Part shown: positions 1 to 46,647 of the stretch, piece by piece
Layout: every line of letters begins with the position of its first letter
Position numbering within the stretch: position 1 is the first letter of the stretch
Assembly: GCA_028724545.1 (NCBI GenBank)
Contig: JAQYCU010000048.1
Location: 1-46,647 of the forward strand
Direction: 5' to 3'
Length of the DNA: 46,647 nt
DNA from: a bacterium
GTDB lineage: Bacteria; Bacillota; Clostridia; Lachnospirales; Lachnospiraceae
Notes under the pieces: generated by a model
The model's input: the letters and a program-made list of their open reading frames with translations, nothing else
Databases searched by the model: none
What the model was told of the DNA's origin: nothing
Made by a program: the position numbers and the translations under genes

Positions 1-3
1 ATC

Positions 4-500
4 GTTTGAGAACCTTGTAAGTAAATAAAGGTGTAAAACATTCAACCAAGGATTCAATAATGTCTTCGGGTTTGAGAACCTTGTAAGTAAATAAAGGTGT
101 AAAACTAAATACAAATAACGTGTCATTGTCTGCGTGTTTGAGAACCTTGTAAGTAAATAAAGGTGTAAAACGATAATTGTAGTCACACCTTTGCCTCAAC
201 GGTTTGAGAACCTTGTAAGTAAATAAAGGTGTAAAACTATGTCAACATAAGATATAAAAAAGGTATAGTTTGAGAACCTTGTAAGTAAATAAAGGTGTAA
301 AACTATAAGTGAATTGGTTGTGTCTGAACTTGAGTTTGAGAACCTTGTAAGTAAATAAAGGTGTAAAACCGTTTTCCCCCCGATAGACGCACTCAGGGGT
401 TTGAGAACCTTGTAAGTAAATAAAGGTGTAAAACTTCTCTTCGTCGGTTACAGAAGCCAGTCCAGTTTGAGAACCCTGTAAGTAAATAAAGGTGTAAAAC
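4..500 (+). CRISPR. CRISPR array, type II-like 36-bp repeats, trailer end
   Basis: Eight 36-bp repeats lie at 4-39, 70-105, 136-171, 202-237, 268-303, 334-369, 399-434 and 465-500. Each begins GTTTGAGAACC and ends GGTGTAAAAC. They are separated by seven unique spacers of 30 nt, except the 29-nt spacer at 370-398. The first seven repeats are identical. The last has one change (T to C at repeat position 12, base 476), the usual sign of the leader-distal end. Bases 1-3 are the tail of another spacer, so the array continues to the left and the leader and cas genes should lie there. The GTTT...AAAAC ends with 36/30 geometry resemble type II (Cas9) arrays. Subtype is inferred from the repeat only, because no cas gene or tracrRNA is visible. 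Confidence 0.96.
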
Positions 501-600
501 AAACGTATTCTCTTTGCTTTTTAGGATACTATGTACTGTTGCATAGTTTGTGCAGCGCAAGTGTGCTCCTCTAGTGAATCGATTCCAAGCAATCTCCCCA

Positions 601-629
601 TTTTCAGAATAAAATATTTGTGTTATAAT
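601..629 (+). promoter_or_regulatory. Sigma-A promoter for rsmE
   Basis: A TATAAT -10 box at 624-629 is preceded by TG one base upstream (extended -10). A weak -35 (TTTTCA, 601-606) sits 17 bp away. It lies in the CRISPR trailer region and would give a leader of about 110 nt before rsmE. That leader contains a 7-bp inverted repeat, ACGGTAC (669-675) with GTACCGT (686-692). Confidence 0.6.
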
Positions 630-743
630 AAAATGGTTTATACGCTGTTTTCTTTACAGGCAGTAAGAACGGTACCCAAAAGTAAGTACCGTACAGCGAA
701 AAAGCACACATATCAGGCAATGCAGAAAGATGGGAGGATAATC

Positions 744-1484
744 GTGTATCGCTTTTATATTGCAAACGAACAAATTCTTGAAAATGAAATCACGATATTT
801 GGAAGTGACGTAAATCATATTCGTAACGTACTTCGGTTAGACGAAGGTGACTGGGTAGTTGCCTGCGATGGACAGGGAAAAGATTATGTTTCCAGAATCC
901 AGTCAATGGATAAAGAAAACGTTGTCCTGCATATAGAAAAGGTGCAGGAAACAGGGACAGAACTGCCGACGAAAATCACATTGTTTCAGGGAGTTCCCAA
1001 AAAAGATAAAATGGAATTTATTATTCAGAAAGCAGTAGAACTTGGTGTATACGAAATTGTTCCGGTTATGATGAAACGGTGTGTCGTGCGATTTCATGAT
1101 GAGAAAAAAATGCAAAAGAAGCAGGAACGCTGGCAGACAATTGCTGAGGCTGCAGCCAAACAATGCGACAGGGGAATTATTCCACAGGTGCATATGCCGG
1201 TTACAATGGAAGAAGCGTTTGACATGGCCAGAACCTTAGAGTACAATATGATACCGTATGAATTGCAGGAAGGCATCAATCAGTCAAGAGAAATTGTGAC
1301 GCATGCATGTTCAAGAGAGTCGGTAGGAATTTTTATTGGCCCAGAGGGTGGATTTGAAGAAAAAGAAGTAGAGCAGGCTGTTGCCTGTGGCGTAGAGCCC
1401 ATCACACTGGGGAAAAGAATTTTAAGAACAGAAACAGCAGGAATGGCAATTTTGTCCATTATGATGTTTCAGATGCAGCAGTAA
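744..1484 (+). CDS. rsmE: 16S rRNA (uracil-1498-N3)-methyltransferase RsmE
   Basis: This SPOUT-class enzyme methylates N3 of U1498 in 16S rRNA using S-adenosylmethionine. The 246-residue product has the usual family length. It has an N-terminal PUA-like part (RFYIANEQ..., GSDVNHIRNVLRL) and the C-terminal SAM-binding knot motifs IGPEGGFEEKEV and LGKRILRTETA. A GTG start at 744 is chosen because GGGAGG (732-737) sits 6 nt upstream. The reading frame stays open further left to 531, but that stretch lacks family similarity and runs through the promoter. The cysteine desulfurase gene follows 38 bp downstream, probably co-transcribed. Identity is firm from the SPOUT motifs. Confidence 0.95.
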   Translation: MYRFYIANEQILENEITIFGSDVNHIRNVLRLDEGDWVVACDGQGKDYVSRIQSMDKENVVLHIEKVQETGTELPTKITLFQGVPKKDKMEFIIQKAVELGVYEIVPVMMKRCVVRFHDEKKMQKKQERWQTIAEAAAKQCDRGIIPQVHMPVTMEEAFDMARTLEYNMIPYELQEGINQSREIVTHACSRESVGIFIGPEGGFEEKEVEQAVACGVEPITLGKRILRTETAGMAILSIMMFQMQQ

Positions 1485-1522
1485 CGGGCAGACAAATAAG
1501 AAATGAATGGAGAAAATGCAGT

Positions 1523-2686
1523 ATGGAAGCATATTTGGATAATGCAGCAACGACCAGGGTATTTCCAGAAGTAAGAGAAATGATGAAAAAGGTAATGGAT
1601 GAAGATTTTGGAAATCCGTCATCAAAACATTCTAAGGGAATTGCAGCAGAACAATATATAAAAGAGGCAAAAGAAATCATTGCCGGGACGCTGAAATGCC
1701 AACCAAAAGAACTGGTTTTCACATCAGGTGGTACAGAGTCCAATAATCTCGCTTTTTTAGGAACTGCATTGGCTAATCAAAGGGCAGGAAAACATATTAT
1801 TACGACACGTGTAGAACATGCCTCCGTGCATGAAACGTTAGCATTTCTGGAAGAAATGGGATACGAAGTAACCTATCTTCCGGTAGATAAAAAAGGACAG
1901 GTTTCCGTGGAAACTGTAAAAAATGCCATTAGAGAAGATACGCTGATGGTATCGGTTATGTATGTAAACAATGAAGTGGGAAGTGTTATGCCAATTGAAA
2001 AAATAGGCCAGATGCTTCATCAGGAATATCCAAAAGTTCTTTTCCACGTCGATGCGATACAGGCATATGGCAAATACAAAATCATTCCGAAAAAGAGCCA
2101 CATTGATTTGATGTCGGTCAGTGGTCATAAGATTCACGGGCCAAAAGGCGTAGGATTTTTATATATACGGGATGGCGTTAAAATTCGCCCGATTCTGTTC
2201 GGTGGAGGACAGCAAAAAGGAATGCGTTCCGGAACAGAAAATGTTCCGGGAATTATCGGTATGGCTGTTGCAGCAAAACAGATGTATCAAAGTCATAACG
2301 AAAAACGAGAAAAACTGTACCGGTTAAAGAATATGCTGATAGAAGGCCTGCAGCAAATGGAAGGCGTAACGGTACATGCTGTGGAGGACATACCATTAGA
2401 AGAAACAGCACCACATATTGTCAGTGCAGGTTTTACATCCGTCAAAAGTGAAGTTATGCTTCACGCGCTGGCACAGGAAGGCATTTTCGTTTCTTCCGGT
2501 TCGGCCTGCTCCTCCAACCATCCGGAACTGAGTGGCACATTGCAGGCAATCGGTGTCCGTCAGGATTTGCTGGATTCCACGCTACGTTTTAGTTTTTCTG
2601 TGGAAACAACAGAGCAGGAAATAGCATATGCGTTAGAAGTGATTCAGAAGGTTCTGCCGGTGCTAAGAAGATTTACGAAACAGTAA
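1523..2686 (+). CDS. Cysteine desulfurase (NifS/IscS class, partner of ThiI)
   Basis: This PLP enzyme takes sulfur from cysteine as a persulfide and passes it to acceptors. The 387-residue protein starts with the typical YLDNAATT motif. It has the PLP-contacting His99 (RVEHAS), the PLP-binding Lys203 in SGHKIHGPKG, the RSGTEN segment, and the catalytic Cys329 in the mobile loop SSGSACSS. ATG 1523 has GGAGAA at 1509-1514. Its position two genes before thiI matches the Firmicutes arrangement in which a dedicated desulfurase (NifZ in Bacillus) feeds ThiI for 4-thiouridine synthesis. That role is inferred from context; general Fe-S supply is the alternative. Confidence 0.94.
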   Translation: MEAYLDNAATTRVFPEVREMMKKVMDEDFGNPSSKHSKGIAAEQYIKEAKEIIAGTLKCQPKELVFTSGGTESNNLAFLGTALANQRAGKHIITTRVEHASVHETLAFLEEMGYEVTYLPVDKKGQVSVETVKNAIREDTLMVSVMYVNNEVGSVMPIEKIGQMLHQEYPKVLFHVDAIQAYGKYKIIPKKSHIDLMSVSGHKIHGPKGVGFLYIRDGVKIRPILFGGGQQKGMRSGTENVPGIIGMAVAAKQMYQSHNEKREKLYRLKNMLIEGLQQMEGVTVHAVEDIPLEETAPHIVSAGFTSVKSEVMLHALAQEGIFVSSGSACSSNHPELSGTLQAIGVRQDLLDSTLRFSFSVETTEQEIAYALEVIQKVLPVLRRFTKQ

Positions 2687-2713
2687 GCAGACTCAGACTT
2701 TTGAAAAAAAATA

Positions 2714-2866
2714 ATGCAGTCTGAAAAACAGACGCAGATTACCAAGAAAAGTAAGCAGTTTGAAAAACAGACGCAGATTACTAAGAAAAATAGTGAAGTC
2801 GAACAAGCAGACTGCTGTAAGATAAAAAGTGCAGTTTTCCGGAAAATGGATAAGCTGGCACAGTAG
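2714..2866 (+). CDS. Possible 50-residue repeat-encoded peptide (doubtful)
   Basis: An ATG at 2714 opens a 50-codon frame ending in TAG at 2864-2866. It encodes two 13-residue units, QSEKQTQITKKSK and QFEKQTQITKKNS, then a tail containing a CC pair. The 39-bp repeat keeps the frame. There is no convincing ribosome site upstream (only TTGAAAAAAAATA), and nothing similar is recognised. The frame may be a by-product of repeat expansion in an adenine-rich spacer. It is listed because it is the only open frame in this 243-bp gap. Confidence 0.2.
   Translation: MQSEKQTQITKKSKQFEKQTQITKKNSEVEQADCCKIKSAVFRKMDKLAQ
2716..2791 (+). repeat. Two-copy 39-bp tandem repeat
   Basis: Copies at 2716-2752 and 2755-2791 are 39 bp apart and share GCAGTYTGAAAAACAGACGC followed by AGATTACYAAGAAAA. 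They differ at only a few positions. A degraded partial copy (AAGCAGACTCAGACTTTTGA) precedes them just after the desulfurase stop. The period is a multiple of three, and the repeats lie inside a short open frame (2714-2866). Confidence 0.9.
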
Positions 2867-2884
2867 CAGAAGGTTAAGTTTATA

Positions 2885-2914
2885 CGTTGCTTTATCTAAA
2901 AAAAGAAAGCAACG
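2885..2914 (+). promoter_or_regulatory. Hairpin just upstream of the thiI ribosome site
   Basis: CGTTGCTTT (2885-2893) pairs perfectly with AAAGCAACG (2906-2914) across a 12-nt adenine-rich loop. The stem ends 6 nt before the GAGGA ribosome site (2921-2925) of thiI. It lacks a U tract, so it is more likely an mRNA stability or translation element than a terminator. Confidence 0.45.
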
Positions 2915-2929
2915 GGAAATGAGGATAAG

Positions 2930-4111
2930 ATGTATCAGGCTTTTTTGTTAAAGTATGCAGAAATAGGAATTAAAGGGAAAAACCGTTATAAGTTTGAAAA
3001 TGCTCTTTGCGAGCAGATTCGTTATCGGTTGGAAAAAATCGAAGGCGATTTTGAGGTTATCCGGGAACAGGGAAGAATTTTTGTAGAAGCAAAAGGTGAG
3101 TTTGACTTCGATGATGCGATTGAAGCTATGAGCCGTGTGTTTGGTGTTTCTTCCATCAGTCCGGTAGAAATGATTGAAGACAAGGAATGGGGCAATCTGA
3201 CAAAAGCTGTTGGTGATTTTGTGGAAAGACAGTATGGTGGACAGAAGTTCACATTCAAAGTGAAATCAAGAAGAAGTGATAAACATTATCCATATACTTC
3301 ACCGGAAATTTGTGTAGAAATGGGAAGTTATCTGTTGGAACGTTTTCCAGAATTATCTGTTGATGTGCACAATCCAGAAGTCTTAATCTGGGTAGAAGTG
3401 CGCGAAAAAGCCTATGTATATTCTAAAGTATATCAGGGAGCATGTGGTATGCCACTTGGTACAAATGGCAAAGCGATGCTTTTGCTGTCGGGTGGAATTG
3501 ACAGTCCGGTTGCAGGATATATGATAGCAAAAAGAGGTGTCTTCATAGATGCTGTTTATTTTCATGCACCACCATATACAAGTGAGAGAGCAAAGCAGAA
3601 GGTAGTAGATTTGGCAAAACTGGTATCGCGTTATGCAGGAAAAATCCGTCTCCATGTTGTGAATTTTACAGATATCCAGATGTATATTTATGAGCAGTGC
3701 CCACATGAGGAACTGACCATTATTATGCGACGTTATATGATGCGCATTGCTGAAACACTGGCAAAGGAAAATGACTGTCTTGGTCTGATTACCGGTGAAA
3801 GCATTGGACAGGTGGCAAGTCAGACAATGCAAAGCCTGGCAGCAACAAATGATGTTTGTGAGTTGCCGGTATACCGTCCGTTAATCGGATTTGACAAGCA
3901 GGAGATAGTAGATATTTCGGAAAAAATTGGAACATACGAAACATCCATACAGCCATATGAAGACTGTTGTACTATTTTTGTCGCAAAACATCCTGTGACA
4001 AAACCGAATATCAAGGTGATTCGCCGTTCCGAGGAAAAACTGACAGAAAAGATAGACCAGATGGTGCAGGAAGCACTGGATACGGTAGAAGTAATAGAAA
4101 TTGCTGAATAA
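2930..4111 (+). CDS. thiI: tRNA 4-thiouridine synthase ThiI (short form)
   Basis: ThiI adenylates U8 of tRNA and inserts sulfur to give 4-thiouridine; in some species it also supplies sulfur for thiamine. The 393-residue product has an N-terminal ferredoxin-like region, a THUMP domain (about residues 60-165) and a PP-loop ATPase domain with LSGGIDSPVAGYM (SGGIDS at 187-192). A conserved cysteine pair in YEDCCTIFVAKHP (346-347) is present. The C-terminal rhodanese domain of the enterobacterial enzyme is absent, as is usual in Firmicutes, where the neighbouring desulfurase delivers the persulfide directly. ATG 2930 has GAGGA at 2921-2925. Confidence 0.96.
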   Translation: MYQAFLLKYAEIGIKGKNRYKFENALCEQIRYRLEKIEGDFEVIREQGRIFVEAKGEFDFDDAIEAMSRVFGVSSISPVEMIEDKEWGNLTKAVGDFVERQYGGQKFTFKVKSRRSDKHYPYTSPEICVEMGSYLLERFPELSVDVHNPEVLIWVEVREKAYVYSKVYQGACGMPLGTNGKAMLLLSGGIDSPVAGYMIAKRGVFIDAVYFHAPPYTSERAKQKVVDLAKLVSRYAGKIRLHVVNFTDIQMYIYEQCPHEELTIIMRRYMMRIAETLAKENDCLGLITGESIGQVASQTMQSLAATNDVCELPVYRPLIGFDKQEIVDISEKIGTYETSIQPYEDCCTIFVAKHPVTKPNIKVIRRSEEKLTEKIDQMVQEALDTVEVIEIAE

Positions 4112-4182
4112 GACAGGGTATTTTTGCATTTTCAAAAATAAAAGGCATAATAACAGTTTTGAGGATTGCAGCAAAAAGGAAT

Positions 4183-4214
4183 AAAAAAGAGAACACCATG
4201 ATATGGTGTTCTCT
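4183..4214 (-). terminator. Intrinsic terminator after the HPr-like gene
   Basis: AGAGAACACCAT (4188-4199) and ATGGTGTTCTCT (4203-4214) form a perfect 12-bp stem with a 3-nt loop. On the minus strand it is followed by a run of U (complement of 4183-4188). It therefore fits termination of the leftward HPr-like gene. On the plus strand, after thiI, no U tract follows, though the stem may still slow polymerase. Confidence 0.8.
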
Positions 4215-4300
4215 GTCTGTTCTATTGTATGTAGCAAAATTATTATTCAGATGAATATATCCCCAAATACACATGCCCATAATAAAAGCGTAACAATTAA

Positions 4301-4534
4301 TTATTCAACGATGTATGGTGCTAATACTTTGAGAATTTCCTCTGCATTCTCATCATCATGGATGTTTAAGTCGATTGCCTTAGAAAGGTCAAGACTGAAA
4401 ATACCCATAATAGACTTTGCATCAATCACGTATCTTCCAGATACTAAATCAAAGTCACTGTTGAACTTTGTTACATCGTTAACAAATGCTTTTACCTTGT
4501 CAATAGAGTTCAAAGAAATCTTTACAGTTTTCAT
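4301..4534 (-). CDS. HPr-like protein lacking the phosphorylatable histidine
   Basis: The 77-residue protein aligns with the PTS phosphocarrier HPr. The hallmark SGRYVIDAKSIMGIFSLDL matches the HPr region around the regulatory serine (Ser41 here, equivalent to Ser46), and the C-terminal helix DDENAEEILKVLAPYI fits. The N-terminal HARPA motif carrying the catalytic histidine is replaced by NSIDKVKA; the only histidine (NIHDD) is far away. It therefore cannot carry phosphate in the PTS by the usual route. A regulatory role through the serine is possible but inferred. ATG 4534 has AGGAGG upstream. It is a single-gene unit with its own promoter and terminator, convergent with thiI. Confidence 0.82.
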   Translation of the reverse strand: MKTVKISLNSIDKVKAFVNDVTKFNSDFDLVSGRYVIDAKSIMGIFSLDLSKAIDLNIHDDENAEEILKVLAPYIVE

Positions 4535-4566
4535 ATAAATCTACCTCCTTTTGTTTTTACAATTCT

Positions 4567-4595
4567 ATACTAGACATTTTGTGGTAAAAAGTCAA
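4567..4595 (-). promoter_or_regulatory. Sigma-A promoter for the HPr-like gene
   Basis: Read on the minus strand, TTGACT (4595-4590) and TAGTAT (4572-4567) are 17 bp apart. This places transcription start roughly 25-30 nt before the start codon, leaving room for the AGGAGG site. Confidence 0.65.
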
Positions 4596-4771
4596 TATAC
4601 AATGTAGCTAAAAAAACGGGAGGAAATTCGACAAAGCATATTACAATTTGAATGATTGTAAAATTTTATTTACGAAAATTATTGAAATTGTCACAAAAAA
4701 GAAGGTTTAAACTCGTAAATTCGTCACAAAAAATAATACAGGAAGAAAGCATAAAAAGAAGGAGAAATATT

Positions 4772-6181
4772 TTGAAAGTAGCTTTTTTAACATTAGGTTG
4801 TAAAGTAAATTCTTATGAAACAGAGAAGATGAAAATGCAGTTTGAAGAAGCTGGTCATACGGTTGTAGCTTTTGAGGAAGAAGCAGATGCGTACATTATT
4901 AATACATGTACGGTTACAAATATAGCAGACAGAAAATCCAGAAAAATGCTGCACCGGGCAAGAAGAAAAAATCCGGATGCCATTGTAGTTGCGACGGGCT
5001 GTTATGTTGATTCTTCCCAAAAAAAGGGAGAAAAAGATGAAAGCGTGGATTTGTTTCTATCTAATGAACAAAAGCCACAGCTGGTTGAACAGGTTGTTTC
5101 ATTTTTCCAGACACGGAGTATGAAAAAAACGACAGAAGAAAGCACAGAAATCATAGCAGATGACGCACGGGATGATGTGCAGACAACTTCACAGGCACGT
5201 GCAAAAAAAGACGCACATAAAATGATGAGTGAAAAGGCACTGGAAGAAGAACATACCAGAGCCTATCTTAAAGTGCAGGACGGATGCAACCAGTATTGCA
5301 CATACTGTATTATTCCTTATGTAAGAGGACCACTTACCAGCAAAACAACGAAAGAAGTTCTGGAAGAGGTAAAACGTCTGGCAGCACAGGGAATACAGGA
5401 GGTTGTCGTGACGGGAATCCATCTTTCTTCTTATGGCGTGGATTTTACGGATAAGAAAAGTTTTCTGGAATTAGAAGGAAGACCATTATTAAATCTGCTG
5501 CAGGAAATAGCAGGTGTAGAGGAAATCAAAAGAATCCGGCTGGGTTCTTTGGAGCCAAGAATCATTACAGAAAATTTTGCGAAGGAATTATCTGAAATAC
5601 CGAAAATCTGCCCTCATTTCCATTTGTCTTTGCAAAGTGGATGCGATAATGTCTTAAAAAGGATGAACCGGCATTATACGGCAGCAGATTATCTGGAACG
5701 TCTGGAAATCCTGCGAAAATATTTTTCCAATCCGGCAATCACAACAGATATTATTGTTGGATTTCCACAGGAAACAGAAGAAGATTTTCAGGTTACTTGT
5801 GACTTTGTGCGTAAGGCAGAATTTTCACAGCTGCATGTATTTAAATATTCACGAAGACAGGGAACGATGGCAGATGCGATGGAAGGCCAGATACCGGAAA
5901 ATGTCAAAGCAGAGCGGAGTGAGCGATTGATTGCTGTTGGAAAAGAAATGCAGCAGCAGTATCAGGAAGCGTTTTGTGGACAGGAAGAAAAAGTACTTTT
6001 TGAGGAGATTGTTACCATAGAGGGACAAGAATATCTGGTAGGATACAACGAGAGGTATGTTCGTTTTGGCGTTGCCATGCAGGATTTGCAGGATGCAGAG
6101 AAAATGTGCAATACGATTTCTGGTGTACGGATATTGGGACATATCACGCCGGAAATTATGAAAGCCGAATGCATCCGGTAA
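4772..6181 (+). CDS. mtaB: tRNA t6A37 methylthiotransferase MtaB
   Basis: This radical-SAM methylthiotransferase converts t6A37 to ms2t6A in ANN-decoding tRNAs. The 469-residue product has the N-terminal UPF0004 domain with cluster cysteines Cys10 (LGCKVN), Cys46 (NTCTVT) and Cys77 (ATGCYV). The radical-SAM triad is Cys172, Cys176 and Cys179 (DGCNQYCTYCIIPY), and a TRAM-like domain ends the protein. LGCKVNSYE is characteristic of MtaB rather than MiaB. TTG 4772 is chosen because AAGGAG (4759-4764) sits 7 nt upstream; the frame is open to 4652, but that part is lysine-rich with no family match. A 7-bp inverted repeat, TTACAAT/ATTGTAA (4641-4661), lies upstream. Confidence 0.93.
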   Translation: MKVAFLTLGCKVNSYETEKMKMQFEEAGHTVVAFEEEADAYIINTCTVTNIADRKSRKMLHRARRKNPDAIVVATGCYVDSSQKKGEKDESVDLFLSNEQKPQLVEQVVSFFQTRSMKKTTEESTEIIADDARDDVQTTSQARAKKDAHKMMSEKALEEEHTRAYLKVQDGCNQYCTYCIIPYVRGPLTSKTTKEVLEEVKRLAAQGIQEVVVTGIHLSSYGVDFTDKKSFLELEGRPLLNLLQEIAGVEEIKRIRLGSLEPRIITENFAKELSEIPKICPHFHLSLQSGCDNVLKRMNRHYTAADYLERLEILRKYFSNPAITTDIIVGFPQETEEDFQVTCDFVRKAEFSQLHVFKYSRRQGTMADAMEGQIPENVKAERSERLIAVGKEMQQQYQEAFCGQEEKVLFEEIVTIEGQEYLVGYNERYVRFGVAMQDLQDAEKMCNTISGVRILGHITPEIMKAECIR

Positions 6182-6221
6182 GGATTGCCGTGCCGTTTGC
6201 ATCATAACGGAAATCCGGCAA
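6182..6221 (+). other. Structured intergenic element after mtaB
   Basis: TTGCCG (6186-6190 region) pairs with CGGCAA (6216-6221), and an inner CCGTT (6193-6197) pairs with AACGG (6206-6210). No U tract follows directly; a poly-T run appears only at about 6238-6245. It could be a leaky terminator or an mRNA-processing structure before ireB. A 10-bp palindrome, ACTATATAGT (6260-6269), follows. Confidence 0.35.
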
Positions 6222-6314
6222 AAACGAAAAAAGAGTTGTTTTTTTGGGACAAATATATTACTATATAGTCATATAGTTATGAGTACGTGATAAAGAATGG
6301 AGGTTCGTGCCATT

Positions 6315-6575
6315 ATGCAGGAGATTAATAACACACAGTATTTTAAAGTACAAAAGGCACAGGAAATGGAAGTTAAAGATGTAATTGCGCAGATATATGA
6401 AGCACTTACGGAAAAAGGATATAATCCGGTTAGCCAGATAGTAGGCTATGTTATGTCGGGAGATCCTACTTATATTACAAGCCACAAAGGGGCAAGAAGT
6501 CTGATTCGCAGAGTAGAGCGTGATGAGATTATTGAACTGCTGTTAGAAGACTATATTGAGAATAATTTTAAATAA
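6315..6575 (+). CDS. ireB: IreB family regulatory phosphoprotein (DUF965)
   Basis: IreB is a small cytosolic protein phosphorylated by the PASTA kinase IreK in Enterococcus faecalis, where it lowers cephalosporin resistance. The 86-residue product carries the family core VKDVIAQIYEALTEKGYNPV, then SQIVGYVMSGDPTYIT, then ARSLIRRVERDEIIELLL. ATG 6315 is used, with GGAGG at 6299-6303 (11-nt spacing, a little long). An earlier in-frame ATG at 6297 has no ribosome site. The order ireB - ruvX - DUF1292 is standard in Firmicutes. Its partner kinase is not in the window, so the role is by homology. Confidence 0.92.
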   Translation: MQEINNTQYFKVQKAQEMEVKDVIAQIYEALTEKGYNPVSQIVGYVMSGDPTYITSHKGARSLIRRVERDEIIELLLEDYIENNFK

Positions 6576-6602
6576 ACTGTACGGAAAGATTACAGGTGTA
6601 TT

Positions 6603-7052
6603 ATGAGAATTATGGGTTTGGATTATGGTGCAAAGACGGTTGGTGTTGCTATTAGCGATGAATTGCTGCTGACGGCACAGCCGGTTGAAACCATAACAAG
6701 AACGAGAGAATCAAAACTGCGTCAGACATTGTCGCGGATTGAAACTTTAATGGAAGAATATCAGGTAGAAAAGGTTGTTATCGGTCTGCCTAAAAAATTA
6801 AACAACGAAGAAGGGGACCGTTGCGAAAAGACGAGAGAATTTGCAAAAATGCTGGAACAGAGAACTGGTCTGGAAGTGGTTTTCTGGGACGAGCGTCTTA
6901 CAACGGTGGCAGCAGATGCTGTGCTTGCAGAAGCAGGCGTTGCCAGACAGAACCGGAAAGACTACATTGACAAGGTAGCAGCAAGTTTGATTTTAAAAGG
7001 TTACTTAGAAAGTATCGCCAATCAAAAGGCAAAAATGCAGGAACGGGAATAG
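6603..7052 (+). CDS. ruvX: RuvX/YqgF family Holliday junction resolvase-like nuclease
   Basis: The 149-residue protein belongs to the YqgF RNase H-like family, implicated in pre-16S rRNA 5' end processing and possibly Holliday junction resolution. Visible motifs are the first-strand MRIMGLDYGAKTVGVAISD with its catalytic aspartate, VIGLPKKLNNEEG, and WDERLTTVAAD, which carries the remaining acidic residues. Its length matches the family. It follows ireB by 27 bp with a weak AGGTG site at about 6594-6598. Pre-16S maturation is the better supported role in current literature; the sequence cannot decide. Confidence 0.93.
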   Translation: MRIMGLDYGAKTVGVAISDELLLTAQPVETITRTRESKLRQTLSRIETLMEEYQVEKVVIGLPKKLNNEEGDRCEKTREFAKMLEQRTGLEVVFWDERLTTVAADAVLAEAGVARQNRKDYIDKVAASLILKGYLESIANQKAKMQERE

Positions 7053-7385
7053 CCTTTCGTGATATAACGTGCGTAAGATAATGAAGCGACAGGGGCATCT
7101 AGAAAAAAGAGGACTAGGTGGTTTTTTTTCGTGCGACGAAAAGTGAAATAACAGTGCGAATAAAAAGGCACAGATAAAGCAGAAATGCAAATAGAACAGC
7201 AAATGATAAAGCAAACAGTAAATAAAAAGTAAAGTAAATAGAAAAGTAAACAGAAAATCCAAAAATAGAGTAAATAGAAAAGCAAACAGAAAACAAATAG
7301 TAAAGCAAAAAGTAAAGTAAATAAATAGTAAAGTAAATAAAAAGTAAACAGAAAACAAATAGTATAGTGAAAGGTTTGGTACAAA
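7053..7385 (+). repeat. Adenine-rich degenerate-repeat spacer
   Basis: This 333-bp gap holds no credible gene. From about 7135 on, the plus strand is almost free of C and T clusters and built from drifting GTAAA/AACAG units. AAACAGAAAACAAATAGTA occurs exactly at 7284-7302 and 7346-7364. GTAAATAGAAAAG occurs at 7234-7246 and 7270-7282. The reverse strand gives only low-complexity Phe/Leu/Tyr frames. No terminator is seen, so it may be transcribed as an unstructured A-rich leader of the DUF1292 gene. Confidence 0.75.
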
Positions 7386-7652
7386 ATGGAAGAAAAAGTA
7401 GAATGTATTGCATTTGAAACAGAAGATGGAAATAACATTTCATTTTATGTAATAGAGCAGACAACGATTGCAGGCCGGGAATATCTTCTGGTTACAGACA
7501 GTGATGAGGATGAGGCAGAAGCCTATATTATGCGAAAAATCACGGACGAAGAGAATCAGGAAGTTTATGAGATGGTAGAAGATGATGAAGAATTAGAAGC
7601 ATTATCAAAAGTATTTCGTGAACTTCTCGAAGATGTTGATATCGAATTATAG
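7386..7652 (+). CDS. DUF1292 family protein (YrzB-like)
   Basis: The 88-residue, strongly acidic protein matches DUF1292. It has the family pattern of a beta-rich front (VECIAFETEDGNNISFYVIEQ, split over two strands), YLLVTDSDEDEAEAYIMR and a glutamate-rich end (EDDEELEALSKVFRELL). The function is unknown. It lies downstream of ruvX as in other Firmicutes, although here the adenine-rich spacer separates them. The ribosome site is weak (AAAGG, 7370s). Family assignment is good; nothing more can be said about activity. Confidence 0.88.
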   Translation: MEEKVECIAFETEDGNNISFYVIEQTTIAGREYLLVTDSDEDEAEAYIMRKITDEENQEVYEMVEDDEELEALSKVFRELLEDVDIEL

Positions 7653-7753
7653 CATACGCCCAAAAAGGTGCGACATCAAAGTATGTATTTTTAAATTTAA
7701 GAGTGAAAAATATCGAAATAAATTGTTTCAAAATAGAAAGGCAGGATAGATTA

Positions 7754-9766
7754 GTGAAAAAAGAAACAGAAACTACAGCAGTAGAAAAAAAGGCGCCACA
7801 GAAAAGAACGAAAACATTGACAGGACGGGTAACAGCAGCAAGAGGCGCGAAAGCAGAAACAAAGGCAGCGTCAAAAGAAAAGACAGAGAAGAAAGTAACA
7901 AAAACAAAGACAGAAACAACGAAAATTGCAAAGGCAAAAACAGAAACAAAAAAAGTGACAGCGAAGACAAAGGCAGAGCCAAAAGAGAAAGCAAAAACAG
8001 AAGCAAAACCGGTTGCGAAAGTACGGGCTGTAAAAACAGCAGCAGAAAATAGAATCGTAAAGAAAGTAACAAAGAAATCGGCAAAAACACAGGAGCAAGA
8101 AAGTGTAGAAATTGGAAAAGGCCTTAAAATCATTCCGTTAGGTGGCTTAGAGCAAATCGGTATGAACATTACGGCATTTGAATACGAAGACAGCATTATC
8201 GTAGTAGATTGTGGCTTGTCATTCCCGGAAGATGAAATGCTGGGAATCGACCTGGTTATTCCTGATGTCACATATCTGAAAGAAAATATCGAAAAAGTAA
8301 AAGGTTTTGTCATTACGCACGGTCACGAAGACCATATTGGTGCGTTGCCATATGTTTTAAAAGACATTAATGCACCGGTATATGCTACAAAACTGACGAT
8401 GGGACTGATTGATAACAAGTTAAAAGAACATGTTCTTCCAAAACCGGTAAAAAAGAAAGTGGTTACTTATGGACAGTCTATTAATTTAGGATGTTTCCGT
8501 GTGGAATTTATCCGTACAAACCATAGTATTTCAGATGCTGCAGCATTGGCAATTTTCACACCGGTTGGAACGGTTGTTCATACGGGTGATTTCAAAGTAG
8601 ATTTCACACCGGTTAATGGGGAAACGATTGATTTGCAGCGTTTTGGCGAATTAGGAAAAAAAGGTGTTCTGGCACTGATGGGCGACAGCACAAATATTAT
8701 GAAGCCGGGATTTACGATGTCAGAACGTTCAGTAGGTAAGACGTTTGATAATATTTTTGCAGAAAATGAAAAGCACAGAATTATTGTAGCAACATTTGCT
8801 TCTAATGTAGACCGTGTGCAGCAGATTATTAATTCTGCAGAACGCTTTGGAAGAAAAGTAGTTGTAGAAGGCCGTAGTATGGTCAATGTTATTTCGACAG
8901 CGAGTGAACTGGGATATTTGGATGTTCCAAAAAATATTATGATTGAGATGGAGCAGATGCATAATTATCCACCGGAGAAACTGGTGTTAATCACAACAGG
9001 AAGCCAGGGAGAGGCGATGGCAGCACTTTCCAGAATGGCAGCCAATATTCACCGTAAAGTTTCTATTGAGCCGGGAGATACTGTAATCTTCAGCTCACGT
9101 CCGATACCGGGTAATGAAAAGTCTGTTTCAAAAGTAATTAATGAATTATCAGAAAAAGGTGCGAAAGTTATTGTGCAGGATACGCATGTATCGGGTCATG
9201 CCTGTCAGGAAGAAATGAAACTGATTTATGCATTGACGAAGCCACAGTATGCGATTCCGGTGCACGGAGAATATCAGCATTTAAAAGCACATGCTGAACT
9301 GGCACAGGAAATGGGCATTCCGAAAGAAAATACAATTATTTTGTCTTCCGGAGATGTTTTGGAAATCAGTCCTCAGAGGGCAGCACTGGTAGGAAAAGTA
9401 CAGGCGCAGGGAATTATGGTAGATGGCCTTGGTGTTGGTGATGTAGGAAATATTGTACTGCGTGACAGACAACATTTATCAGAAAATGGCCTGATTATTA
9501 TTGTACTGACTCTGGAAAAATACACCAATCAGTTGCTGGCAGGACCGGATATTGTTTCGCGAGGTTTTGTATATGTAAGAGAGTCTGAATATCTGATGGA
9601 CGAAGCGAAAGGCATTGTATATGCAGCTTTGGAGAGATGTCTGGATAATAATGTGACAGACTGGTCTAAGATAAAAACAGAAATCAAAGACAGCCTGAGT
9701 GATTATTTATGGAAGAAAATGAAGAGAAACCCTATGATACTTCCTATCATTATGGAAATAGAGTAG
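7754..9766 (+). CDS. rnj: Ribonuclease J with long lysine-rich N-terminal tail
   Basis: RNase J is a metallo-beta-lactamase/beta-CASP enzyme with 5'-3' exonuclease and endonuclease activity in mRNA turnover and rRNA maturation. The catalytic core begins near residue 122 (KIIPLGGLEQIGMN) and has the zinc motif HGHEDH (His189, His191, Asp193, His194), GDFKVD, MGDSTN and VHGEYQHL. The first 120 residues are a Lys/Thr/Ala/Glu-rich, repetitive and probably disordered extension, making 670 residues against about 555 for Bacillus RNase J1. GTG 7754 is preferred (GGCAGGA 8-14 nt upstream); a GTG at 7703 is also in frame but has no ribosome site. A YlbF-like gene follows after 25 bp. Confidence 0.94.
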   Translation: MKKETETTAVEKKAPQKRTKTLTGRVTAARGAKAETKAASKEKTEKKVTKTKTETTKIAKAKTETKKVTAKTKAEPKEKAKTEAKPVAKVRAVKTAAENRIVKKVTKKSAKTQEQESVEIGKGLKIIPLGGLEQIGMNITAFEYEDSIIVVDCGLSFPEDEMLGIDLVIPDVTYLKENIEKVKGFVITHGHEDHIGALPYVLKDINAPVYATKLTMGLIDNKLKEHVLPKPVKKKVVTYGQSINLGCFRVEFIRTNHSISDAAALAIFTPVGTVVHTGDFKVDFTPVNGETIDLQRFGELGKKGVLALMGDSTNIMKPGFTMSERSVGKTFDNIFAENEKHRIIVATFASNVDRVQQIINSAERFGRKVVVEGRSMVNVISTASELGYLDVPKNIMIEMEQMHNYPPEKLVLITTGSQGEAMAALSRMAANIHRKVSIEPGDTVIFSSRPIPGNEKSVSKVINELSEKGAKVIVQDTHVSGHACQEEMKLIYALTKPQYAIPVHGEYQHLKAHAELAQEMGIPKENTIILSSGDVLEISPQRAALVGKVQAQGIMVDGLGVGDVGNIVLRDRQHLSENGLIIIVLTLEKYTNQLLAGPDIVSRGFVYVRESEYLMDEAKGIVYAALERCLDNNVTDWSKIKTEIKDSLSDYLWKKMKRNPMILPIIMEIE

Positions 9767-9791
9767 GCGTACCTGCAGAAAGGATGATGGT

Positions 9792-10133
9792 ATGAGCGAA
9801 GTAGAAGAACTGATGGCTCAGATTGTAAAGAAACTTCCGATGACAAAGGAATACAATCAGTACAAAGACGTGTTAAACCGTGTCAAAGCAAAGCCTGACC
9901 TGTATCATCGTATTGGTGAGTTTCGCAGAAAAAGTATGGAAATCAGAATGTCCGGAAACGGGAATACCATTCAGGCAATGAATGAGTTGCAAAAGGAGTT
10001 TCAGGATTTGCAAAATAATGCGTTGTCGGCAGACTTCTTTGTTGCCGAGCATCAGTATTGCAGAATGATACAGGAACTGGAAAATCAATTTTTGGAGGGA
10101 GCACAAATCGAAACGGATTTTTTGGAAAAATGA
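9792..10133 (+). CDS. YlbF/YmcA family regulator
   Basis: The 113-residue, helix-rich protein fits the Com_YlbF family, recognisable from the spaced helices EYNQYKDVLNRVKAKPDLY, RIGEFRRKSMEIR and AMNELQKEFQDLQNN. In Bacillus the YlbF-YmcA-YaaT complex binds RNase Y and guides mRNA maturation, sporulation and competence. Here the gene comes directly after RNase J, so a role in RNA turnover is an inference from family and context. AAAGGA precedes ATG 9792. Its stop codon overlaps the start of the methyltransferase gene (ATGA at 10130), so the two are translationally coupled. Confidence 0.82.
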   Translation: MSEVEELMAQIVKKLPMTKEYNQYKDVLNRVKAKPDLYHRIGEFRRKSMEIRMSGNGNTIQAMNELQKEFQDLQNNALSADFFVAEHQYCRMIQELENQFLEGAQIETDFLEK

Positions 10134-10792
10134 TTATAGATGAAAGAACCATAACATATATTGACTCATTAAACTGGCAGATACCGGAATATTTAAAAGA
10201 AGTAGAAAAAAAGGCATTGGAAGATGAAGTGCCGGTTATCCGGCGTTCTATGCAGTCACTGCTTTGTTTTGTGCTGAAACTGAGAAAACCGAAGGCAATA
10301 CTGGAAATAGGTACTGCCGTCGGTTTTTCTGGTATGTTGATGAGTGAATATGCAGCAAAAAACTGCCAGATTGACACAATAGAAAATTACCCTGTCAGAC
10401 AAAAAGAAGCGCAGGAAAATTTTGAAAAATATCATAAAACAGAACAGATTCATCTATATAAAGCAGATGCGCAGGATGTGTTAAAACAGTTTGTGGAAGA
10501 AGGAAGAAAATACGATTTTATTTTTATGGATGCAGCAAAGGGACAGTATATGAATTTTTTGCCGGCGATACTTGCATTATTATCTGAAAATGGTATGCTA
10601 GTAACAGATAATGTCCTGCAGGACGGCGATATTATCCAGTCCCGCTATGCGATAACAAAAAGAAATCGTACCATTCACAGCAGAATGAGGGAATACTTAT
10701 ATACGTTGACGCATTCAGATGAATTAGATACTTTGATTTTGCCAGTAGGTGATGGCGTTACGCTGTCCACTTTTCGGGACAGGGAAAAATAA
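10130..10792 (+). CDS. trmR: tRNA 5-hydroxyuridine methyltransferase TrmR-like
   Basis: This class I SAM O-methyltransferase resembles YrrM/TrmR, which methylates 5-hydroxyuridine at tRNA position 34 to 5-methoxyuridine. The 220-residue product has SAM motif I (ILEIGTAVGFSG), the acidic post-I residue (IDTIENYP), and the YDFIFMDAAKGQYMNFLP and LVTDNVLQDG segments typical of the caffeoyl-CoA OMT-like family. ATG 10130 overlaps the preceding stop; the frame is open to 10058, but that part lies inside the YlbF-like gene. The next gene encodes a U32 protein like the hydroxylation factor TrhP, which supports the mo5U34 assignment over a generic O-methyltransferase. Confidence 0.87.
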   Translation: MIIDERTITYIDSLNWQIPEYLKEVEKKALEDEVPVIRRSMQSLLCFVLKLRKPKAILEIGTAVGFSGMLMSEYAAKNCQIDTIENYPVRQKEAQENFEKYHKTEQIHLYKADAQDVLKQFVEEGRKYDFIFMDAAKGQYMNFLPAILALLSENGMLVTDNVLQDGDIIQSRYAITKRNRTIHSRMREYLYTLTHSDELDTLILPVGDGVTLSTFRDREK

Positions 10793-10822
10793 AACAGTGA
10801 AACAGATAAGAAAGGAATCAGT

Positions 10823-12073
10823 ATGTTAAAAAATGGAAAACCGGAATTATTAGTGCCTGCCAGCAGTCTGGAAGTATTAAAAGTAGCAGTAATATATGGT
10901 GCAGACGCTGTTTATATTGGTGGGGAAATGTACGGACTCCGTGCAAAAGCAAAGAATTTTTCAAAAGAGGATATGAAAGAGGGAATCGAGTTTGCACATG
11001 CCCACAATAAAAGGGTATTTGTAACGGCAAACATTACAGCACACAACCGTGATTTAGAAGGGGTGCGTGCTTATTTTGCAGAGTTAAAAGAAATGAAACC
11101 GGATGCACTGATTATTTCGGACCCGGGTGTATTTAGCATAGCACAGGAAGTATGTCCTGAAATTGAAATTCATATTAGTACACAGAGTAACAATGTCAAT
11201 TACCAGACCTATCTTTTCTGGCAGAAACTGGGTGCAAAAAGAGTAGTATCGGCAAGGGAGTTATCCATTGCTGAAATCAAGGAAATCAGACAAAACATAC
11301 CGGATGAACTGGAAATTGAAACTTTTGTACATGGTGCAATGTGCATTTCTTATTCGGGAAGATGTCTTTTAAGCAACTATTTTACAGGACGGGATGCCAA
11401 TCTTGGTGCCTGCACACATCCGTGCCGGTGGAAATACTACATTATGGAAGAAAACCGTCCGGGCGAGTACCTGCCGGTTGAGGAAAATGAGCGAGGCACA
11501 TACATTTTTAATTCCAAAGATTTGTGCATGATAGAGCATATTCCGGATTTGGTGGATGCCGGAATTGACAGTTTCAAAATAGAAGGCCGTATGAAGACGG
11601 CATTGTATGTTGCAGATGTAGCAAGAACATACCGTCAGGCGATTGATGATTATTTTGAATCGCCGGAATTGTATGAGTCCAAAAAAGATTATTATATGGA
11701 AGAAATTTCCAAATGCACATACCGGCAGTATACGACAGGATTTTTCTATGGACCGACAACACACGAAACGCAGATATACGATAATAATACTTATGTCAAA
11801 AGATATACTTATCTTGGCCTTGTCAATGAAATGGATGAGGAAGGATATGCTGCTATGGAGCAGCGCAATAAGTTCTGTGTCGGTGACACGGTGGAGATTA
11901 TGAAGCCGTCTGGAGAGAATTGTCTGGTTACGGTAGAAAAAATGCTGGATGAGCGTGGAAAAGAGATAGACAGTTGTCCACATCCAAAACAGAAGATAAA
12001 AGTGTTATTTAGTGAAAAGCCGGATGAAATGGATTTAATCCGGGTAGAAACTGAAAATGGGGAAGACTGTTAG
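10823..12073 (+). CDS. trhP: U32 family protein, TrhP-like tRNA hydroxylation factor
   Basis: The 416-residue protein belongs to peptidase family U32. It has the N-terminal ELLVPASSLEVLKVAV and GADAVYIGGEMYGLRAKAKN strands, EIHISTQSNN, and the signature ETFVHGAMCISYSGRCLLSN. Cysteines follow in GACTHPCRWKY. Members YegQ/YrrO (TrhP) make 5-hydroxyuridine at tRNA wobble position 34, and YrrN/YrrO lie beside yrrM in Bacillus. The methyltransferase gene 30 bp upstream gives the matching pair here: hydroxylation then methylation. No protease activity should be assumed. A paralogue of the collagenase-like type remains possible. Confidence 0.87.
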   Translation: MLKNGKPELLVPASSLEVLKVAVIYGADAVYIGGEMYGLRAKAKNFSKEDMKEGIEFAHAHNKRVFVTANITAHNRDLEGVRAYFAELKEMKPDALIISDPGVFSIAQEVCPEIEIHISTQSNNVNYQTYLFWQKLGAKRVVSARELSIAEIKEIRQNIPDELEIETFVHGAMCISYSGRCLLSNYFTGRDANLGACTHPCRWKYYIMEENRPGEYLPVEENERGTYIFNSKDLCMIEHIPDLVDAGIDSFKIEGRMKTALYVADVARTYRQAIDDYFESPELYESKKDYYMEEISKCTYRQYTTGFFYGPTTHETQIYDNNTYVKRYTYLGLVNEMDEEGYAAMEQRNKFCVGDTVEIMKPSGENCLVTVEKMLDERGKEIDSCPHPKQKIKVLFSEKPDEMDLIRVETENGEDC

Positions 12074-12171
12074 AAAGATAAAAATAAGAAACCAGAAAGA
12101 CGAAAACAAAAAACAGGAAACCAAAAATGAAATAGAGAAGACAAAAACAGGAAAAGTATTGGAGGTACCAT

Positions 12172-13143
12172 ATGGAGAAGAATGTACGTTTACGGATTTT
12201 ACTGGTAATGGAACTTTTTTTTGAAAAAACGGATGAAAACCACGGCGTTTCTATGCAGAATATTCTTTCCTGGCTGGAAAGCAACAATTTGTCCGGCGAG
12301 CGAAAAAGTGTTTATGAAGACATTCACGCATTGCAGCAGTATGGGTTAGATATCCGTTATTTTGCAGATGACAAAACATATCGTCTGGCAGGACGAAGTA
12401 TGGAACTTGCTGAATTAAAACTTTTAGTAGATGCCATCCATGCATCAAAATTTATTACCAAAGAAAAAGCAGATGAAATGATTCATCATGTGGAAGATAT
12501 GGCAAGCCAGTATCAGAGAAGTTCTCTGCATCGTGAGGTATATGCCGAAAAACCAAAGTCTGTCAGCAAAGCAGGTTTTGCAAATATGGATATTCTTCAC
12601 GAAGCAATTACAAAAAACCGTCAGGTAACATTTCAGTATCTGGTCTGGAATACGGACAAAACACTGCAGGAAAAGCATAATGGCAAAACATACTGTGTAA
12701 GTCCGTGGCTGATGGTTTGGGCAGATGAAAATTATTATCTGGCAGCATATGACGGAGAAGAGCAGAAGATGAAACATTTCCGTGTTGACAAAATAAGCAA
12801 TGTGGTATTGCAGGAAATGTTGCGTGAAGGCGAAGAGGAGTTTCATAAGATTGATACAGCCAACTATTCTACCAGTCATTTCGGTATGTATGGTGGCGAA
12901 GCAAAAAGAGTGTCCGTCCGTTTTGCCAATCATCTGGCAGGAGTCGTATTAGACCGTTTTGGCACGGAGATTCAGATTTTGAAAGAAGATGAGGAACATT
13001 TCAAAGCAGCATTGCCTGTTGTAGTAAGCAATCAGTTCTTCGGATGGATATTTGGTTTAGGAAACCAGGTACAGATATTGACAGAGGATGTTGCCAAACA
13101 GTATAAGCAATATTTAGAGGAAACATTATCCTTATACCGGTAA
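12172..13143 (+). CDS. WYL domain transcriptional regulator
   Basis: The 323-residue protein starts with a winged helix-turn-helix (about residues 5-70; GVSMQNILSWLE, RKSVYEDIHALQQYGLDI). A WYL domain follows (about 135-225), with the ligand-type strands VTFQYLVW, VSPWLMVWADENYYLAAYD and KHFRVDKISN, and then a C-terminal WCX extension. Such proteins are ligand-responsive regulators, often sensing nucleotides or DNA damage. ATG 12172 has GGAGG about 6 nt upstream. The 98-bp leader before it is adenine-rich and unstructured. The fucosidase gene follows by about 100 bp in the same direction and could be a target; that is inference. Confidence 0.9.
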   Translation: MEKNVRLRILLVMELFFEKTDENHGVSMQNILSWLESNNLSGERKSVYEDIHALQQYGLDIRYFADDKTYRLAGRSMELAELKLLVDAIHASKFITKEKADEMIHHVEDMASQYQRSSLHREVYAEKPKSVSKAGFANMDILHEAITKNRQVTFQYLVWNTDKTLQEKHNGKTYCVSPWLMVWADENYYLAAYDGEEQKMKHFRVDKISNVVLQEMLREGEEEFHKIDTANYSTSHFGMYGGEAKRVSVRFANHLAGVVLDRFGTEIQILKEDEEHFKAALPVVVSNQFFGWIFGLGNQVQILTEDVAKQYKQYLEETLSLYR

Positions 13144-13198
13144 CAATAAACACGGGAGATAAAAGAGTCAGAAATAGGACAAAAAGGGGCGATAATAA

Positions 13199-13213
13199 TA
13201 CGGCAAAGCCGTA
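13199..13213 (+). promoter_or_regulatory. Small inverted repeat before the fucosidase gene
   Basis: TACGGC (13199-13204) and GCCGTA (13208-13213) flank a 3-nt AAA centre. It lies about 15 bp before the purine-rich ribosome site (AAGGAAGAGG) of the GH29 gene. It could be a hairpin in the leader or an operator half-site pair; there is no U tract. Confidence 0.35.
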
Positions 13214-13242
13214 AGAAAACAAAAAAGGAAGAGGTAAAAAGT

Positions 13243-14700
13243 ATGACAGTTCAGGAAAAGTATTTAAAAATTGCAGATGAGGTAATCGAGAAAGGTCCAT
13301 ATAAACCAGAATGGATAACTTTTGAAAATTATGAAGTGCCAAAGTGGTTTAAAAATGCAAAGTTTGGAATCTTTATTCACTGGGGACTTTTCAGTATCCC
13401 GGCATTCCGTAATGAGTGGTATTCCAGAAATATGTACATACAGAGTATGGAAGAGTGGGAGCACCACAGACAGACTTTTGGAGAGCATACAAAGTTTGGT
13501 TATAAAGATTTTATTCCTATGTTTACGGCACCAAAATTTAATCCAAAAGAGTGGGCAAAATTGTTTAAGAAAGCAGGCGCGCGTTATGTTATGCCGGTAG
13601 CAGAGCATCATGACGGATTTCAGATGTATGATTCGGAAATCAGTGAGTGGACTAGCAAGAAAAAAGCAATGCACCGTGATGTTTTAGGCGAATTAAAAGA
13701 GGCTATTCTGGAAGAGGATATGGTATTTTGTGAGTCAAACCACCGTGTTGAGCATGCATTTTTCTTTGGACACGGACGGGAGTTTGAGAGTGATGTCAAA
13801 GACCCGATGCAGTTAGGCGATTTTTATTATCCTGCAATGGAAGAACCGGATAACCAGGATTTGTACAGTCCGGCACCACCACAGGATTTCCTTGAGGACT
13901 GGCTGGCACGTAACGTAGAACTGGTTGAAAAATACCAGCCTTCTATGGTCTATTTCGACTGGTGGATTCAGCATGAATCCGTAAAACCGTATCTTATGAA
14001 ATTCGCTGCTTATTACTATAACCGTGGTCTGGAATGGGGCAAGGAAGTTGCTATTTCTTATAAGCATGATGCAATGATGTTAGGCAGTGGTGTTCTGGAT
14101 ATGGAAAGAGGTCATTTCTCTGATGCGAAGCCATTCAGTTGGCAGGCAGATACCTCTATGGCATTCAATTCATGGTGCTATACAGAGCAGAACCGTTTCA
14201 AAACTTCAGAAGATATTTTGCAGGACCTTGTCGATATTGTAAGTAAGAACGGATGTCTTTTGCTGAATGTGGGACCAAAGGCAGACGGCTCTATTTGTGA
14301 GGAAGAGGTAAAACTTCTGACAGAAATCGGTGAGTGGATGGATGTTAATGGTGAAGCTATTTATGATACACATCCATGGCGTGTGCAGGCAGAGGGAAAT
14401 ACAGAAGTTGTAGAAGGTATGTTCTCTGAGGAAGGACGGAAAGCATTTGATTCTACCGATATCCGTTTTACCTGTAAAGGCGACTGCATTTACATTATTC
14501 CGATGAAACAGAATGGGGAAGACATTATCGTCAAGAGTATGGGAGAAGACAGCAAAGATTTCCATGGCATTATCACTGATTTTTCTGTACTGGGTTATGA
14601 TGAGAAACCAGAATTTACAAGAGAGGCAGATAAGATGATTATTCATGCACCTTTTGTAAAAAGTGAAAAACCGGTTGTATATCGTATGAGATTGCAGTAA
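13243..14700 (+). CDS. GH29 alpha-L-fucosidase, intracellular
   Basis: The 485-residue protein matches glycoside hydrolase family 29, retaining enzymes that remove alpha-L-fucose. Family motifs in order are PKWFKNAKFGIFIHWGLFS, EWYSRNMY, FNPKEWAKLFKKAGARYVM, AEHHDGFQMYDS, the nucleophile region SMVYFDWWI, and LLNVGPKADGSI. No signal peptide or membrane segment is present, so the substrate must be imported fucosylated oligosaccharide. The usual substrate-channel stretch around CESNHRVEHAFFFGHGRE is a little atypical. No fucose catabolic genes are adjacent. The neighbouring WYL regulator may control it. Confidence 0.93.
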   Translation: MTVQEKYLKIADEVIEKGPYKPEWITFENYEVPKWFKNAKFGIFIHWGLFSIPAFRNEWYSRNMYIQSMEEWEHHRQTFGEHTKFGYKDFIPMFTAPKFNPKEWAKLFKKAGARYVMPVAEHHDGFQMYDSEISEWTSKKKAMHRDVLGELKEAILEEDMVFCESNHRVEHAFFFGHGREFESDVKDPMQLGDFYYPAMEEPDNQDLYSPAPPQDFLEDWLARNVELVEKYQPSMVYFDWWIQHESVKPYLMKFAAYYYNRGLEWGKEVAISYKHDAMMLGSGVLDMERGHFSDAKPFSWQADTSMAFNSWCYTEQNRFKTSEDILQDLVDIVSKNGCLLLNVGPKADGSICEEEVKLLTEIGEWMDVNGEAIYDTHPWRVQAEGNTEVVEGMFSEEGRKAFDSTDIRFTCKGDCIYIIPMKQNGEDIIVKSMGEDSKDFHGIITDFSVLGYDEKPEFTREADKMIIHAPFVKSEKPVVYRMRLQ

Positions 14701-14705
14701 TATTA

Positions 14706-14719
14706 TAGTATCAATACTA
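14706..14719 (+). promoter_or_regulatory. Palindrome before the FlxA-like gene
   Basis: TAGTAT (14706-14711) and ATACTA (14714-14719) form a near-continuous palindrome 14 bp before the AGGAGG site. The gap between the fucosidase stop and this gene is only 50 bp, so it could be an operator or an mRNA hairpin. Confidence 0.3.
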
Positions 14720-14750
14720 GTCCGATACAGACAGGAGGGAGGTGTCCGAA

Positions 14751-15464
14751 ATGCAGGTGACGGGAGTAAATAATGGCAATGAAGTTGCAGCACCATCCGG
14801 CAGTGGTATGCAGGTGATGGATACTGTCAGCAAAAATATTCAGAGCCAGATGCAGCAATTATCTTCCAATCAGGAGATGACAATGGAAGAGAAAATGAAA
14901 AAGCGTCAGGAATTGCAGCAGCAGATTTCTGAATTAAACAATCAGCTGCGTCAGCATCAGGTAGAGGTACGAAAAGAAAAACAGGAAGCAAATAGGGAAG
15001 CATCTGATGAGGTCCTTCCAGAAAAAGAAGACAAAGAAACGAAGACAACAGGTATGTCTGAAAACAGTATGAAGGCAATGATTTCGGCAGACGGTGCTTT
15101 GGAAGGTGCCCAGAAGCAGGGCAGTTTAAAGAGTGCAATGCAGGGAAAAGCCGGTGTCCTGGAAGCTGAAATAGAAAGTGACGCAGCACGTGGCGTTGAT
15201 GTGACAGGCAAGCAGGGAGAATTGCAGGACATTGAAAAACGCCTGAGTAATGTTTCCGGAGCACAGATAGAGCATCTGGGGAAGGCTTCCAACCGGTTGC
15301 AGGAGGCTGCTAAAGCAGATGCAGATGAAGAGAAAACGAACCAGTACAGGAATGTTCAAAATGGAGCAGCAAAACAGACAGACAAAGCAAATACTTTCAT
15401 AAAGAACTTAAAGTCGGGACAGAAGGCTGCTGCTAATTTTAATTCTGTGGATATTCATATTTAA
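14751..15464 (+). CDS. FlxA-like coiled-coil protein
   Basis: The 237-residue, Gln/Glu/Lys/Ala-rich protein resembles FlxA-like proteins of Lachnospiraceae. Residues about 25-85 form a predicted coiled coil (SKNIQSQMQQLSSNQ, MKKRQELQQQISELNNQLRQ). After that come alanine-rich helices (MKAMISADGALEGAQKQGS) and a tail with no motif. There is no signal peptide or membrane segment. ATG 14751 is chosen because GGAGGTG (14738-14744) is 6 nt upstream; a GTG at 14742 is too close to any ribosome site. Its function is unknown; FlxA in E. coli belongs to the flagellar regulon. No flagellar genes adjoin it here. Confidence 0.72.
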   Translation: MQVTGVNNGNEVAAPSGSGMQVMDTVSKNIQSQMQQLSSNQEMTMEEKMKKRQELQQQISELNNQLRQHQVEVRKEKQEANREASDEVLPEKEDKETKTTGMSENSMKAMISADGALEGAQKQGSLKSAMQGKAGVLEAEIESDAARGVDVTGKQGELQDIEKRLSNVSGAQIEHLGKASNRLQEAAKADADEEKTNQYRNVQNGAAKQTDKANTFIKNLKSGQKAAANFNSVDIHI

Positions 15465-15476
15465 AAAAGAGCAAAT

Positions 15477-15517
15477 AACAAAAAGGAACCGTGTCAATGA
15501 TACGGTTCCTTTTTGTT
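15477..15517 (+). terminator. Bidirectional intrinsic terminator
   Basis: AACAAAAAGGAACCGT (15477-15492) pairs perfectly with ACGGTTCCTTTTTGTT (15502-15517), loop 9 nt. The stem ends in A and T tracts on both sides, so it should stop the FlxA-like gene from the left and the cold-shock gene from the right. The 182-bp convergent gap holds nothing else clear. Confidence 0.9.
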
Positions 15518-15646
15518 ACAACCTAGTCCGAATTTCATAACTTTTAAAATAAACGAGATAAAAAATAAACAAATAATTTCATACAACACTTATCTATAAA
15601 AATTAGAATGATTCATGCATTGATTATAACTGAGTAAGAGTGGAAA

Positions 15647-15847
15647 TTAACCAATCTTTACTACGTTTGATGCCTGAGGTCCCTTTTCGCCGTTTACAAT
15701 ATCAAACTCAACAGCGTCGCCTTCGTCAAGAACTTTGAATCCGTCCATCTGAAGTGCTGAAAAGTGTACGAAAACTTCGTTTCCTGTTTCGTCAGAAATG
15801 AAACCAAAACCTTTTTTTGCATTAAACCATTTTACTGTACCCTTCAT
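15647..15847 (-). CDS. Cold-shock protein (CspA family)
   Basis: The 66-residue single cold-shock domain binds single-stranded RNA and DNA and acts as an RNA chaperone. It opens with [17 protein letters not shown], which contains RNP-1, followed by [10 protein letters not shown] (RNP-2), and ends with [13 protein letters not shown]. The length is exactly that of bacterial Csp proteins. AGGAGG lies 7 nt before ATG 15847. It has its own near-consensus promoter (15915-15943) and a leader of roughly 60 nt, and shares a terminator with the FlxA-like gene. Whether it is cold-induced or constitutive cannot be read from the sequence. Confidence 0.97.
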
Positions 15848-15914
15848 TGTACTGCCTCCTAAAAATGAAAAAATAAATTTAAATTGTCATCTTTTTTCAG
15901 ATAACAACACAATC

Positions 15915-15943
15915 AATCTAACATATAAAAAGAATCGTGTCAA
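15915..15943 (-). promoter_or_regulatory. Sigma-A promoter for the cold-shock gene
   Basis: On the minus strand, TTGACA (15943-15938) and TAGATT (15920-15915) are separated by 17 bp. The -35 is exact consensus. The resulting untranslated leader is about 60 nt and A/T-rich. Confidence 0.78.
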
Positions 15944-16016
15944 TGAAAAGAGGTCGGATTTTTATTACTTTACAAGAGTTTTACATAGAACGGCAAAAAA
16001 GCATTTCTTTCTGAAT

Positions 16017-17840
16017 TTATTTGGAAAGAGCATTGATTTTGGCATCCAGCTCTTCCAAGTATACCCAACGGTCCATTTTTTCGGACAGTTCCTTTTCCAG
16101 TGCCTCTTTTTGCGTGGCAAGTTCATTTAATTTCACAAAGTCTTTTGCATATGACAACATTTCGCTGTCCAGTTTTGTGATGGTTTCTTCCAGTTCTGCA
16201 ATATCGCTTTCAATCGTTTCAAATTCACGCTGTTCCTGAAAGGTCATTTTTAACTTTTTCTCCTGCCCGTTTTTCCAGTTATTCCGGTTGATTTCTTTTG
16301 TAGAAGAAGATGCTTTGTTTGTATCTGTCTTGTTTGGCAAAAGGGACATATCTGCTTTGGAGGCATTCAGATAATCGGTATAGCCGCCTTCGTATTGCGT
16401 TATTTTGCCATTTCCCTCAAATGCAAAAATTCTTGTTGCGATACGGTCAAGAAAATAACGGTCATGAGATACGGTAATAACAATGCCGTCAAAGGTGTCC
16501 AGATAATCTTCCAACAGCGTCAGCGTGGTAATGTCTAAATCATTTGTTGGTTCGTCCAACAGAAGGATATTAGGAGATTCCATCAAAATTCTGAGCAGGT
16601 ACAGGCGTCTGCGCTCGCCACCGGAAAGTTTTCCTACCAGCGAATATTGTTTATCAGGTGGAAAAAGAAAGCGTTCCAGCATAACAGATGCCGTGACGGT
16701 TCCCTCGCTTGTATGAATGACTTCGCCACCTTCCCTGACATAATCAATCACGCGCAAGGAAAGGTCCATTGATTCGCTTTCCTGCGAAAAATATCCGGTT
16801 TTTACGGTTTGCCCGATAGTAATCGTGCCACTGTCAGGCGTTTCCAGTCCCATAATCATTTTCATCAGGGTGGATTTGCCACAGCCGTTTGGCCCGATGA
16901 TGCCAATGCGGTCATCACGGAGAAAAATATAAGAAAAATCGTTCATCAAAGTTTTCTGACCAAAACTTTTTGTAATCTGCTCCAGCTCAATCGTTGTTTT
17001 TCCAAGACGTGAGGAAGCAGAGGAAAAAGAAACGGTCTGGTCCATTTCGGGTGCTTTGGCATCACGCAGCTTTTCATAGCGTGCAATATGTGCTTTTTGC
17101 TTTGTGGAACGTGCTCTGGCACCACGCTGCATCCAGGCAATTTCTTTCCGGAGAATGGACTGGCGTTTTCGCTCTGTTGCCTGAGCAATATCCTGTCGCT
17201 GCTCTTTTCGTTTCACAAATTCTAAATAACTGCAGCTGTAACTGTAGAGCTGTCCTTTGTCTATTTCTACAATACGGTTTACGACACTATCAAGAAAATA
17301 ACGGTCATGCGTAATCATAATCAATGCATTTTTCCAGGAAATCAGAAAATTTTCCAGCCATTCCGACATGGCACTGTCCAAGTGGTTGGTCGGCTCGTCT
17401 AAAATCAGGACATCACAAGGCGTCAGAATGGCGCGTACCAGAGCAATCCGCTTCCGTTGTCCACCGGACAGGTTTGCAACCGGCTCGGAAAAATCAGTAA
17501 ATCCAAATCTGGTCAGATGATTTTTGGCATCTGCTTCATAACTGCCCGGCGCGATGGCAATATCATCCGGCAGTGGCAGTGCAGCTTCCAGCACATTTTG
17601 CCCTTCTTGAAATTCCGGGTTTTGTGGAAGATACGAAATCCGGATATTGCGTTTGTAAACAATTGTTCCGTTATCGGGAATTTCCCTGCCTGCAAGAATT
17701 TTGAGCAGGGTAGATTTTCCGGTTCCATTAATGCCGATAATGCCCACTTTTTCCTGTTCATCCATGCTAAAAGAAGCGTCATCAAAAAGTTTTCGTTCTG
17801 TATAGGAATGTGTCAGATGTTCTGCTGTAATTAAGTTCAT
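16017..17840 (-). CDS. ABC-F family ATPase, Uup-like
   Basis: The 607-residue soluble protein has two ABC domains and no membrane segments. Domain 1 has Walker A GINGTGKST, signature LSGGQRKR and Walker B LILDEPTNHLD. The interdomain linker contains the Uup-typical WMQRGARARSTKQKAHIARY. Domain 2 has GPNGCGKST, LSGGERRR and LLLDEPTNDLD. A C-terminal region (about residues 500-607) forms a charged coiled coil as in Uup, which binds nucleic acid. ABC-F proteins act on the ribosomal E site; Uup is also linked to precise transposon excision. AGGAGG precedes ATG 17840. An antibiotic-resistance role is not indicated by its linker type. Confidence 0.93.
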   Translation of the reverse strand: MNLITAEHLTHSYTERKLFDDASFSMDEQEKVGIIGINGTGKSTLLKILAGREIPDNGTIVYKRNIRISYLPQNPEFQEGQNVLEAALPLPDDIAIAPGSYEADAKNHLTRFGFTDFSEPVANLSGGQRKRIALVRAILTPCDVLILDEPTNHLDSAMSEWLENFLISWKNALIMITHDRYFLDSVVNRIVEIDKGQLYSYSCSYLEFVKRKEQRQDIAQATERKRQSILRKEIAWMQRGARARSTKQKAHIARYEKLRDAKAPEMDQTVSFSSASSRLGKTTIELEQITKSFGQKTLMNDFSYIFLRDDRIGIIGPNGCGKSTLMKMIMGLETPDSGTITIGQTVKTGYFSQESESMDLSLRVIDYVREGGEVIHTSEGTVTASVMLERFLFPPDKQYSLVGKLSGGERRRLYLLRILMESPNILLLDEPTNDLDITTLTLLEDYLDTFDGIVITVSHDRYFLDRIATRIFAFEGNGKITQYEGGYTDYLNASKADMSLLPNKTDTNKASSSTKEINRNNWKNGQEKKLKMTFQEQREFETIESDIAELEETITKLDSEMLSYAKDFVKLNELATQKEALEKELSEKMDRWVYLEELDAKINALSK

Positions 17841-17924
17841 AAATCCTCCTGACCAGACTGTATTGTCGTGTGTTTATAGTAAAAAGCGGGAAAAGTTAAA
17901 TTCGTTTCCCTTATTTTATTATAA

Positions 17925-17947
17925 CATAAATTATGCTATAATTTATG
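17925..17947 (+). promoter_or_regulatory. Extended -10 promoter overlapped by a perfect palindrome
   Basis: TGCTATAAT (-10 hexamer at 17937-17942) is an extended -10 promoter for the thioesterase gene. It sits inside CATAAATTAT (17925-17934), GCT, ATAATTTATG (17938-17947), a perfect 10-bp inverted repeat. The site lies in the gap between the divergent ABC-F and thioesterase genes, so a protein bound there could block the rightward promoter and perhaps affect both. Confidence 0.6.
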
Positions 17948-17991
17948 CAAATACTGTGAAAAGATAGAAAAGAATGGAAGGATATGATAAA

Positions 17992-18423
17992 ATGAAAGAT
18001 AGTAGCGTGCAATATTCCCGGAAGATTAATTATTACGAAACGGACCAGATGGGAATTGTTCATCATTCAAATTACATTCGCTTTTTTGAGGAAGCCAGAC
18101 TGATGTTACTGGACGAAAAATTAATGGATTATGCAAAAATGGAAGAACTGGGAATTATTATTCCGGTCACATTTGTGGAATGTAAATATCTCGTACCGGT
18201 GCATTATGGGGATGAAATTGTCATTGATACCTGTATGACCAAGTTTGACGGAATCAAAATGGAGGTATCGTACCGGATTTACCAAAAAGACTCGGAAGTG
18301 CTTTGTACTACGGGAAAATCGGGACATTGTTTTTTGGATGCTGAAATGAAGCCGATACGGATGAAAAGACGTTTTCCTGAATTATACGAAAAACTGAAAG
18401 GATTAGTTGAGAACATAGAATAG
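17992..18423 (+). CDS. Acyl-CoA thioesterase (4HBT/YbgC family)
   Basis: The 143-residue hotdog-fold protein has the YbgC/4-hydroxybenzoyl-CoA thioesterase signature YYETDQMGIVHHSNYIRFFE, with the catalytic aspartate in ETDQMG and the conserved GIVHHSNY. A family-typical CKYLVPVHYGDEIVI strand pair follows. It probably hydrolyses short or aromatic acyl-CoA thioesters in the cytosol; the substrate is unknown. ATG 17992 is chosen because GGAAGGA lies about 9 nt upstream; an earlier in-frame ATG at 17974 overlaps that site. The arylsulfotransferase-like gene follows after 28 bp and is likely co-transcribed. Confidence 0.9.
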   Translation: MKDSSVQYSRKINYYETDQMGIVHHSNYIRFFEEARLMLLDEKLMDYAKMEELGIIIPVTFVECKYLVPVHYGDEIVIDTCMTKFDGIKMEVSYRIYQKDSEVLCTTGKSGHCFLDAEMKPIRMKRRFPELYEKLKGLVENIE

Positions 18424-18451
18424 AAGACAAAATAGAAAAGGAGAAACCGTG

Positions 18452-20209
18452 ATGAAGGGGAAAGTAAAAGTTGCTATTGTTACACTGGTTATCCTCCTGG
18501 TGGGTACGGGAGCATTTTTATGGAAAATGAATGATATTTCCAAGCAGATGCAGGAAAAAGAAACAGCAAAGCAAAAAGAGGAAAGTGATTTGCTGGTCAA
18601 CCAGAAAGGAAAGGCAATCGATACGGTAAAACAGGTCGATATTATTCCATTATATCTGAGTGGTGACAAGAAAAATGTAGTGACAACGCATTATAACAAT
18701 GTTTCGGAAATTTATTCTGCAGAAAAATCAGCACAGGCAGAAAAGAATCTTACGGACATTAAGAAAAACAGAAGTTTTCCGTTTGATGACCCGCTCTGGG
18801 CATATAATCCATATGGCACAAACAGAAATGCTATGTATGTATATTTTACCACGGGTGGGAAATGCTATTGCCGGTATACAATTTCCGTCGAAGACGAAAA
18901 TATTCCTGATTTTACGCGAACGGCAGTTGCGAAGACTTCCGGAAATGTCACAAAGGAACATGAATATCAGATTATGGGACTGGTAGCAGGAAAGACAAAT
19001 TACATTACTATGAAACTGTATAATGCAAATGATGAATTGTCGGATGTCCATACCTTTTCCGTAACCATTCCTGAAAGTGCAACAAAATCGCCAAATATGC
19101 TGACAACGCTCAATGGCAGGAGCAAAGAAACGATTTCCAACGGTCTGTATGTTGTATTTTCAAATAACACAAACAAAAAAACAAAGGATACGCCAATTTT
19201 GCTATATGATAATTCCGGTGTATTAAGGGGAGAGATTCCGACAAACGGTTACAGTGGCAGAAAAGTAGAACAGATTTATGACACGATAGTATATGCATCA
19301 TCGAAAAAAACAATTTCGCAGGTCAATGCATTAGGACAGGTCACAAAAACATTTTCCACAGGTGATTACCGTCAGGCTGGAGAATTTGCCTATGATGGTT
19401 ATGGCAATTTGTATATCATTGCTGAAAAAGACCAGAAAAAAGTGACGCCAAAAAGCAAAGTACTGAAACTGGAGCTAGAGTCCGGCAGTACGAAGGAAGT
19501 ACTTGATATGGATACGCTGCTAAAGCAGGTATATCAGAAAAAAGCAAAAAAAGCAGGCAGACAGAACGTAGACTGGGTAGGATTAAATTCCGTACAGGTC
19601 ACAGGCACGAATAAACTGCTGCTCAGTTGCAAAAATTTATCCAGCATTATCAAAGTCAGCAATGTTGGCAGTCTGCTTCCAAAGATTAATTATATTATTG
19701 CAGACAAAAAGATTTATAAGCCGTATAAGAGCCTGGCAAAGAAAGTGCTGGCAAAATCTTCTGGTGATGATTCTTCTTCGCCGGAACCGGAGGAAACACC
19801 GGCTATCAACAATATTTTAAAGAAAAAAGTGACGCCGGAGCCGTTTGAGTCGCAGTACGGTCAGGAAGCAATGCTGTATCGTGATAAGAAGACAGAAGGG
19901 CAATATGAACTGACAGTATTGAATGCGAATACGGGAAATGGTGCAAAAAACAATGGAGAATCGTACTATTACCGTTATCTGGTGGATGAAACGGCAAAAA
20001 CATATCAGTTAAAAGGCAAATTGCCGTTAGACCAGACAAAGAAAGATGGCAATATCTGTAAACAGAATAATACACTTGTTTATTGCAGCAGTGATAATTC
20101 CTATTTTGCAGAAAGTGATATAAATGGAAAATTGATTAAGCAGTTTAATGTCACCAGCCGTCCATACAGAGTATACAAAATGAATTTTAAAAAATTCTGG
20201 TTTTACTAA
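18452..20209 (+). CDS. Membrane-anchored arylsulfotransferase-like protein, apparently inactive
   Basis: The 585-residue protein has an N-terminal membrane anchor (about residues 7-24), a short charged stalk, then a region matching the aryl-sulfate sulfotransferase (ASST) N-domain and beta-propeller. By eye, all four ASST catalytic positions are changed. The first histidine region reads QAGEFAYDGYGN (308-319). The DW-H-NS motif reads DWVGLNS, with Gly377 for His. The arginine in SSR reads SCK (Lys394). The sulfohistidine motif QH reads SQYGQ (Tyr469). It probably keeps the extracellular propeller without sulfotransfer. A Ser/Pro/Glu-rich insertion (about 430-450) splits the propeller. AAAGGAG precedes ATG 18452. 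Confidence 0.75.
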   Translation: MKGKVKVAIVTLVILLVGTGAFLWKMNDISKQMQEKETAKQKEESDLLVNQKGKAIDTVKQVDIIPLYLSGDKKNVVTTHYNNVSEIYSAEKSAQAEKNLTDIKKNRSFPFDDPLWAYNPYGTNRNAMYVYFTTGGKCYCRYTISVEDENIPDFTRTAVAKTSGNVTKEHEYQIMGLVAGKTNYITMKLYNANDELSDVHTFSVTIPESATKSPNMLTTLNGRSKETISNGLYVVFSNNTNKKTKDTPILLYDNSGVLRGEIPTNGYSGRKVEQIYDTIVYASSKKTISQVNALGQVTKTFSTGDYRQAGEFAYDGYGNLYIIAEKDQKKVTPKSKVLKLELESGSTKEVLDMDTLLKQVYQKKAKKAGRQNVDWVGLNSVQVTGTNKLLLSCKNLSSIIKVSNVGSLLPKINYIIADKKIYKPYKSLAKKVLAKSSGDDSSSPEPEETPAINNILKKKVTPEPFESQYGQEAMLYRDKKTEGQYELTVLNANTGNGAKNNGESYYYRYLVDETAKTYQLKGKLPLDQTKKDGNICKQNNTLVYCSSDNSYFAESDINGKLIKQFNVTSRPYRVYKMNFKKFWFY

Positions 20210-20236
20210 AACCGTCTTACCATACCGTGTTTTTGA

Positions 20237-20265
20237 TTGACCAACTATGGTAAAAGTTGTATACT
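20237..20265 (+). promoter_or_regulatory. Sigma-A promoter for the transaldolase-transketolase operon
   Basis: TTGACC (20237-20242) and TATACT (20260-20265) are 17 bp apart. An 8-bp inverted repeat, TTACCATA (20217-20224) and TATGGTAA (20246-20253), brackets the -35 and enters the spacer, so it may be an operator. The transcript would have a leader of about 40 nt with AGGAGG before the transaldolase ATG. Confidence 0.75.
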
Positions 20266-20313
20266 AGAGAAAGATTTTGTAGTAAAAATAATTTTAAATA
20301 GGAGGATAAAAAC

Positions 20314-20970
20314 ATGAAGTTTTTTATTGACACAGCCAAGATTGAGGATATCAAGAAAGCAAATGAAATGGGAGTAATTTGTGGTGTTACTACAAACCCA
20401 TCCCTGATTGCAAAAGAAGGTGGCAAAAGCCAGGAAGAAGTATTAAAGGAAATCGCTTCTATCGTTGACGGCCCAATTAGTGGCGAAGTCAAAGCAACTA
20501 CTGTAGATGCAGAGGGAATGATTGCAGAAGGAAGAGAAATTGCAAAACTTCATCCAAATATGGTAGTAAAAATTCCTATGACAGTAGAAGGTTTAAAGGC
20601 AACAAAAGTTCTTGCAAGTGAAGGAATTAAATGTAATGTTACTTTGATTTTCACAGCAAATCAGGCACTTTTGGCAGCAAGAGCAGGTGCAGCATATGTT
20701 TCACCATTCCTTGGACGTCTGGATGACATCTCTACTCCGGGTATTGATTTAATTGAAACAATTACTGCTATCTTTGATAACTATGGTATTGATACAGAGA
20801 TTATTGCAGCAAGTATCCGTAATCCAATCCATGTAACAGATTGTGCATTAGCAGGTGCTGACATTGCAACAGTTCCTTACAATGTAATTGAGCAGATGAC
20901 AAAACATCCTTTAACGGACCAGGGAATCGAGAAATTCCAGAAAGACTACAAGGCTGTTTTTGGTGAGTAA
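20314..20970 (+). CDS. tal: Transaldolase, small TalC/FSA type
   Basis: The 218-residue enzyme moves a dihydroxyacetone unit between sugar phosphates in the non-oxidative pentose phosphate pathway. Motifs include MKFFIDTA with the catalytic aspartate, [13 protein letters not shown], the Schiff-base Lys86 in VVKIPMT, and [19 protein letters not shown]. In [13 protein letters not shown], Phe132 replaces the tyrosine found in E. coli fructose-6-phosphate aldolase; phenylalanine here is typical of true transaldolases, and the adjacent transketolase genes agree. ATG 20314 has AGGAGG upstream. The first gene of a three-gene operon. Confidence 0.94.
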
Positions 20971-21000
20971 AAAATAATCTAAATCAGAAAGGAAAGAAAA

Positions 21001-21831
21001 ATGGATACTTTAGCATTAAAAAAGACTGCAAATGAAGTACGTAAAGGTATTGTAACAGCTGTACACAGTGCAAAATCCGGTCATCCGGGTGGTTCGTTGT
21101 CTGCAGCAGATATTTTGACTTATCTGTATTTTGAGGAGATGAATGTTGACCCGAAAGACCCAAAGAAGGCTGACAGAGACCGTATGGTACTTTCCAAAGG
21201 TCATATTGCTCCGGGACTTTATTCTACACTGGCACAGAGAGGGTTCTTCCCAGTTGAAGATTTAAAAACACTTCGTCATGTAGGTTCTTACTTACAGGGA
21301 CATCCGGATATGAAACACATTCCTGGTGTTGATATGTCCAGTGGTTCTTTGGGACAGGGTGGCTCAGCAGCAGTAGGTATGGCTCTGGCAGGTAAAATGG
21401 ACAATGCACCTTATCGTGTATATTGTCTGTTTGGTGACGGTGAGATTCAGGAAGGCCAGGTATGGGAAGCAGCTATGTTTGCAGGTGCCCATAAGTTAGA
21501 TAACCTTGTATTTATTGTTGATAACAATGGTTTGCAGATTGATGGAAATATCGAGGATGTATGTTCTCCATATCCAATTGCTGATAAATTTAAAGCATTC
21601 AATTTTAATGTTGTTGAAATTGATGCACATGATTTTGACCAGATTGCAGATGCATTCAAAAATGCAAGAGAAACAAAGGGAATGCCGACAGCAATTATTG
21701 CTAAGAGCGTAAAGGGAAAAGGCGTATCATTTATGGAGAACCAGGCTAGCTGGCATGGAAGTGCTCCAAATGATGAGCAGTATGAGCAGGCAATGGCAGA
21801 CCTTGAAAAAATCGGCGAGAGTTTATCATAG
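21001..21831 (+). CDS. Transketolase, N-terminal (TPP-binding) subunit
   Basis: Transketolase is split into two genes here, as in many Clostridia and archaea. This 276-residue subunit holds the thiamine pyrophosphate domain. Motifs are SAKSGHPGGSLSAADILTYL, LSKGHIAPGLYSTLA, SSGSLGQGGSAAVGMALAGK, the metal/TPP motif GDGEIQEGQVWEAAMFAG, and DNNGLQIDG. It transfers two-carbon units between ketoses and aldoses, together with the C-terminal subunit encoded 55 bp downstream. AAAGGAAAG precedes ATG 21001. The C-terminal end is complete for this split type. Confidence 0.96.
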   Translation: MDTLALKKTANEVRKGIVTAVHSAKSGHPGGSLSAADILTYLYFEEMNVDPKDPKKADRDRMVLSKGHIAPGLYSTLAQRGFFPVEDLKTLRHVGSYLQGHPDMKHIPGVDMSSGSLGQGGSAAVGMALAGKMDNAPYRVYCLFGDGEIQEGQVWEAAMFAGAHKLDNLVFIVDNNGLQIDGNIEDVCSPYPIADKFKAFNFNVVEIDAHDFDQIADAFKNARETKGMPTAIIAKSVKGKGVSFMENQASWHGSAPNDEQYEQAMADLEKIGESLS

Positions 21832-21886
21832 GCAAAAGGAAGAAAGAGCGAATATGCAGATGCATACGCGAGAATGGAGGAGAAAA

Positions 21887-22828
21887 ATGTCAGACGTTAA
21901 GAAAATCGCTACTAGAGAAAGTTATGGTAACGCATTAACTGAACTTGCACCAGATTATCCGAATCTGGTAGTATTAGATGCTGACCTTGCGGCAGCAACG
22001 AAGACGGGTATTTTTAAGAAAGCATATCCGGACAGACATATTGATTGTGGTATTGCAGAGAGCAATATGGTAGGTATTGCAGCAGGACTTGCTACTACCG
22101 GTAAGATTCCTTTTGTCAGTTCTTTTGCCATGTTTGCAGCAGGACGTGCCTTTGAACAGGTTCGTAACTCTGTAGGATATCCAAAGTTAAATGTGAAAAT
22201 CGGTGCAACACATGCAGGTATCTCTGTAGGTGAAGATGGTGCTACCCATCAGTGTTGTGAAGATATCGCATTAATGCGCACGATTCCGGGAATGGTTGTT
22301 ATGAATCCGGCAGATGATATTGAAGCAAAGGCAGCAGTCAAGGCAGCACTTGACCATCAGGGACCGGTTTATATCCGTTTTGGAAGACTCGCAGTACCTG
22401 TTATCAATGACACACCGGATTACAAATTTGAATTAGGAAAAGGTGTTGTACTTCGTGAAGGTAAAGATGTTACATTAGTTGCTACCGGATTGGAAGTAAG
22501 TGAAACACTTGAAGCAGCAGAAAAATTAGCAGCAGACGGAATTGATGCAAAAGTTATCAACATCCATACAATTAAGCCTTTGGATGAAGACCTGATTGTA
22601 GCTGCAGCAAAAGAAACAGGAAAAGTTGTTACGATTGAAGAACATTCTGTTATCGGTGGTTTAGGTAGTGCCGTATGTGACTGCTTATCAGCAAAAGCAC
22701 CGACTCAGGTATTAAAAATCGGCGTAAATGATACATTTGGTGGGTCTGGTCCGGCTGTTGAACTGATTAAGAAGTACGGTCTGGATGCAGAAGGAATTTA
22801 TGCAAAAGTAAAAGAATTTATGGCATAG
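21887..22828 (+). CDS. Transketolase, C-terminal subunit
   Basis: The 313-residue subunit carries the pyrimidine-binding and C-terminal transketolase domains. Motifs include ATRESYGNALTEL, VVLDADLAAATKT, the catalytic glutamate in DCGIAESNMVGIAAGLA, KIGATHAGISVGEDGATHQ, VYIRFGRLAVP and VTIEEHSVIGGLGSAV. With the preceding gene it forms one active transketolase. ATG 21887 is chosen because GGAGGAG lies 5-10 nt upstream; the frame is open to 21755, but that stretch overlaps the previous gene. An intrinsic terminator follows at 22894. Confidence 0.95.
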   Translation: MSDVKKIATRESYGNALTELAPDYPNLVVLDADLAAATKTGIFKKAYPDRHIDCGIAESNMVGIAAGLATTGKIPFVSSFAMFAAGRAFEQVRNSVGYPKLNVKIGATHAGISVGEDGATHQCCEDIALMRTIPGMVVMNPADDIEAKAAVKAALDHQGPVYIRFGRLAVPVINDTPDYKFELGKGVVLREGKDVTLVATGLEVSETLEAAEKLAADGIDAKVINIHTIKPLDEDLIVAAAKETGKVVTIEEHSVIGGLGSAVCDCLSAKAPTQVLKIGVNDTFGGSGPAVELIKKYGLDAEGIYAKVKEFMA

Positions 22829-22893
22829 TGGCAATGGAATGACTAAAAAGCAGATGCCATAAGATAAAGATGATAATGGCAAAAAGCATGGGG

Positions 22894-22931
22894 AAGATGG
22901 AAATTGACAGTGATGATATTTCCATCTTTTT
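22894..22931 (+). terminator. Terminator of the tal-transketolase operon
   Basis: AAGATGGAAAT (22894-22904) pairs with ATTTCCATCTT (22918-22928), loop 13 nt. The descending stem continues into TTTTT (22927-22931). It ends the three-gene operon before the next promoter. Confidence 0.8.
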
Positions 22932-22990
22932 CCATATTATGAGAAAAACGGTAACGCTTGTAGCGATAATATTTCAGACTTCAGATAAGA

Positions 22991-23019
22991 TTGCCATACT
23001 TCTTGAAAAGTGTTAGAAT
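22991..23019 (+). promoter_or_regulatory. Sigma-A promoter for the PH-domain/transporter operon
   Basis: TTGCCA (22991-22996) and TAGAAT (23014-23019) are separated by 17 bp, about 70 bp before the first start codon. It follows the previous terminator, so it defines a new operon running probably to 29096. Confidence 0.65.
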
Positions 23020-23090
23020 AGACAGAGGTTTTGCGTTGCAAAAGGAATGTAAAACCGGTAATGAGGGAAGTGAAAAAGACAGGAGGAGTT

Positions 23091-23573
23091 ATGGAAAAAG
23101 AAGAAAAAGTATTTCAGAAATTAAGCAAAAAAGCAAGAGGCTGTATGCTGGTCAATGAGATTATACTGGCAGGTATCTGTACGATTATACTGGCGATTGT
23201 ATGGGTAAAATGGAAAGATACTTTAGCTGTTGCAAACTGGATTTGGGCAATCGTGGCAGTCGTCTGGGTTATTTCCCTGATTGCACCATTTTTCCGGTAT
23301 GAACGTTACCGGTATTGTTTCTCGAATGAAGATATTGATGTCATAGAAGGATTTTTGTTTGTTGAAAGAAACATTGTGCCTATCGAGCGTCTGCATAAAG
23401 TTGCGATGGAAAGTGGTCCGATTGACCGGATTTTTGGGCTTGCCAAAGTGCTTGTGACAACGGCAGGTGGTGATGTTACCATTCGTTTTCTGGAAAAAGA
23501 AGTCGCTGAGCAGATTGTGGAAACACTGAAAACGAGAATTAATCAATATGCAGTGATGCAAAGAGAGGGGTAA
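23091..23573 (+). CDS. Bacterial PH-domain membrane protein, YdbS-like
   Basis: The 160-residue protein has two hydrophobic segments (about residues 19-40 and 47-66) and then one bPH2 domain (about 72-150). Family features are FRYERYRYCFSNEDIDVIEG and the strand FLFVERNIVPIERLHKVAM, where the conserved P-ER-H core is clear, then GPIDRIFGLAKVLVTTAGG. YdbS and YdbT occur as adjacent pairs in Firmicutes; in Bacillus they affect antimicrobial peptide resistance and membrane stress, but the mechanism is unsettled. ATG 23091 is used with AGGAGG at 23081-23086. The YdbT-like gene starts 2 bp after its stop. Confidence 0.87.
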   Translation: MEKEEKVFQKLSKKARGCMLVNEIILAGICTIILAIVWVKWKDTLAVANWIWAIVAVVWVISLIAPFFRYERYRYCFSNEDIDVIEGFLFVERNIVPIERLHKVAMESGPIDRIFGLAKVLVTTAGGDVTIRFLEKEVAEQIVETLKTRINQYAVMQREG

Positions 23574-23575
23574 AT

Positions 23576-25177
23576 ATGGTAACAGAAGAAAATAGTATCC
23601 AGATGAGAAATCATATTACATATGTTATCGAAAAAATGTGGGTTGTTTTTCTGCTGGTGATGGCAGTTCTGCTGGGGGATGAAGATTCTATTTTGTTGGG
23701 AATCGAACTGCTTAAAAAAGGAAATATTGTGCAGGGACTTCTGGTAATTGGTGGTGCCGTTGTTATCCTGCTGATTGTTTGCCTCTGGTATGTAAATCGC
23801 TGGTATCGTACAACATTTACGATAAAAGATGGGACAATTATTTATGACAGGGCAACCTTAAAGCATTATGTGAATACGATTTCCATTGCAAATGTTTCTA
23901 ATGTCAATTTAGAGCAGAACATTTTTGAAATGATTGTAGGAACCTATAAGGTAAAGGTCGATACGAATAGTTTGTCCACGGCAGACGAAACAGATATAGA
24001 GATTATTTTAAAGAAAAAAGATGCTCTCTGGGTAAAGCAGGAAATTCTTTCTAAAATGAATGAATTGCAAAAGGACGCAGAAGGAAAGGGAGAATCAGAG
24101 GAAGCACCAGTACAGCAGAATGGGATGGTACAGCAGGAGGCTGAAGAAAAAACATTTGATATTGTATATTCCGTAAAACAGGTTTTGCAGAATACATTGT
24201 TGTCCATATCAATTGTTCAGGTTCTGGCTGTTTTAGCACTCTGTGTTTTCAGTGTTATTATGGCGATAGGTTCGTTTGTAGAAGGAAAAGGCCTGATGTT
24301 ATCCACCATATCAGTTATTTCTGCGGTGGCTTTGGTTATCTTCTATCTGTTGGCTCTGCTAAAGCCGGCATTGCGTGACTATCAGTTTCGTGCCAGAAGA
24401 GAACGGGACAAAATATATGTCAAAAGTGGTCTGTTTACAAAAAATGAATATGTCATCCCTATCGCTAAGATTAATGCCGTTTCGTTGGAATATAGTTTTA
24501 TCGGCAGAGTGTTTAAAAGAGGTTTTGTGAAAGTGATTAACATAGGAGGAGAAGGAGAAGAAGCCGGAGGGGTAAAGATTCTCCTGACAGATTCTTATGA
24601 GGAACTGACCCGGAAAATGCAGATTCTTTTACCGGAATATGCATTACCGGAAATGAAACAGTTAAAGCGTCAGCCACTGAAAGCATTTGTTCTCAAAATG
24701 TTAAGAAATGTTTTTTATATCATATGTCTTGTTGCTGGTTTTCTTGGTGCCATGCTGGTTATCGAAAGTCATGGTAAGCAGCAGGAAAGCATTGCAGGAA
24801 TGATAAATGAGATATTTAGCAAACGAGAACAATTTGCAATGGGCATCATATTGTTAGTGATTCTGGCGATTATCACACTGATTTCTTTATTAACATACTG
24901 TACGGTGGGATTATATCAGAGTCAGGAAAAAATAGTGTTGGCAAGGGGAACATTTGCCAGGAGAATTATGAGTATTTCATATGACAAAGTGCAATATATA
25001 ACAAAAAACCAGGGACCTGTCGCAAGAAAACTGGGACTATGCCGGGGTAGCCTTTCATTGCTGGCTGGCGCATTGAACCAGATACAGGCAATTGGTTGTT
25101 ATAATATAGATGTTTTTAATAGGATGGAAGAAAATTTTTATCAAAACTATCATAGAGAGGAAGACGAAAAGCAATAA
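23576..25177 (+). CDS. Bacterial PH-domain membrane protein, YdbT-like
   Basis: The 533-residue protein contains repeated units of a transmembrane pair plus a bPH2 domain. The first PH unit includes WYRTTFTIKDGTIIYDRAT and ISIANVSNVNLEQNIFEMIV. The second has YVKSGLFTKNEYVIPIAKI and GRVFKRGFVKVINIGG. The third has LARGTFARRIMSISYDKVQ and GLCRGSLSLLAGA. Membrane pairs lie near residues 16-80, 200-260 and 375-435. A Glu/Gln-rich spacer (about 165-190) follows PH1. Function is inferred only from the YdbS/YdbT family. Its stop TAA overlaps the ATG of the transporter gene by one base (25175-25179), so translation is coupled. Confidence 0.87.
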   Translation: MVTEENSIQMRNHITYVIEKMWVVFLLVMAVLLGDEDSILLGIELLKKGNIVQGLLVIGGAVVILLIVCLWYVNRWYRTTFTIKDGTIIYDRATLKHYVNTISIANVSNVNLEQNIFEMIVGTYKVKVDTNSLSTADETDIEIILKKKDALWVKQEILSKMNELQKDAEGKGESEEAPVQQNGMVQQEAEEKTFDIVYSVKQVLQNTLLSISIVQVLAVLALCVFSVIMAIGSFVEGKGLMLSTISVISAVALVIFYLLALLKPALRDYQFRARRERDKIYVKSGLFTKNEYVIPIAKINAVSLEYSFIGRVFKRGFVKVINIGGEGEEAGGVKILLTDSYEELTRKMQILLPEYALPEMKQLKRQPLKAFVLKMLRNVFYIICLVAGFLGAMLVIESHGKQQESIAGMINEIFSKREQFAMGIILLVILAIITLISLLTYCTVGLYQSQEKIVLARGTFARRIMSISYDKVQYITKNQGPVARKLGLCRGSLSLLAGALNQIQAIGCYNIDVFNRMEENFYQNYHREEDEKQ

Positions 25178-26721
25178 TGAAAAAAGGAAACAAAAAAAGA
25201 GTAATTTTATACGTGGCAGTTATTGCGGCTCTGCTGATTGGAATTGGTGTGTATCAGTATTACAGTCATCAGGCAGCAAAAAAAGCAGCAGAGAAAGCAG
25301 AACAGAATGCAGTAACCTGTGTGGAAGATTTGGTCGGAAAGAAGATAGGTGTCCAGATTGGTACAACGGGCGATATCTATGCATCTGATTATGAAGGTGA
25401 TGAAGCAGGAACAAAAATCGAGCGTTACAACAAAGGAACCGATGCTGTACAGGCTTTGAAATTAGGAAAAATCAACTGTGTTATCATTGACGAGCAGCCG
25501 GCAAAAGCATATGTCGAAAAGAACAGCGAATTAAAAATCTTAAAAGAAGAATTTGCAAATGAAGAATATGCAATCTGTATTGATAAGTCAAATACGGCTT
25601 TAAAAGAAAAAATTAACAAAGCATTGGCAGAGTTAAAAGAAGACGGTACATTTGAGCAGATTGTCAATTACTACATAGGCAATGAAGAACAGCAGGGAAA
25701 AAATCCATACAAGAAAAAAGATGTAAAGAGAACGGGAACATTAACGATGGCAACAAATGCAGAGTTCCCACCATATGAATATTTTGACAAAGGTACCATT
25801 GTTGGTATTGATGCAGATATTATGCAGGCAATCTGTGACAAAATGGGAATGGAATTAAAAATCGAAAATATGGATTTTGATGCCATAATCACAGCTGTAA
25901 AATCCGGAAAAGCAGATGTTGGTGCTGCCGGTATGACGGTAACAGAAGACCGTTTAAAGAATATCGATTTTTCTGATTCTTATACGACAGCAAAACAGGT
26001 TATCATTGTAAAAGATGCAAAAGCAGATGCAAAAGCCAGCTCCTTTAAGGATTCTTTCTATGATAACTTTATCAAAGAAAACCGTTTTGAGTATCTTGTC
26101 AAAGGTTTTGGAAATACATTACTGATTACCGTATTTGCTATTCTTATCGGTGTTGTTCTGGGATTATTAATTGCCCTGGTGCGTACCAGCCACGACCAGA
26201 ACGGCTCTGTGCCGGTATTAAATGCAATTTGTCATATTTATCTGACGGTAATACGTGGAACGCCGGTAGTTGTACAGTTATTGATTATCTATTATGTCAT
26301 ACTGACATCCGTGCAGAATAAAATCATTGTAGCGATTATTGCATTTGGTTTAAATTCTGCTGCTTATGTGGCAGAGGTTATCCGTTCCGGTATTATGTCT
26401 GTTGACCACGGACAGTTTGAGGCAGGACGCAGTCTGGGACTGAATTACCAGCAGACAATGACATCCATTATTATCCCTCAGGCATTTAAAAACATTCTGC
26501 CTGCTCTGGGTAACGAGTTTATCGTATTAGTAAAAGAAACATCAATCAGTGGATATATTGGTCTGGTTGACCTGACAAAGGGTGGAGATATTATACGAAG
26601 CATCACATATGAAGCATATATGCCTTTATATGCCGTAGCATTGATTTATCTGGTGACAGTTCTGATACTGACAGCAGGTATTCGCTATATTGAAAAACGC
26701 CTTAGAAATAACGAAAGGTAA
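25177..26721 (+). CDS. Amino-acid ABC transporter: permuted binding domain fused to permease
   Basis: The 514-residue polar amino-acid (GlnP/HisM-type) protein has an N-terminal membrane anchor (residues 8-28). Residues 49-168 match the second half of a binding protein (VEDLVGKKIGVQIGTTG, VIIDEQPA, KEDGTFEQIVNYYIG). Residues 187-280 match the first half (LTMATNAEFPPYEYF, NMDFDAIITAVKSGKAD, TEDRLKNIDFSDSY). The permease (about 300-514) has the EAA loop EAGRSLGLNYQQ and then IIIPQAF. The halves are thus in reversed order, a circular permutation. The ligand residues Asp105 and Arg259 are kept, so it is probably active. No separate binding protein is nearby; the ATPase follows at 26753. Confidence 0.88.
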   Translation: MKKGNKKRVILYVAVIAALLIGIGVYQYYSHQAAKKAAEKAEQNAVTCVEDLVGKKIGVQIGTTGDIYASDYEGDEAGTKIERYNKGTDAVQALKLGKINCVIIDEQPAKAYVEKNSELKILKEEFANEEYAICIDKSNTALKEKINKALAELKEDGTFEQIVNYYIGNEEQQGKNPYKKKDVKRTGTLTMATNAEFPPYEYFDKGTIVGIDADIMQAICDKMGMELKIENMDFDAIITAVKSGKADVGAAGMTVTEDRLKNIDFSDSYTTAKQVIIVKDAKADAKASSFKDSFYDNFIKENRFEYLVKGFGNTLLITVFAILIGVVLGLLIALVRTSHDQNGSVPVLNAICHIYLTVIRGTPVVVQLLIIYYVILTSVQNKIIVAIIAFGLNSAAYVAEVIRSGIMSVDHGQFEAGRSLGLNYQQTMTSIIIPQAFKNILPALGNEFIVLVKETSISGYIGLVDLTKGGDIIRSITYEAYMPLYAVALIYLVTVLILTAGIRYIEKRLRNNER

Positions 26722-26752
26722 TGAAAACAAAAAGAAAGGATAATATGCAGAT

Positions 26753-27493
26753 ATGGAGAAAAAAGAAGTATTAATAGAAGTAAAAGATTTATATAAATCA
26801 TTTGGAAAACATAGTGTATTAAAAGGAATCAGCACAACGATTTCAAAGGGCGAAGTGGTAGCAATTATCGGCCCTTCCGGCTGTGGTAAATCTACATTTT
26901 TGCGTTCCCTGAATCTGTTAGAAGAGCCTACAAAAGGTACTGTCCTGTTTGAGGGAACAGATATTACGGATGAGTCAGTTGATATTAACCAGATGCGTGA
27001 AAAAATGGGAATGGTATTTCAGCAGTTTAATCTGTTCCCGAATATGACAATTCGTGAGAATATTATGCTTGCTCCTGTAAAACGCAAAATTATGACAAAA
27101 GAAGAAGCGGTAAAGAAAGCAGATGAACTGTTAGAGCGAATCGGTCTTTTGGAAAAAGCAGATGCGTATCCGGCACAGTTGTCGGGTGGACAAAAACAGC
27201 GTATTGCCATTATCCGTGCTCTTGCAATGAACCCGGATGTAATGTTGTTTGATGAGCCGACTTCTGCACTGGACCCGGAAATGGTAGGGGAAGTGCTGGA
27301 AGTTATGAAAGAACTGGCAGCAGAAGGTATGACAATGGTAGTTGTTACTCATGAAATGGGATTTGCAAGAGAAGTTGCCAACCGTGTAATTTTCCTTAAC
27401 GACGGTATGATTCAGGAGGAAAACAGTCCGGAAGAATTGTTTGAAAATCCACAGAACCAGCGCCTACAGGAATTTTTATCAAAAGTATTGTAG
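26753..27493 (+). CDS. Amino-acid ABC transporter ATP-binding protein (GlnQ/HisP type)
   Basis: This 246-residue ATPase powers the fused binding-domain/permease encoded 31 bp upstream. It has Walker [11 protein letters not shown]-loop [12 protein letters not shown], signature LSGGQKQR, Walker [16 protein letters not shown] and the H-loop [21 protein letters not shown] and THEMGFARE are characteristic of polar amino-acid uptake systems. AAAGGA lies about 12 nt before ATG 26753. The exact amino acid carried is not readable; glutamine, arginine and cystine relatives share these motifs. Confidence 0.94.
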
Positions 27494-27506
27494 GAAGTGA
27501 AGGGAT

Positions 27507-28049
27507 ATGTACATTACAACATATAGTAAAATACATTTTACGCCACTGGAACCGAAAGAAGAGCAGATTCAGATTGTGGATATTGCACACGCACAGTCAC
27601 TTATGACACGTGCCAACGGTCATTTCCCGGAGTTTTACTCGGTGGGACAGCATAGCATTGCGTGTGGAAAAGAAGCAATCGCAAGGGGATATTCTGACAG
27701 GGTGGTACTTGCGTGTCTGGTTCATGATGCCAGCGAAGCCTATTTGTCAGATATTACCAGACCGGTCAAAGGGGAACTGGAAGGATACCGGAAAATTGAA
27801 AAACGGCTTCAGGATGCCATTTATCTGAAATTTCTGGGACAACTTCCTGATACTGTAGAGGGTGAGCAGATAAAAAGCGTAGATGATACATGTCTTTATT
27901 ATGAATTTAAACATTATATGGGGGAAGAATTATTAGAAGAAGCACCCCGTAAGTGGAGTGATATGGAGTTTGTGGTAAGGCCGTTTCAGGATGTAGAAGA
28001 GGAACTGACTGCCATGCTCAGGGAATACATTGCAAAAGTATCACAATAA
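27507..28049 (+). CDS. HD-domain phosphohydrolase (YfbR-like)
   Basis: The 180-residue protein is an HD hydrolase of the COG1896 type. It has the metal-binding residues His in FYSVGQHSIACG, the HD pair in LACLVHDASEAYLSDI, and a later aspartate in SVDDTCLYYEF. DASEAYLSDITRPVKG is typical of the YfbR group, which includes 5'-deoxynucleotidases. The substrate is unproven here. It begins 13 bp after the ATPase stop with a purine-rich GGAAGTGAAGGG site, so it is likely co-transcribed with the transporter, although a functional link is not obvious. Confidence 0.83.
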   Translation: MYITTYSKIHFTPLEPKEEQIQIVDIAHAQSLMTRANGHFPEFYSVGQHSIACGKEAIARGYSDRVVLACLVHDASEAYLSDITRPVKGELEGYRKIEKRLQDAIYLKFLGQLPDTVEGEQIKSVDDTCLYYEFKHYMGEELLEEAPRKWSDMEFVVRPFQDVEEELTAMLREYIAKVSQ

Positions 28050-28121
28050 GAAGCAGGACGAGAAAAAGAATACGTGCAATATACGAAAGCGTAGGTCACA
28101 TTTAGAAAGGGAGGCTGTATC

Positions 28122-29096
28122 GTGTATAAAATACAGGTTTTAATGTCCACATACAATGGAAGAAACTATTTAAGAGAGCAGTTAGAGTCTATACTGGGGC
28201 AGGACTGCGAACGTATGGGCAGGGGCAAAATCGAAATACTGATTCGTGATGATGGTTCTACTGACGGAACCCAGAATATTCTGGAAGATTATGCCTATCG
28301 CTTTTCTGACAGAATAACCTGGTATCAGGGAGAAAATCTCGGCGTAATCGGAAGCTTTCTTGATTTAGTAAAGCACTCGGATGATAACGCAGATTTTTAC
28401 GCATTTTCTGACCAGGATGATGTATGGATGCCTGACAAAATTTCCTGTGGTGTCAAAATTCTGGACCAGATGCCGAACAAAATGAAACCGAACTTATATT
28501 GCTGTCGTCCGTTGATTGTTGATGAAACATTAAGGGATTTGGAATGTGGCAGGCGATATACCAGAATGTTTGCCGGTTTTGGAAATGCAATGGTTGAGAA
28601 TATTGTAGTAGGCTGCACGATAGTGATGAATGATTATCTGAGAAATATGCTGTTAGCCAAAATGCCGGATACGGATAAGATTATGATGCATGACAGATGG
28701 ATTTATCAGGTGGCTTCCTGCTTTGGAGAAGTTTTCTATGATGAAGGCCAGCATATCTGCTATCGCCAGCATAGAGATAATACAGTCGGAATGACCGTAA
28801 ACAGAGGAAAAGAGTTCTTTGAGCGAGTGTTCTGTTTCCGAAAAAAATGCCGGGCAATCAGTATGCAGGTCACGGAATTTTACCGGTTGTATCATAATTT
28901 CTTAGAGGAAGAAGAAGGAAAAATCTTCCGTGACAGCAAAAAGGTGCGTTGGAATATGGAATTACTGGAAGAATATGTCAATAACAGAAAATCTTTGAAA
29001 ACCAGAAAAAAACTGTTAAAGGAAAATCGTCTGTACCGTCAGCGTGCAACGGATAACAGGTTTTTCAGGTTCTTATTCCTACTGGGATGTTTCTAA
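28122..29096 (+). CDS. Glycosyltransferase family 2, rhamnosyltransferase-like
   Basis: The 324-residue protein has a GT-A fold catalytic domain (about residues 1-220). It starts with IQVLMSTYNGRNYLREQLES, followed by IRDDGSTDGTQNILEDY, GVIGSFLDLV and the metal-binding DxD-type FSDQDDVWMPDK. The sequence MHDRWIYQVASCFGEV fits the acceptor region of polysaccharide rhamnosyltransferases. The lysine-rich C-terminus may lie on the membrane. GTG 28122 has AAAGGGAGG at 28106-28114. It is the last gene of the rightward block; a long hairpin follows. The sugar and acceptor are not determined. Confidence 0.86.
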   Translation: MYKIQVLMSTYNGRNYLREQLESILGQDCERMGRGKIEILIRDDGSTDGTQNILEDYAYRFSDRITWYQGENLGVIGSFLDLVKHSDDNADFYAFSDQDDVWMPDKISCGVKILDQMPNKMKPNLYCCRPLIVDETLRDLECGRRYTRMFAGFGNAMVENIVVGCTIVMNDYLRNMLLAKMPDTDKIMMHDRWIYQVASCFGEVFYDEGQHICYRQHRDNTVGMTVNRGKEFFERVFCFRKKCRAISMQVTEFYRLYHNFLEEEEGKIFRDSKKVRWNMELLEEYVNNRKSLKTRKKLLKENRLYRQRATDNRFFRFLFLLGCF

Positions 29097-29114
29097 AAAA
29101 GACAGAAAAAATAT

Positions 29115-29200
29115 AAATTGCCTGACAGCAATAAATTTATTTTTAAAAAGAGAGTACTCTTATCAGAAAAATAAATGATATGCTGCCAGGCAATTTTTGA
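29115..29200 (+). terminator. Long composite hairpin between convergent genes
   Basis: AAATTGCCTGaCAGCA (29115-29130) pairs with TGCTGcCAGGCAATTT (29181-29196) with one mismatch, and TTGATTTT follows. The 50-nt loop itself holds pairing A/T tracts and a palindrome, AGAGTACTCT (29151-29160). Both strands have U-rich tails, so it probably terminates the rightward glycosyltransferase and the leftward GH2 gene. Confidence 0.75.
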
Positions 29201-29256
29201 TTTTGCCCTTGTCTGAAGATACAGGCAAAGGCAAAGAAAGATTTCAAGTGGCTTTA

Positions 29257-32151
29257 TTATTTTACAAACACGCTGCGCAGTTTCTGCATATCCAGTGTGC
29301 CGGCAGGTGCAAATTCGTCGGAAGTAACATAGTCCAGTAAGGATTTTGTGAACTGTTTTACTTCTGCCCTGTCTGCAATCTGGCTAAGACGGCAGGTGCA
29401 AATCATAAGTTTTCCTTCGCCGACGTTACCTTCAAAAAGGATTCCCAGTTTGTGATTGCGCTCAAAGTTATCTACCATCTGCACAATTGGACGGTACTCT
29501 GCGGCAGTTGCATCTTCCAGAATAGCACAGTCGCTATTGGATACAATCTGATACCACTGTGGAGTAGCATATTTATGTGTTGGGAAAGATTTCAGTGCCG
29601 GATGGTCTTTCTGGATTAAAAGTCCCATCGTTCCTACTGCAACCGGCTTTTTCATCCATTCGCAGATATCACGGAACATTGGATAGCACCAGAAATCCGT
29701 ACAATAAAAGCCTTCCAGGCTTTGGGCAACCTCGTTTGGCAGATAGAGAACACGTTTGCCTTGTTTCAAAAGTGCATCTGCTTCATCAAAATCCTGTGTC
29801 AGGAAGAGATGATTGCCATTCTGGCATATATTAGATACCGTTGTAAGGTCCAGACTGCTTTTGGCAGCAGGATAACTATACAATTCATAAGTATTTTTCA
29901 TTTTTGTGCCGGGAACGGTCAGTGTCAGCGTATAAACACAGGCTTTGTCATTTTCAGGAAGCGTGATTGCCACGTCGCCTAATTCTACTAATCCAAATGC
30001 ATTGTCAGGAATTACAACATCTCCCGAAACAGCAGGAGAGGAAGCAGTGCTGCCGTTATCATCTTTGCCGGAAATATCTTTTGCAGTCAGTTCCCAATGC
30101 AGGGATTTTCCAACTAATTTCTCAGGATTGTAATAACGGATTGCCATTGCAGAAGAGAATGTTTCTCCATTTGTATGCACATAGGAAGCAAACTGCGCCA
30201 GCAAAATACCGTCGGAACAGAAACCTGCCCATTCTTCTGGAGTGACATGACCTTTGCTGTCCATAAACACATCCAGAATACCAACCAGAGCTGTACCCTG
30301 TCCGGCAAAATCCTGAATATCCAGAATCTGATAACCGGCAAGCCTTTTTGTACGGGCTGCAGCTTCTAATTCTTCTTTGTAGCACTGAACAGACAACTTT
30401 CCGGAAGTGTAGAAGAAATCATCTGCCTGGTCAAGCATTCCTTTTTCTTCCAGACGTTCACGGAACACTTCAAAGTTGCGTGCCTTTAAAACACCTGTAT
30501 ATTTATCAATTTCCCGGAAATTCGGATACACGGCAAACTGCCCGATTTCATGGGAAACAACAGGAATATGTGGGAGCAGAACGCCCTCGCCTTTTGCTGC
30601 TTTTACTTTCTTTACGCCCGTTCCGTATTGGATTTCGATTTCCTCTTCACCGTTTTCGGCAGAATTTTCAGCGTTTGACGGGTAGATTTCTTCATCATAA
30701 TTGTGCATGGTAGAAGGCTCATCCCACTGAATATGTCCCAATGGGGCATCACACATACCATAGGAACCACGGATAAGACGGTTCTTGCTGAAACGGACGC
30801 CAACATAAAAATCATCCTCCGGAAGAAGTACCGGTGTATGCTGGAAGTTGTTAGAGCCCTGTGTATAGAGATGACGGCTGTCCTTTTTCTTATAATCACG
30901 GATGATTTCAGCCATGCGCTCTTTGCTGCCCCAGAGTTCATTACCGAGTGACATCATACAGTAAGAAGCATGGTTTCCAAAAGCATCCATCATTCGATAG
31001 CCTTCCTGAATCAGATATTGCTGCTCTTCTTCATTATGATTTTCATCGCCCGGAGCTGTCAATGTTCCCCAGAAAGGTAACTGTGGCTCCATATAAATGC
31101 CGAGATAATCAGCAGCCACGAAAGCAGCATCCGGTGGACAACAGGTATGGAAACGGTAGTGGTTGATGCCATAGGATTTGGAAATTTTCATAACACGAAT
31201 CCATTCATCCACGGTAGCAGGAACGGCACCTGTCATTGGGAAGATTAATCCGTCATGCTTGCCACGCAAAAAGGTAGGAGTGCCATTAATCAGAAATTCT
31301 GTTTCTGTCGTAGAAAATTTACGAAGTCCAAAAGTAGCAGAACTCTTTTCGTCACTGCCTTCAACAGAAAGCGTAAGGCGATAAACAACCGGCGTATATT
31401 CGCTCCATAATGCAGCATCTTCCCCTAGCTGGTATGTCAGACTGCCTGTGCCTCTGCCGGCAGGAAAATCAACTGAAAAAACAGCTTCCGCTGCAGAAAC
31501 ACCTGTATCGCCGTTAATATCTGTCAAAACTGCGTTTGCAGTAATGTTACGGGTAACGGCTTCTTTCGTTGTATTGACTGTAGTAAAATCAACACGGACA
31601 GATTTTGTATCAATATCAGGATAGGTTTTAATATCTGTCAGATAGATGCTGTCAAATATATGTAATGCAATTTCTCCAATAATACCATTCCAGTTTGTCT
31701 GTGTATCAGGGGAAGTCAGATGACCACCTTTCGTTGGATAATCAACGTTGGATACCAGAATCGTCAGACGGAAGGTTGTTTTGTGGATATAGTCCGTCAG
31801 CTTATAGTTGTGTGGTGTGTTCAGACTGTCAAATTCCCCTACAAAAGTATCATCAATCCAGACCTTTGTAAGACGGGTGCGCTCTAAGAAAAGATAGATT
31901 TCTTTTCCTAAATCTGCCTCCTCCATTGTAATATCCTTTGCATACCACGCAAAACCTTCAAAAAGATAAGGGTCCGTCAGAAATCCCGTTTCCCTGACAT
32001 CAGAAGGTGTTCCTTTTTTTGCCATAGAAATTGTACCAGGCAAAGAAATCGTATCTTCAGGAAGGGAAAGAAACTGCTGTTTTTCAATGCCTTCCTTTGC
32101 TTTATCCATGGCAAAGTTCCAAGAACCGGCCAAGTCTATTTTTTTAATCAT
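29257..32151 (-). CDS. Glycoside hydrolase family 2 enzyme
   Basis: The 964-residue cytosolic protein has the GH2 domain order: sugar-binding jelly roll (DLAGSWNFAMDKAKEG, ERTRLTKVWIDDTFVG), immunoglobulin-like domain, and TIM barrel from about residue 295 (FLINGTPTFLRGKHDG). The acid/base glutamate is in MMSLGNELWGSKERM, and the nucleophile candidate is the glutamate in VVSHEIGQFAVYP. Beta-galactosidase, beta-glucuronidase and related activities are all possible; the substrate is not decided. ATG 32151 is chosen with AGAGG 6 nt before; an ATG 21 nt upstream has no ribosome site. It is a monocistronic gene divergent from the amidase. Confidence 0.9.
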   Translation of the reverse strand: MIKKIDLAGSWNFAMDKAKEGIEKQQFLSLPEDTISLPGTISMAKKGTPSDVRETGFLTDPYLFEGFAWYAKDITMEEADLGKEIYLFLERTRLTKVWIDDTFVGEFDSLNTPHNYKLTDYIHKTTFRLTILVSNVDYPTKGGHLTSPDTQTNWNGIIGEIALHIFDSIYLTDIKTYPDIDTKSVRVDFTTVNTTKEAVTRNITANAVLTDINGDTGVSAAEAVFSVDFPAGRGTGSLTYQLGEDAALWSEYTPVVYRLTLSVEGSDEKSSATFGLRKFSTTETEFLINGTPTFLRGKHDGLIFPMTGAVPATVDEWIRVMKISKSYGINHYRFHTCCPPDAAFVAADYLGIYMEPQLPFWGTLTAPGDENHNEEEQQYLIQEGYRMMDAFGNHASYCMMSLGNELWGSKERMAEIIRDYKKKDSRHLYTQGSNNFQHTPVLLPEDDFYVGVRFSKNRLIRGSYGMCDAPLGHIQWDEPSTMHNYDEEIYPSNAENSAENGEEEIEIQYGTGVKKVKAAKGEGVLLPHIPVVSHEIGQFAVYPNFREIDKYTGVLKARNFEVFRERLEEKGMLDQADDFFYTSGKLSVQCYKEELEAAARTKRLAGYQILDIQDFAGQGTALVGILDVFMDSKGHVTPEEWAGFCSDGILLAQFASYVHTNGETFSSAMAIRYYNPEKLVGKSLHWELTAKDISGKDDNGSTASSPAVSGDVVIPDNAFGLVELGDVAITLPENDKACVYTLTLTVPGTKMKNTYELYSYPAAKSSLDLTTVSNICQNGNHLFLTQDFDEADALLKQGKRVLYLPNEVAQSLEGFYCTDFWCYPMFRDICEWMKKPVAVGTMGLLIQKDHPALKSFPTHKYATPQWYQIVSNSDCAILEDATAAEYRPIVQMVDNFERNHKLGILFEGNVGEGKLMICTCRLSQIADRAEVKQFTKSLLDYVTSDEFAPAGTLDMQKLRSVFVK

Positions 32152-32232
32152 ACTAACCTCTTTCTGCACCATTGTGCGCTACATTTTGAGAAAATGATAA
32201 CCACCCCATACTTGTGTACACTCTCAATTAAC

Positions 32233-32261
32233 AGTATACAATGAATAAGAAAAGCTTTCAA
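32233..32261 (-). promoter_or_regulatory. Sigma-A promoter for the GH2 gene
   Basis: On the minus strand, TTGAAA (32261-32256) and TATACT (32238-32233) are 17 bp apart. A palindrome GTGTACAC (32214-32221) lies near the expected transcription start and could be an operator. Confidence 0.7.
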
Positions 32262-32321
32262 TTCTATTCCTTTGTTTTTTTGACGGATTTTGTAGAAAAT
32301 TGCACAAAAAAGTCATTTTTG

Positions 32322-32350
32322 TTGCATTCAAATTAGTATTACTGTATACT
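32322..32350 (+). promoter_or_regulatory. Sigma-A promoter for the amidase operon
   Basis: TTGCAT (32322-32327) and TATACT (32345-32350) are 17 bp apart on the plus strand. It diverges from the GH2 promoter about 60 bp away. The start would lie about 20 nt before the TTG at 32377. Confidence 0.68.
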
Positions 32351-32376
32351 TTTTATTATGGGGAAAAGTATGGGAT

Positions 32377-33285
32377 TTGATAAAGAGAAAGGCAGTACAG
32401 GCAGTTGTTGTACGAAAAAAACCAGATGATGGATATTACGGAAGGTACGGTGGGAAAATGAACCTGAGTGAGTGGCGTCGCCTTGCGACGCAGAGTGTTA
32501 TGCTTTTACTGGTTGTTGTGGTCTGCAGCCTGAGTTTTTCAGAACAGTTCAGGGCAAAGACGGAAAAGACCGTATTAGCAGATAACACCAGCCAGAAGAA
32601 AACGGAAAAAAAGAAAGCCGGTAAGGAAACTGTTACAGCAGAAAGCAAGACGACAGTAAAAGCTGCTGCAAAAGCCATACAGCCACAGCCGACACAACAG
32701 CCACAGGCTGAAAAGCAGAAAGTGGTTGTTATTGATGCCGGACACGGTGGAATGGATGAAGGAACTTCTTCACCTGACAGAAAATGCGTAGAAAAAAAGT
32801 ATACGCTTCTGATATCGGAAAAAGTAATAGAGTTGTTAAAAGAACAGGGAGTACAGGTATACGCAACCCGGACTTCTGACAAAATGGTTTCTAAAAAGTC
32901 AAGGGTTGGAACGGTAAAAAAGAAAAAGGCAGATTTATTTGTCAGCATACATTGTAATGCTTCTACAGTCGGAGATTATACATCAAACGGTATTGAAGTG
33001 CTGTATGCAAAGAAAAAAATAAAAGGATATGATTTAACAAATAAGCAGCTGGCAGATATTTTAATGGACAGTCTTTCCAAGACATCAAAACTGGAAAAAA
33101 GAAAGGTTATCCAGCGAAGCAATTTGTATCTGCTGCACTATTCAAAAGTGCCGACAGCCATTGTTGAAATTGGTTATATTACCAACAAAAAAGATATGAA
33201 ATATATTATGAAAGAAAAGGGGCAGAAAGAAACGGCACAGGGAATCTGTGACGGTATTCTAAAGGCTCTGGAGGCAGGTAAATAA
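32377..33285 (+). CDS. N-acetylmuramoyl-L-alanine amidase, membrane-anchored
   Basis: This zinc amidase cleaves between muramic acid and the stem peptide of peptidoglycan. The Amidase_3 domain (about residues 115-300) has zinc ligands His123 (DAGHGGMD), Glu139 (CVEKKYTL) and His192 (SIHCNAS), and the catalytic Glu264 (AIVEIGYITN). A single membrane segment (about 41-55) and a Lys/Thr/Pro/Gln-rich linker (60-112) place the domain outside the cell. The start is uncertain: TTG 32377 fits the promoter, with GGGGAAAAG about 8 nt upstream; ATG 32458 would remove only the cytosolic end. The RdgB gene begins one base after its stop. Confidence 0.92.
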   Translation: MIKRKAVQAVVVRKKPDDGYYGRYGGKMNLSEWRRLATQSVMLLLVVVVCSLSFSEQFRAKTEKTVLADNTSQKKTEKKKAGKETVTAESKTTVKAAAKAIQPQPTQQPQAEKQKVVVIDAGHGGMDEGTSSPDRKCVEKKYTLLISEKVIELLKEQGVQVYATRTSDKMVSKKSRVGTVKKKKADLFVSIHCNASTVGDYTSNGIEVLYAKKKIKGYDLTNKQLADILMDSLSKTSKLEKRKVIQRSNLYLLHYSKVPTAIVEIGYITNKKDMKYIMKEKGQKETAQGICDGILKALEAGK

Positions 33286-33286
33286 G

Positions 33287-33901
33287 ATGGAAGAACAGAC
33301 AAAGAAAATCATTGTTGCAACCGGAAATGAAGGAAAAATGAAAGAAATCCGTCAGATACTGGGTGATGAAAATATTATTTTTTCATCATTACGGGATGAA
33401 AATTTGCAGGATGTTGAAATTATTGAGGACGGAAAGACATTTGAAGAAAATGCAATTATCAAAGCCAGAAAGATTTCAGATATAACCGGACAGATGGTAT
33501 TAGCTGATGATTCCGGATTGGAAGTGGATTATTTGGACAAGGCTCCGGGCATTTATTCAGCACGTTATATGGGAGAAGATACACCGTATAGTGTAAAAAA
33601 TAAACACATTATCGAATTGCTGGATGGAGTAGAAGAGGAAAAGAGAAGTGCGAGATTCGTCTGTGCGATGGCATGCGCTTTCCCGGATGGTCATACGATT
33701 ACGACGGTAGGAACGATAGAGGGAAGAATCGGATACGAGGAAAAAGGTACAAACGGATTTGGTTATGACCCGATTTTCTATGTGCCGGAATTTGGATGCA
33801 CAACATCCGAACTTCTGCCGGAAGAAAAAAATAAAGTCAGCCACCGTGGAAAAGCATTAGTGGCAATGTACGAGGAACTCAAAAAGGAAAAGGTATTGTA
33901 A
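33287..33901 (+). CDS. rdgB: Non-canonical purine NTP pyrophosphatase RdgB/HAM1
   Basis: The 204-residue house-cleaning enzyme hydrolyses XTP, ITP and dITP to monophosphates, keeping damaged purines out of nucleic acid. Motifs are IIVATGNEGKMKEIRQIL, the substrate-pocket VLADDSGLEVDYLDKAPG, SARYMGED, and GFGYDPIFYVPEFG with its catalytic aspartate, then KVSHRGKAL. Length is as expected. It is one base after the amidase stop and one base before the phosphoesterase gene, a tight three-gene unit common in Lachnospiraceae. Confidence 0.96.
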   Translation: MEEQTKKIIVATGNEGKMKEIRQILGDENIIFSSLRDENLQDVEIIEDGKTFEENAIIKARKISDITGQMVLADDSGLEVDYLDKAPGIYSARYMGEDTPYSVKNKHIIELLDGVEEEKRSARFVCAMACAFPDGHTITTVGTIEGRIGYEEKGTNGFGYDPIFYVPEFGCTTSELLPEEKNKVSHRGKALVAMYEELKKEKVL

Positions 33902-33902
33902 G

Positions 33903-34406
33903 ATGAAAACAAGCAAAAAGATACTGGTGGTCAGCGATACGCATGGTAATGATACCAATTTAAAGAAAGTGATTTCGCTTTTTGGAGAAAAAGGAAGAGA
34001 ATTAGAAATGCTGATTCATCTGGGTGACAGTTATGGCTCCCGGGAACAAATCCAGAGTCTTGTGGATTGCCCGGTGGAAGCAGTCCGTGGAAATGGTGAT
34101 TTCAGTCCCGACCTTCCTATTTCAAATATTATTCCGATAGGACGGGAAAAGGCATTTATTACGCATGGACACCGTTATCATTGCAAAATGAGCACAGAAC
34201 TGATGGTAGATATGGCAAGAGATAACAATGCCAGTATGGTTTTGTTTGGCCATACACATGTGCCGATGGCAGAGATGGTATCCGGTGTTCTGGTGCTGAA
34301 TCCGGGAAGCATTTCCTTGCCAAGGCAGGATGGACACCGTCCAACCTATATGGTTCTCAGTATCCGTGAAGATAACAGTGTTGATTACTCTATTGTTACG
34401 ATGTAA
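33903..34406 (+). CDS. YfcE/MJ0936 family metallophosphoesterase
   Basis: The 167-residue protein is a small calcineurin-like phosphoesterase. Metal-binding motifs are VVSDTHGND, LIHLGDSYGS, VRGNGDFS (GN-D variant of GNCD), FITHGHRY and LFGHTHVP. Relatives hydrolyse phosphodiesters such as bis-p-nitrophenyl phosphate in vitro, and the cellular substrate is unknown. The start ATG 33903 is one base after the RdgB stop. RdgB and YfcE-type genes are often adjacent in Firmicutes, which supports both calls. Confidence 0.93.
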   Translation: MKTSKKILVVSDTHGNDTNLKKVISLFGEKGRELEMLIHLGDSYGSREQIQSLVDCPVEAVRGNGDFSPDLPISNIIPIGREKAFITHGHRYHCKMSTELMVDMARDNNASMVLFGHTHVPMAEMVSGVLVLNPGSISLPRQDGHRPTYMVLSIREDNSVDYSIVTM

Positions 34407-34442
34407 TACAGTAGCAGGAGAAGGAAAAAGGGGGGGACAAAT

Positions 34443-35255
34443 ATGCGACTGTCTGATGAAGAGTTTTTTCGGATTGTTCATTATGTCAGAAGTCGTTATG
34501 GAATCGATTTGAGCCATAAAAGGACTTTGATTACCGGCAGGCTGGAAAATTATCTGTTACGGGAAGGGTATCAGAGTTACCGGGAATATATCAGTTTAGT
34601 GGAACAGAATCCAAATGGAGAAGAGGCTCATAACCTGATTAATGTATTGACAACAAATCACACCTATTTTATGCGTGAATGGCTTCATTTTGAATATTTG
34701 CAAAAAGAAGTTCTTCCGTGGATAAAAGCAAAAGAAGAAAAGAAAGCAAGAGATGTCCGTATCTGGTCAGCTGCTTCTTCCACAGGGGAAGAGCCTTACA
34801 CAATAGAAATGGTTTTAAATGACTTTTTTAGTCTGGATAACCGTTGGGATACTCAGGTGCTGGCAACTGACATTTCCACACGGGTATTACAAAAAGCCAA
34901 AAGTGGCATTTATCTGGGAGAACAGATTCAGCCCCTGCCGGAAACCTGGAAGCGACGGTATTTTAAAGCGATAAATGAAGAAGAATATCAGGTCGTGCCT
35001 TCGCTTCGCAAACAAATTGTTTTCCGTCAGTTTAATTTAATGGATGAAATCCCGTTTAAGGGACAGTTCCATGTAGTTTTTTTGAGAAATGTTATGATTT
35101 ATTTTGAGGAAGAAACAAAAAGGCAACTGTTAAAACGCATTTATAATCATATGGCAGATGGTGGTTATCTGTTTATTGGTACAACAGAAAGTATCGATAA
35201 GACAGCAACAGATTTTCGTTATATCAGACCATCTGTTTATCGAAAAATATTATAA
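34443..35255 (+). CDS. cheR: Chemotaxis protein methyltransferase CheR
   Basis: CheR methylates glutamates on chemoreceptors with SAM. The 270-residue protein has the N-terminal helical CheR domain (residues 1-70) and the methyltransferase domain with NVLTTNHTYFMREWLHFEYL, SAM motif IWSAASSTGEEPYTIEM, VLATDISTRVLQKAKSG, and FHVVFLRNVMIYFE. The strong purine-rich site (AAAGGGGGGGA) precedes ATG 34443. It opens a six-gene chemotaxis operon running to 41427; the receptor is the last gene. Confidence 0.96.
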   Translation: MRLSDEEFFRIVHYVRSRYGIDLSHKRTLITGRLENYLLREGYQSYREYISLVEQNPNGEEAHNLINVLTTNHTYFMREWLHFEYLQKEVLPWIKAKEEKKARDVRIWSAASSTGEEPYTIEMVLNDFFSLDNRWDTQVLATDISTRVLQKAKSGIYLGEQIQPLPETWKRRYFKAINEEEYQVVPSLRKQIVFRQFNLMDEIPFKGQFHVVFLRNVMIYFEEETKRQLLKRIYNHMADGGYLFIGTTESIDKTATDFRYIRPSVYRKIL

Positions 35256-35269
35256 GGGGAAGAAAATCT

Positions 35270-36295
35270 ATGAGGCCGATAAAAGTATTAGTGGTAGATG
35301 ATTCTATGCTGTTTCGGAAAATTATTTCATATGGTCTTGACCAGGATAATGACATCAAAGTGGTGGCGATGGCAGCTGACCCTTTTCAGGCGAGGGATAT
35401 GATTCTCAGGTTTGAACCGGATGTTATGACACTGGATGTTGAGATGCCAAGAATGAACGGTATTGATTTTCTGAAGAAACTAATGCCCCAGTATCCGATA
35501 CCGACTGTTATGATAAGTTCGCTGAATGAAACGGTTTTTGACGCGATGAATGCCGGTGCAGTCGATTTTGTAAACAAACCGGCTGATATGAGTGCTGAAA
35601 AACTGGCAGTCTGGGTAAAAGAAGAACTGGTTGCCAAAATCAAAATAGCGTCTACGGTTCAGGTAGGAAAATATCAGAAGACGGAAGGGGCAAAGGTTGC
35701 ATCTACCGGAAGAAATTACAGAAATAAAATACTGGCGATGGGAGCGTCTACGGGTGGAACGGAAGCAATAGCAGAAGTTGTTTCCAGGTTTCATCCTGAC
35801 ATTCCGGGAACCGTGATTGTACAGCATATGCCACCGGGATTTACCAGAATGTATGCAGAACGTCTGGACAAACAGTGCAGCGTTTCTGTGAAAGAAGCAG
35901 AAAATGGTGACCTGGTAGAACAGGGAAAGGTGCTGATTGCTCCAGGGGACAGGCAGATGCGTCTGGTCAGAAGTGGGGGCATTTACCGGGTAGAAATAAA
36001 AGAAGGAGAAAAAGTTAGTGGACATTGTCCTTCTGTGGATGTGCTATTCCACTCAGTGGCGAAGGCAGCTGCCAGTGATGCAGTAGGCGTCCTGATGACA
36101 GGTATGGGCGCAGACGGGGCAGCAGGACTTCTGGCAATGCGAAAAGCAGGAGCCAAAACCGTAGGACAGGACGAAAAAAGCTGTGTTGTATATGGCATGC
36201 CAAAAGTCGCATACGACATTGGAGCAGTAACTTATCGGGTATCATTGGAAAATATCGCCAGTAAGGTGTACAATATATTTAACTCGATGCCTTAA
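35270..36295 (+). CDS. cheB: Chemotaxis methylesterase/deamidase CheB
   Basis: The 341-residue response regulator demethylates receptors and deamidates glutamines. The receiver domain (1-120) has the acidic pair DDSM and the phosphoacceptor Asp56 (TLDVEMP). The C-terminal esterase domain has the catalytic triad: Ser160 (MGASTGGTEAI), His186 (VQHMPPGFT) and Asp282 (MTGMGADGAAG). It starts 14 bp after cheR, and CheR/CheB together set receptor adaptation. All catalytic residues are present. Confidence 0.97.
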   Translation: MRPIKVLVVDDSMLFRKIISYGLDQDNDIKVVAMAADPFQARDMILRFEPDVMTLDVEMPRMNGIDFLKKLMPQYPIPTVMISSLNETVFDAMNAGAVDFVNKPADMSAEKLAVWVKEELVAKIKIASTVQVGKYQKTEGAKVASTGRNYRNKILAMGASTGGTEAIAEVVSRFHPDIPGTVIVQHMPPGFTRMYAERLDKQCSVSVKEAENGDLVEQGKVLIAPGDRQMRLVRSGGIYRVEIKEGEKVSGHCPSVDVLFHSVAKAAASDAVGVLMTGMGADGAAGLLAMRKAGAKTVGQDEKSCVVYGMPKVAYDIGAVTYRVSLENIASKVYNIFNSMP

Positions 36296-36353
36296 TCATA
36301 AAATATGATTTCAGTCAGCAATAAATTTAGTATAAAAAAATGGAGGAAGAATT

Positions 36354-36749
36354 ATGAGAATTTTAATTGCAGAGGACGATTTTGCCAGCAGAAAGTTTAT
36401 GCTTAAATTTCTATCAAAGTATGGCGAGTGTGATGTAACAGTAGATGGTATGGAAGCAGTGGATGCGTATATTATGGCACTGGATGCGGATATGCCATAT
36501 GACCTGGTATGCCTTGACATTATGATGCCGACGTTAGACGGTTATCAGGCATTAAAAGCAATTCGTGACATTGAAAAAGACAGAAAGTTACCGGAAGAGC
36601 AGTGTTCTAAAATTATTATGACAACAGCCCTGAATGAAGGTGCAAACGTAAACAAAGCCTTTGACTTAGGATGCGTTGCTTATGCCGGCAAGCCAATTGA
36701 CCAGGCAAAATTTGAAAATGTATTACGGAAATTAGATTTGATTTCGTAA
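36354..36749 (+). CDS. cheY: Response regulator CheY
   Basis: The 131-residue stand-alone receiver domain has acidic residues AEDD near the N-terminus, phosphoacceptor Asp55 (CLDIMMPT), switch residue Thr90/Thr91 (MTTAL), aromatic switch Tyr110 and Lys113 (AYAGKPID). It has no output domain, so it should bind the flagellar motor or another target when phosphorylated by CheA. GGAGG precedes ATG 36354, and cheA follows by 27 bp. No CheC, CheX or CheZ phosphatase is in the window. Confidence 0.93.
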   Translation: MRILIAEDDFASRKFMLKFLSKYGECDVTVDGMEAVDAYIMALDADMPYDLVCLDIMMPTLDGYQALKAIRDIEKDRKLPEEQCSKIIMTTALNEGANVNKAFDLGCVAYAGKPIDQAKFENVLRKLDLIS

Positions 36750-36776
36750 GACGAATCATCATAGAAGGGAGAAACT

Positions 36777-38957
36777 ATGGGAGACGATATGATTACGGAA
36801 GGCATGCTTGACATGTTTATTTTTGAAACCGAGCAGGGACTTGAAAATCTTGAAAATATATGTCTTGACAGTAAGGATGTCGGCGAATTTGATGATGACC
36901 ATGTCAATGAAATCTTTCGTATAATGCACACAATAAAAGGGGCATCAGCCGTAATGATGTATCAGAATATCACTACGTTGTCCCACAAACTGGAAGATGT
37001 TTTTTACTATATCCGTGAAAATCATCCGGAAAATATTCCACATGCAGAACTGTTGGATTATATTTTTGAAGTATCTGATTTTATCAGTGGAGAATTAGAA
37101 AAAATCAAAGACGGCAGCGAAACGGATGGAAATGCTGACGACCTGATTGCACAGCTGGATACTTATCTCAAGAAGATACAGAAAGTAAATGGTGGTGATG
37201 CAAAACAGGATGCGGCACAGACAGAAGCAAAGCCTGTATCTGCACCATCTGAAAAACCACATTTTTATATTGCACCGGTTGCTTCGGATGCCAGCCGTTT
37301 TTATTCTATTTATATTACATATAACAAAGACACGGAGATGGCAAATATTAAGGCGTATATTGCAGTCAATGCATTAAAAGGCATTGCCGAAGATATTTTA
37401 TTTACGCCGGCAGACATTATCTCTAATCCGGAAAGTGCCAATGTGGTATTAGAGTTTGGCTTTAAGATTGCATTGCAGACAACTGCCGAAGCCGATGAAA
37501 TTATGGAACTGGTCAATTCCAGCGCAGGGATTGAACATGTAGAGATTAATGAATGTACCAGTGAAGAGTTTATTGCTTTCTGTACGGAAGCAGAAGCACC
37601 AATATCAACAGCCGGCGAAGTGCTGATGGGACCGGTAGAGCAGCCGAGCGTTCTGGTAGAGAGCCAGAAACCAAAGACCATTGCCCTGACGGATGAGGAA
37701 AAGGCGCAGGAAGATAAAAAAGAAGCAGAGCCTGCAAAAGCACCAGCAAAACGGCCTGCCAAAAAGAAACCGGTAGCGAAAAAAGGGGAAACACAAAGTT
37801 TCATCAGCGTTAATATCAAGAAGATGGATTTACTGATGGATTTAATAGGCGAACTGGTTATTGCAGAAGCAGTCGTATTACAGAATCCTGATTTGAAAGT
37901 GCCGGGGTTGGATTTAACGAATTTCCAGAAATCAGCAGCACAATTGTCAAAGATAACTTCTGAACTGCAGGATGCGATTATGGCAATGCGTATGATGCCA
38001 TTGAAAAATACATTCCAGAAGATGAATCGTATTGTCTATGACACATCAAAGAAACTAGGAAAAGATATCGAGTTAGAGGTAATAGGAGAGGATACGGAAG
38101 TAGATAAAAATATTATTGAACACATTTCGGACCCATTGATGCATCTGATTCGTAACTCTGTTGACCACGGCATTGAAAGCAACGAAAAGCGTGCCGAACT
38201 GGGCAAGACAGAGAAGGGTAAGATTGTTCTGGAAGCGAAAAACGAAGGTGGACAGGTATGGATTAGTGTATCAGATAATGGCAAGGGATTGAAACGTGAT
38301 GAGATTCTGGAAAAAGCAAAAGCAAACGGGCTTTTAGGAAATCGTTCGGAAAAAGATTTTACAGACAAAGAAGTATATAACTTTATTACATTACCGGGAT
38401 TTTCCACGAAAAAACAGGTAACAGAATATTCGGGACGTGGCGTTGGTATGGATGTTGTAGTGAAAAACATTCAGGAAGTTGGTGGTATGCTGGATATTGA
38501 GAGCGAAGAAGGAAAGGGCTCTACTATGACGATGAAGATACCACTTACCCTGGCGATTATTGACGGCATTATTTTCTCTGTTTCCGGAACAAGTTTTGTA
38601 ACGGCGACGAATACGGTTACAGAGTTTATTCGTGTGACAAATGACCAGCTGATTACAGAGCCGGATGGCGAAGAATATGTAATGATACGGCAGGATTGTT
38701 ATCCGTTAATTCGTCTGAACCATTTCTATCATCTGAAGAATGGCAAAGAGGAAATGGAAGACGGTATTGTTATTATTTTAAATCACGAAGACAGAAAAAT
38801 TGCAATATTTGTGGATGAACTGGTTGGCGAGCAGGAAATCGTTGTCAAGCCAATGCCGGCTTATATTAAGAAAGTCCGTGGTATTTCAGGCTGTACCCAG
38901 CTTGGAGATGGAAGCATCAGTCTGATTCTTGATATTGCAGGATTAGTTTCAGAATAA
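36777..38957 (+). CDS. cheA: Chemotaxis histidine kinase CheA
   Basis: The 726-residue kinase has the full domain set: an HPt domain with phosphoacceptor His51 (RIMHTIKGASAVM), a P2-like region (about 160-270), a Lys/Pro/Ala-rich linker (about 308-335), the dimerisation domain (about 340-400), and the ATPase with N-box HLIRNSVDHGIES, G1 VSDNGKGL and G2 SGRGVGMDVV. A C-terminal CheW-like domain begins near residue 590 and ends LILDIAGLV. It senses receptor state and phosphorylates CheY and CheB. ATG 36777 has AAGGGAG upstream. P2 shows little conservation, as is usual. Confidence 0.97.
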   Translation: MGDDMITEGMLDMFIFETEQGLENLENICLDSKDVGEFDDDHVNEIFRIMHTIKGASAVMMYQNITTLSHKLEDVFYYIRENHPENIPHAELLDYIFEVSDFISGELEKIKDGSETDGNADDLIAQLDTYLKKIQKVNGGDAKQDAAQTEAKPVSAPSEKPHFYIAPVASDASRFYSIYITYNKDTEMANIKAYIAVNALKGIAEDILFTPADIISNPESANVVLEFGFKIALQTTAEADEIMELVNSSAGIEHVEINECTSEEFIAFCTEAEAPISTAGEVLMGPVEQPSVLVESQKPKTIALTDEEKAQEDKKEAEPAKAPAKRPAKKKPVAKKGETQSFISVNIKKMDLLMDLIGELVIAEAVVLQNPDLKVPGLDLTNFQKSAAQLSKITSELQDAIMAMRMMPLKNTFQKMNRIVYDTSKKLGKDIELEVIGEDTEVDKNIIEHISDPLMHLIRNSVDHGIESNEKRAELGKTEKGKIVLEAKNEGGQVWISVSDNGKGLKRDEILEKAKANGLLGNRSEKDFTDKEVYNFITLPGFSTKKQVTEYSGRGVGMDVVVKNIQEVGGMLDIESEEGKGSTMTMKIPLTLAIIDGIIFSVSGTSFVTATNTVTEFIRVTNDQLITEPDGEEYVMIRQDCYPLIRLNHFYHLKNGKEEMEDGIVIILNHEDRKIAIFVDELVGEQEIVVKPMPAYIKKVRGISGCTQLGDGSISLILDIAGLVSE

Positions 38958-38978
38958 CTTAGAGCGTGGAGGTTGTAT

Positions 38979-39479
38979 ATGGAAGAAGAAACAATCTTAA
39001 ATGATGGTGTTGAAGAAGAAAAAGAAGAATTTATGACATTCAAGTGCTGTGATGAGGTGTATGGAATTTCACTTGATTATGTCAGTGAAATCATTGGTTT
39101 GCAGCAGTATACCAGCGTGCCGGAAACAGATGATTATATCAAAGGATTAATTAATCTGCGAGGCAAAATCATTCCTGTAATTGATGTACGGATTCGTTTT
39201 GGGCAGGAGCCTTTGGAATACAATGACAGAACAAGTGTTATTGTGATACAGGTAAAAGAAACGATTATTGGTCTGATTGTTGACGGTATAGAGGGCGTAG
39301 TGGCCGTGGCAAAGAAAAATATTTTACCACCACCAAGTGTCAGCAGTCTGGCTGTACAGTCACGCAAGTATGTATTTGGAATCGGCAGGGTTGGTTCGGA
39401 AGTGAAACTGCTGCTGGAGCCGGACAAATTGATTCACGACATAGAAGAGGAAACCGTGTCCGAGGAAGAGGTGGAATAA
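38979..39479 (+). CDS. cheW: Chemotaxis adaptor CheW
   Basis: The 166-residue adaptor couples receptors to CheA. It has a glutamate-rich N-terminal lead (about 15 residues) before the CheW fold ([49 protein letters not shown]), with the conserved LINLRG core. It ends in an acidic tail. ATG 38979 is chosen with GGAGG 6 nt upstream; a TTG two codons earlier is too close. The receptor gene starts one base after its stop, and its ribosome site lies inside the end of cheW. Confidence 0.96.
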
Positions 39480-39480
39480 T

Positions 39481-41427
39481 ATGACAAAAAATCTTAAAAT
39501 TTCTACAAGGCTGTATATCGCATTTTTTGGTATTTTAGTGTTTACTATTTTTTTCTGCACACAGCAGACATTGGGAATGGCAAATGTTGCCAAGCAGTAT
39601 GAAGCCGTTATTGATACGTATGAAACCGTTCAGATAGAACTGGCTGAATTAGAGGCAGACTACCTGATGGCACAGACAGCTATGCAGACGTTTGTCAATA
39701 GTGCAAAAGAAAACAAGAGCGACTATGAAGGGACAAAAAAAGAGGCAGAAGAAATTGCCCAAAATATAGAAGAACATCTGAAAGTGATTCAGAAGAAAAT
39801 GACAGATGAAGATTTGCTGGAGCAAATTGAAAAACTGGACAGAACGATTCAAAGCGAATCAGCAGATATAGAAAAAATAATGGAGTCTGCAAAAAGCGGC
39901 AACGTTGCAGAAGCAGAGCAGCGATATGAAAATAGTTTTTTGAGCAGCGTAGAGGAAGGAAATGAATTAATCCAGACACTTCTTGTCAAATGCGAAAAAC
40001 TTGCAAAAGAAAATATAGAGGGTGCTCACGATTACCGGATTCATGCAGAAATTTCTTCTGTAATATTTACTACGGTATTATCCCTTCTTGTAATTGCCAT
40101 TGCACTTGTTACGGTTTCAAACATCCGTCGTCCGTTGAAAGACCTGGTAGCTGCAGTAAGAAAGATAGCAACTGGTGATATTGATGTTGAGATTACGAAG
40201 AAAAATAATGATGAAATCGGAGAGGTAGCAGATGCTGTTTCCGAACTGCTGGAGAAAAACAGGCGAGTTGCAAAAATTGCAAAAGACGTATCTGCCGGTG
40301 ATTTGTCAATGGTTGTAAATCCGGAATCCGACGTAGATGCTTTGGGAATCGCTATCAAGTATCTGGTGGATGAAAATAACAAAACACTTACCAATATTAA
40401 AGAGTCGGCAATGCAGGTCAACGCAGGTTCTAATCAGGTAGCGACAGCGAGCCAGGCATTGGCACAGGGCTCAACACAGCAGGCAAGTGCCGTAGAGCAG
40501 GTGACATCTTCGATTCATGATATTACAGGACATACACAGACAAATGCTGAAAATGCTGCCGAAGCAGAAAAACTGGTTCAGAAGACAAGAGAAAATGCTG
40601 CCGAAGGTGACCGTCAGATGTCACAGATGGTAGATGCCATGCAGGAAATTAATATTGCATCGGAAAATATTTCTAAGATTATTAAAACAATTGATGATAT
40701 TGCATTCCAGACCAATATACTGGCGTTGAATGCTGCTGTTGAGGCAGCCAGAGCCGGTGAACATGGAAAAGGTTTTGCTGTAGTGGCAGAAGAAGTCAGA
40801 AGTCTGGCTGAAAAGAGCGCAGAAGCAGCCAGTGAAACAGAAGAAATGATTGAAGACTCTATGCAGAAAGTGAAAAATGGTTCGTTGCTGGCAACACAGA
40901 CTGCTGCAAGATTAGAAGATATTGTGCAGGATGTGGAAAATACGGTCAATTTGGTACAGGAAATAGCAGTTGGTTCCCAGAAACAGGCAACGGCACTGGC
41001 GCAGGTGGATGAAGCTGTAGAACAGGTAGCAAGAGTTGTGCAGACAAATTCGGCTACCAGTGAAGAATGTGCAGCAGCAAGCGAACAGCTTTCTCAGCAG
41101 GCCAAAAATCTTGAAAAAATGGTAGACCGTTATAAACTGCGCAATATTTCGCAGAACGAACGGTACCAGTATCGGGATATGCTTTCTTATGGAGAGCAGG
41201 CAAATCAGAACGAACAGATTGCATTTAATAATGCAAATGATTTCGACGAAAAGAATGATTTTGACAGTATGAAAGATTTTAGCAATGGTTTTGATAATGC
41301 AGGAGGAGTTTATCATACAGGATATACCGGCCAGATACCGGATGCCTCTGATTTTACAGATTTGACGAATGAAAGAGAAAATGAAAAAATCATCTCACTG
41401 GAAGATGATTCGTATAGTAAATATTAA
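39481..41427 (+). CDS. Methyl-accepting chemotaxis protein
   Basis: The 648-residue receptor has TM1 (about 12-32), a four-helix-bundle type sensor (about 33-185, strongly helical and acidic), TM2 (about 188-210), a HAMP linker beginning [20 protein letters not shown] and a cytoplasmic signalling domain with the tip [20 protein letters not shown]. Methylation helices such as [18 protein letters not shown] flank the tip. The last 90 residues are an Asn/Asp/Gly-rich, probably flexible tail without a known CheR-binding pentapeptide. The ligand is unknown. It ends the che operon and is likely its dedicated receptor. Confidence 0.95.
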
Positions 41428-41429
41428 AA

Positions 41430-41465
41430 AAGATGAAATATCTTATCAAAAAGATATTTCATCTT
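41430..41465 (-). terminator. Hairpin terminator for serine acetyltransferase
   Basis: AAGATGAAATATCTT (41430-41444) and AAGATATTTCATCTT (41451-41465) form a perfect 15-bp stem with a 6-nt loop. On the minus strand it is followed by a U-rich run (complement of 41426-41430 AAAAA). On the plus strand after mcp no U tract follows, but the stem may still act both ways. Confidence 0.8.
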
Positions 41466-41491
41466 GTAAATAGTCATTAACTATTTAATGA

Positions 41492-42406
41492 TTAGTCAAA
41501 TAAATCATTTTTGGGTTTCTTTTCTGTAATGCTGAGTTCCTGTTTCTTTACGCTGACACGGGAACCGGCGGGTACAGATTCTGTAATAAAAGCATTACCA
41601 CCTATAACAGAGCCTTTTCCGATGACGGTCTCGCCACCGAGAATAGAGGCACTGGAATAAATTGTAACGTCATCCTCAATGGTAGGGTGACGTTTTACAT
41701 TTCTAAGCAATTGTCCACTTCTGGTAGAAAGCGCACCCAGAGTTACACCCTGATAGATTTTTACGTTATTTCCGATAATAGTTGTTTCACCGATTACGAC
41801 ACCGGTACCGTGGTCAATGAAAAAGTACTCGCCGATTGTAGCGCCCGGGTTGATGTCAATTCCAGAATGGCTGTGTGCATACTCTGACATAATACGGGGA
41901 ATGAAAGGTACCTGTAACCGGTATAGTTCATGCGCAATGCGATAGACAAAAATGGCAAGCAGTCCCGGATAGCAGAAGATAATTTCTTCTTTTGAGTGGG
42001 CAGCAGGGTCGCCGTCATAAGCAGCCTGCACATCTTTCATTAACAACTTCTGAATGTCGGGGAGGGCTGAAAAAAATGCCGTGCAGATTTCGTCCGTTTT
42101 TTTAGAAATGGCAACATCATCTGCAACTTCTTTCTGCTGCTGTGCCAGTGCTGCAATAATTTGTGAATATAAACTATTATACAGTTTGACAAGGTTGTGC
42201 CCCAGGAAGAAATCAGGAAGTGTTCTTCCTAAATGTTCATCATCAAAATATCCCGGAAACATAATCTGGCGAAGACCGAGAATAATATGAATAATGGTAT
42301 CCCGGTTTGGCATCTGATGTCCTTCTTTAACATAAAACAATTCATTATTAGAATAATTATCAGCAATCTGCTGTGTGATATGGTGCAAATCTAATTCAGA
42401 AAACAT
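41492..42406 (-). CDS. epsC: Serine O-acetyltransferase (EpsC type)
   Basis: This enzyme acetylates serine with acetyl-CoA, the first step of cysteine synthesis. The 304-residue protein has an extended N-terminal helical region (about 1-150), then the left-handed beta-helix with HSHSGIDINPGATIGEYFFID, HGTGVVIGETTIIGNNVKIY, QGVTLGALS and HPTIEDDVTIYSSASILGG. The active-site HSHSG and HGTG histidines are present. This longer, non-CysE form is widespread in Bacteroidetes and Clostridia. It has no visible T-box in its leader, and no cysK is adjacent. It is convergent with the che operon. Confidence 0.92.
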   Translation of the reverse strand: MFSELDLHHITQQIADNYSNNELFYVKEGHQMPNRDTIIHIILGLRQIMFPGYFDDEHLGRTLPDFFLGHNLVKLYNSLYSQIIAALAQQQKEVADDVAISKKTDEICTAFFSALPDIQKLLMKDVQAAYDGDPAAHSKEEIIFCYPGLLAIFVYRIAHELYRLQVPFIPRIMSEYAHSHSGIDINPGATIGEYFFIDHGTGVVIGETTIIGNNVKIYQGVTLGALSTRSGQLLRNVKRHPTIEDDVTIYSSASILGGETVIGKGSVIGGNAFITESVPAGSRVSVKKQELSITEKKPKNDLFD

Positions 42407-42558
42407 AGTTCTTATCCTTTCTTTAAGCTCTACTGATTTACTATGATAACATATATACGCAAAAACTTCCAGTGTGTAGCATAGCCGATTTGTAAATAGT
42501 CAGTTTTACTATATGTCCGTTAAATATGCTGAGAAATTATGTTGGATATGTGCTGTAT

Positions 42559-42587
42559 TTGACAGTAAAAAAAATATGGGCTATAAT
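42559..42587 (+). promoter_or_regulatory. Consensus sigma-A promoter of the MarR gene
   Basis: TTGACA (42559-42564) and TATAAT (42582-42587) are exact consensus with a 17-bp spacer, the best promoter in the window. Such a strong promoter for a regulator implies repression most of the time. Confidence 0.88.
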
Positions 42588-42592
42588 AGTTC

Positions 42593-42609
42593 TAAAATGA
42601 ACCATTTTA
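42593..42609 (+). promoter_or_regulatory. Candidate MarR operator palindrome
   Basis: TAAAATG (42593-42599), AAC, CATTTTA (42603-42609) is a perfect inverted repeat lying over the expected transcription start. Its size and position match autorepression sites of MarR regulators, so it is the likely binding site of the protein encoded at 42641. Confidence 0.65.
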
Positions 42610-42640
42610 TAATATACTATTAAAAAAAGGAAGTGATGAG

Positions 42641-43075
42641 TTGGACGACAAGCTGGAGTTGCTTTTAAGTGGTCAGCAGTACAAAAAACTTCAAGAGTTT
42701 TGGTATGGCAGGGTTCTGGAAGAATATCAGCTTAATATAGTAGATGTCAGGGTATTACTCTTCCTGGACGAGCATAAAAAGTTCGACACGGCAAAAGATA
42801 TTGTCGAGATGCATTATCTTACCAAGTCCTATGTATCCAAGTCAATTGACAAATTGATTGCAAAAGGATTTCTGGAAAGAAAACATTTAAGCGATGACCG
42901 CAGATATGTTCATTTACTGGTAAGAGAAGAGGCGCTTCCGGTTATAAAGGCAGTCAGGGACAGAAAAGAAACCATGGTAAGACAGATTTTTCAAGGAATC
43001 ACATCTGACCAGAAAGAAGTGTTAATGCAGGTTGCTACAAAAATAAATGAAAATATAGCAGGAGTGCTTCGGTAA
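42641..43075 (+). CDS. MarR family transcriptional regulator
   Basis: The 144-residue protein has the MarR winged helix. DNA-binding helices are in TAKDIVEMHYLTKSYVSKSI and DKLIAKGFLERK, followed by the wing HLSDDRRYVHLLV. C-terminal helices form the dimer interface. The ligand is unknown. TTG 42641 is the best start: AAGGAAG lies 6-12 nt upstream, and no in-frame ATG fits. It likely represses its own strong promoter through the adjacent palindrome. Citrate synthase follows by 30 bp and is probably in the same transcript, so the regulator may set glutamate-branch carbon flow. Confidence 0.9.
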   Translation: MDDKLELLLSGQQYKKLQEFWYGRVLEEYQLNIVDVRVLLFLDEHKKFDTAKDIVEMHYLTKSYVSKSIDKLIAKGFLERKHLSDDRRYVHLLVREEALPVIKAVRDRKETMVRQIFQGITSDQKEVLMQVATKINENIAGVLR

Positions 43076-43105
43076 CGAAGCCGAGGAAAGATTAGGAGGT
43101 ATTTG

Positions 43106-44536
43106 ATGAGTACAAGTTTTGAAAAAATGATGTCAGATTATGCAAATGAATACAGTAAAATCTGTAGAAAAAACAATCAGATTGACGCAGGATTATTTGA
43201 TGAGTATGGCGTAAAGCGTGGGTTAAGAGATAAGAACGGAAAGGGAGTACTTTCTGGTATTACGAATATTTCACTGATTAAGTCAAGTGAAACAAAAGAC
43301 GGCAGAACGGTTCCGTGTGACGGACAGCTGTTTTACCGTGGTTACAATATTTTTGATTTGACTTCCGGTTTCCGTAAGGACAAGCGATTTGGTTTTGAAG
43401 AAACAGCATATCTTCTTTTGTTCGGCGAGTTGCCTACCAGCGACCAGTTAGCAGAATTTTCTAAAATTCTGGCAAAGAACAGACGTCTTCCAACGAACTT
43501 TGTCCGTGATGTTATTATGAAAGCACCAAGCAAAGACATTATGAATTCTTTGACAAAGAGTGTGCTGACGCTGTCTTCTTATGATGATAAAGTAACAGAT
43601 AATTCACTGGAAAATGTATTGCAGCAGAGTCTGATGCTGATTTCTGTATTTCCGATGCTGGCAGTATATGGATATCACGCATATAACCATTATGAGCGTG
43701 ATGAAAGTTTTTATATCCATCGTCCGGATGACAATTTATCTGCAGCTGAAAATATTTTAAGAATGCTTCGTCCAAATAAAGAGTATACAGATGTTGAAGC
43801 TAAAGTTCTGGATTTGGCCCTGGTTCTGCATATGGAGCACGGTGGTGGAAACAACTCTACCTTCACAACGCGTGTGGTTACATCTGCAGGTTCTGACACA
43901 TACTCTGTTATCGCAGCAGCCCTGTCTTCTTTGAAAGGACCAAAACACGGTGGCGCAAATATCAAAGTAGTAGAGATGATTCAGGATTTGAAAGAAAATG
44001 TTAAAGATACAACAGATGAGGATGAGGTAAGAGAATATCTTCGCAAACTGGTGCGCAGAGAGGCTTTCGACAGACGTGGATTAATTTATGGAATGGGCCA
44101 TGCAGTATATTCCATTTCCGACCCAAGAGCCGTTGCATTTAAGCAGTTTGTAGAAATGTTAGCAAATGAAAAGCATCAGAAGAAAGAATTTGAATTATAT
44201 TCTATGATTGAGCGTATTGCACCGGAAGTTATCGGAGAAGAATGTGCGATTTATAAAGGTGTTAGTGCAAATGTCGATTTCTATAGTGGATTCGTTTATA
44301 ATATGTTAGGCATTCCGACAGAATTGTTTACACCAATTTTTGCAATGGCACGTATTGTCGGCTGGAGTGCACACCGTATGGAAGAGTTAATCAATGTAGA
44401 CAAGATTATCCGTCCGGCATACCAGAGCATTATGGTTCCAAAAGTATACGAATCATTGCAGGAGCGTTCCACACCAAAGCTGGATACGAATTATTTAAAA
44501 GAACTGCAGTTATCCATGCATGATGGTAATTGCTAG
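43106..44536 (+). CDS. gltA: Citrate synthase
   Basis: This 476-residue enzyme condenses oxaloacetate and acetyl-CoA to citrate, the entry to glutamate synthesis in these anaerobes. Catalytic residues are in LKGPKHGGANIKVVEM (first His), IYGMGHAVYSISDPRA (second His) and the Asp of NVDFYSGFVYNMLG. The N-terminal extension before the fold (about residues 1-60) is longer than in enterobacterial forms but usual for Clostridia. ATG 43106 has AGGAGG 6 nt upstream; the TTG just before it is not needed. It is co-directional with the MarR gene and proB; a 2-methylcitrate synthase activity cannot be excluded. Confidence 0.93.
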   Translation: MSTSFEKMMSDYANEYSKICRKNNQIDAGLFDEYGVKRGLRDKNGKGVLSGITNISLIKSSETKDGRTVPCDGQLFYRGYNIFDLTSGFRKDKRFGFEETAYLLLFGELPTSDQLAEFSKILAKNRRLPTNFVRDVIMKAPSKDIMNSLTKSVLTLSSYDDKVTDNSLENVLQQSLMLISVFPMLAVYGYHAYNHYERDESFYIHRPDDNLSAAENILRMLRPNKEYTDVEAKVLDLALVLHMEHGGGNNSTFTTRVVTSAGSDTYSVIAAALSSLKGPKHGGANIKVVEMIQDLKENVKDTTDEDEVREYLRKLVRREAFDRRGLIYGMGHAVYSISDPRAVAFKQFVEMLANEKHQKKEFELYSMIERIAPEVIGEECAIYKGVSANVDFYSGFVYNMLGIPTELFTPIFAMARIVGWSAHRMEELINVDKIIRPAYQSIMVPKVYESLQERSTPKLDTNYLKELQLSMHDGNC

Positions 44537-44612
44537 AAGAATATAGTTATCCATATACGATGGCAATTGCCAGAAAACTGTAGTTATCCATATGTGAGAG
44601 CAATTGCTAGAA
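44508..44612 (+). repeat. Triple direct repeat, 37-bp period, at the gltA-proB junction
   Basis: Copies of a 31-bp unit lie at 44508-44538, 44545-44575 and 44582-44612. Each begins AGTTATCCAT and ends ATTGC-AGAA. The first copy overlaps the last codons and the stop of citrate synthase; the third ends 12-25 bp before the proB start. Each unit contains a GCAATTGC-like palindrome, perfect as TGGCAATTGCCA at 44561-44572. The period is not a multiple of three, so it is not a coding repeat. Confidence 0.88.
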
Positions 44613-44636
44613 CGGATAACAGAAATGGGGAGTATT

Positions 44637-45437
44637 GTGAAAAAGATAAGCCAGAGAAAAAGAATTGTAGTAAAAGTAGGGACTTCCACACTGACACACA
44701 AAACAGGCAGATTAAATATCCGTCGTGTGGAGCAACTGGTAAAAACGTTGGCCGATATTTATAATTCCGGTCACGAAGTAATACTGGTGTCAAGTGGTTC
44801 CATTGGACTTGGTATGGGAAAATTAGGGATTGTAGACCGTCCGAAGGATACTCCCGGTAAGCAGGCATGCGCAGCAGTAGGCCAGTGCGAACTGATGTAT
44901 TTGTATGACAAATTATTTGGTGAATACAGTATTTCTGTAGCGCAGATTCTCCTGACAAAATATGTTTTGCTGGAAGACCGTAGGAAAAATGTGGAAAATG
45001 CACTGGAGCGTCTGCTTTCGCTGGGTGTGATTCCTGTTGTTAATGAAAATGATACGGTAGCCATAGACGAGTTGGAGTTAGAAGTTGGGGAAAACGATTC
45101 GCTTGCTGCAATAGTAGCAAAAATTGCCCGTGCTGATTTGCTGGTCATTATGTCAGATATAGACGGATTGTATGACTGCGACCCAAGAAGTAATGAAAAA
45201 GCAACATTGATTCCGGTAGTACACGAAATCGATGATGCCATCCGAAGTCTGGCAGGAGGAGCCGGTTCCAAATTTGGGACAGGTGGTATGATTACCAAAA
45301 TCAATGCTGTTGAAATTGCTTATGAAGCAGGAATTGATGTTGTTCTGATGAATGGACAAAGACCGAAGAATTTGTACGATTTGTTTGAAGACCGGCAGGT
45401 AGGTACTTTGTTCACATTAGAGAAAGAAGAAGCATAG
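44637..45437 (+). CDS. proB: Glutamate 5-kinase, without PUA domain
   Basis: ProB phosphorylates glutamate for proline synthesis. The 266-residue protein holds only the amino-acid kinase domain: KRIVVKVGTSTLT, VILVSSGSIGLGMGKLG, VNENDTVAIDELE, VIMSDIDGLYDCDPR and GTGGMITKINAVEIA. The C-terminal PUA domain of the 367-residue enterobacterial enzyme is missing, as is common in Clostridia. GTG 44637 is chosen (GGGGAG at 44627-44632; the known N-terminus starts just there); ATG 44625 is possible but has no site. No proA follows. A strong terminator ends the operon. Confidence 0.93.
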   Translation: MKKISQRKRIVVKVGTSTLTHKTGRLNIRRVEQLVKTLADIYNSGHEVILVSSGSIGLGMGKLGIVDRPKDTPGKQACAAVGQCELMYLYDKLFGEYSISVAQILLTKYVLLEDRRKNVENALERLLSLGVIPVVNENDTVAIDELELEVGENDSLAAIVAKIARADLLVIMSDIDGLYDCDPRSNEKATLIPVVHEIDDAIRSLAGGAGSKFGTGGMITKINAVEIAYEAGIDVVLMNGQRPKNLYDLFEDRQVGTLFTLEKEEA

Positions 45438-45475
45438 AAACTGCAACAAATAAAACAAAACGAACAAAATAAAAG

Positions 45476-45545
45476 AACTGCGTATCTGTGACAAAAATCT
45501 GTTTTGTGAAAACAGGAAAATGCCAGATACGCAGTTTTGTTTTTT
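45476..45545 (+). terminator. Nested terminator between convergent genes
   Basis: AACTGCGTATCTG (45476-45488) pairs perfectly with CAGATACGCAGTT (45524-45536), followed by TTGTTTTTT. The loop holds a second perfect hairpin, CTGTTTT-GTG-AAAACAG (45499-45515). On the minus strand a T-rich tail is also present, so it serves proB and the leftward unknown gene. Its right end touches that gene's stop codon. Confidence 0.85.
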
Positions 45546-46647
45546 AGTGACTTACATTGTCATCCTTAATAATCTGTACTAACTTGTGACGGAATGCTTT
45601 TTCGTAGATATTATCATCATGGAAAACAAAACGGTTAAAGTCAAATTGTGTATCAATTACCATCTTTCTGGTAAAAAGTTCCCGTTCCTTACCGGAAAGG
45701 GAAGGCCAAAAAATGCAGATACAGCCATAAGGTTCATCTGTAATCTGATACCGTCCGGCAAACTCTTCTACCATATCATAATCCAGCATGGCAACGTGGG
45801 AATAATGTCCGATTACTTTCGCCAGTCTTGTTCCGTTAATGGTAAAAGTATTCATATCATAGTCGGCATACGTTACAGCCTCGTCCCCCTTTGGCCGGTC
45901 TTTTGTATATTGCGTAATGACCACAACAGGAAGGGTACGGTTTTGTGCATCAATCAGGGAAGAAAGTGCCTGCAATTCTTCAGTGTTAGTGACTAACTGC
46001 CCCTTTGTACCAAGCCGTGTCACGTCCAGAAGCCCTACCTTGTTCGACAAATCCGTCAGAAAAGAAGGTTTGTTAAAAGTAGAACGCTGTGATACACCAC
46101 GTGGCATATCGCGGGATGTCATATGGTAAAAGTGCAGTTGTCCGTCATCCAGCAATTCGATGGAAGCGTGAAAATGCCACAGTGTTCCGATGGATTTACT
46201 GTCAATATGATGCATTTTCATCAAAAACTTATAGTTTTCCGGTGAATAGACAATTTTTAACTGGTATCCCGGGAGATGATTGATATAAGAAGATACTTCG
46301 CCCGGCATATCCTCAAAAACAGGATTTAGTTTAAAACGTGCCCATTTATACAAAATCGTGGCAGCGTTATTAAATTCGGAAGATAATTTTCGGGTTTCCT
46401 TGTGCAACAGTGGTAATTCCAAATGAAACAGAATATTGGATTCCAGACGTGCCAGGGTAGTTTTCTGGTAAATGCGTTCGTCCTTTACCGGAGCAATGGT
46501 ATCACATACGGCAGCAATCTGCTCGTTGTGAACGGAGCGGTCATTTAATAATTTTACAATCAGATTGTAATTCAGATGTGGGTTGTCCAGTTTCAACAGT
46601 TCCTTAATCAAATCCTTACGGGAGCATTTAAAAAACTGCTTGGCAAC
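45544..46647 (-). CDS. Protein of unknown function, 5' end beyond the window
   Basis: The frame reads leftward from the window edge to a TAA at 45544, giving at least 367 residues. It stays open past the TTG at 46611 to the last base (…VAKQFFKCSRKDL), so the true start is probably outside. No family is recognised. The visible part is mixed alpha/beta and soluble, with no signal peptide or membrane segment. An N-terminal helical region precedes a part rich in aromatic and histidine residues (GTLWHFHASIELL, QLHFYHMTSRDMPRG). A later part contains LPVVVITQYTKDRPKGDEA and CICIFWPSLSG. The terminator at its 3' end is shared with proB. Confidence 0.8.
   Translation of the reverse strand, partial: VAKQFFKCSRKDLIKELLKLDNPHLNYNLIVKLLNDRSVHNEQIAAVCDTIAPVKDERIYQKTTLARLESNILFHLELPLLHKETRKLSSEFNNAATILYKWARFKLNPVFEDMPGEVSSYINHLPGYQLKIVYSPENYKFLMKMHHIDSKSIGTLWHFHASIELLDDGQLHFYHMTSRDMPRGVSQRSTFNKPSFLTDLSNKVGLLDVTRLGTKGQLVTNTEELQALSSLIDAQNRTLPVVVITQYTKDRPKGDEAVTYADYDMNTFTINGTRLAKVIGHYSHVAMLDYDMVEEFAGRYQITDEPYGCICIFWPSLSGKERELFTRKMVIDTQFDFNRFVFHDDNIYEKAFRHKLVQIIKDDNVSH

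Follow-up and report, generated by a model that had tools for sequence, protein, structure and literature searches.

TpMglB-2 (Tp0684), designated 'Type Ic', is a naturally permuted, membrane-tethered binding protein of an ABC importer, and the available part of PMC4990184 names homologues in Gram-positive bacteria and proposes a rationale for the anchoring. According to the same part of that paper, the protein has a type I sugar-binding fold and its chain ends lie in the N lobe. Circular-permutation relations are also drawn among the glycine-betaine binding proteins OpuAC 2b4l, ProX 1r9l and 1sw1 in the available excerpt of PMC2395249, where the pairs in the figure concerned share less than 24% identity. 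In GlnPQ-type fusions (6h30), whole canonical binding domains precede a GlnP-type permease in one chain. Thermotoga maritima ArgBP and the protein AncQR (4zv1), both canonical and stand-alone, are among the solved binding domains closest by sequence to the protein described here.

The window analyzed here is a stretch of 46,647 nucleotides from a Lachnospiraceae genome (contig JAQYCU010000048.1), in which one gene encodes a 514-aa fusion of a binding domain and a permease. Unlike TpMglB-2, this protein has a type II polar-amino-acid fold, chain ends in lobe 2 and a fused permease, and its relatives show three cut sites. Its matches are to the SBP_bac_3 family and to amino-acid binding proteins, not to the type I sugar-binding family. 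OpuAC and ProX belong to another ligand family and the pairs in the excerpt are far diverged; no match to the OpuAC family was found for the 514-aa fusion in Pfam up to an E-value of 0.001. The fusion resembles GlnPQ-type proteins in carrying its binding domain ahead of a GlnP-type permease, but the halves of the domain are exchanged and the canonical half order of those fusions was not found ahead of its permease. No report of a permuted polar-amino-acid binding protein was identified among the open-access matches listed, a set that has most subscription literature outside it; transporter terms are absent from PMC12667903 and PMC11757225, as is the string 'permut' from PMC2861598. Natural permutation of binding proteins is thus already known, and its occurrence in an amino-acid importer appears, among those matches, to be undescribed.

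The fusion gene occupies positions 25177-26721 of the forward strand (stop codon 26719-26721). Its ATG shares one base with the stop codon of the preceding gene, and upstream of this ATG the frame stays open for only 7 codons. The protein begins with an N-terminal membrane anchor at residues 5-30 (25189-25266; hydropathy maximum 2.35 over 19 residues). Because a pattern search found no lipobox ahead of the binding domain, we read this segment as an uncleaved signal anchor, and the protein seems not to have a lipoprotein start. The second half of the binding domain comes first in the chain, at residues 47-168 (25315-25680), and comprises the main part of lobe 2, hinge crossing 2 and the C-terminal helices of lobe 1. 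An 18-residue linker between the old C- and N-termini (residues 169-186, 25681-25734) leads to the first half, placed second, at residues 187-281 (25735-26019), which holds the core of lobe 1, hinge crossing 1 and the first strand of lobe 2 (275-281). A connector (residues 282-305, 26020-26091) then runs from the end of the binding domain to the first permease helix, and a permease domain of the HEQRo/GlnP type (residues 306-514, 26092-26718) completes the protein.

Profile searches place the binding domain and the permease in known families. SBP_bac_3 scores 128.7 bits (cut-off 26.4), split into two stretches, of which the one at residues 189-283 falls on the first half. The permease part matches TIGR01726 (69.9 bits, cut-off 42.2), PF00528 (BPD_transp_1; residues 325-510; 83.8 bits, cut-off 26.4) and the solved structure 4yms (161.7 bits); the fusion to the permease proposed in the initial annotation is borne out. 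An adjacent gene on the same strand (26753-27493) encodes a GlnQ-like ATPase with matches to PF00005 (139.2 bits, cut-off 25) and NF007027 (327 bits). As the latter score is under the equivalog cut-off of 379, the name GlnQ was not assigned. A downstream ATPase ORF is present at most of the relatives' loci. By family membership, the 514-aa fusion and the ATPase are a putative polar-amino-acid ABC importer. Directly upstream of the importer gene lie two genes for bacterial PH domain (bPH_2) proteins (23031-25177), the second of which shares one base with the importer's start codon; among the other fetched loci, most of them with short flanks, a relative of this second gene was found upstream only in L210. 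Further upstream, a transketolase at 21001-22828 is encoded by two overlapping ORFs (an N-terminal part, and the pyrimidine and C-terminal parts) and adjoins a transaldolase-like gene.

The exchange of the two halves is seen in both profile and sequence alignments. Against AncQR, residues 186-283 align to residues 9-107 (E-value: 1.5e-23) and residues 44-168 to residues 107-232 (E-value: 5.9e-24), and the half order is also reversed in the alignment to ArgBP. The reversed order in the 514-aa fusion is therefore far beyond chance. The initial annotation had described a circular permutation in which the second half is followed by a linker at about residues 169-186, joining the old ends, and then by the first half; this arrangement was recovered, with the linker appearing as the gap between the halves. 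Its half borders (49-168 and 187-280) stood as to order, and the first half was found to run from 187 to about 281, ending in the lobe 2 strand QVIIVK. In the best 60 of the 427 PDB sequences matched by the permuted profile, a best match running across the junction between the halves is seen solely for the tandem GlnPQ construct 6h30, where it reaches from one domain into the next.

An AlphaFold2 model (pLDDT 83, pTM 0.79, with an alignment of nine sequences) is consistent with a single bilobed fold, the linker being among its weaker parts (pLDDT blocks of 64 and 78). The model matches bilobed binding proteins along its whole length at an identity of only 6-15%, with OpuAC 2b4l as the top-scoring whole-length structural match; the VIA-align comparison was a re-examination of Foldseek's list and not a blind search. 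We read these low-identity matches as lobes exchanged through the pseudo-symmetry of the fold while the aligner kept the chain order, so that they would speak for a bilobed fold and not for residue-by-residue equivalence. Two separate incomplete domains, the outcome that would have contradicted a permuted domain, were not seen in the predicted structure, which matches bilobed proteins over its full length. A single-sequence fold of the whole protein was uninformative (pLDDT 38.5). The protein thus has the features of a tethered, bilobed permutant, with the order established by sequence, the anchor by hydropathy and the fold by prediction only.

Reversed halves could also be accommodated if the two permease chains of a dimer traded halves, each partner completing the other's domain. 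Fusion to the permease would imply two copies per transporter, and the available part of PMC9815098 indicates that segment swapping is possible in lobe constructs of a type I binding protein. However, the model of a single chain aligns with entire bilobed domains, and the linker is of similar length in stand-alone permuted units (median of 18 residues in 60 units) and in permease-fused units (median of 19 residues in 32 units), the former having no permease chain to bring in a partner. We regard exchange between chains as improbable, and consider it highly likely (probability of roughly 0.88) that the binding domain of the 514-aa importer is a natural circular permutant within one bilobed fold.

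The position of the cut was assessed from the borders of solved lobes. For lobe 2 of Thermotoga ArgBP crystallised on its own (6gpm), the match starts at the equivalent of Gln275 and residues 47-128 of the fusion are matched as well, while the matches of the lobe-1-sized constructs 6gpc, 6y16 and 7a99 end at residue 271. Judged by these matches, strand 275-281 (QVIIVK) is part of lobe 2; both new ends therefore lie in that lobe, and neither hinge crossing is broken. This revises two points of the initial annotation, in which the new ends opened at the hinge and both hinge strands were tethered to the membrane: the cut is instead inside lobe 2, just past the hinge, and it is the site of tethering that differs, lobe 2 in place of lobe 1. 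A canonical domain would be held by lobe 1, and the permutant by lobe 2 at both ends, through the anchor and the permease. The two other cut sites found among relatives, near residues 117-119 and 72 (514-aa numbering), are both in lobe 2 as well. Since both canonical ends lie in lobe 1, every type observed transfers the tether to lobe 2. No cut in lobe 1 was found among the fetched loci, which had been chosen by a permuted query; the first half was modelled whole, so that a cut inside lobe 1 is poorly detectable and cases could be missed.

An assembly artefact or chimeric contig would be the simplest source of a reversed order. However, dozens of assemblies share the order, including nine other genomes of the same genus, and the same fusion is present in the public contigs L038 (a Roseburia sp. 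MAG; 63% best-segment identity to the 514-aa fusion) and L039 (a Lachnospiraceae MAG; 72%). Given this agreement across many assemblies we reject assembly error, whose likelihood is practically negligible. In the family, a domain match at an E-value of 1e-10 or better, canonical forms included, was obtained in 178 of 200 genomes. The order of the 514-aa fusion, single or in tandem, was verified in 44 of the 200, in a permease-fused or stand-alone binding protein, and 14 were verified for a second permuted order; these figures are lower bounds, as verification was made on fetched loci with separate models of the halves. No genome among the 200 had both permuted orders verified. In the genus itself, 22 of 28 genomes match at 1e-20 or better, and the permuted permease fusion was verified in 10 of the 28 (this genome and nine fetched loci), with two further genomes appearing from the match table to carry it. 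The permuted profile has matches at 1e-40 or better in 78/246 genomes of the order, 92/291 of the class and 19/398 of the phylum, counts in which canonical and permuted matches are pooled. Canonical relatives also occur on the public contigs L043 and L044, so that the suggested survey of Lachnospiraceae homologues yielded both the same order and unpermuted relatives.

Besides the 514-aa fusion, the genome has one canonical fusion of a binding domain and a permease (L002) and weaker matches, and it was these that a search for missing halves elsewhere in the genome returned. Viral contigs gave one relative, of canonical order. On plasmids, no record listed covered a permuted query in one piece (best 10 of 247 and 12 of 1157 records); the 12 require two pieces and the 10 cover 59-64%.

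To describe the relatives, we call the first half A and split the second half into B1 and B2, such that a canonical domain is A-B1-B2 and the 514-aa fusion B1-B2-A. A second type, B2-A-B1, was found in 33 ORFs, in which at least one gene is counted twice through repeat fetching (L078 and L115), and a third, B1b-B2-A-B1a, in three ORFs. Of 148 permuted units, 99 are stand-alone B1-B2-A proteins or have another cut site; permutation is neither a one-off nor tied to permease fusion. By a loose pattern, a lipobox precedes the domain in 51/60 stand-alone and 26/40 permease-fused B1-B2-A units, 36/37 B2-A-B1 units and 2/2 units of the third type, as compared with 38/42 stand-alone and 1/3 fused canonical units, and in some units of the second type (e.g. 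L061 and L134) the lipobox cysteine is directly before B2. Most units therefore look like ready-made lipoproteins. Permuted domains also occur in tandem (B-A-B-A-permease and B-A-B-A-B-A-permease) and in single-chain forms with an added ATPase. Four such single-chain importers (L081:2588-6001, L167:763-4215, L169:2222-4951 and L170:1078-3843; ORFs of 910-1151 aa) comprise one or two permuted domains, a permease and an ATPase.

Several relatives have individual peculiarities. The ATPases beside four B2-A-B1 proteins (L199, L200, L201 and L203) are 276 aa in length and match in two pieces, which suggests an insertion of about 30 residues. In L084, the binding protein is encoded by two adjacent ORFs, A with the start of B1 in one and the rest of B1 with B2 in the other (2271-2888 and 2892-3170), and may be a broken or a split gene. 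L021 has two neighbouring permuted binding-protein genes (457-1254 and 1402-2217) before one permease, and in L138 (1498-3354) a permuted domain closes a 619-aa ORF, the preceding part being the first 388 residues.

The residues Asp105 (codon 25489-25491) and Arg259 (codon 25951-25953), which we take from work on GlnBP and ArgBP to be those that grip the amino acid, are in the second half (placed first) and in the first half (placed second), respectively. Both are present in the 514-aa fusion, in agreement with the initial annotation. Of 197 units, 196 retain Arg259 and 188 retain Asp105; gaps account for most of the nine that lack the latter. Permuted pairs show purifying selection: dN/dS is 0.08-0.15 in 15 pairs of permuted permease fusions from one genus (g154) and 0.17 in one stand-alone permuted pair, while six pairs within the 514-aa fusion's own genus are saturated for synonymous changes and give no ratio. 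That the protein is a decaying or non-transport form, either a fused remnant with a non-working binding domain or a pure sensor, is very unlikely for three reasons: dN/dS is low in permuted relatives, the ligand residues are kept, and the permease matches over the whole profile with an ATPase adjacent.

The permuted domain has the following chain path, judged by sequence, solved lobe borders and prediction: lobe 2, hinge 2, lobe 1, the linker over the old termini, the rest of lobe 1, hinge 1, and lobe 2 again before the exit into the permease. We infer that the domain functions like any Venus flytrap, its lobes closing on an amino acid while Asp105 and Arg259 clamp the ligand's amino and carboxylate groups. 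The domain would dock on a permease homodimer powered by the adjacent ATPase.

The genus g358 (family f66) holds both permuted and canonical genes. A B2-A-B1 gene is found in genomes G492 and G628 and a canonical gene in G518, G588 and G566, at the same syntenic locus with upstream genes in common; canonical G685 and G667 share only the importer genes within the fetched stretch. Between G492 and G518, 18 of 23 signal peptide residues are alike, and the last 50 residues have been relocated directly behind the lipobox, with 81 and 83% identity in the DNA blocks. The linker of G492 resembles the old C-terminus (KYIPS) joined to the old mature N-terminus (FTTIEEGKLIMATNA versus FTTVESGKLIMATNA). 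Identity of the G492 permuted unit is 80.7% with a congeneric canonical unit and 64.1% with the best permuted unit of the same type outside the family.

Trees of the relatives were built after removal of L088, L003, L004 and L008 (repeats), L151 (contig end), L150 (third type, from the genus of L149), L159-L164 (second matches of genes already included), the two ORFs of L084, L166 and L176 (orders outside a single class) and exact repeats; these were also left out of the unit counts. Rows were thinned at 82% identity for the binding-domain tree, 85% for the permease tree and 70%, with a closeness filter, for a 58-row tree. At least 11 order changes are needed on the binding-domain tree (152 rows) and 17 on the permease tree (145 rows), many branches being weak in both. 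Grouping every permuted form in a single clade is rejected on the two proteins (AU p = 0.018 and 0.002). A clade of the second type was not rejected in two tests (p-values of 0.229 and 0.136) and was rejected in a third, with congeneric canonical rows added (0.00076); for one of the B1-B2-A type, the p-values were 0.047, 0.072 and 0.065. The third test (0.00076 and 0.065) used 41 rows picked by hand, including congeneric canonical and permuted ones, after the tree had been seen, and its p-values therefore hold for groups chosen post hoc. On the 58-row tree, the B1-B2-A type requires three changes and its clade is absent from 200/200 bootstrap trees.

All permuted forms might instead descend from one ancient permutation, after which cut sites moved and the canonical order was at times restored. 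L143 (B1-B2-A) is sister to L149 and L155 of the third type (support 99), so that shifts of the cut site may occur, and one origin of the B1-B2-A type is not clearly rejected. We nevertheless consider a single origin unlikely, because tests on two proteins reject a common clade for the permuted forms and because canonical and permuted genes share a locus within g358. As judged from these trees and loci, permutation arose more than once among the clostridial relatives, at three cut sites that are all in lobe 2.

A route to such repeated permutation is suggested by L047 (3413-6331, minus strand), in which three canonical binding domains stand in frame, one after another, ahead of a fused permease. 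Identity among these domains is 93-94% (about 86% at the DNA level), and they share 73-77% with the first half of the 514-aa fusion. If a binding domain were duplicated in tandem and in frame and the outer portions were then lost, the B1-B2-A order would result; the tandem ancestor put forward in the initial annotation gains indirect support from the L047 array and from the g358 linker that resembles the old termini. No remnants of deleted half-domains were found within 900 bases around stand-alone genes, where the significant hits were neighbouring intact copies. A candidate 1.5-copy intermediate (A-B-A-permease, L151/L166) was discounted, as its contig breaks off within the first half. Flexible tethers would make the change nearly neutral, and permuted forms may be kept for this reason. 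It is a tentative and rather doubtful possibility that permutation is recurrent and ongoing, with in-frame duplication and trimming producing working permutants again and again, and with selection favouring lobe 2 cuts because the shifted tether alters how the flytrap sits over a symmetric permease.

Domain annotation that relies on order splits such proteins into two half matches and may misjudge permutants of this kind as tandem or broken domains. The published natural permutations that we found are far diverged from their canonical relatives, while here permuted and canonical forms occur in one family and, in one case, in one genus at the same locus. With such close permuted and canonical pairs, and with a tandem relative, both the change of order and the effect of the tether may therefore be testable in these bacteria.
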